Below are positions 1-32,048 of a DNA stretch of 32,048 bases, piece after piece. Below the pieces are notes generated by a model, which made no database searches, was not told the DNA's origin, and saw nothing but the letters and a program-made list of their open reading frames with translations. Position numbers and translations under genes: made by a program. Origin of the DNA: Acidiphilium rubrum (lineage in GTDB: Bacteria; Pseudomonadota; Alphaproteobacteria; Acetobacterales; Acetobacteraceae); NCBI RefSeq assembly GCF_900156265.1, contig NZ_FTNE01000029.1, positions 1 through 32,048 on the forward strand, in the 5' to 3' direction. Position 1 is the stretch's first letter. Each line of letters begins with the position of its first letter.

Positions 1-144
1 CCACGGTTGTCCCCCATCCAAGGATAGATTCCTACGCGTTACTCACCCGTCCGCCACTGACAATATTGCTACTGCCCGTGCGACTTGCATGTGTTAAGCA
101 TGCCGCCAGCGTTCGCTCTGAGCCAGGATCAAACTCTCATGTTC
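1..144 (-). rRNA. rrs: 16S ribosomal RNA, 5' end (partial)
   Basis: The minus strand reads as the start of a bacterial 16S rRNA. It has the universal GAGTTTGATCCTGGCTCAG segment (about 118-136), then the AGCGAACGCTGGCGGCATGC and TTAACACATGCAAGTCG blocks, and GGCGGACGGGTGAGTAACGC further on. The gene runs off the left edge, so only about 144 nt are present. The mature 5' end was placed near 144 by aligning GAGTTTGATC to E. coli positions 9-18. The short V1 loop and the AGCGAACGCTGGCGGCATGCTT wording fit Alphaproteobacteria, with Acetobacteraceae likely. The genus cannot be set from this fragment. Confidence 0.97.
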
Positions 145-538
145 ATCAATGCCAATACCCTCGCAGGTACAAACACCACGAACCAGACCCAGCCCACTCA
201 TTCACCATCCAGGCCACAAGACCCAGACAGCATTCGAAACATTCTGTCTTGCATCAAAAGATACATCATCAACGTTCGAAAGTTCATCAGAACCAATCAA
301 TGAAACCAGGTCCTTACCCAGCCACCAATCAACCCAAATCAACCACCACCACACCCAGGCCTAAACCCAGACACAGCAATCACCACCAATCACACCACCA
401 AGCCCTCTCAGACCCAGCAATACAATCAGTAGCCAAACGCCACCAACGTATCCCTTCCTAGCCTATTCACAAACCTCAAAGAACAAAACTGACGTTGCGG
501 TCTGACCCGCTCCGTCGGTCGCCGCCTCATCAGCGGTG
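145..538 (-). other. rrn leader: rRNA operon leader, C-poor transcript
   Basis: This is the transcribed leader between the inferred rrn start site and mature 16S. The plus strand is strikingly poor in G: by my count about 16 G in 180 bases at 301-480. The leader RNA is therefore rich in G and U and poor in C. Several short open frames exist here but are low-complexity and have no family signature, so I call no protein. The segment just upstream of 16S would normally pair with sequence beyond the 16S 3' end for RNase III processing, but that partner lies outside the window. Confidence 0.7.
474..485 (-). promoter_or_regulatory. boxA-like antitermination site in rrn leader
   Basis: The minus strand reads TGTTCTTTGAGG, close to the boxA consensus TGCTCTTTAACA bound by NusB/NusE. 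It lies about 50 nt after the inferred transcription start. The following GTGAATAGG and GAAGGGATACG segments resemble leader sequences I know from Acetobacteraceae and sphingomonad rrn operons. Family resemblance is from memory; the match itself is visible. Confidence 0.6.
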
Positions 539-544
539 AACGGG

Positions 545-573
545 CTTCTACGCGCCGCCCCGCCCCCTGTCAA
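545..573 (-). promoter_or_regulatory. rrn promoter (sigma-70 type)
   Basis: On the minus strand, TTGACA (568-573) and TAGAAG (545-550) are separated by exactly 17 bp. The first transcribed base should be near 538. The bases after the -10 element (CCCGTTCACCGC) are G/C-rich, like the discriminators of stringently controlled rRNA promoters. It points at the 16S gene and is the only strong promoter in the 145-736 interval. Confidence 0.8.
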
Positions 574-593
574 CGCCCACCAACGCATTCATT

Positions 594-637
594 GAAATTT
601 CTGAAAAACGTTGGCCAATACTAGAAACTTCTGAAAA
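594..637 (-). repeat. Direct repeat upstream of rrn promoter
   Basis: The 14-mers GAAATTTCTGAAAA (594-607) and GAAACTTCTGAAAA (624-637), given on the plus strand, differ at one base and start 30 bp apart. They lie about 20-65 bp upstream of the rrn -35 box, where UP elements and activator sites of rRNA promoters are usually found. Thirty bases is close to three helical turns, so both would face the same side of the DNA. Apart from these repeats I see no recognisable feature between the promoter and the clpB stop at 737. Confidence 0.45.
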
Positions 638-736
638 CAGGCGGCGCCTAAATGGGCCGGCACCGCCATTTTCACCATCGCAGTTCGGCCATGAGCAGAA
701 CGCATGCTCGATGGCATTTACATGACAGAAACAACC

Positions 737-3331
737 TCAAGCCACCTCCGCCAGAGCGCCCACAACGGTCAGACCATCCTCACCGACGCCGACCGTCACA
801 GTCTCGCCGTCGTGGATCGTACCGGCCAGAATCGCACTCGCCAGCCGGTTCTGCAGGCTGCGCTGGATCACCCGCTTCAACGGCCGCGCGCCATAGACCG
901 GGTCGTACCCCTCGTTCGCCAGCCAATCCCGCGCCGCCTGGTCGAGCCGCAGCGTAATCTTGCGGTCGGCCAGCAACGCCTCGAGATGGTGCAACTGGAT
1001 GTCCACGATCGTCGCCATATCAGCCCGCTGCAACCGCCGGAACAAAATGACCTCGTCCAACCGGTTGAGGAATTCCGGCCGGAAATGGCCACGCACCACG
1101 CGCATCACCGCCGCTTCGGCCATCATGACATCCTCGCCGTCCGGCTGCGCCGCCAGGATCTCACTGCCGAGGTTCGAGGTCAGGACAATGATGGTATTCT
1201 TGAAATCCACCGTCCTGCCCTGGCCATCCGTCAGGCGCCCATCGTCGAGCACCTGGAGCAGCACGTTGAAAACGTCCTCGTGCGCCTTCTCGACCTCGTC
1301 GAACAGGATCACCTGATACGGCCGCCGCCGCACCGCCTCGGTCAGCACACCGCCTTCCTCGTAGCCGACATAGCCGGGCGGTGCGCCGATCAGCCGCGCG
1401 ACCGCGTGCTTCTCCATGAACTCGCTCATGTCGATCCGCACCATCGCGCGCTCGTCGTCGAACAAAAACTCGGCCAGCGCCTTGCACGTCTCGGTCTTGC
1501 CCACCCCGGTCGGGCCGAGGAACAGGAACGAGCCGATCGGCCGGTTCGGGTCCTGCAGCCCGGCGCGCGCACGCCGCACCGCATCGGAGACCGCGCGCAG
1601 CGCCGCCTCCTGCCCCACCACGCGCGCGCGCAGCAGATCTTCCATTTTGGTCAGCTTGGCCCGCTCGCCTTCAAGCATCTTATCGACCGGAATGCCGGTC
1701 CAGCGCGCCACGACATGCGCGATCTGCTGCTCGGTGACCGCTTCATTCACCATCGCGCCGCCGGCCGTCCCATCGCCCGCGCCGGCCGCGAGCTTGCGCT
1801 CCAGATCGGGGATGACGCCGTACATCAGCTCCGATGCCCGGGCCAGATTACCCGCCCGCTGCACCATTTCCATCTCGCCGCGCGCCTGGTCGAGTTTTTC
1901 CTTGAGTTTCTGCGTCTCGTTCAGCCGGTCCTTCTCGCCCTTCCAGGCCGCCGACATCGCGTCCGATTTCTCCTCGATCGCCGCGATCTCGCCTTCCAGC
2001 CGCCCCAGCCGCTCCTTCGAAGCCGCGTCGTCTTCCTTGCGCAGCGCCTCGCGCTCGATTTTCAGCTGCATCAACCGCCGATCGAGCTCATCCAACGCCT
2101 CCGGCTTGCTATCCACCTGCATCCGCAGCCGCGATGCCGCCTCGTCGATCAAATCGATCGCTTTGTCCGGCAGGAACCGGTCTGAAATATAGCGGTTCGA
2201 CAGCGTGGCCGCCGCCACCAGCGCGGAATCCAGAATCCGCACGCCGTGATGCAGCTCGTATTTCTCCTTGATGCCCCGCAGGATCGAAATCGTGTCCTCC
2301 ACGCTCGGCTCATCGACGAACACCGGCTGAAACCGCCGCGCGAGCGCCGCATCCTTCTCGATGTATTTCCGATATTCATCGAGCGTCGTCGCACCGATGC
2401 AGTGCAACGCCCCGCGCGCCAGTTCAGGCTTGATCAGATTCGAGGCATCCATCGCGCCATCCGCCCGCCCCGCGCCGACCAGCGTGTGCATCTCATCGAT
2501 GAACAGGATGATCTCGCCATTGGCGGTCTCGATGTCCTTGAGCACCGCCTTCAGCCGTTCCTCGAATTCGCCGCGAAACTTCGCCCCAGCCACCAGCGCG
2601 CCGAGGTCGAGCGACATCAGCCGCTTGTTCTTCAACGCCTCCGGCACATCACCGTTCACGATCCGCAGCGCCAGACCCTCGACAATCGCGGTCTTGCCGA
2701 CGCCGGGCTCGCCGATCAGCACCGGATTGTTCTTGGTCCGGCGCGCCAGCACCTGGATCGCGCGCCTGATTTCCTCATCGCGCCCGATCACCGGGTCGAG
2801 TTTCTGCGCCCGCGCCGCCTCGGTCACGTCGCGCGCGTATTTTTTCAGCGCGTCGAAATTCTGCTCGGCATTCGCGCTGTCCACGGTACGGCCCTTGCGA
2901 ATATCGGCCACCGCCGTCTCCAGCGCCTGCGCCGAGGCACCTGCCGTCTTCAGCGCGCGCCCGGCCGCCGAATCGCTCGCGGCCAGCGCCACCAGCACGC
3001 GGTCCTGGGCGGTGTATTCATCGCCCGCCTTCTGCGCCATCGTCTGCGCGGCATCGAGCACCCGCACCAGATCGGGCGTGATCTGCGGCTGGCCCGCGCC
3101 GGAACCCTGCACTTTCGGCAGTTTCGCGACGGCCGCGTCCACCGCGAATTTCACCGCCGCCGGATCACCCCCGGCGGCGCGGATCAACCCGGTCGCAGCG
3201 CCCTCGTCGTCATCCAGAAACGCCTTCAGCAAATGCTCGGGCGTGATGAACTGATGATAATCCCGCACGGCAATGGTCTGTGCGGCCTGAACGAACCCTC
3301 TGGCCCGCTCGGTGAATTTTTCAAAATCCAT
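737..3331 (-). CDS. clpB: ClpB, ATP-dependent protein disaggregase
   Basis: This is a Hsp100/Clp ATPase that threads aggregated proteins through a hexamer and works with DnaK in the cytosol. The 864 residues match the usual ClpB length. The order is an N-terminal Clp repeat domain, a first AAA+ module ([19 protein letters not shown]), a long coiled-coil middle domain (about residues 400-520) and a second AAA+ module ([26 protein letters not shown]). The ATG at 3331 was chosen over an in-frame upstream start because family members begin MDFEKFTER-like and AAGGGA lies just before it. It is divergent from the MOSC gene. A possible heat-shock promoter lies at 3405-3433. Confidence 0.97.
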
Positions 3332-3404
3332 GTCTTGATCCCTTTCAGTCGGCGATCGGGCCGAACCGTCCCTCAATAGGCAACGGCGCGACCTTGCCGA
3401 TCAC

Positions 3405-3433
3405 AAATGGTTGTAGCATTGATCTCGCTCAAG
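3405..3433 (-). promoter_or_regulatory. Possible RpoH (heat-shock) promoter of clpB
   Basis: On the minus strand CTTGAG (3428-3433) and CCATTT (3405-3410) are separated by 17 bp. Alphaproteobacterial RpoH promoters typically have CTTG at -35 and a C-rich, CYTAT-like -10. The -35 part fits and the -10 part is only fair. Its place about 70 bp upstream of clpB, a classical RpoH target, is what makes it credible. It overlaps the ribosome-binding region of the divergent MOSC gene. Confidence 0.35.
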
Positions 3434-3444
3434 AGGGGGATTTG

Positions 3445-4200
3445 ATGCGGATCGACACGATGTATCGCTACCCGGTAAAGGGCCTGACGCCGGAGCCGCT
3501 GACGCATGCCGAACTCCGCCCAGGCCGCGCGATCGACTGGGATCGCGCCTTCGCCCTCGCCCAGGGCGACAGCCGGTTCGACCCGGCAACCCCGGCGTGG
3601 CGCCCGAAAACCGAATTCCTCTGCCTTGCCCGCAATATCGAAGCGGCACAGCTCACTGCGCGATTCGAACCCGCCACCGGCATCCTCACCCTGATCGCTC
3701 CGGATGGCGCGGCACTCGATGCCGAACCGCTCACCGCCGCAGGCCGCGCCGCCATCACCGCCTTCATCGCGGACGCTCTACCCGGTGCCATGCGCGGCAC
3801 CCCGCAGTTCGTTTACGTCGATGGCCATAGTTTCTGCGATCACGACGGCGCGGTGATCAGCCTGATCGGCATGCCAAGCCTGCAATCGCTCGGCGACGCT
3901 GCCGGCGCGCCACGCCAGCCGATGCGCTTTCGCGCCAATCTCTACCTCACCGGTCTCGAACCCTGGGAGGAATTGACCTGGATTGGCCGCACCATCGCGA
4001 TCGGCGACGCCCGCCTGCGCGTGACCGAACGCATCAACCGCTGCGCCGCCACCTGCGTGAACCCCGAAACCCGGCAGCGCGACGCCAACCCGGTCAAGGA
4101 ATTGATGGACCATTTCGGCCATGTCGATTGCGGCGTGTTCGCCGAAGTGCTGGAGGGCGGCCGCATCGCGCCGGGCGACTCCATCCGGCTGCTGTCATGA
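3445..4200 (+). CDS. MOSC domain protein (YcbX/mARC-like)
   Basis: The 251-residue protein has an N-terminal MOSC beta-barrel (MYRYPVKGL near residue 6) followed by a MOSC domain. Residues about 198-213 (ERINRCAATCVNP) carry the conserved cysteine that in this superfamily binds molybdenum cofactor or sulfur. YcbX and mARC relatives reduce N-hydroxylated compounds, but the substrate here is unknown. The ATG at 3445 follows a strong AGAGGGGGA ribosome-binding site; an earlier in-frame start at 3394 would lie inside the clpB control region. The stop overlaps the start of the next gene (ATGA), so the two are probably translationally coupled. Molybdenum cofactor genes lie downstream at 6472-8506, which fits. 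Confidence 0.85.
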   Translation: MRIDTMYRYPVKGLTPEPLTHAELRPGRAIDWDRAFALAQGDSRFDPATPAWRPKTEFLCLARNIEAAQLTARFEPATGILTLIAPDGAALDAEPLTAAGRAAITAFIADALPGAMRGTPQFVYVDGHSFCDHDGAVISLIGMPSLQSLGDAAGAPRQPMRFRANLYLTGLEPWEELTWIGRTIAIGDARLRVTERINRCAATCVNPETRQRDANPVKELMDHFGHVDCGVFAEVLEGGRIAPGDSIRLLS

Positions 4201-5702
4201 GCGCGCCCATCCTGCGCCCCGGCGAGACCGTCTGGCGCCTCGACCACGCGGATCGGATGGCGGTGATCATCGATGGCGCGGCCTATTTCCGCGCGCTCAA
4301 GGAAGCGATCCTGTCCGCCCGGCATTCAGTGATGATGATCGGCTGGGATTTCCACACCGGCATCCAGCTCGAACGCGATGGCGAGGCGACGCAGGGTGTG
4401 CCGAACCGGTTGGGCGATTTCCTCACCCATGTCGTCAAACGCAATCCATCCCTGCACGTCCATGTGCTGCGCTGGGATCTGGCGTTCATGAAAATGCCGA
4501 TGCGCGGCACCACGCCGCTGATCCTGCTCAACTGGCTCACCTCGCGCCGCATCCATTTCCGGCTCGATGGCAACCATCCCGCCGGTGGTTGCCACCACCA
4601 GAAAATCGTGGTGATCGACGACCGCCTGGCCTTCTGCGGCGGCATCGACACGACGGTCGGCCGCTGGGACACCGGCGAGCATATCGACGATGATCCCCGC
4701 CGCGACGAACCCGATGGCAAACGCTACGGCCCCTGGCACGACGTGACCACGGCGGTCGATGGCGACGCCGCCCGCGCCCTGGGCGATCTGGCGCGCATGC
4801 GCTGGCTGGCCGCCACCGGCAAGCGGCTCGCCCCACCACCGGCGCGTGCCGAAATTCCCTGGCCGCGCAGCCTGGAGCCGCGCTTCCGCGACGTCATGGT
4901 CGGGATCGCGCGCACCTGGCCGAAAACCGCCGAGATGCCCGAAACCCGCGAGATCGAGGCACTCTACGTCGCCGCGATCGCCGCGGCGCGCTACACCATC
5001 TATCTTGAAAGCCAGTATTTCGCCGCCCCGCGCATCGCCGCCGCCATCGCGGCGCGCCTTGCCGAGCCGGACAGTCCGGAAATCATCATCATCAACCCCA
5101 AACGCGCCGATGGCTGGCTCGAGGAGGAAGCCATGGGCTCCGCCCGCGCCCTGCTGCTGCGCGACCTCAACCGGCTCGACCACGGCGGCCGCCTGCGGTT
5201 CGCCACCCCGGTCAGCGCGGGCGATGCGGATATTTATGTCCACGCCAAGGTGCTGATCATCGACGACACCTTGCTACGGGTCGGCTCCTCGAACATCAAC
5301 AACCGCTCGATGGGCATCGACACCGAATGCGATCTCGCGATCGAAGTGCCGCACGAGGGTCCGGACCGCGCCGACCTGCGGGCGGCCATTCTCGACGTGC
5401 GGGACACGCTGCTTTCCGAGCACCTGGGCACCACTGTCGAACGTGTCCGCGAGGCCATCGCCGCACATGGCTCGCTGGTCCGCGCCTATGATGCGCTGCT
5501 GCCGGCCGCCGGCCGCCGCCTCGCGCCGTTCGAACCACCACCGATCAACGATCTGGAAGCCAAACTCGCCAAGAGCGGCGTGCTCGATCCGCATAGCGTG
5601 GAAGCCATGGCGCCGAATTTCCTGCGCGCCCTGCGCCTGATCAACAAACCGCGGCCGAAACACCTCCTCAACCGACTTACGCACCGCACGAAAACAGCTT
5701 AA
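4197..5702 (+). CDS. Phospholipase D family protein, cardiolipin synthase-like
   Basis: The 501-residue protein has two HxK(x4)D catalytic motifs: HQKIVVIDD (H134, K136, D141) and HAKVLIIDD (H349, K351, D356). The second is followed by a GSSNINNRS segment. Two such motifs in one chain are the mark of the PLD superfamily, which includes bacterial cardiolipin synthases and phospholipases. No N-terminal membrane segments are visible, unlike E. coli ClsA, so a ClsB-like or phospholipase role is possible. It overlaps the MOSC gene by four bases and sits 9 bp before pgsA, whose product supplies phosphatidylglycerol-phosphate, the route to the substrate of cardiolipin synthases. That context favours phospholipid synthesis. 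Confidence 0.88.
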   Translation: MSAPILRPGETVWRLDHADRMAVIIDGAAYFRALKEAILSARHSVMMIGWDFHTGIQLERDGEATQGVPNRLGDFLTHVVKRNPSLHVHVLRWDLAFMKMPMRGTTPLILLNWLTSRRIHFRLDGNHPAGGCHHQKIVVIDDRLAFCGGIDTTVGRWDTGEHIDDDPRRDEPDGKRYGPWHDVTTAVDGDAARALGDLARMRWLAATGKRLAPPPARAEIPWPRSLEPRFRDVMVGIARTWPKTAEMPETREIEALYVAAIAAARYTIYLESQYFAAPRIAAAIAARLAEPDSPEIIIINPKRADGWLEEEAMGSARALLLRDLNRLDHGGRLRFATPVSAGDADIYVHAKVLIIDDTLLRVGSSNINNRSMGIDTECDLAIEVPHEGPDRADLRAAILDVRDTLLSEHLGTTVERVREAIAAHGSLVRAYDALLPAAGRRLAPFEPPPINDLEAKLAKSGVLDPHSVEAMAPNFLRALRLINKPRPKHLLNRLTHRTKTA

Positions 5703-5711
5703 TCTCGCGCG

Positions 5712-6296
5712 ATGCTGACCGATCTGCCGAACGTCCTGACCCTGTCGCGGATCGCCGCCATTCCGCTGCTCGTGCTGCTGGTCGCGCTGCGCGACCCGAC
5801 CGCCGATCTGCTCGCCGCGGCCCTGTTCACCCTCGCCGGCATCACCGACTGGCTGGACGGGCGCCTTGCCCGCACCCGCCGGCAGCTCTCCAACCTCGGC
5901 CGCATGCTCGACCCGATCGCCGACAAACTCCTGGTCGGCGCCACGCTGATGCTGCTGGTCGGATTCCATCTGCTGCCGGCGTTCGGCATCTACCCCGCCA
6001 TCGTGATCATGCTGCGCGAAATCCTGGTCTCGGGCCTGCGCGAATATCTCGCGGGCATCAGCATCGGCCTGCCGGTCACCCGGCTCGCAAAATGGAAAAC
6101 CGCCGCCCAGATGGGCGCGCTCGGCGTGCTGCTGCTGGGCGACCAGGGTGCTGCGATCCTCGGCATCGGCGGCTTTCCCGCAACCGATATCGGCGGCGTG
6201 CTGATCTGGCTGGCCGCGATCCTGACGCTGATCACGGGCTGGGATTACCTGAACGCCGGGCTGCGGCATCTCATTCAACCCGATCCTGCGCCCTGA
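5712..6296 (+). CDS. pgsA: CDP-diacylglycerol--glycerol-3-phosphate 3-phosphatidyltransferase
   Basis: This is an integral membrane enzyme making phosphatidylglycerol-phosphate from CDP-diacylglycerol and glycerol-3-phosphate, the committed step to phosphatidylglycerol and cardiolipin. The 194 residues are normal for the family. The CDP-alcohol phosphatidyltransferase signature is clear at about residues 53-77: DGRLAR, then G, then DPIADK. Several hydrophobic helices follow. It starts 9 bp after the PLD-family gene and is probably in its operon. A palindromic intergenic element follows directly and may end or modulate the transcript. Confidence 0.95.
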   Translation: MLTDLPNVLTLSRIAAIPLLVLLVALRDPTADLLAAALFTLAGITDWLDGRLARTRRQLSNLGRMLDPIADKLLVGATLMLLVGFHLLPAFGIYPAIVIMLREILVSGLREYLAGISIGLPVTRLAKWKTAAQMGALGVLLLGDQGAAILGIGGFPATDIGGVLIWLAAILTLITGWDYLNAGLRHLIQPDPAP

Positions 6297-6313
6297 CCTT
6301 GGACGGACGAGAT

Positions 6314-6463
6314 CAGGCAAAGAAAGTCTTCTTTTTTGTGAACAAAAAAGAAGCAAAAAAAACTTCACTCATCTGGGCCCATGCCGGTGAAAACGCCCGT
6401 GCCCCAAGGTCAAAAAGTTTTTTGCGTCTTTTTTACAAAAAAGAAGCCTTCCCTTCAGACTGC
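6314..6463 (+). repeat. Palindromic intergenic element, copy 1
   Basis: The element has three parts. The left hairpin has arms CTTCTTTTTTGT (6328-6339) and ACAAAAAAGAAG (6342-6353). A GC-rich centre runs from TGGGCCC to TGCCCCA (about 6373-6408). The right hairpin has arms TCTTTTTT (6427-6434) and AAAAAAGA (6437-6444), with one mismatch further out. The two outer hairpins with their flanks (GCAAAAAAAACTT and AAAGTTTTTTGC) form one large inverted repeat. It separates pgsA from mobB. Related copies are at 24090, 26231 and 31746. Confidence 0.85.
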
Positions 6464-6471
6464 TCCTGAAA

Positions 6472-7029
6472 ATGTCAAATATCGTAACACCAAGACCCGT
6501 CCTCGCCCTGGTCGGCTGGTCCGGCAGCGGCAAGACCACCCTGCTGGCATCGCTAATCCCGCTCCTCACCGCGCGCGGCCTGATCGTCTCGACGCTGAAA
6601 CACGCCCATCACAAGGTCGACCCCGACCAGCCAGGCAAGGACAGTCATCGCCACCGCATGGCCGGCGCGACCGAGACCATGCTGGCCACCCGGGACCGTT
6701 TCGTGCTGTTTCGCGAGCATCGCAGCGAGGACGAGCCCGATCTCGCCCTGCTGCTGGCCCGCATGGCGCCAGCCGATCTCTACCTCGCCGAAGGGTTCAA
6801 ATCGGCCCCGGTCGACAAACTCGAAATCCACCGCCCCGCGCTCGGCAAGCCGCCGCTCTGGCCCGATTTCGAACACGTTATCGCCGTCGCGAGCGATGCG
6901 GCGCTGCCCGATTGCCCCCTGCCGGTGCTCGATCTCGCATCGCCGACGGCTGTCGCGGCATTCATCGTCACCCGTCTCGGCTTGAGATCGGGCAGTAATC
7001 CGGCGCATAACAGCATCAGCGGCTTCTGA
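6472..7029 (+). CDS. mobB: Molybdopterin-guanine dinucleotide biosynthesis protein MobB
   Basis: This is a small GTP-binding protein that assists MobA in attaching GMP to molybdenum cofactor. The 185 residues fit the family. The P-loop GWSGSGKTTL lies at residues 15-24, followed by the conserved LKHAHHKVDPDQPGKDSHRH segment typical of MobB and a LAEGFK motif. The start is 8 bp after palindromic element copy 1, and the ribosome-binding site is weak. It heads a rightward set with a lipoprotein gene, moaD and moaE, so it is probably part of a cofactor operon. Confidence 0.93.
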   Translation: MSNIVTPRPVLALVGWSGSGKTTLLASLIPLLTARGLIVSTLKHAHHKVDPDQPGKDSHRHRMAGATETMLATRDRFVLFREHRSEDEPDLALLLARMAPADLYLAEGFKSAPVDKLEIHRPALGKPPLWPDFEHVIAVASDAALPDCPLPVLDLASPTAVAAFIVTRLGLRSGSNPAHNSISGF

Positions 7030-7042
7030 AGGAATCAACACG

Positions 7043-7792
7043 ATGCGGCGTGGCTCCCGATCCATCACGATGAAAACACTCTCCAGACCCCTGACCCTCG
7101 CGGTTCCCGGCGCGATGGCGCTCCTGCTGTCCGGCTGCGCCGGCGTCGGCAATTACCTCGGCAGCACGCTCAACCCGTTCGGCGATCCCAACGCACCGAA
7201 GGGCTACGCGCTGAACATGCAGCGCGCCCGCGGCAACGATGTGGCGGTTGCCCCCATCCTGCCGCAGCCGGGCGATGTCTGGCCCGGCCCGGTCCGCCCG
7301 GTGCCGACCCTGAGCGACATCCAGCAGCACATGAACACCCCGCTCGGTCAGGAGTTCCAGAACGAGTACGGCCGCAAACCGACCGGCACCAACGCCTATT
7401 CCGTGCCGGAGGGCGGCATGGCGACGCCCGAACCCCACGCAGATAGCGGCCCGAACGCCGGCACCACCAAATTTGGCGGCTACGGCCACGCCGTGAACGG
7501 CAGCTCCACCTCACCCGGCAGCGCCCAGAGCGCGCTGCCCAACGAACCGGCCGCACCCGCCACCACGCCGACCCCGGCCAAGACCATCGGCAGCGGCAAG
7601 CAATTCGCGGTCGGCCAGACGCTGATGGGCCCGACCGGTCCGGCCGGCGTCGTCAGCGGATCGAGCAACGGCCGCTACCAGACCGTCGCCCCGATCAATG
7701 GCGGCGGCGGCGGCATCCTGATCCCGAACGGCAACGGCACCGCCACGCTGATCCAGCCCAACGGCCAGGTCGTCACCGTGCAGGGGCAATAG
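7043..7792 (+). CDS. Putative lipoprotein, function unknown
   Basis: The 249-residue protein has a basic N-terminus, a hydrophobic stretch and a lipobox LLSGC with the lipidated cysteine at residue 32. After that comes a Pro/Gly/Asn/Ser-rich, low-complexity body, including GGGGG, with no catalytic motif I recognise. A segment around residues 85-110 (WPGPVRPVPTLSDIQQH) looks like the only ordered patch. The ATG at 7043 has a good GAAGGA site. A later ATG at 7070 would give a tidier signal peptide but has no ribosome-binding site. It sits between mobB and moaD, 13 and 7 bp away, although nothing in it suggests cofactor chemistry. Confidence 0.7.
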   Translation: MRRGSRSITMKTLSRPLTLAVPGAMALLLSGCAGVGNYLGSTLNPFGDPNAPKGYALNMQRARGNDVAVAPILPQPGDVWPGPVRPVPTLSDIQQHMNTPLGQEFQNEYGRKPTGTNAYSVPEGGMATPEPHADSGPNAGTTKFGGYGHAVNGSSTSPGSAQSALPNEPAAPATTPTPAKTIGSGKQFAVGQTLMGPTGPAGVVSGSSNGRYQTVAPINGGGGGILIPNGNGTATLIQPNGQVVTVQGQ

Positions 7793-7799
7793 CCCTGCC

Positions 7800-8051
7800 G
7801 TGAAAATCCTCTATTTCGCCTGGTTGCGCGAGCGGATCGGCCACGCCGAAGACACGATCGATCCGCCCGACAGCGTCACCACGATCGGTGAGATGACCGA
7901 GTACCTGGCCGGCCTCAGCCCCGCCCACCAGCGCGCCTTCGCCAACCGCGATGCCATCAAGACCGCGCTCGATCAGGTGTTCGCGCCGCCCGAGACACCC
8001 CTGGGCGATGCGCGCGAACTCGCCTATTTCCCGCCGTTCACGGGCGGCTGA
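7800..8051 (+). CDS. moaD: Molybdopterin synthase sulfur carrier subunit MoaD
   Basis: This is a ubiquitin-fold carrier that delivers sulfur as a C-terminal thiocarboxylate to cyclic pyranopterin monophosphate. The 83 residues end in FTGG, the essential Gly-Gly tail, and begin MKILYFAWLRERIG, a typical MoaD start. The start codon is GTG at 7800. The stop is 2 bp before moaE, whose product is its partner in the synthase heterotetramer. Confidence 0.95.
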   Translation: MKILYFAWLRERIGHAEDTIDPPDSVTTIGEMTEYLAGLSPAHQRAFANRDAIKTALDQVFAPPETPLGDARELAYFPPFTGG

Positions 8052-8053
8052 CC

Positions 8054-8506
8054 ATGCCGCGGATCATCGTCGGGCCCGCCGATTTCGATCCCGGCACCGC
8101 GCTGGCCACGCTCGAGGCCGATGCCGGCGCCGTCGCCAGCTTTATCGGCATCGTGCGCGGCATCGCCGATAACCGGCCGCTCACGGCCCTCACGCTGGAA
8201 CACTACCCCGGCATGACCGAACAGGCCCTGGCCACCATCGCGAATACCGCAATGATCCGCTGGCGCCTGCTCGACTGCCTGATCATCCACCGCACCGGCC
8301 GGCTCGAACCCGGTGCGCGCATCGTGCTCGCCGCCGCCGCCAGCGCCCATCGCGGCGATGCGATCGAGGCGATGACCTTCCTGATCGACTGGCTGAAAAC
8401 CGACGCCCCGTTCTGGAAACACGAAGAGTTCCGCGACGGCACGGCACGCTGGGTCGCGCCGCGCGAGACCGACCAGAGCGCGCGGGATCGCTGGATCGAA
8501 CAGTAA
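8054..8506 (+). CDS. moaE: Molybdopterin synthase catalytic subunit MoaE
   Basis: It transfers two sulfurs from MoaD to precursor Z to make molybdopterin. The 150 residues carry family hallmarks: FIGIVRG near residue 34, LEHYPGM near 55, the IIHRTGRLEPG strand, the SAHRGDAIEA segment, and the WLKTDAPFWKHE motif with the active-site lysines at about residues 116 and 123. It is 2 bp downstream of moaD and ends the rightward operon. Confidence 0.96.
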   Translation: MPRIIVGPADFDPGTALATLEADAGAVASFIGIVRGIADNRPLTALTLEHYPGMTEQALATIANTAMIRWRLLDCLIIHRTGRLEPGARIVLAAAASAHRGDAIEAMTFLIDWLKTDAPFWKHEEFRDGTARWVAPRETDQSARDRWIEQ

Positions 8507-8689
8507 AAGGCCAGATCGGCCAGCGCTGCCCTGGTATTTCCGCTCAAGCCGCACCCCTGCGAACCCGTCGCTCGGTCCAACCGCCGACCGCGACGCAGCC
8601 CGATAGCGGACGCCCCAGGCGTCCAGGTTACGCCGTGTGGCGTCCCCAAACCCAGCAGTTTTGTTTCAGAACGCTGTTATCCGACAATT

Positions 8690-8734
8690 TTGAAATAACA
8701 GTATCAAATACTAGATATAATAATATTATTTCAA
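8690..8734. repeat. 9-bp inverted repeat upstream of CtrA-like gene
   Basis: TTGAAATAA at 8690-8698 and its reverse complement TTATTTCAA at 8726-8734 are separated by 27 A/T-rich bases. It could be an operator for a dimeric regulator or a cruciform-prone segment. It lies about 30 bp upstream of the proposed -35 box, a normal place for an activator or silencer site. Confidence 0.5.
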
Positions 8735-8762
8735 CAATTACTATCAAATTAAAATTATTTTG

Positions 8763-8791
8763 TTGACGAGCACGTCTTTCGGTTGTATTGA
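8763..8791 (+). promoter_or_regulatory. Promoter of the CtrA-like regulator gene
   Basis: TTGACG (8763-8768) and TATTGA (8786-8791) are 17 bp apart, a good sigma-70 match. Transcription would begin near 8798, giving a leader of about 20 nt with a GGGGG ribosome-binding site at 8807-8811. A single TTAACC half-site, the word bound by CtrA, overlaps the start region at 8801-8806. A full TTAA-N7-TTAA site is not visible. Confidence 0.55.
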
Positions 8792-8816
8792 TTGATCATA
8801 TTAACCGGGGGTTGTG

Positions 8817-9584
8817 ATGAAAATACTCATTTTTGGGCATATACTCGATAATAAAGACATCATGACGATGTTCTTCAAATCGAAACTCGTCGTCGTCGAT
8901 GAAACCGCGGAGTCCGAGGAGGCACTCGATCTCGCCCGGTTCTACGATTACGATGCCGTTCTGCTGCGCCTCGCGGACACACGGTCCGCCGAAATCGAAT
9001 TGATCCGCCGCCTGCGGATCGGCGGCCTGCGCTGCCCGATCGTCGCGGTGGCGCACAGCCTCGGCGAATCAAGCCGCCTGCGGGTGCTCGAAGCCGGCGT
9101 CGACGATCTGATCGTCAACGCGACCTCACAGGAGGAAATCTTTCTCCGCGTGCAGAATCAGGTTCGCCGCAGCCGCGGCTTCCAAAGCCCATCACTCGTG
9201 ATCGGCAACGTCCAGATCAACATGAACGCGAAAAAGATTTTCGTGGGCGACATCGAGGTCAGCCTCACCAAAAAAGAATACCAGATCGTGGAAATCCTCG
9301 CCCTGCGCAAAGGCTGCGTTCTCAGCAAGGAAGCGATCCTCGATCACCTCTACGGCGGGCTCGACGAGCCCAACCCCAAGATCATCGACGTGTTCATCTG
9401 CAAGATCCGCAAAAAACTGCTGGCGCTCGGCGCCGACGACCTGATCGAAACCAACTGGGGTCGCGGTTATCTGGTGGTCGAAAAACGCAGCCCAGACTAC
9501 GCGCCACAGCCCAAACCGGCCGAACCGGTCGAGCAAAACGACGCGCGGCTCCGTGCCGGCTTGTTCCTCAGGGTTGGAACCTGA
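8817..9584 (+). CDS. CtrA-like response regulator with degenerate receiver
   Basis: The 255-residue protein has the two-domain layout of OmpR-family regulators. Residues about 128-222 match the CtrA winged-helix DNA-binding domain very closely (TKKEYQIVEILALRKG, HLYGGLDEP, KIIDVFICKIRKK, WGRGY). The receiver domain aligns without gaps to Caulobacter CtrA over its first 51 residues, but the phospho-acceptor Asp51 is Arg (YDYDAVLLR). The acidic pair at 8-9 is His-Ile, and the usual T-K-P loop reads V-N-A. Phosphorylation by the CckA/ChpT relay should therefore be impossible. A Pro-rich tail follows residue 225. I take the ATG at 8817; a GTG lies one codon earlier. It is convergent with hpnH. 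Confidence 0.9.
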   Translation: MKILIFGHILDNKDIMTMFFKSKLVVVDETAESEEALDLARFYDYDAVLLRLADTRSAEIELIRRLRIGGLRCPIVAVAHSLGESSRLRVLEAGVDDLIVNATSQEEIFLRVQNQVRRSRGFQSPSLVIGNVQINMNAKKIFVGDIEVSLTKKEYQIVEILALRKGCVLSKEAILDHLYGGLDEPNPKIIDVFICKIRKKLLALGADDLIETNWGRGYLVVEKRSPDYAPQPKPAEPVEQNDARLRAGLFLRVGT

Positions 9585-9620
9585 TCATGTCCCAACCCCT
9601 GGGTAACTGCCCTGGAACTC

Positions 9621-10772
9621 TCAGTCGGCGCTATCGACCACGGCCGGCTTGGCGTGAATCTCAGCCATCTTCTGCTCGACATGGCGTGAAAACACGTAAT
9701 CCGCCGGCCGCTGGTGATCGAGCGGAATGTCTGCCGCCATCGCGCCCTCAGTCTTGATCCCCTGGATCGCCAGCTTGACCATTTTCCACGGCCGCTTGAC
9801 CGAATCGACCACCGCCGTCGCCTCGAAACCGGAATGAACCATGCAATCGGCGCATTTCTCATAATTGCCGACGCCGTATTTATCCCAATCCGTCGACTCC
9901 ATCAGCTCCTTGTAGGTCTTGGCGTAACCTTCACCGAGCAGATAGCAAGGCCGCTGCCAGCCGAACACGTTGCGGGTCGGGTTGCCCCACGGTGTGCATT
10001 TATACGTCTGATTACCCGCCAGGAAATCGAGGAACAACGGTGACTGGTTGAACTTCCACGCCTGACCGCGCGCCTTGCGCTCCTTGCCGTGACGGAAAAT
10101 CGCGCGGAACAATTCCTTGGTGCGCTGCCGATTCAGGAAATGCTCCTGGTCCGGCGCCCGCTCATAGGCATAGCCCGGCGAGGTCATCACGCCATCGACC
10201 CCGATTTCGTTAACCGTATCCAGAAACCCGGCAACCCGGGCCGGATCGGTGCCATCGAACAGCGTGCAATTGATCGAAACCCGGAAGCCCTTGGCCTTCG
10301 CGAGCTTGATCGCGGCAACCGCGCGCTCGTACACGCCTTCCTGGCTCACCGCATTGTCGTGCATCTGCTTGTCGCCATCCAGATGAATGTCCCAGCAGAA
10401 ATTCTTGTGCGGCTTGTACTGGTCGATCTTTTTCTCGAGCAGCAGCGCATTGGTGCACAAATAAATGAACTTGCCGCGCGCGAGAATCTTCTCGACGATC
10501 TCCGGCATCTCCTTGTGCAGCAGCGGCTCGCCACCGGCGATCGCCACCACCGGCGCGCCGCACTCATCCACCGCCTCGAGCGCATCCGCCACCGAAAGCC
10601 GCTGGTTCAGGATGGGTGCCGGATAATCGATCTTGCCGCAGCCCGAGCAGGCCAGATTACAGCGGAACAACGGCTCCAGCATCAGCACCAGCGGATAACG
10701 CTTCCGCCCCGTCAGATGCTGCTTGAGCACGTAAGACCCGACCTTGATCGCCTGATTAAGCGGCACGCCCAT
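9621..10772 (-). CDS. hpnH: HpnH, radical SAM adenosylhopane synthase
   Basis: HpnH adds an adenosyl group from S-adenosylmethionine to diploptene, the first step toward C35 bacteriohopanepolyols. The 383 residues contain the radical SAM cluster motif C38-x3-C42-x2-C45 (CNLACSGC), preceded by YPLVLMLEPLFR and followed by GKIDYP, all strongly conserved in HpnH. A GGEP segment follows near residue 88. The ATG at 10772 was chosen because AGGAG lies 7 bp upstream and homologues begin at this point; an earlier in-frame ATG at 10814 is less likely. It is 52 bp downstream of ispH on the same strand. Confidence 0.95.
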   Translation of the reverse strand: MGVPLNQAIKVGSYVLKQHLTGRKRYPLVLMLEPLFRCNLACSGCGKIDYPAPILNQRLSVADALEAVDECGAPVVAIAGGEPLLHKEMPEIVEKILARGKFIYLCTNALLLEKKIDQYKPHKNFCWDIHLDGDKQMHDNAVSQEGVYERAVAAIKLAKAKGFRVSINCTLFDGTDPARVAGFLDTVNEIGVDGVMTSPGYAYERAPDQEHFLNRQRTKELFRAIFRHGKERKARGQAWKFNQSPLFLDFLAGNQTYKCTPWGNPTRNVFGWQRPCYLLGEGYAKTYKELMESTDWDKYGVGNYEKCADCMVHSGFEATAVVDSVKRPWKMVKLAIQGIKTEGAMAADIPLDHQRPADYVFSRHVEQKMAEIHAKPAVVDSAD

Positions 10773-10824
10773 AAGATAACTCCTGAAACCCTTGAACTGG
10801 ATAGACGACGTCAAAACCGGACGT

Positions 10825-11823
10825 TTAGTCGTCGCTCACTTCACTCGGCAGCTTGAACCGCACGTCTTCCGGCGTGCCGGCCAGCATTTCGACCTCGATC
10901 GGCCCAAACCGCTTCAACCCTTCGAGCACGCCGCGCACCAGTACCTCCGGCGCCGAAGCGCCCGCGGTCACACCCACCACCGAAATGCCCTCGAACCACG
11001 CGGCATCCAGATGATCCGCATCGTCAATCAGATACGACGGCCGGCCAAGCTCCGCACCAATCTCGCGCAACCGGTTCGAGTTCGACGAATTGCGGCTCCC
11101 GACCACCAGGATCAGCTCGACCTGCTCGGCCAGATGCCGCACCGCTTCCTGGCGGTTCTGCGTCGCGTAGCAAATATCGCGCACATCCGGCCCGGTTATG
11201 GTCGGAAACCGCGCCGTCAGCGCCGCGATGATCCCACGCGTGTCATCCACCGACAGCGTGGTCTGCGTGATATAGGACAGCATGGCCGGGTTTTCGACCG
11301 TCAGCGTCGCCACGTCCTCGACCGTCTGCACCAAATACACCTGGCCATCGATCTGCCCGATCGTGCCCTCAACCTCGGCATGGCCGGCATGCCCGATCAG
11401 AATGATCTCGCGCCCCTGACCGGCGTAACGCCGCCCCTCGGAATGGACCTTGGCCACCAGCGGGCAGGTCGCATCGATCACCGGCAGCGAACGATCGCTG
11501 GCCGCCTTCTGTACCTTCCGGGCCACCCCATGCGCCGAAAACACCGTGATCGCGCCGTCCGGCACCTCACTGATCTCATCGACGAACACAGCCCCGCGCG
11601 CGCGCAAATCCTCGACCACATGCCGGTTGTGCACAATTTCGTGACGCACATAAATCGGCGGCCCAAACTTCACCAAGGCGCGCTCGACAATCTCGATCGC
11701 CCGCTCCACCCCGGCACAAAACCCGCGCGGCTGCGCCAGAACCACCTTCATGGTCGGCACCACGCCCGCAGCGGCATCCGACCCCGCCTGGGTCAGTTCA
11801 GTCGAAGTCAGGGACATATCCAT
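10825..11823 (-). CDS. ispH: 4-hydroxy-3-methylbut-2-enyl diphosphate reductase
   Basis: IspH is the last MEP-pathway enzyme, an iron-sulfur protein that turns HMBPP into IPP and DMAPP. The 332 residues show the three cluster cysteines: C36 (PRGFCAGV), C120 (DATCPL) and C218 (DICYAT). HEIVHN, SAHGV and [11 protein letters not shown] are also conserved. An N-terminal extension of about 24 residues precedes the usual [11 protein letters not shown] start, so ATG 11751 is a possible alternative; the 11823 start has an AAAGGG site upstream. Adjacency to hpnH and divergence from dxs place it in an isoprenoid/hopanoid block. Confidence 0.96.
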
Positions 11824-12162
11824 CGAGCTGACGCCCTTTCGTGATCCGTGGGAATATCAGAGTCGCCGCCTGGATCCGGCGCGATCTCATTGCAAGAGAC
11901 TATCAGAGTAGGTCATCGCCCCGCGATTCCGCAAGGCCCGCTGCCGCAACGCAGCGTGAACCGCCGCACACCCGCCATGCCTGTTGCGAATTTGCCATGC
12001 TCGCGCGCCAATCCAGCCCCCCGGTTTCATTCCGGCGCAGTTCGGCTTATGTCTGTCTCTAATAAAAGCCTGACTCACGCACCGGCGCTCTTGCGTCATC
12101 CGCCCGTCGATGGTCGGACCGACAAACCCGGCGCTGAGCAGACGGATCGTAAAGGACGTAAC
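11824..12162. other. Shared regulatory region between ispH and dxs
   Basis: This interval separates the first and last MEP-pathway genes, which are transcribed away from each other. I see a 9-bp direct repeat TATCAGAGT (11855-11863 and 11901-11909), starts 46 bp apart, on the ispH side, and a GC-rich stretch after it. No promoter matches well enough to call on either strand. Open frames on both strands lack family features. A known riboswitch is not recognisable. Confidence 0.4.
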
Positions 12163-12219
12163 ATGATGGCCCATGACACAAGCGATCGTTCGGAGTTGCA
12201 CACCGAGGGCCGCGCCTGA
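12163..12219 (+). CDS. 18-codon upstream minigene overlapping dxs
   Basis: The ATG at 12163 is preceded at good spacing by AAAGGA (12151-12156). It opens an 18-codon frame, [18 protein letters not shown], whose TGA overlaps the dxs ATG in TGATG. By contrast, dxs itself has little ribosome-binding sequence other than the GAGGG inside this minigene. The arrangement suggests translational coupling or a leader peptide. It has no attenuator-like codon run or obvious terminator. The peptide may have no function of its own. Confidence 0.4.
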
Positions 12220-14162
12220 TGCCGCCCCGCACCCCGTTGCTCGACCGCATCAACATCCCCTCCGACCTGCGCAATCTCTCCGGCGAGCAGCTGCGCCAAC
12301 TGGCCGATGAACTGCGTGCCGAAACGATCGACACCGTCTCCATCACCGGCGGCCATCTCGGCGCGTCGCTCGGCGTCGTCGAACTCACCGTCGCCATCCA
12401 TGCGGTGTTCGACACCCCGCGCGACCGGCTGATCTGGGATGTCGGCCACCAGACCTACCCGCATAAAATCCTCACCGGCCGGCGCGACCGCATCCGCACC
12501 CTGCGCCAGCCCGGCGGCCTGTCCGGCTTCACCCGCCGCTCGGAGAGCGAATACGACCCGTTCGGCGCCGCCCATTCCTCCACCTCGATCTCGGCCGGCC
12601 TCGGCATGGCCATCGCGCGCGACCTAAAGGGCGACACCCCCCAGCGCAACGTTATCGCGGTCATCGGCGATGGTGCGATGTCCGCCGGCATGGCCTATGA
12701 GGCGATGAACAACGCCGGCGCGAGCAAATCCCGCCTGATCGTGGTGCTGAACGACAACGATATGTCGATCGCTCCGCCGGTCGGCGCCATGAGCGCCTAT
12801 CTTTCGCGCCTGATCTCCTCGCGTAGCTTCCTGTCGTTGCGCGACTTCGCCGCCCGCATGGCCAAGCGCTTCCCCCGCACCCTGGAACGCACCGCCAAGC
12901 GCGCCGAGGAATACGCCCGCGGCATCCTGACCGGCGGCACCCTGTTCGAGGAACTCGGCTTTTATTATGTCGGCCCGATCGACGGTCACAATCTCGACCA
13001 TCTGCTGCCGGTCCTGCGCAACCTGCGCGATGCCGAGGGCGAGGAACCGATCCTGCTGCACGTCGTCACCCAGAAGGGCAAAGGCTACGCGCCCGCCGAA
13101 GCCTCGGCCGACAAATACCACGGCGTCTCGAAATTCAACGTCGTCACCGGCGAACAGGCCAAGGCGCCACCCGGCCCGCCGTCCTACACCAAAGTTTTCG
13201 CCACCGCCCTGATCGCCGAGGCCGAGGCCAACCCGAACATCGTCACCGTCACCGCCGCCATGCCCGGCGGCACCGGGCTCGATGCGTTCGGCAAGCGCTT
13301 CCCCGCCCGCACCTTCGATGTCGGCATCGCCGAGCAGCACGCCGTCACCTTCGCCGCCGGCATGGCGACCGAGGGCATGGCACCGTTCTGCGCCATCTAT
13401 TCCACCTTCCTGCAACGCGGCTACGACCAGGTGGTCCACGACGTCGCGCTGCAATCCCTGCCGGTCCGCTTCGCGATGGACCGCGCCGGCATGGTCGGCG
13501 CCGATGGCGCAACCCATGCCGGCGTGTACGATCTCGCCTTCCTTGGCTGCCTGCCAGGCTTCATCATCATGGCCCCGTCCGACGAGGTCGAACTGATGGA
13601 TTGCGTCGCCACCGCCGCCATCATCGACGATCGTCCCTCCGCCTTCCGCTACCCGCGCGGCGAGGGCATCGGCCTCGAACTGCCGGCCCGCGGCACGCCC
13701 TGGGAAATCGGCAAAGGCCGCATGATCCGCGAGGGCAGCAGCGTCGCCATCCTCGCCCTCGGCCCGCGCCTGCACGATGCGCTGAAAGCCGCCGATGAAC
13801 TCGCTGCCCGCGGCTTTCCCACCAGCGTGGCCGATGCGCGCTTCATGAAACCGCTCGACACCGCCTTGATCGACCAACTCGCCCGCCACCACGAAGTGCT
13901 GATCACCATCGAGGACGGTGCCGCCGGCGGTTTCGGCGCCGCCGTCGCGCATCACCTCGCCTGGTCCGGCGCGTTCGACCACGGTTTGCGCTTCCGCCCG
14001 ATGACCCTGCCGGACCGCTATATCGATCACAACACCCCGGCCGCCCAGCTGATCGATGCCGGGCTGACCGCCAAGGATATCGTGGCGCACGCGCTCGCCG
14101 CTCTCGGACGCAGCGGTCATGGCGAAAAAACGCATGCCCCGGTCGCAATTCCGGCGCAGTGA
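12219..14162 (+). CDS. dxs: 1-deoxy-D-xylulose-5-phosphate synthase
   Basis: Dxs condenses pyruvate and glyceraldehyde-3-phosphate using thiamine diphosphate, the entry and main flux-control step of the MEP pathway. The 647 residues are full length. Visible landmarks are [14 protein letters not shown] (about 44-57), the [15 protein letters not shown] segment, the thiamine-binding [15 protein letters not shown], the [18 protein letters not shown] segment of the transketolase pyrimidine domain, and [15 protein letters not shown]. Its stop overlaps a GTG in the hpnM frame. It heads dxs-hpnM-hpnI-hpnJ-hpnK, linking isoprenoid supply to hopanoid decoration. Confidence 0.97.
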
Positions 14163-14179
14163 TCCCATTATCTGTGGTC

Positions 14180-14815
14180 ATGAAACGCCGCATTCTCATC
14201 GCAGCACCGCTCCTCGCGGCGCTGCCCCTGGTGGTTCCGTCGGCACGCGCTGCTGCCACGGATGCCGCATCGATTGCCGCCCCGGTCACCGCGCTCGATC
14301 GCGCGCTGATCACCACAATGAAGTCCGCCAGCGCGGGTGCCAGCTTCATGACGCGCTATACCGCGCTCAAGCCGGTGGTCGAGCAGAGTTTCAACCTGCC
14401 GGTCATCCTGGAAACCTCGGCCGGCCTGCTCTGGTCGCAAATCCCGCCAGCGCAGCAGACCGAGTTGCAGACGCTGTTCACCCAATACACCGTCGCCAGC
14501 TACATCAGCAGCTTCAGCGGCTACGGCGGCCAAAAATTCGAAACCCTGCCCGGCAGCCGCAGCGTCGGCGCCAGCCGCGTCGTCACGACCGATCTGATCG
14601 CGCCGACCGGCCACAAGACCAAGCTCGCCTATGTCATGAGCCCGGCCGGCGCCACCTGGAAAATCACCGACGTCCTGTTTGAAGGCACCATCAGCAAGGT
14701 CGCGACCCAGCGTTCGGATTTCGGCAGCCTGATCGAGCCGGGCAATGCCACCAAACTGATCGCCGCGCTCAAACAGAAGGTCACTGCCCTGTCCGGCGGC
14801 GCGCTGCATGGCTGA
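14180..14815 (+). CDS. hpnM: HpnM, hopanoid-associated MlaC/Ttg2D-family protein
   Basis: The 211-residue protein begins with a signal peptide (MKRRILIAAPLLAALPLVVPSARA) and is probably periplasmic. The body follows the MlaC/Ttg2D phospholipid-carrier fold: FMTRYTALKPVVEQSFNLP, then a YTVASYISSFSGYGGQKF segment, then a WKITDVLFEGTISKVATQRSDF segment that is characteristic. In hopanoid clusters this family is called HpnM and is thought to carry lipids between membranes; direct evidence for hopanoid transport is limited. The ATG at 14180 gives a clean signal peptide; the GTG at 14159, overlapping the dxs stop, is the other choice. hpnI follows after 36 bp. Confidence 0.85.
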   Translation: MKRRILIAAPLLAALPLVVPSARAAATDAASIAAPVTALDRALITTMKSASAGASFMTRYTALKPVVEQSFNLPVILETSAGLLWSQIPPAQQTELQTLFTQYTVASYISSFSGYGGQKFETLPGSRSVGASRVVTTDLIAPTGHKTKLAYVMSPAGATWKITDVLFEGTISKVATQRSDFGSLIEPGNATKLIAALKQKVTALSGGALHG

Positions 14816-14851
14816 GCAGGGCCGCGCGCCGGGCCTGCTCCGAGTCTGATC

Positions 14852-16051
14852 ATGGTCGCCGTGCTACCCGCGCTGGCGGATGCGCTCTGCCTCGCAGGCC
14901 TCGCCCAGCAGGCGATCGGCGCCAGCCTGATCAAAATAAGCCCCCCCACACCGTCGAGCGGCAACCAACCCGCCATCACCCTGCTGAAACCGCTCTACGG
15001 CACCGAACCCCTGCTCGAAGCCGCGCTGGAATCATGCTTCCTGCTCGATTATCCGAAATTCCAACTGGTGTTCGGCGCCGCAGACCCCACGGACCCCGCG
15101 CTCGCCATCATCGCCGCCTTGCGCCGACGCTACCCGCAGGTCGATGTCACGGTCATCACCGGCCCCACCCCGCCCGGCCGCAACCGCAAGATCGCCAATC
15201 TGATCGCGATGCTGCCGGCCGCGAAACACGATCTGCTGGTGATCTCGGATGCCGATATCCACGCCAGGCCCGACTACCTCACCGCCATCGCAGCCGCGAC
15301 CAACGCGACGAACACCGGCCTGATCACCTCGTTCTACACCGGCTTGCCGGCGAGCCCCGCGCTGCCCGCCATGCTGGGCGCGATGCAGATCAACCATCAA
15401 TTCCTGCCCGGTGCCGCCATCGCGCGCGCGCTCGGCCGGCGCGATTGCCTGGGTGCCACCATGGCGCTCAGCCGCGCGACCCTCACCGCGATCGGCGGCC
15501 TGCCCGCCCTGCTCGACCATCTGGCCGATGACAACGTGCTCGGCCAGCGCGTCCGCGCCATCGGCCAGCCGATCAACCTCGCCCGCACCATCCCCGCCAC
15601 CAGCGTCACCGAATCGACGTTCAGGGCGCTGATCCGCCACGAGTTGCGCTGGGCGCGCACCATCCGTGCGCTGGTGCCCGGCGCCTATTGGGGGCTGATC
15701 GTCCAATTCCCGCTGTTCTGGGCGCTGGCCGGTCTGGTCCTGGCCGATTTCGCAACCTGGGCCTGGATTGTCGTCGCCCTCGCCGCCGGGCTGCGCTATG
15801 CCCTCGCCCGCCATCTCGAGCGTCGCCTCGGCCTCGCCGGCGGTGGCGCGAAATCCCCAACCCTTGCCAAAACCGCCGCGCCATGGCTTTTCCTCTTGCG
15901 CGACGGTCTTTCGGCGATCATTTTCGTGGCCAGTTTCTGGAGCGATACGGTCGATTGGCGGGGCCAGACGCTGCACGCCGATTCCGGCCGCAGCAACGGC
16001 GCGTTTTCCCCGGCAGCCAGTCCGGTACATGAGTTAGGATCGAAGCGATGA
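14852..16051 (+). CDS. hpnI: HpnI, hopanoid glycosyltransferase (GT2)
   Basis: This GT2 family protein of the ceramide glucosyltransferase type is predicted to attach N-acetylglucosamine to bacteriohopanetetrol. The 399 residues show a short hydrophobic N-terminus, SDADI with the metal-binding D133-x-D135, GADP-like nucleotide-site residues near 75, a GATMALSR acceptor-site segment, and a HELRWARTIR segment matching the (Q/R)xxRW signature. Two hydrophobic helices near 280-310 anchor it to the inner membrane. It overlaps hpnJ by four bases (ATGA). The function comes from work on the Burkholderia cluster, recalled here rather than checked. Confidence 0.92.
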   Translation: MVAVLPALADALCLAGLAQQAIGASLIKISPPTPSSGNQPAITLLKPLYGTEPLLEAALESCFLLDYPKFQLVFGAADPTDPALAIIAALRRRYPQVDVTVITGPTPPGRNRKIANLIAMLPAAKHDLLVISDADIHARPDYLTAIAAATNATNTGLITSFYTGLPASPALPAMLGAMQINHQFLPGAAIARALGRRDCLGATMALSRATLTAIGGLPALLDHLADDNVLGQRVRAIGQPINLARTIPATSVTESTFRALIRHELRWARTIRALVPGAYWGLIVQFPLFWALAGLVLADFATWAWIVVALAAGLRYALARHLERRLGLAGGGAKSPTLAKTAAPWLFLLRDGLSAIIFVASFWSDTVDWRGQTLHADSGRSNGAFSPAASPVHELGSKR

Positions 16052-17472
16052 TGAAGACCCTGTTCCTGCAACCCCCGTCGTTCGACGGGTTCGATGGCGG
16101 CGCCGGCTCGCGCTACCAGGCCAAACGCGAGATCCGCTCGTTCTGGTTCCCCACCTGGCTGGCCCAGCCCGCCGCGCTGATCCCCGGCTCGAAACTGATC
16201 GATGCGCCGCCGGCCAATCTCGGCATGGCCGATGTGCTGCCCCATTCCAACGCGGCCGATCTGGTGATCATCCATACCTCGACCCCGTCGTTCGCCAACG
16301 ACGTCAAGGTCGCCGCCGCCATCAAGGACGCCAACCCGCGCGTCATCATCGGCATGATCGGCGCGAAGGTGGCAGTGCAGGCGCAGGAAAGCCTCGAGCG
16401 TGGCACCCCGGTCGATTTCGTCGCCCGCAACGAGTTCGACTTCACGATCAAGGACATCGCCGAGGGCAAGGCCTTCGCCGAGGTCGATGGTATTTCCTAC
16501 CGCGATGCCACCGGCGCCATCATCCACAACAAGGATCGCGCGATCCTCGAAAACATGGACAGCCTGCCCTTCGTGTCGGATGTCTACAAGCGCGACCTGC
16601 GGATGGAAGATTATTTCATCGGCTATCTGCTGCACCCCTATGTCTCGCTCTACACCGGCCGCGGCTGCAAATCGCGCTGCACCTTCTGCCTCTGGCCGCA
16701 AACCGTCGGCGGCCACCGCTACCGTACCCGCTCGGTCGAACACGTCATCGCCGAGGTCAAACAAATCCAGCGCGACTTCCCGCAGATGAAGGAATTGTTC
16801 TTCGACGACGACACCTTCACCGATAACCTGCCCCGCGCCGAAGCGATCGCGCGCGAGCTTGGCAAGCTCGGCGTCACCTGGTCGTGCAACGCCAAGGCCA
16901 ACGTGCCGCGCGACACGTTGAAAGTCCTGGCCGACAATGGCTTGCGCCTGCTGCTGGTCGGCTATGAATCCGGCAACCAGCAGATCCTGCATAATATCAA
17001 GAAGGGCATGCGGATCGAGGTGGCCCGCCAGTTCACCAAGGATTGCCACGATCTCGGCATCAAGATCCACGGCACCTTCATCCTCGGCCTGCCCGGCGAA
17101 AGCCAGGAGACCATCCGCGAGACCATCCAGTTCGCCAAGGACATCAACCCCCACACCATCCAGGTCTCGCTGGCCGCGCCCTATCCGGGCACATTCCTGT
17201 ACGACCAGGCGGTGGAAAACGGCTGGCTCGACGTCGCCAACGCCGAATTGATCGACGATCACGGCATCCAGATCGCACCGCTGCACTACCCCAACCTCAG
17301 CCACACCGAGATTTTCGAAAGCGTCGAGCTGTTCTACCGGAAGTTCTATTTCCGCGCGCCGAAGATCATGTCGATCCTGAACGAAATGGTCCGCAGCCCG
17401 CAGATGATGAAGCGCCGCCTGCGCGAAGGCGTCGAGTTCTACCAATTCCTGCGCGAGCGCCACGCTGCCTGA
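16048..17472 (+). CDS. hpnJ: HpnJ, radical SAM hopanoid cyclitol ether synthase
   Basis: HpnJ contracts the glucosamine ring of BHT-glucosamine to the cyclitol ether. The 474 residues have an N-terminal B12-binding-like domain (about 70-150) and a radical SAM domain with C207-x3-C211-x2-C214 (CKSRCTFC), followed by LWPQTVGGHRYRTRS. The segments ELFFDDDTF and GYESGN are also typical. It overlaps hpnI at its start. The last codons overlap the beginning of hpnK, so hpnI, hpnJ and hpnK are tightly coupled. Confidence 0.95.
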   Translation: MMKTLFLQPPSFDGFDGGAGSRYQAKREIRSFWFPTWLAQPAALIPGSKLIDAPPANLGMADVLPHSNAADLVIIHTSTPSFANDVKVAAAIKDANPRVIIGMIGAKVAVQAQESLERGTPVDFVARNEFDFTIKDIAEGKAFAEVDGISYRDATGAIIHNKDRAILENMDSLPFVSDVYKRDLRMEDYFIGYLLHPYVSLYTGRGCKSRCTFCLWPQTVGGHRYRTRSVEHVIAEVKQIQRDFPQMKELFFDDDTFTDNLPRAEAIARELGKLGVTWSCNAKANVPRDTLKVLADNGLRLLLVGYESGNQQILHNIKKGMRIEVARQFTKDCHDLGIKIHGTFILGLPGESQETIRETIQFAKDINPHTIQVSLAAPYPGTFLYDQAVENGWLDVANAELIDDHGIQIAPLHYPNLSHTEIFESVELFYRKFYFRAPKIMSILNEMVRSPQMMKRRLREGVEFYQFLRERHAA

Positions 17473-18256
17473 ACCGAAATCCGTCGTCTACGCGGCCGAT
17501 GATTTCGGCCTGACCGAGAGCGTCAACGAAGCGGTCGAAATCGCCCATCGGGATGGCTGCCTCACCCAGGCCAGCCTGATGGTCGCGGCCCCGGCGGCGG
17601 CGGATGCGGTGGCGCGCGCGCGGCGCCTGCCCGGTCTCGCGGTCGGCCTGCATCTGGTGCTGGTCGATGGCGATTCGGCACTCGGCCACGCGGCCCTGCC
17701 GCACATCACCGGCCCGGACGGACGGTTCGGCACCGATCAGGTGGCGCGCGGCGTCCGCTACTTCGCCTCACCCGCCGCGCGGCGCGAACTTGCACGCGAA
17801 ATCCGCGCCCAGTTCGAGGCGTTCCGCGCCACCGGCCTCGCGCTGCACCACGCGGACAGCCACAAGCACATGCACCTGCACCCCACGGTTGCACGCCTGA
17901 TGATCACGATCGGCCGCGAATTCGGCCTCACCCGCATCCGCGTTCCCGCCGAGCCGCCCGCCGTCCTCGCCGCCTGCGGCGAGACACCGACGCTGGGGGA
18001 CCGCGCACTGCACGCCTGGTCCGACGTGCTGCGCCACCAGGCGCGCAGCGCCGGACTCACCAGCCCCGATCACGTCTTCGGCATCAAATGGTCCGGCCGA
18101 ATGACGGAAGACAAGATCCGCGTCCTGCGCGCCCATCTGCCTGCGGGCTCCAGTGAGATCTATTTCCACCCCGCCACAGAGCAGGACGCGTCACTGGCCC
18201 GGCTGATGCCCGGCTACCGCCATGCCGAGGAACTGCAAGCGCTGCTGGCGCGTTAA
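17465..18256 (+). CDS. hpnK: HpnK, YdjC-type deacetylase, non-canonical start
   Basis: HpnK is predicted to remove the acetyl group from N-acetylglucosaminyl-BHT, between the HpnI and HpnJ steps. The YdjC-fold hallmark VVYAADDFGLTESVNEAVE, containing the metal-binding Asp pair, lies at the N-terminus, and HHADSHKHMHLHP near residue 122 gives the metal-binding histidines. The first ATG in frame (17579) would delete the Asp pair. The frame is open upstream to 17411, but it contains no ATG, GTG or TTG before the motif. A CTG at 17465 is the best placed start, overlapping the hpnJ stop by 8 bases. Length from CTG is 263 residues, normal for the family. A sequence error cannot be excluded. Confidence 0.85.
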   Translation: MPEPKSVVYAADDFGLTESVNEAVEIAHRDGCLTQASLMVAAPAAADAVARARRLPGLAVGLHLVLVDGDSALGHAALPHITGPDGRFGTDQVARGVRYFASPAARRELAREIRAQFEAFRATGLALHHADSHKHMHLHPTVARLMITIGREFGLTRIRVPAEPPAVLAACGETPTLGDRALHAWSDVLRHQARSAGLTSPDHVFGIKWSGRMTEDKIRVLRAHLPAGSSEIYFHPATEQDASLARLMPGYRHAEELQALLAR

Positions 18257-18406
18257 GAGTCCGGTCATGTCATCGCAGGCCGGCAGGCCGTAGCTCAAAC
18301 CTCAGATCAGTCTCGTGCTTCGATGTTTCTGTGTTATTTTGAGAAAATTGTTGATAAAAATTGTCGCGTATCACGGATCATAAATTTTTCACTTGAAAAC
18401 ACGCTG

Positions 18407-18432
18407 TAGTTGCAATAAGGGTGGTGCAACTA
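18407..18432. promoter_or_regulatory. Perfect inverted repeat, candidate operator
   Basis: TAGTTGCA (18407-18414) and TGCAACTA (18425-18432) form a perfect 8-bp inverted repeat with a 10-bp spacer, so its half-sites are 18 bp apart centre to centre. It lies in the AT-rich 18330-18518 interval upstream of the RTX-like gene. A TTGAAA hexamer at 18393-18398 is placed so that a -10 would fall in the spacer, although no good -10 is present. A repressor site or a transcript hairpin are both possible. Confidence 0.45.
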
Positions 18433-18518
18433 GAGACGTTTGAGCACTTACCCGTTGTTAAGCTTTTCAAGCTAAAACCCCAATCCGCACGTTCGAATGC
18501 AATTTCAAGGAGAGCTTT

Positions 18519-20357
18519 GTGTCAACCTCACAATCTGCGACCGGTACCGTCTCGGTCACCCCATCCTTTGGCGCCGCGCCGTTCGGCTTCGATGTCGCGG
18601 CCGACATGGTTGCGCCCATCCAGGACGCGCTGGCGCAAGTCACAGCCCTCGTCGTATCGAACTCGGTCTATAACCCGGTCACGGCCACCACGATCACCCT
18701 GAATGCGGACGGCACCACAAGCTCGTCGATCCCCGCACCGGTGACCTCTTTTGCCACGTCGCCATTTATCTACATGGGCGGCAGCGTCAGCGGCGCCGGC
18801 AGCACAATCAACCTGCCGACGCAGGGCAGCAGCCGCGGCTTCGCCGGCCTGATCTTCACCTTCGCCGGCAGCGAAACCGTAACCGGCGGCGCCGGCAAGA
18901 ACGAAATCATCGTCACAGGCGCCAACACCAACCTTACCTTCGATCCGCTTGGCGGCGCCTTGGGCGTCAGCACCATCTATGCCGGCGGCGGCAACAACAA
19001 CTTCACGCTCGATGGCACCAACTACACCGTCGAGGTCGGCAGCGGCAACAACACGATCACCGCCGCGCTGAACAACGGCACCTCGATCAGCTACAACACC
19101 ATTTCGACCAGCGGCGGCAACAATCTGATCAAGCTCGATTCCGGCACATCCACCGTTACCTCCGGCGGCACCGATCACATCACTGTGGCGGATGCGGGTA
19201 ATCTCATCACCGTGACGGGAAACTCCGTCGTCGGCATGACCTCCGCCTCGTCGAGCAATTCGGTCCTGGCCACCGGTAACGAGACCGTCGCCATGGACGG
19301 CACCGGAGACTCCGTAACAGCCGGCGGCTCCTCGACTGTCCTGGTGTTCAGCAACTTGAACTCGGTCGACATGACCGCCGGGTTGAAGGCAGAAGTGCTG
19401 GGCAACGCCAACACCATTACCAGCAGCAGTAACGCCGCCATTGCCGTTTTCGGTCAGGCCAATTTGGTCGACGCCGGCCCGACCGGCATCTTCTACGCGT
19501 ATGGCAGCGGCAACACGATCAACGCCGTCGGGTCGGACACCGTCATGGGCAACGGCAGCAACAACACGATCAATGTCGCCGGTGGCGGCGTCGTCTTCGC
19601 TGCGGGAACCGGTGACTCGATCATCGCCTCCTCGTCCAGCAGCGCCTTCGTCGTCCTGGGTGGCCCCGGCGCCACCGATTTTGCAACCCTCGCCGGTTCC
19701 TCGTTCGGCTACGCCGAAGGCGGCGCGGCGATCGACGCGACCAACGGCACCTACATGATCCTCGCCTCCGGCAGCAACACCGCAACCCTCGGCGGTGGCT
19801 CGCTCGCATTCGTCGCCTCCGGCGCCGACACGATCGTCGCGACCGGTGCCGCCTACGTGTATGGTGGTGCCGGCACGATCGATTTCGTCGGCGGCGCCGG
19901 TCACAGCATAATCGAACAGGGCACCGGCGCGGTCACCGCAACCGCCGGTTCTGGGGGCATCACCGCCTATGGCGGCACCAGCGGCGGCAACTCGCTGGTC
20001 GGCGGTGCCGGCAGCAACACCCTCTACGCCGAAGGCACCGGCAGCACCCTGATCGGCGGTTCCGGCACCAACAATCTGTTCGCCGCCTCCGGTGCCACCA
20101 CAATGGTCGGCGGCACCAACGCCACGCTGAACAATTTCGAATTCACCGCCAACACCGCCGGCAGCACGGATGTGGTCAGCGGCTTCAACGCCACCACCGA
20201 TAAAATCACCCTCGGCTCCGGCGTCACCGTCACCAACCAGACCGTCAACAGCGGCGGCCTGAGCCTCACCCTCAGCGACGGCACCAAAATCTCGGTCCTC
20301 GGCGTTGCCAACACGCTCACGTCCAACACCAGCGGCTCCAGCACGATCCTCACCTGA
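18519..20357 (+). CDS. Large RTX-like beta-roll protein, probably secreted
   Basis: The 612-residue protein is built of Gly/Asn/Ser/Thr/Ala-rich beta-strand repeats. Clear units resemble the RTX nonapeptide GGxGxDxUx but carry Asn for the Ca-binding Asp: GGAGKNEII, GGAGSNTLY, GGSGTNNLF. The C-terminal 60 residues contain VVSGFNATTDKITL, close to the D-x-I-x-G-F-x(4)-D-x-I-x-L segment preceding type I secretion signals. There is no N-terminal signal peptide, no Cys, no Trp, one Arg and five Lys. The GTG start follows AAGGAGA at ideal spacing. A strong terminator follows. Likely a type I secreted or surface protein; no transporter genes are in the window, and the exact role is unknown. Confidence 0.8.
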   Translation: MSTSQSATGTVSVTPSFGAAPFGFDVAADMVAPIQDALAQVTALVVSNSVYNPVTATTITLNADGTTSSSIPAPVTSFATSPFIYMGGSVSGAGSTINLPTQGSSRGFAGLIFTFAGSETVTGGAGKNEIIVTGANTNLTFDPLGGALGVSTIYAGGGNNNFTLDGTNYTVEVGSGNNTITAALNNGTSISYNTISTSGGNNLIKLDSGTSTVTSGGTDHITVADAGNLITVTGNSVVGMTSASSSNSVLATGNETVAMDGTGDSVTAGGSSTVLVFSNLNSVDMTAGLKAEVLGNANTITSSSNAAIAVFGQANLVDAGPTGIFYAYGSGNTINAVGSDTVMGNGSNNTINVAGGGVVFAAGTGDSIIASSSSSAFVVLGGPGATDFATLAGSSFGYAEGGAAIDATNGTYMILASGSNTATLGGGSLAFVASGADTIVATGAAYVYGGAGTIDFVGGAGHSIIEQGTGAVTATAGSGGITAYGGTSGGNSLVGGAGSNTLYAEGTGSTLIGGSGTNNLFAASGATTMVGGTNATLNNFEFTANTAGSTDVVSGFNATTDKITLGSGVTVTNQTVNSGGLSLTLSDGTKISVLGVANTLTSNTSGSSTILT

Positions 20358-20380
20358 CCGCACGATCCAGACCCTCGCAA

Positions 20381-20415
20381 AACCGTTCGGCCCCAACCGG
20401 CCGGACGGTTTTTTT
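20381..20415 (+). terminator. Rho-independent terminator after the RTX-like gene
   Basis: AACCGTTCGGCC (20381-20392), a CCAACC loop and GGCCGGACGGTT (20399-20410) form a 12-bp stem with one T-G wobble, running straight into seven T (20409-20415). It ends transcription 24 bp after the stop at 20357. It is the clearest intrinsic terminator in the window. Confidence 0.92.
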
Positions 20416-20478
20416 CATCACCGTCTCACAGCAACACCAACGCTTGAAACCTCCCGCCATCCGGGCCTAGTCACCCGC

Positions 20479-21327
20479 ATGACCAAGGTCGCGCATCGCT
20501 TCGGCCGTTCCGGCTTCGGCACCACCCCGGCCGCCTACGCTCATGCCCGGCCAAACTACCCGCAAGACCTCTACGATACGCTTGCCGCCCGCTGCGGCCT
20601 CGGCCCCGGCAGCCGCGTGTTCGAAATCGGCCCCGGCACCGGCACCGCCACCGCTTCCATCCTCGCCGCCGGTGTCGCCCATATCCGCGCGATCGAACCC
20701 GACCCCCGCCTCGCCGCGCATCTCCGCCAAACCCTGCCCAACCCCACCCTGACCATCGAACAAGCCCCGTTCGAACAGACCAGCCTCCCCGCCGCCACGT
20801 TCGACCTCGGCATCGCCGCCACCTCGTTTCACTGGGTCCGCCAGCAGCCCGGCCTGCGCAAAGCCCACGCCGCGCTGAAACCAGGCGGCAGGTGGGCCAT
20901 GTGGTGGACCCATTTCGGCAGCGGCACCGACGATGAGTTCCAGGCCGCCACCGCCCATCTGTTCGCGTCCATCCAGCCACAACCCGGCCGAACCAAGCCC
21001 CGCCCACCGTTCGACCTCGATCACGCCGCCCGCCTGCACGACCTCGCCACCGCCGGCTTCACCAGCCCGCAGGCCGATACGTTCACCGCAACCGCGCTCT
21101 ACGACACCGCAAGGCTGGTCACCCTCTACCGCGATTTCTCCGTCATCCAGGCGCTCGCGCCGGCCGCCCAGGCCGATTTCCTCGCCGAAATCGCCCGCAT
21201 CGCCGACCAATCCTTCGCCGGCCGCATCGAACGCCGCTTCACGACAACGCTTTACACAGCCCAGCGACCACATCGCCAATCACCACCAGATCCTCTGGCC
21301 GCGACAGCCGGTGCCCGCCATCCTTGA
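20479..21327 (+). CDS. Class I SAM-dependent methyltransferase
   Basis: The 282-residue protein carries motif I VFEIGPGTGTATASIL (about residues 47-62) and an acidic AIEPDP at the end of strand 2, both binding S-adenosylmethionine. LGIAATSFHWV and LKPGGRWAMWW fit motifs II and III. The substrate is unknown. ATG 20479 was chosen because the homologous sequence begins with AHRFGRSGFGTTPAAYAHARPNYP; longer frames would start inside the preceding gene and cross its terminator. The last about 29 codons run antisense through the 3' end of the convergent hydrolase gene, so the C-terminal tail is probably not conserved. Confidence 0.85.
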   Translation: MTKVAHRFGRSGFGTTPAAYAHARPNYPQDLYDTLAARCGLGPGSRVFEIGPGTGTATASILAAGVAHIRAIEPDPRLAAHLRQTLPNPTLTIEQAPFEQTSLPAATFDLGIAATSFHWVRQQPGLRKAHAALKPGGRWAMWWTHFGSGTDDEFQAATAHLFASIQPQPGRTKPRPPFDLDHAARLHDLATAGFTSPQADTFTATALYDTARLVTLYRDFSVIQALAPAAQADFLAEIARIADQSFAGRIERRFTTTLYTAQRPHRQSPPDPLAATAGARHP

Positions 21328-21994
21328 TCAGGATCACCTGCACATCACGCGCCGTCAGGCACGCGGCGAGCCGCAGGCTGGTCTGCCACGGCACATCGTC
21401 ATCCATCTGCCCATGCACGAGCCGCACCGCCCCCTCGAACGCGATCGGCGCACGCAGCACAAGCTGGCGCACCCCGTCATCGAGCAACCCCGCGCTCATC
21501 ATGGTCGGCGGCCCATAGGCGCTCGGCATCGCCAGCACACCGTCGCGCGCCAGCGCCTGCCGCGCCGCATCGCTCAGCGCCGGACGGATCAGATCCTCGG
21601 TAAAATCCGGCGCCGCCGCAATCCCGACCATTCCGCTCACCCGCGCCCCCAGCCAGCGCAGCAGCAACAGCATGATCCAGCCGCCCATCGAAGAGCCGAC
21701 CAGCACGATCTCACCCTCCGGCACCACCGCCGCAATCACCGCATGCGCATCCGCCGCCCACCGGCCGATCGTGCCATCCTCGAATCGCCCGCCCGATGCG
21801 CCATGCCCGGAATAATCCAGCCGCAGCATCGCCTGCCCGCGCGCCGCACAGGCATCGCGCAAAAACAACGCCTTGCTGCCCTGCATGTCCGAGGCAAACC
21901 CCGGCAGAAACACCAAAGTCGGCCCCACCCCCGGCAGATGCGCATAGGCCAGCGCCACCCCATCCGCCTCGATCCTGCCCACCACTTCCGTCAT
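21239..21994 (-). CDS. Alpha/beta hydrolase
   Basis: The 251-residue protein has the serine nucleophile elbow GSSMGG (about residues 98-103), the acid in HGQMDDDVPW (near 202) and the catalytic His in KDGGHRLSRPEDL (near 229). An LPGFASDMQGSKA oxyanion-region segment and a DYSGHGASGG motif resemble ABHD10-type palmitoyl-thioesterases and related esterases. The true substrate cannot be told from sequence. AGGGGAG precedes the ATG at 21994. It is divergent from the GT4 gene (59 bp apart), and its 3' end overlaps the methyltransferase gene by 89 bp. Confidence 0.88.
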   Translation of the reverse strand: MTEVVGRIEADGVALAYAHLPGVGPTLVFLPGFASDMQGSKALFLRDACAARGQAMLRLDYSGHGASGGRFEDGTIGRWAADAHAVIAAVVPEGEIVLVGSSMGGWIMLLLLRWLGARVSGMVGIAAAPDFTEDLIRPALSDAARQALARDGVLAMPSAYGPPTMMSAGLLDDGVRQLVLRAPIAFEGAVRLVHGQMDDDVPWQTSLRLAACLTARDVQVILIKDGGHRLSRPEDLVVIGDVVAGLCKALS

Positions 21995-22053
21995 CGCACT
22001 CTCCCCTTGCCGCGCCCGCCATGGTAACGCCGCCGTCGCACAGCAGGTGAGAT

Positions 22054-23193
22054 ATGGCCAAACCGTCCGACTACGCGATTCTACAGGTTCTGCCCCAACT
22101 GGAAACCGGCGGCGTCGAGCAGGTCGTCGTCGAACTGACCGAAGCGGTCGCCCGCACCGGTGCCCGCGCCCTGGTCGCGAGCCTGCCCGGCAAACTCGTC
22201 CCCGCCATCGAGCGCGCCGGCGGCACCCATATCCCGCTCGACCTCAAATCCCGCAACCCGTTCCGCATGAGCTGGAACGGCGACCAACTGGCCAAACTGA
22301 TCAAATCCCAGCGCGTCTCACTCATCCACGCCCATTCCCGCGCCCCCGCCTTCGCCGCCCGCGCCGCCAGCATGCGCCGCAGCATCCCGTTCGTGACCAC
22401 CTATCACGGCGCCTACAACCAGACCGGCCCGCTCAAGAGCCGCTACAACGCCGTCATGGCCGGTGGCGACCGCGTCATCGCCATCTCCACCTTCATCGCC
22501 GATCTGGTCCGCGCCCGCCACCACATCGGCGATGACAAACTCCGCATCGTCCCCGGCGGCGTCGATCCCGCCCGGTTCGACCCCGATGCGATCAACGGCG
22601 GCCGCGTCGAACGCCTCGCCCGCGCCTGGCGCCTGCCGGACGGCGCCCCCACCATCATGCTGCCCGCCCGCCTGACCGCCTGGAAAGGCCAGCAGGTCAT
22701 GATCGCCGCCCTCGCCAAACTCCGCCACCGCGACGCCATCCTCATCCTGGTCGGCAGCGCCCAGGGTCGCGACGCCTATCTGAAATCACTCTCCCAACTG
22801 GCCCAGAGCCTCGATGTCGCCCAACGCGTCCTGTTCGCCGGCGATTGCGCGGACATGCCGGCCGCCTACAAACTGGCCGATGTCGTGGTCAACGCCTCGA
22901 CCGACCCGGAAGCCTTCGGCCGCACCATCGTCGAAGCCCAGGCGATGCGCCGCCTGGTCATCGCGACCGACCATGGCGCCGCCAGGGAGACCATCCGCGC
23001 CAACGAAACCGGCTGGCGCGTACCCCCCAACGACCCCGCCGCCCTCGCCGCCGCGATCGATCAGGCGCTCGATCTGCCGGTCGAAGCCCGCATCGCCATC
23101 GGCGCCGCCGCGCGCGATTTCGTCGCCGCACACTACGCCGTCAGCACCATGCAGGCCGGCAATCTCGCGGTCTATCACGAGTTGCTGGGGTGA
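22054..23193 (+). CDS. Glycosyltransferase family 4
   Basis: The 379-residue GT-B protein begins with LQVLPQLETGGVEQVVVELTEA, the acceptor-side motif of GT4 enzymes. It continues with IHAHSRAPAFAA, YHG and ISTFIAD, and then the donor domain: IVPGGVDPARFDPD, LPARLTAWKGQQ and the ASTDPEAFGRTIVEAQAM E-x7-E segment. Donor and acceptor are unknown; lipopolysaccharide or another surface glycan is likely. AGGTGAG precedes the ATG. Its stop overlaps the GTG start of the GT9 gene. Confidence 0.93.
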   Translation: MAKPSDYAILQVLPQLETGGVEQVVVELTEAVARTGARALVASLPGKLVPAIERAGGTHIPLDLKSRNPFRMSWNGDQLAKLIKSQRVSLIHAHSRAPAFAARAASMRRSIPFVTTYHGAYNQTGPLKSRYNAVMAGGDRVIAISTFIADLVRARHHIGDDKLRIVPGGVDPARFDPDAINGGRVERLARAWRLPDGAPTIMLPARLTAWKGQQVMIAALAKLRHRDAILILVGSAQGRDAYLKSLSQLAQSLDVAQRVLFAGDCADMPAAYKLADVVVNASTDPEAFGRTIVEAQAMRRLVIATDHGAARETIRANETGWRVPPNDPAALAAAIDQALDLPVEARIAIGAAARDFVAAHYAVSTMQAGNLAVYHELLG

Positions 23194-24089
23194 AAATCCT
23201 GGTGATCCGCCACGGCGCGCTGGGTGACATCGTTCTCAGCCTCCCCGCCTTCGCCGGCATCCGCGCCCACCACCCAAATGCCATCATCACCCTGCTCACC
23301 ACCGCCCCCTTCGCAGCACTCCTCGCCCAATCACCCTGGTTCGACCACGTCACGATCGATACCAAACCCGCGCCTTGGAACCTCCCTGGCCTGCTCGCCC
23401 TGCGCCGCGCGCTCACCGGCTTCGATTTCGTCTACGATTTGCAAACCTCATCGCGCTCCTCGCGCTACCACCGCCTCTCCGGCGCACCCAAATGGTCCGG
23501 CATCGCGCCCGGCAGCACCCACCGCCACGCCAATCCGGCCCGCAATACAATGCACAGCCGCGAACGCATCGCCGAACAACTCGCCATCGCCGGCATCCCC
23601 AACCTGCCCACCCCCGACCTCACCTGGCTCGCCACGCAACCACCACCCGGCCTGCCACCCCGCTTCACCGCCCTCATCCCCGGCGCGTCACCCCATCGGC
23701 CGGAAAAACGCTGGCCCGCCGCCAACTTCGGCGCCCTCGCCACCACACTCACCACACAAGCCGTCATCCTCGGCACCAGAGCCGAACAACCGATCGCCGC
23801 CGAAATCCGCCACCTCTGCCCCACCGCCATCGACCTGACCGGCCGCACCACCCTGCCCCAACTCGCCGCCACGCTCGCCCGCGCCACCCTCGCCATCGGC
23901 AACGACACCGGCCCCATGCACCTCGCCGCCGCGTTGAACACACGCTGCATCGTCCTGTTCGGCGGCGCCAGCGACCCCGCGCTGACCGCACCCCGCATGC
24001 CGGATGGCGCCTGGCCGACGATCATCCGCGCGCGCGATCTTGCGGATTTGCCGGTCTCGGACGTGGCCGCGGCGATCGGGGACAGGTAA
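23190..24089 (+). CDS. Glycosyltransferase family 9 (heptosyltransferase-like)
   Basis: The 299-residue protein starts at GTG 23190, overlapping the previous stop in GTGA, with the classic beginning VKILVIRHGALGDIVLSLPAF. The donor-domain segments IPGASPHRPEKRWPAANFG, VILGTRAEQ, LTGRTTLPQLAA and GNDTGPMHLAAAL are characteristic of ADP-heptose:LPS heptosyltransferases. With the GT4 partner it probably builds the LPS core, although which sugar is added is not set by the sequence. A palindromic intergenic element begins immediately downstream. Confidence 0.92.
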   Translation: MKILVIRHGALGDIVLSLPAFAGIRAHHPNAIITLLTTAPFAALLAQSPWFDHVTIDTKPAPWNLPGLLALRRALTGFDFVYDLQTSSRSSRYHRLSGAPKWSGIAPGSTHRHANPARNTMHSRERIAEQLAIAGIPNLPTPDLTWLATQPPPGLPPRFTALIPGASPHRPEKRWPAANFGALATTLTTQAVILGTRAEQPIAAEIRHLCPTAIDLTGRTTLPQLAATLARATLAIGNDTGPMHLAAALNTRCIVLFGGASDPALTAPRMPDGAWPTIIRARDLADLPVSDVAAAIGDR

Positions 24090-24228
24090 GCAAGAAAGCT
24101 CTACTTTTTTGTAAAAAAGTAGCAAAAAACTTTCTTTAATTTGGTGCACAGGCGCCCCGCCGGCACGGACCAAACGAACGAAGTTTTTTTTGCTTCTTTT
24201 TTGTTCACAAAAAAGAAGACCTTCCCTT
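24090..24228 (+). repeat. Palindromic intergenic element, copy 2
   Basis: The left hairpin has arms CTACTTTTTT (24101-24110) and AAAAAAGTAG (24113-24122). The right hairpin has arms CTTCTTTTTTGT (24193-24204) and ACAAAAAAGAAG (24207-24218). The GC-rich centre runs from TTTGGTGC to ACCAAA (about 24140-24174) and can pair with itself. GCAAAAAACTT (24122-24132) and AAGTTTTTTTTGC (24181-24193) are the inverted inner flanks. In the left hairpin both arms differ from copy 1, and the pairing is kept. It fills most of the gap before thrS. Confidence 0.85.
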
Positions 24229-24299
24229 ACCTCACGCTTGGCTTTGCCTCGCCACCCCGGCATAACCCTGCCTCACCCTTGCCCTGAAGGAGCAAAGCC

Positions 24300-26222
24300 A
24301 TGCCCGCGATCACCTTGCCTGACGGTTCCGTCCGCGACTATCCGGGCGCCGTCACGGGCACCACGATCGCGGCATCGATCGGCCCGGGCCTCGCAAAAGC
24401 CGCCATCGCCATGGAGGTTGATGGCGCGCTGATGGACATCGCCCGCGAAATCAGCACCGATTCCCGCGTCCGCTTCATCACCCGCAAGGACCCCGAAGCC
24501 CTGACCATGATCCGTCACGATGCGGCGCATGTCATGGCCGAAGCCGTGCAATCGCTCTACCCCGGCACCCAGGTCACCATCGGCCCGGCGATCGACGGCG
24601 GTTTCTACTACGATTTCTTCCGCAACGAGGCCTTCACCCCGGATGATCTGCCGGCAATCGAAGCCCGCATGCGCGCCATCATCGCCGCCAACGCGCCGTT
24701 CACCCGCGAAGTCTGGCCGCGCGACACCGCCATCGATTTCTTCGAATCCCGCGGCGAACGCTTCAAGGCCGAGCTGATCCGCGACCTGCCGGATGCCGAG
24801 ACCATCACCATCTACCGCCAGGGCGACTGGCTCGACCTCTGTCGCGGCCCGCACATGCGCGCCACCGGCGATATCGGCGGCGCCTTCAAACTCACCAAGG
24901 TCGCCGGCGCCTATTGGCGCGGCGATCACCGTAACCCCATGCTCAGCCGCATCTACGGCACCGCCTGGCGCGACGCCAAAGAGCTCGACGCGCACCTCCA
25001 CCAACTGGAAGAGGCCGAACGCCGCGACCACCGCAAAATCGGCCGCCAGATGGATCTGTTCCACATGCAGGAAGAAGCCGCCGGCTCGGTCTTCTGGCAC
25101 GAAAAAGGCTGGCGCCTCTACCGCACCGTCGAATCCTACATGCGCCGCCGCCAGGAGCAGTTCGGCTACTCGGAAGTCCGCACCCCGCAACTGCTCGACC
25201 GTTCGCTGTGGGAAAAATCCGGCCATTGGGACAATTACCACGCCCACATGTTCATCGCCGAAGTCGAGGACGAAAACAAAGTCCTCGCGGTCAAACCGAT
25301 GAACTGCCCCTGCCACGTCCAAATCTTCAACCACGGCCTGCGCAGCTACCGCGAACTGCCGCTGCGCATGGCCGAATTCGGCGCCTGCCACCGCTACGAA
25401 CCGTCCGGCGCGCTGCACGGCATCATGCGGGTGCGCGCCTTCGCGCAGGACGATGCGCATATTTTCTGCACCGAAGACCAGATCGCCAGCGAAACCGTCC
25501 GCTTCGTCGAAATGCTCCGCACCGTCTACGCCGATTTCGGCTTCGAGGATTTCACCGTCAAATTCGCCGACCGCCCCACCCCCCGCGCCGGCAGCGACGA
25601 AGTCTGGGACAAAGCCGAATCCGCCCTCAAATCCGCCTGCGCCGAAGCCGGCGTCAGCTACACGCTCAACCCCGGCGAAGGCGCGTTCTACGGCCCGAAA
25701 CTCGAATTCGTCCTGCGCGACGCCATCGGCCGTGACTGGCAATGCGGCACGCTGCAAGTCGATTTCGTGATGCCCGAACGGCTCGACGCCAGCTACATCA
25801 CCGCCTCATCCACCCGCGCTCACCCGGTCATGCTGCACCGCGCGATCGTGGGCTCGTTCGAACGCTTCATCGGCATCCTGATCGAAAGCTTCGCCGGCCG
25901 CTTCCCGCTCTGGCTCGCCCCCACCCAGGTCGCCGTCGCCAGTATCGTGACCGACGCCAACGACTACGCCGAAACCGTCGCCGCCACGCTCAAGGCCGCC
26001 GGACTCTCGGTCGTCACCGATACCCGCAACGAAAAAATCAACGCGAAAATCCGCGACCTCAGCCTCGCCCTGATCCCCAACATCCTGGTCGTCGGCCGCC
26101 GCGAAGCCGAACAGAACACCGTCTCGCTCCGCCGCCTCGGCAGCGATGCCTCGCAATCGATGACGCTCGACGACATGGTCACCGCCCTGAAAACCGAGGC
26201 TACGCCGCCGGATTTGCGATAG
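24300..26222 (+). CDS. thrS: Threonyl-tRNA synthetase
   Basis: This class II enzyme charges tRNA-Thr. The 640 residues are full length: a TGS domain (1-60), an editing domain with [11 protein letters not shown] and [12 protein letters not shown], the catalytic core with KPMNCPCH (zinc-binding Cys), [18 protein letters not shown] (motif 2), [12 protein letters not shown], and [17 protein letters not shown] (motif 3), then an anticodon domain to the end. GAAGGAG precedes the ATG. The upstream gap of 210 bp is mostly palindromic element copy 2. Any leader-based autoregulation is not visible. Confidence 0.98.
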
Positions 26223-26230
26223 GTTAAGGG

Positions 26231-26304
26231 TAAGACTGCTTTTTTGTAAAAAAGCAGCAAAAAACTTTTGGCTATCGGTGCCCGGGGGAGGGTCTCGGGC
26301 ATCG
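26231..26304 (+). repeat. Palindromic intergenic element, copy 3 (half copy)
   Basis: Only the left hairpin and the centre are present. The left hairpin has arms CTGCTTTTTT (26236-26245) and AAAAAAGCAG (26248-26257) followed by CAAAAAACTTTTGG. A GC-rich centre contains TGCCCG (26279-26284) and CGGGCA (26296-26301). The right hairpin is missing. Both arms of the hairpin again differ from copies 1 and 2 in matching positions. It lies between thrS and the SnoaL-like gene. Confidence 0.7.
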
Positions 26305-26355
26305 AACCAACTGATTAGCGCGCTCTGCGAGACATTTCAGGGGGGTTTCGCTGCG

Positions 26356-26757
26356 ATGAGGTCACCGACGACCAGCGATTTCGATGCCAGCGCCCTTGTG
26401 ATAGAATTCTGGCGACTGATGGCGACCAATGATTTCCATGCGGTCGGGGCCGTCCTGGCACAGGAATTTACCCTGGAATGGCCGCAGTCCGGCGAATTGA
26501 TCCGCGGCCCGCGAAATTTCGCTCTGCTCAACGCCGAATACCCCGCACAAGGGCCATGGCGCTTCACCATCAATCAGATCGTCGCACAGGGCGAGACGGT
26601 CGTTTCAGACGTCTCCGTGACCGATGGCGTCCAACAGGGGCGCGCGATCTCGTTTTTCACCCTCGCCGGCGGCAAAATCATGAAAATCGTCGAGTTCTGG
26701 CCGGAGCCTTATGCGCCGCCCCATGATCGCGCACGGTTTACCGAACCATTGATCTGA
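26356..26757 (+). CDS. SnoaL-like/NTF2-like protein
   Basis: The 133-residue protein shows the NTF2-like cone fold pattern: an N-terminal helix (LVIEFWRLMATNDFHAV), LAQEFTLEWPQSGELIRGPRNF, then paired strands ending in AISFFTLAGGKIMKIVEFWPEP. The last segment is typical of SnoaL-type proteins, which include isomerases and ligand-binding proteins of unknown role. The ATG at 26356 follows AGGGGGG at rather long spacing; an earlier in-frame ATG at 26278 is less likely because it falls within the repeat element. The gene is convergent with the GH5 gene. Confidence 0.75.
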   Translation: MRSPTTSDFDASALVIEFWRLMATNDFHAVGAVLAQEFTLEWPQSGELIRGPRNFALLNAEYPAQGPWRFTINQIVAQGETVVSDVSVTDGVQQGRAISFFTLAGGKIMKIVEFWPEPYAPPHDRARFTEPLI

Positions 26758-26784
26758 CCAACCCTGTCGCGCGCCTTGGCGCGT

Positions 26785-27840
26785 TCACCGCCACCCCAAC
26801 GCCTGCATCACACCAGGATCGAGCGGCGCCGCACCATGCGCCATCGGCGACACGTTCAGACCCATCGGATCATCATACCCCCAAAGCGCCCAGCCAAACC
26901 CGTTCGCGGTGAACGCACCCCGCGCCGCGCTCAGCCATTCCCGCCGCGCCTGCACATTCAGCGCCGCGGCCGCCCCGAACTCACCGACCAGAACATTGGC
27001 ATGATGACGCGCCGCCCAGGCCCCGACCATGCCGATCCGCTTTGCCAACGTCGCCGCATCCCAGCGCCCGGCGCAATAATAGCGCACCACCGCCGCCGTC
27101 CGCGCATCACCGCCGATCGCATCGCACGCCGCCACCGAACTCACCGGAAACGGCAACCGCGCCAGCACCCGGCGCTCGAGCCCAGGGTCGAACGCCGCCA
27201 GCGCGGTCAGCACCGCCGGCTCATAGAAATGAAAACTATAGATCACCCGCGGATCGGCAAGCGGCGGCAGTTTCAGCAAACCATCGATGCCGCCCCAATC
27301 GGCCCCGGTCACAATCACCGTGGAACCCGGCAGGCTGCGCCGGATCACCGCAAGCACACCCAATTGCATCGCCGGCCACGCGGCCGGATCGGTCAACACC
27401 GGTTCGTTCATCACCTCCGGAAACACGCGGGAGGACCCGAATCCGGCCAGAACCGGCGCAACCTGCCGCCAGAACGCCACCAGCCGCGCGCGATCGAGCG
27501 CGGGATCGCCAGCATTCCACCGCAACGGCGTCGGCACCACCACCACGCCCAGCCCCGAAGCGAGCACGCGCCGCACCGCCGCCTGCAACGCCTGCAAGGC
27601 GCCCGGTTGACGCAGCAGCGCCGGTTGCACCGGCAAACGCAGAAACCGCACCCCCGCCGCGCGCAACTGCCGCAGCGTCCCCGGCGACAGATCGCAGCAC
27701 AAATCCGCCGCCCCCGATCGGGCCGGATAGCGAAACCAATGCGCCACGTTCAAACCATCGCGCAACACCGGCGGCAGTTGCGCCGTCGCGATGCCACACC
27801 ACAACAGCGCGATGGCCAGAGTTCCGAACAACCGGATCAT
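26785..27840 (-). CDS. Secreted glycoside hydrolase, GH5-type (cellulase family A)
   Basis: The 351-residue protein has a signal peptide (MIRLFGTLAIALLWCGIATA) and a (beta/alpha)8 glycosidase pattern. FPEVMNEP places the acid/base Glu at about residue 146 and VLVGEFGA the nucleophile Glu at about 287; YSFHFYEP lies between. GLNVAHWFR at the N-terminus and ALWGYDDP at the end are also usual for GH5 endoglucanase relatives. The substrate, cellulose or another beta-glucan, cannot be fixed. The ATG at 27840 is used; a TTG three codons earlier is also possible. The gene is divergent from the reductase gene at 27978. Confidence 0.85.
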   Translation of the reverse strand: MIRLFGTLAIALLWCGIATAQLPPVLRDGLNVAHWFRYPARSGAADLCCDLSPGTLRQLRAAGVRFLRLPVQPALLRQPGALQALQAAVRRVLASGLGVVVVPTPLRWNAGDPALDRARLVAFWRQVAPVLAGFGSSRVFPEVMNEPVLTDPAAWPAMQLGVLAVIRRSLPGSTVIVTGADWGGIDGLLKLPPLADPRVIYSFHFYEPAVLTALAAFDPGLERRVLARLPFPVSSVAACDAIGGDARTAAVVRYYCAGRWDAATLAKRIGMVGAWAARHHANVLVGEFGAAAALNVQARREWLSAARGAFTANGFGWALWGYDDPMGLNVSPMAHGAAPLDPGVMQALGWR

Positions 27841-27851
27841 GTAACCCAACC

Positions 27852-27872
27852 TATAGTAGAAAAGTCACTATA
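27852..27872. promoter_or_regulatory. Inverted repeat in the divergent GH5/reductase region
   Basis: TATAGT (27852-27857) and ACTATA (27867-27872) are perfect inverted repeats with a 9-bp spacer. They lie 12 bp before the GH5 start and 105 bp before the reductase start. This is operator-like in size and symmetry, but no adjacent regulator gene points to it. Confidence 0.35.
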
Positions 27873-27977
27873 CCTTGAGTTTCATCCAACGCACCGGGTT
27901 TCTGCAAAAGCACCGCAAGAAACTTCCGCTCCAGCCGGGCATCGCCATATCCGTCTGATCGGCATACAGGATATCCC

Positions 27978-28628
27978 ATGAAAACCATCGTGTTCGGCGC
28001 AACCGGCGGCACCGGTGCCGCTGTCATCCGCCTGCTCCGCGCCGAGGGCGACGACGTCACCGCCTTTGTCCGCAACCCCGCCCGCCTGACCGATCAGGCG
28101 AACGTTGCGCTCGTCACCGGCGATGTCATGAACCCCGCCGATGTCGCCGCCGCCATGCCGGGGCATGACCGGGTGGTGATCAGCCTCGGCAATTCGCAGA
28201 ACCCGTTCGCCCTGCTGCTCGGCGCAAAGCGCACCACGCCGCGCGATGTCTGCGAAACCGGCACCATCAACATCATCGCCGCGATGCAGGCGGCCGGCGT
28301 CCGGCGCGTCGTCTGCGTCACCGCGTTCGGCATCGGCGCGACGCGCACGAAATCGCCGCTGATGTTCAAAATCTTCTACAGCCTGGTCCTGCGCGAACAC
28401 ATGGCGGACAAGGAGCGCCAGGAGGCCGCCTTGCGCGCATCCGGCCTCGACTGGACCCTGGTGCAGCCGGTCGGCCTGACCGACCAGCCAGCCACCGGAA
28501 CCTATACCGCGAGCCCGACCGGCGCGCTCGGCAAACAAACCATGGGCCGGGCGGATGTCGCGCGCTACATCGTCACCGCCTTGGCCGACCCCGCCACCAT
28601 CGGCCAGTCGATCGCGCTGTCCGGCTGA
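27978..28628 (+). CDS. NAD(P)-binding reductase, NmrA/BLVRB-like
   Basis: The 216-residue protein has the atypical SDR nucleotide-binding motif FGATGGTGAAVIRLL at its N-terminus and a FVRNPARL segment. Other landmarks are VVISLGN, VVCVTAFGIG, a DWTLVQPVGLTD segment and GRADVARYIVTAL, which together mark the NAD(P)H-binding family related to biliverdin reductase B and NmrA. Whether it reduces a substrate or senses redox state is unknown. AGGA precedes the ATG. It is convergent with the ArsR-family gene, 10 bp away. Confidence 0.88.
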   Translation: MKTIVFGATGGTGAAVIRLLRAEGDDVTAFVRNPARLTDQANVALVTGDVMNPADVAAAMPGHDRVVISLGNSQNPFALLLGAKRTTPRDVCETGTINIIAAMQAAGVRRVVCVTAFGIGATRTKSPLMFKIFYSLVLREHMADKERQEAALRASGLDWTLVQPVGLTDQPATGTYTASPTGALGKQTMGRADVARYIVTALADPATIGQSIALSG

Positions 28629-28638
28629 CCCCGCGGCC

Positions 28639-29040
28639 TTACGGCCGGCTCGGGCCCACTGTTGCGAACATTGCCACCTGCCGGTTGCTGGCGTCAGGGC
28701 GCGGCGTGTCGCTGCGTACCGACGGCGCAACCGGGTCGCGCGGTTCGCCGCCGAACCCGACCAACAGCGCCTCGATCAGGCGTTTCTGCTCGTCATCCGC
28801 AATGCTGTAGATCATCGCCCGCGAATCCCGCCGCGCCACCACCAGCCCGGCATCGCGCAATTCGGCCAGTTGCTGCGACAGATTGGGCTGGCGGATATCG
28901 AGCGCGGTCTCCAAATCCCCCACCGCCTGCTCGCCGCCCAGCAGATGCAGCACGATGCGCAGCCGCACCGCATTGGCGAGCGAGCGCAGCACCAAGGCCG
29001 CCTTCGCCACATCGATCGTCGCCGCCCCCGCGCCGCTCAT
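28639..29040 (-). CDS. ArsR-family transcriptional regulator without sensor cysteines
   Basis: The 133-residue protein has a winged helix-turn-helix: LANAVRLRIVLHLLGGEQAVGDLE, then the recognition region IRQPNLSQQLAELRDAGLVVARRDSRAMIYSIADD. This is closest to the BigR/SqrR type. Those sense persulfides with cysteines, one of them in an ILCxL segment; here that place reads IVLHL and the chain has no Cys at all. A Pro/Asp-rich tail follows residue 98. The ATG overlaps the stop of the peroxiredoxin gene, so the two are co-translated. A role controlling its own peroxiredoxin operon is likely but unproven. Confidence 0.85.
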   Translation of the reverse strand: MSGAGAATIDVAKAALVLRSLANAVRLRIVLHLLGGEQAVGDLETALDIRQPNLSQQLAELRDAGLVVARRDSRAMIYSIADDEQKRLIEALLVGFGGEPRDPVAPSVRSDTPRPDASNRQVAMFATVGPSRP

Positions 29041-29714
29041 ACCGGCTTTGCCTTCGGCGCGCGCGCATCGGGCAACGGCCCGGTGCGGTAATACCAATCC
29101 TCGCCGGCAAAGCCGGGCTCATCCAGCGACGCCGCCAGTTGCGGCGCCGGCAGTATCACGTCCTCCCCGGGCACCCAGTTCGCCGGCGTCGAAACATGAT
29201 GCGCATCGCTGGTCCGCAGTGCCGCCACCAGGCGCAGCAATTCTTCGACATTCCGGCCCGTCGTCATCGGGTACCATAAAATCGCCCGCACGATCCCGAT
29301 CGGATCGATCACGAACACCGCGCGCACCAGCGCGGTATCCGGCGCCTGCGGCGGCACCATGCCGAAACTGCGCGCAATCACCATCGAAGGGTCCTCGATG
29401 ATCGGAAACCCGATATCCACGCCGAATTGCACCCGAATACTGCGCAGCCACGCCAGATGCGAATAAAGACTGTCCACCGAGAGCGCGAGCAACGCACAAT
29501 CGAGCGCCGCAAACCGCTCCGCCGCCCGCGCCAAGGCGACGAATTCGCTGGTGCACACCGGCGTGAAATCCGCCGGATGCGAAAAAAATAACACCCATTG
29601 CCCGCGATAATCCGAGAGCGAGCGCATCCCCATCGTGGTGCGCGCCCGAAAATCCGGAGCAACATCATGCAGTTGCGGCGGATGGACCGCATCGGATGCA
29701 ATCGGCAGTGTCAT
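29037..29714 (-). CDS. 1-Cys peroxiredoxin (Prx6/AhpC-TSA family)
   Basis: The 225-residue protein reduces peroxides. The peroxidatic Cys is C54 in HPADFTPVCTSEF, with the Pro and Thr of the PxxxTxxC motif. An AHHVSTPANWVPGEDVILPAP segment near residues 175-195 is characteristic of Prx6-type proteins. A second Cys (C73, LDCALLALS) is at a position common in this group but is not a resolving Cys by family knowledge. AAGGA precedes the ATG. It shares its 3' end with the ArsR-family gene and has a strong promoter at 29785-29813. Confidence 0.92.
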   Translation of the reverse strand: MTLPIASDAVHPPQLHDVAPDFRARTTMGMRSLSDYRGQWVLFFSHPADFTPVCTSEFVALARAAERFAALDCALLALSVDSLYSHLAWLRSIRVQFGVDIGFPIIEDPSMVIARSFGMVPPQAPDTALVRAVFVIDPIGIVRAILWYPMTTGRNVEELLRLVAALRTSDAHHVSTPANWVPGEDVILPAPQLAASLDEPGFAGEDWYYRTGPLPDARAPKAKPV

Positions 29715-29784
29715 GCTGTTTCCTTATCGACCGGCCCGCGAGACCGTGAACATCCCCACAACGGGAGATCGAGGGCAGACACTT

Positions 29785-29813
29785 AGAATATCGCTAAATT
29801 ATCGTTTTGCCAA
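29785..29813 (-). promoter_or_regulatory. Promoter of the peroxiredoxin-ArsR operon
   Basis: On the minus strand, TTGGCA (29808-29813) and TATTCT (29785-29790) are exactly 17 bp apart. The spacer and flanks hold the imperfect direct repeats CGATAAT and CGATATT, which an ArsR-type repressor could contact. The leader to the ATG at 29714 would be about 65 nt. Confidence 0.65.
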
Positions 29814-29838
29814 TATATCACGTGCCGCAGGTCGCGGC

Positions 29839-31671
29839 CTATCCCTGCGCCTGGGCCAGCGCCGCCAGCACGTCATCGCCATAGCGGTCGATCTTGCTGC
29901 GCCCCATGCCGGGAATCGCCTCCAGCTCCGCCCGGCTGCGCGGCCGCTTGGTCGCCAGCGCCATCAGCGTGCTGTCATGAAAAATCACATAGGCCGGCAC
30001 GCCCTGCGCCGTCGCCAGTTGCTTGCGCGTCGCCCGCAGCGCCTCGAACACCGGCTCGGCACCGGCATCCAGCATCGTGCGCGCCGCCGGCCGCGTCCGC
30101 GCGCCGGCCGATTTCGGGCTCGCCTGATCGCGCCGGAAGTGCACCACCTCCGCCCCACGCAAAATCGGGCCGGACAGCGCCGTGGTGCACAGCGCGCCGA
30201 ACTGCTCGTGATCGACCGCGACAATGCCGTGCACCACCATCTGGCGGAACACCGAAGCCCAGCCCTTGCGGTCGAGTTCGGTGCCGACGCCAAAGGTCGG
30301 CAGCTTGTCATGCCCGAACCGCACGATCTTTTCGGTCGCCACCCCCAGCAGTACGTCGGTCAGATGCCCGACGCCGAACCGCTGCCCGGTCCGCAACATG
30401 GCCGACAACGCCTTGCGCGCCGCCAACGTGCCATCCCAGGTTTCCACCGCCGTCGCGCAATTATCGCAATGCCCGCAAGTCAGTGCCGGCGTTTCGCCGA
30501 AATGCGCCAGAATCGCACGCCGCCGGCAGGCCGCGGTTTCGCACACGCCGAGCAGCGCATCGAGCTTGCTGCGCTCGACCCGCTTGACCTCGTCCGGCGC
30601 GTCGCCCTGATCGATCATCCGGCGCCGCAGCGTGACATCCTGCAGCCCATACAGCAGCAGCGTCTCGGCCGGCATGCCGTCGCGCCCGGCCCGCCCGGTC
30701 TCCTGATAAAACGCCTCCAGGCTCGACGGCAGATCGAGATGCGCGACAAACCGCACATCCGGCTTGTCGATCCCCATGCCGAACGCAATCGTCGCCACCA
30801 GCACCAACCCCTCGTCCGCCAGAAACGCATCCTGATGCCGGTTGCGCGTCCCGGCATCGAGCCCGGCATGATAGGCCAGCGCGTTGATCCCCTGCGCCCG
30901 CAGCCAGGCTGCCGTTTCTTCCACCGTCGCGCGGCTGAGGCAGTAAACAATGCCGCTCTCGCCGGGATGCGTCTTCAAAAACGCCAGCAACTGCTTCTTC
31001 GGCTCGGTCTTGAGCGCGATGTTATAAAAAATATTCGGCCGGTCGAAACTCGCGAGGAACAACCGCGCCGCACCCAGGTCGAGCCGGCGGCGAATATCCT
31101 CGCGCGTCTGCGGATCGGCCGTGGCGGTCAGTGCCAGGCGCGGCACGCCGGGAAACCGCGTGCCCAACGTTGCCAGTTGCAGATATTCCGGCCGGAAATC
31201 ATGCCCCCACTGGCTGATGCAATGCGCCTCGTCGATCGCGAACAGCGCGATCGGCACCGCATCGAGCATGTCCATGAAATCGGCCGAAACCAGCCGCTCG
31301 GGTGCGACATATAGCAAATCGAGCCGCCCGGCGCGCAAATCCGCCCGCACCCGGCTGCGCTCCGCCGCATCGAGGCTGGAGTTCAGCGCCGCGGCCCGCA
31401 CACCCAACTGGCGCAGCGCCTCGACCTGATTGCGCATCAGCGCGATCAGCGGCGACACCACAATGCCGACGCCGGGCCGGCACAAAGCAGGCAATTGATA
31501 ACACACCGATTTACCACCGCCGGTCGGCATCAGCACGATCGCATCCGCCCCGCCGATCACATGCGAGACAATCTCGGCCTGCTGGCCCCGAAACCCGCCG
31601 TGGCCAAAAATCGTGTGCAGAATCTGCTCAGGCGTCTGGCTCAGCGCCGTATCATGGGCTTCACTCGGAAT
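29839..31671 (-). CDS. recQ: ATP-dependent DNA helicase RecQ, start unclear
   Basis: RecQ unwinds DNA 3' to 5' in recombination repair. Visible parts are the P-loop [26 protein letters not shown] (DEAH box), [15 protein letters not shown], the four-Cys zinc site (VCETAACRR, then TCGHCDNC) and a C-terminal HRDC domain ([15 protein letters not shown] to the end). The first GTG in frame (31560) would begin at VIGGADAIV and drop the conserved segment [21 protein letters not shown], which is encoded upstream. No ATG, GTG or TTG precedes it. An ATT at 31671 has GGAG 8 bp upstream. The alternative is an ATG at 31705 plus a one-base slip or error in the four-G run at 31675-31678. Confidence 0.9.
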
Positions 31672-31745
31672 GACGGGGACTCCAGCAGAAGATCGTGTAG
31701 CTCATGATGTCTGCCCTCGGTTCTTGCATGTCAACCGGAGCCAAA

Positions 31746-31900
31746 CAGGCAAGGTAAGGTCTTCTTTTTTGTGAACAAAAAAGAAGCAAAAAAAACTTTG
31801 TTCATCTGGGCCCGTACCGGTTCCAACCCCCGTGCCCCAGATTAAAAAAAGTTTTTTGCTTCTTTTTTTCAAAAAAGAAGTACTTCTTTTCGTCTGCCTG
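31746..31900 (+). repeat. Palindromic intergenic element, copy 4
   Basis: This is the longest and clearest copy. The outer ends are CAGGCA (31746-31751) and TGCCTG (31895-31900). The left hairpin has arms CTTCTTTTTTGT (31761-31772) and ACAAAAAAGAAG (31775-31786). The centre runs from TCTGGG (31805-31810) to CCCCAGA. The right hairpin has arms CTTCTTTTTT (31859-31868) and AAAAAAGAAG (31871-31880). Unlike the other copies it lies between divergent genes, recQ and the gene at 31948, so it cannot simply be a transcription terminator. Confidence 0.88.
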
Positions 31901-31947
31901 ACTTTTTCCCTTTCTCACCCCCCACCCCCTTGGTTTATCTAGCGGTC

Positions 31948-32048
31948 ATGATCTCGAACGCGCCCTTCATGCCCTCCGACCCGTCCGAGCGCTTCGCGAT
32001 GATCTTCCGCGCCCTGCAACGCTCCGTGGCCGACAACGGCTACCGCCT
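31948..32048 (+). CDS. Unidentified protein, N-terminal fragment
   Basis: An ATG at 31948 opens a frame that leaves the window at 32048 after 33 codons. The visible peptide is Met-Ile-Ser-Asn then SDPSERFAMIFRALQRSVAD, a helix-like segment in a codon style matching the window (GC-rich third positions). A second ATG at 31969 is also possible. No family is recognisable from so short a piece. Confidence 0.55.
   Translation, partial: MISNAPFMPSDPSERFAMIFRALQRSVADNGYR

What the first reader, a model, noticed from the sequence alone, without database searches (positions are those of the whole stretch)
8817..9584. CtrA paralogue whose phospho-acceptor Asp51 is Arg
The DNA-binding half is almost that of Caulobacter CtrA, while the receiver, aligned without gaps through residue 51, has Arg instead of Asp51, has lost the acidic pair at 8-9 and lacks the conserved Lys loop. 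A CtrA-like DNA binder that cannot be phosphorylated could compete with true CtrA at TTAA-N7-TTAA sites, or respond to another signal through a pseudo-receiver. Its AT-rich promoter region sets it apart from its neighbours. The alignment to CtrA is from memory.
Basis: partly seen in the sequence, partly recalled or inferred. Interest (0 to 1): 0.75.

Follow-up and report, generated by a model that had tools for sequence, protein, structure and literature searches.

The report
Phosphorylation-blind CtrA in an acidophile lineage
The only copy of the bacterial cell-cycle regulator CtrA found in this Acidiphilium-like genome has lost every residue needed to be switched by phosphate, and its usual phosphate donor ChpT was not found, yet the protein is still under strong selection, so a textbook switch seems to have been rebuilt to work without phosphorylation.

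Summary
In detail: ORF 8817-9584 (+), 255 aa, is CtrA-like with Arg51. All five receiver catalytic positions are changed: His8, Ile9, Arg51, Ala79, Asn101. The 'paralogue' reading fails: this is the only CtrA-like gene found in a genome rated 100% complete. It is not a sequence error: 18 of 18 CtrA rows (15 distinct) of the Acidiphilium/Acidocella-like clade lack the whole quintet (Arg 15, His 2, Ser 1; Ala79 in 18).

ChpT, CtrA's phosphodonor, was not found in the 6 clade genomes tested; CckA absence is not settled. Across the family, 35 of 36 genomes with non-Asp51 CtrA lack ChpT, against 19 of 110 with Asp51 (ancestry not corrected). Acetic acid bacteria carry Glu51 and keep Ser/Thr79 and Lys/Arg101, which looks like a natural phosphomimetic.

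In the Arg clade the pseudo-receiver keeps its predicted fold and a dN/dS of 0.03-0.13, so it is not a relic; the Ala-Ala end is mostly gone. Best reading: a sole CtrA turned into a phosphorylation-independent, probably constitutively competent DNA binder set by amount or by an unknown partner. Targets and activity are untested; TTAA-N7-TTAA boxes are not enriched.

The parts
8817..9584 (+). CtrA-like gene, 255 aa (P0001); the only CtrA-type gene found in the genome
8817..9167 (+). pseudo-receiver, residues 1-117; predicted to keep the receiver's alternating strands and helices; purifying selection
8838..8843 (+). His8-Ile9 in place of the acidic (metal-binding) pair
8967..8969 (+). CGC, Arg51 in place of the phospho-acceptor Asp51
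9051..9053 (+). Ala79 in place of the conserved Ser/Thr; Ala in 18 of 18 clade rows
9117..9119 (+). Asn101 in place of the conserved Lys
9189..9488 (+). OmpR/PhoB-type winged-helix DNA-binding domain, residues 125-224; stretch 183-201 (9363-9419) reads DEPNPKIIDVFICKIRKKL
9492..9581 (+). C-terminal tail, low confidence in the model, weakly constrained in dN/dS; ends in GT instead of the AA usual in Asp51-type CtrA
8763..8768 (+). TTGACG; its TTGAC is invariant in the seven clade promoters aligned; -35-like (inferred)
8781..8789 (+). GGTTGTATT; its GGTTGTA is invariant in the same seven; core promoter or regulator site (inferred)
   Evidence: not picked by the sigma-70 scan
8807..8811 (+). GGGGG, Shine-Dalgarno-like, before ATG 8817
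   Evidence: GGGGG or GGAGG in most clade members printed

Best explanation
This is the genome's single CtrA, turned into a phosphorylation-independent regulator. Shown: it is the only CtrA-type gene found; all five receiver catalytic residues are gone throughout the sampled clade; ChpT was not found; the receiver is predicted to keep its fold and is conserved by selection. Inferred: in the lineage leading to the Acidiphilium/Acidocella-like clade the phosphate input through ChpT was lost, the receiver passed through a period of fast change, and a new fixed pseudo-receiver was then selected that holds the protein in a binding-competent, probably dimerising, state. Its output would be set by how much protein is made (an AT-rich promoter with a conserved TTGAC / GGTTGTA core) and removed, not by phosphate; the usual Ala-Ala C-terminus, part of the ClpXP signal in Caulobacter (recalled), is also largely lost. 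Acetic acid bacteria appear to have reached a similar end by another route, Glu51 with Ser/Thr79 and Lys/Arg101 kept.
For: Single gene. Quintet lost in 18 of 18 clade rows, 15 of them distinct (Asp51-class rows: DDDSK in 102 of 120). ChpT: with a family-built profile the scores fall in two groups (true ChpT E at most 7.5e-24, other kinases at least 1.9e-11); the 6 clade genomes tested (G000, G002, G003, G035, G080, G151) are negative, the best being 2.4e-6 in G002, inside the background. Non-Asp51 goes with ChpT absence, 35 of 36 against 19 of 110. CckA: no match at 1e-60 to a family profile in G035, G080 and G151; none of 36 non-Asp genomes reaches 1e-95, against 63 of 110 Asp genomes. GcrA is kept (174 of 180, G000 included). 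Receiver dN/dS 0.03-0.13 in the 11 pairs with a value out of 12 chosen (13 ORFs give 78 pairs), DBD 0-0.11, tail 0.13-1.75. Fold: mean pLDDT 79; the receiver part matches the solved CtrA receiver 4qpj_C (TM 0.86 by target length, 2.6 A). AA/VA C-terminus: 87 of 120 Asp rows, 3 of 18 Arg/His/Ser rows, 8 of 29 Glu rows. A marker (Dxs) tree puts the clade beside G141 (Asp51, ChpT present) and G065/G189 (Asp51, ChpT not found, quintets TDDSR and NDDSR), apart from the Glu51 clade, so the input was probably lost separately.
Against: No activity, binding or expression datum exists; 'constitutive' and 'set by amount' are inference. CckA absence in G000 is not established: its best profile match is 1.4e-80 (place not listed), and 33 of 106 ChpT-positive genomes also miss 1e-95, so that line does not define CckA; the double-kinase hybrid that is G000's best match to a recalled query scores 251 bits on its best part against 645 for a true CckA. 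The CtrA tree does not place the clade beside G141/G065/G189; its stem is very long (2.79 changes per column) and it joins G070 (99/91), possibly by long-branch attraction; a clade with G141/G065/G189 is not rejected (p-AU 0.245), nor one with the acetic acid group (0.141). With ancestry taken into account only 4-5 independent contrasts remain and the ChpT association is not significant. One Glu51 genome, G144, has ChpT. TTAA-N7-TTAA boxes are not enriched. The promoter core is not a good sigma-70 match. The model's pTM is 0.49, so domain arrangement is unknown. Three of 13 genus genomes have no CtrA match, two of them under 90% complete.
Confidence: 0.6

Rival explanations
1. The pseudo-receiver is not simply locked on: it senses another input (a protein partner, redox, pH or a ligand), so CtrA activity is still regulated after synthesis.
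For: The receiver is under about as strong selection as the DNA-binding domain, more than a passive spacer would need. Other pseudo-receivers are regulated by partners, redox or ligands (PMC12632262, section 18 and passages). Structures of the redox-sensing RitR and of an 'atypical orphan' regulator (2hqr) are among the fold matches.
Against: No partner gene, cysteine switch or ligand site was identified here; none was searched for in depth.
Confidence: 0.2
2. The gene is not the vertically inherited CtrA but a CtrA paralogue, or a transferred copy, that replaced it; the receiver had already decayed before the replacement.
For: Very long stem and a tree place beside G070 rather than the Dxs sister group. 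Several family genomes hold two to six CtrA-like matches.
Against: A clade with the Dxs sister group is not rejected (p-AU 0.245). ChpT not found and a partly decayed quintet in G065/G189 fit gradual change in place.
Confidence: 0.12
3. One reading: a CtrA paralogue that cannot be phosphorylated and competes with a true CtrA at TTAA-N7-TTAA boxes.
For: Recognition-helix stretch close to the Asp51-class consensus (16 of 19 residues by eye).
Against: No other CtrA found in the genome; boxes fewer than the control. Only G004 of 13 genus genomes has two copies, and both are Arg51.
Confidence: 0.02
4. A decaying relic or an assembly error.
For: All catalytic residues are lost; long stem.
Against: dN/dS well below 1 in receiver and DBD; same loss in independent genomes; conserved promoter blocks.
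Confidence: 0.03

Closest known systems
[quoted passage not shown]
   Same: OmpR/PhoB architecture, ungapped alignment, KIIDVFICK recognition-helix stretch, NCBIfam best model CtrA, receiver fold
   Different: All five phosphorylation residues lost; ChpT not found; no Ala-Ala end; 199.8 bits against the CtrA model's 350 cut-off
Atypical response regulators with pseudo-receivers (ChxR, HP1043, RitR, Rem, GlnR; in PMC12632262)
   Same: Receiver that lacks the phosphorylation residues, no partner kinase known
   Different: Here it is a CtrA, whose relatives are phosphorelay-controlled; CtrA is not mentioned in that review's main text
Glu51 CtrA of acetic acid bacteria (Acetobacter musti L042, Gluconobacter L019/L025) and laboratory CtrA D51E
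   Same: CtrA without Asp51; ChpT not found in 26 of 27 Glu51 genomes
   Different: Glu51 with Ser/Thr79 and Lys/Arg101 kept (29 of 29 rows) looks phosphomimetic; the Arg clade keeps none of the five
Unphosphorylated CtrA activity in Rhodobacter capsulatus (PMC6363796, passages)
   Same: CtrA with a role that does not need phosphate
   Different: There Asp51 exists and phosphorylated and unphosphorylated states are distinguished

Membership tests
CtrA (response regulator transcription factor) | best match among curated models and alignable end to end | tested here: met
   NF045991 199.8 bits, next model 92.6; ungapped alignment through residue 225
CtrA (response regulator transcription factor) | passes the NCBIfam CtrA equivalog cut-off | tested here: not met
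   199.8 against 350 bits
CtrA (response regulator transcription factor) | phospho-acceptor Asp51 with acidic pair, Ser/Thr79, Lys101 | tested here: not met
   H8 I9 R51 A79 N101; 0 of 18 clade rows keep any of the five residues
CtrA (response regulator transcription factor) | phosphate input through ChpT | tested here: not met
   ChpT not found in G000 with PF10090 or the family profile
CtrA (response regulator transcription factor) | kinase CckA in the genome | tested here: inconclusive
   best match in G000 1.4e-80, place not listed; scores of CckA and other kinases overlap
CtrA (response regulator transcription factor) | binding at TTAA-N7-TTAA boxes | tested here: inconclusive
   13 boxes against 28 control in the genome; binding itself not testable
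[quoted passage not shown]
   definition from PMC12632262 section 5
Pseudo-receiver / atypical response regulator | active without phosphorylation | not testable with these tools
   needs biochemistry

The most novel reading that the evidence does not exclude
CtrA, the model phosphorelay regulator, has been freed from phosphorylation at least twice within the family Acetobacteraceae in lineages without ChpT: by fixing Glu51, a natural phosphomimetic, in acetic acid bacteria, and by rebuilding the receiver into a conserved pseudo-receiver (Arg/His/Ser51, Ala79) in the Acidiphilium/Acidocella-like clade, where it is the only CtrA. Phosphate control of CtrA would then be a replaceable input, and these lineages show what CtrA does without it.
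Probability: 0.6. Interest if true: 0.78.

Novelty: new variant of a known kind. Interest (0 to 1): 0.66.

Why it matters
CtrA is the textbook case of a cell-cycle regulator switched by a phosphorelay. Earlier surveys saw relay genes missing from many Rhodospirillales that keep ctrA, and left open whether chpT was merely hard to find (PMC8116508 and PMC2877005, passages). The residue-51 and quintet data say the loss is real in part of that group, because CtrA itself has stopped being a phosphate acceptor, in two chemically different ways. This gives natural experiments on which CtrA functions need phosphate, and a case of a pseudo-receiver whose receiver relatives are well known.

Tried and rejected
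Paralogue and competition: rejected, no second CtrA found. Sequence error or relic: rejected. CtrA boxes as evidence of a regulon: 13 sites in 4 Mb, fewer than the reversed control; some neighbours read by eye look like GAPDH, DnaK, asparagine synthase and PstS genes, with no flagellar or division theme noticed. In 180 family genomes 166 have at least one box; I did not tabulate boxes by CtrA class. SciP: over the cut-off in 1 of 180 genomes, so no use as a marker. A first CckA search with a recalled query was not specific (163 of 180 genomes at 1e-40) and was replaced by a family profile, which still grades into other kinases; the 1e-95 line was set after seeing the scores. The ChpT line (1e-20) was also set after seeing the gap. 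The Fisher value (8.5e-19) ignores ancestry; the contrast test has too few pairs. Rows dropped: of 161 genomes with a CtrA match, 146 were read (the other 15 were below the listing limit and not pulled); extra copies were left out of the cross-table; in a few genomes the best match may itself be a paralogue. Seven genus genomes read for residue 51 (G001, G004, G005, G007, G009, G010, G012) were not tested for ChpT, and the tree labels them 'chpT-' only by default. The 18 clade rows hold 15 distinct sequences, and some named and unnamed records may be one genome. The Dxs tree used 90 of 156 genomes with a match, chosen by me, 24 of the 36 non-Asp ones among them; it has no named anchors, and 'acetic acid clade' there rests on the named rows of the CtrA tree. 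RcdA, CpdR, DivK, DivL and CcrM were not searched.

Full report
What was found. The frame 8817-9584 (+) encodes a 255-aa CtrA-like protein. The start ATG 8817 follows a GGGGG run, and the upstream 150 bp have GC 0.30. Pfam sees the OmpR-type DNA-binding domain clearly (E 9.3e-18) and the receiver only below its cut-off. NCBIfam's best model is CtrA, 199.8 bits, under its cut-off of 350; PhoB is next with 92.6.

Residues. Aligned without gaps to thirteen other CtrAs and four clade members, the five positions that make a receiver work read His8, Ile9, Arg51, Ala79, Asn101 here. Over 171 rows, the Asp51 class is DDDSK in 102 of 120; the Arg/His/Ser class (18 rows, 15 distinct) keeps none of the five and has Ala79 in 18 of 18; the Glu51 class (29 rows) keeps Ser/Thr79 and Lys/Arg101 in 29 of 29 and Asp9 in 27, but Asp8 in only 3; two rows have Gly and two Ala.

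It is the only CtrA found. In the own genome (G000, rated 100% complete) the next match to P0001 is 29% identical. A canonical Asp51 CtrA compared with the ten loci of that search still ranks this gene first (186 bits, 42%) ahead of an OmpR-type regulator (139 bits, 38%) that lacks the CtrA recognition-helix motif. So it is not a paralogue of a true CtrA. Ten of 13 genus genomes have a match; only G004 has two, both Arg51.

The phosphate input. A ChpT profile built from ten family proteins separates true ChpT (E at most 7.5e-24) from other kinases (at least 1.9e-11) in 180 family genomes. G000, G002, G003, G035, G080 and G151, the clade genomes in that set, are negative; G002 has background matches, best 2.4e-6. 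Pfam PF10090 lists no match for any of the six. For CckA the case is weaker. G035, G080 and G151 have no match at 1e-60 to a family profile; G003, G002 and G000 reach 3.2e-76, 2.6e-80 and 1.4e-80. No non-Asp genome (0 of 36) passes 1e-95, against 63 of 110 Asp genomes, but 33 of 106 ChpT-positive genomes also miss that line, so it does not define CckA. G000's best match to a recalled kinase query is a 1312-aa double-kinase hybrid that scores 251 bits on its best part against 645 for a true CckA. GcrA is present in 174 of 180, G000 included. SciP is over its cut-off in 1 of 180.

Family pattern. Of 146 genomes whose best CtrA was read, 110 have Asp51 (91 with ChpT, 19 without) and 36 do not (1 with ChpT, G144; 35 without). 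The Fisher value ignores ancestry; with ancestry only 4-5 contrasts remain and the test is not significant. A Dxs tree of 90 genomes puts the Arg clade (6 rows) beside G141 (Asp51, ChpT present) and G065/G189 (Asp51, ChpT not found) with support 98, apart from the clade that holds most Glu51 genomes. G141, G065 and G189 have quintets DEDSK, TDDSR and NDDSR, which looks like a partly decayed state next to the fully decayed one. The CtrA tree itself does not recover that sister group: the clade has a very long stem and joins G070; constraining it to the Dxs sister group is not rejected (p-AU 0.245), nor is grouping with the acetic acid clade (0.141).

Still selected. Between clade members the receiver's dN/dS is 0.03-0.13 in 11 of the 12 pairs I chose (dS saturated in one; 13 ORFs give 78 pairs), like the DNA-binding domain (0-0.11), while the tail runs from 0.13 to 1.75. 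The predicted structure has mean pLDDT 79 and pTM 0.49, with residues 225-255 under 50; its receiver part matches the solved CtrA receiver 4qpj_C (target TM 0.86, 2.6 A; rank 44, behind full-length OmpR-type regulators). The Ala-Ala or Val-Ala end of Asp51-type CtrA (87 of 120 rows) is rare in the Arg class (3 of 18) and in the Glu class (8 of 29); that this end is a ClpXP signal in Caulobacter is recalled.

Promoter. Seven of the 17 clade upstream stretches were aligned and share invariant TTGAC and GGTTGTA blocks; in the window TTGACG is 8763-8768 and GGTTGTATT 8781-8789. The sigma-70 scan does not pick this pair, so its role is inferred from conservation only.

Sites. TTAA-N7-TTAA occurs 13 times in the genome against 28 for the reversed pattern. 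In the family 166 of 180 genomes have at least one; by eye most counts are near or below their control. This neither supports a canonical regulon nor excludes CtrA binding at other sites.

Literature. PMC8116508 (passages) reports ctrA, gcrA and ccrM in 72-82% of Rhodospirillales genomes but chpT, cckA and divL in 27-36%, and offers lower selection or divergence as reasons. PMC2877005 (passages and one section) notes missing relay parts in Rhodospirillales and no ctrA ortholog in Granulibacter; in its main text the words Acidiphilium, Gluconobacter and Asp51 do not occur. PMC12632262 (sections 5, 7, 18 and passages) defines pseudo-receivers, gives Glu as the most frequent residue at the Asp position of aspartate-less receivers, and does not mention CtrA in its main text. 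PMC6363796 (passages) gives a role to unphosphorylated CtrA in Rhodobacter capsulatus. Searches pairing CtrA with Acetobacteraceae, Acidiphilium, Gluconobacter, acetic acid bacteria, Rhodospirillales, pseudo-receiver or Asp51 listed no title or abstract start on residue 51 in these groups. The library holds open-licence papers only, and most listed papers were seen as listings.

Conclusion. The sequence facts are firm. That the protein works without phosphate is a strong inference; that it is constitutively competent and set by amount is the likeliest mechanism (0.6), with control by an unknown partner or signal the main rival (0.2). Dropping the claim that CckA is absent from G000 did not change these odds, which rest on the residues and on ChpT.

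Noticed in passing
L019, L025, L042 and 27 family rows: CtrA of acetic acid bacteria (Acetobacter musti, Gluconobacter) has Glu at 51 with Ser/Thr79 and Lys/Arg101 kept: a natural phosphomimetic-looking CtrA. Separate Glu51 cases in the trees are G093/G157 and G144; G144 still has ChpT.
   Followed up: partly
G065 (L242), G189 (L251), G141 (L232): Genus beside the Arg clade in the Dxs tree: one genome has ChpT and DEDSK, in two ChpT was not found and the quintets read TDDSR and NDDSR, as if caught midway.
   Followed up: partly
G006, G008, G011: Three genus genomes (94, 78 and 88% complete) have no CtrA match at 1e-20; CtrA may be dispensable there or lie in a gap.
   Followed up: no
L101, L102, L012, upstream of ctrA: Acidocella-like ctrA promoters hold TTAA-N8-TTAA (a TTAAC...GTTAA palindrome) just before the TTGAC block, one base off the canonical CtrA spacing.
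   Followed up: no
G067 contig 24, 1292-32119: All eight TTAA-N7-TTAA sites of this genome lie on one contig within 31 kb and have similar inner bases: looks like a spaced set of palindromes.
   Followed up: no
G166: CtrA boxes well above the reversed control (68 against 23), the largest excess; its genus mate G110 has 45 against 37. Both have Asp51.
   Followed up: no
window 8054-8506; 9621-10814 (-); 10825-11823 (-); 12219-14162; 14852-17472: Neighbours: MoaE; radical SAM with DUF3463; LytB/IspH; DXP synthase; glycosyltransferase 21 and a second radical SAM protein, an isoprenoid and perhaps hopanoid block (hopanoid link recalled).
   Followed up: partly
L273 (G000 C36) and L274 (G002 C18): A 1312-aa frame (1413 aa in G002) with two kinase cores and two receivers by eye, G000's best match to the recalled CckA query; both score like ordinary kinases with the CckA profile.
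   Followed up: partly
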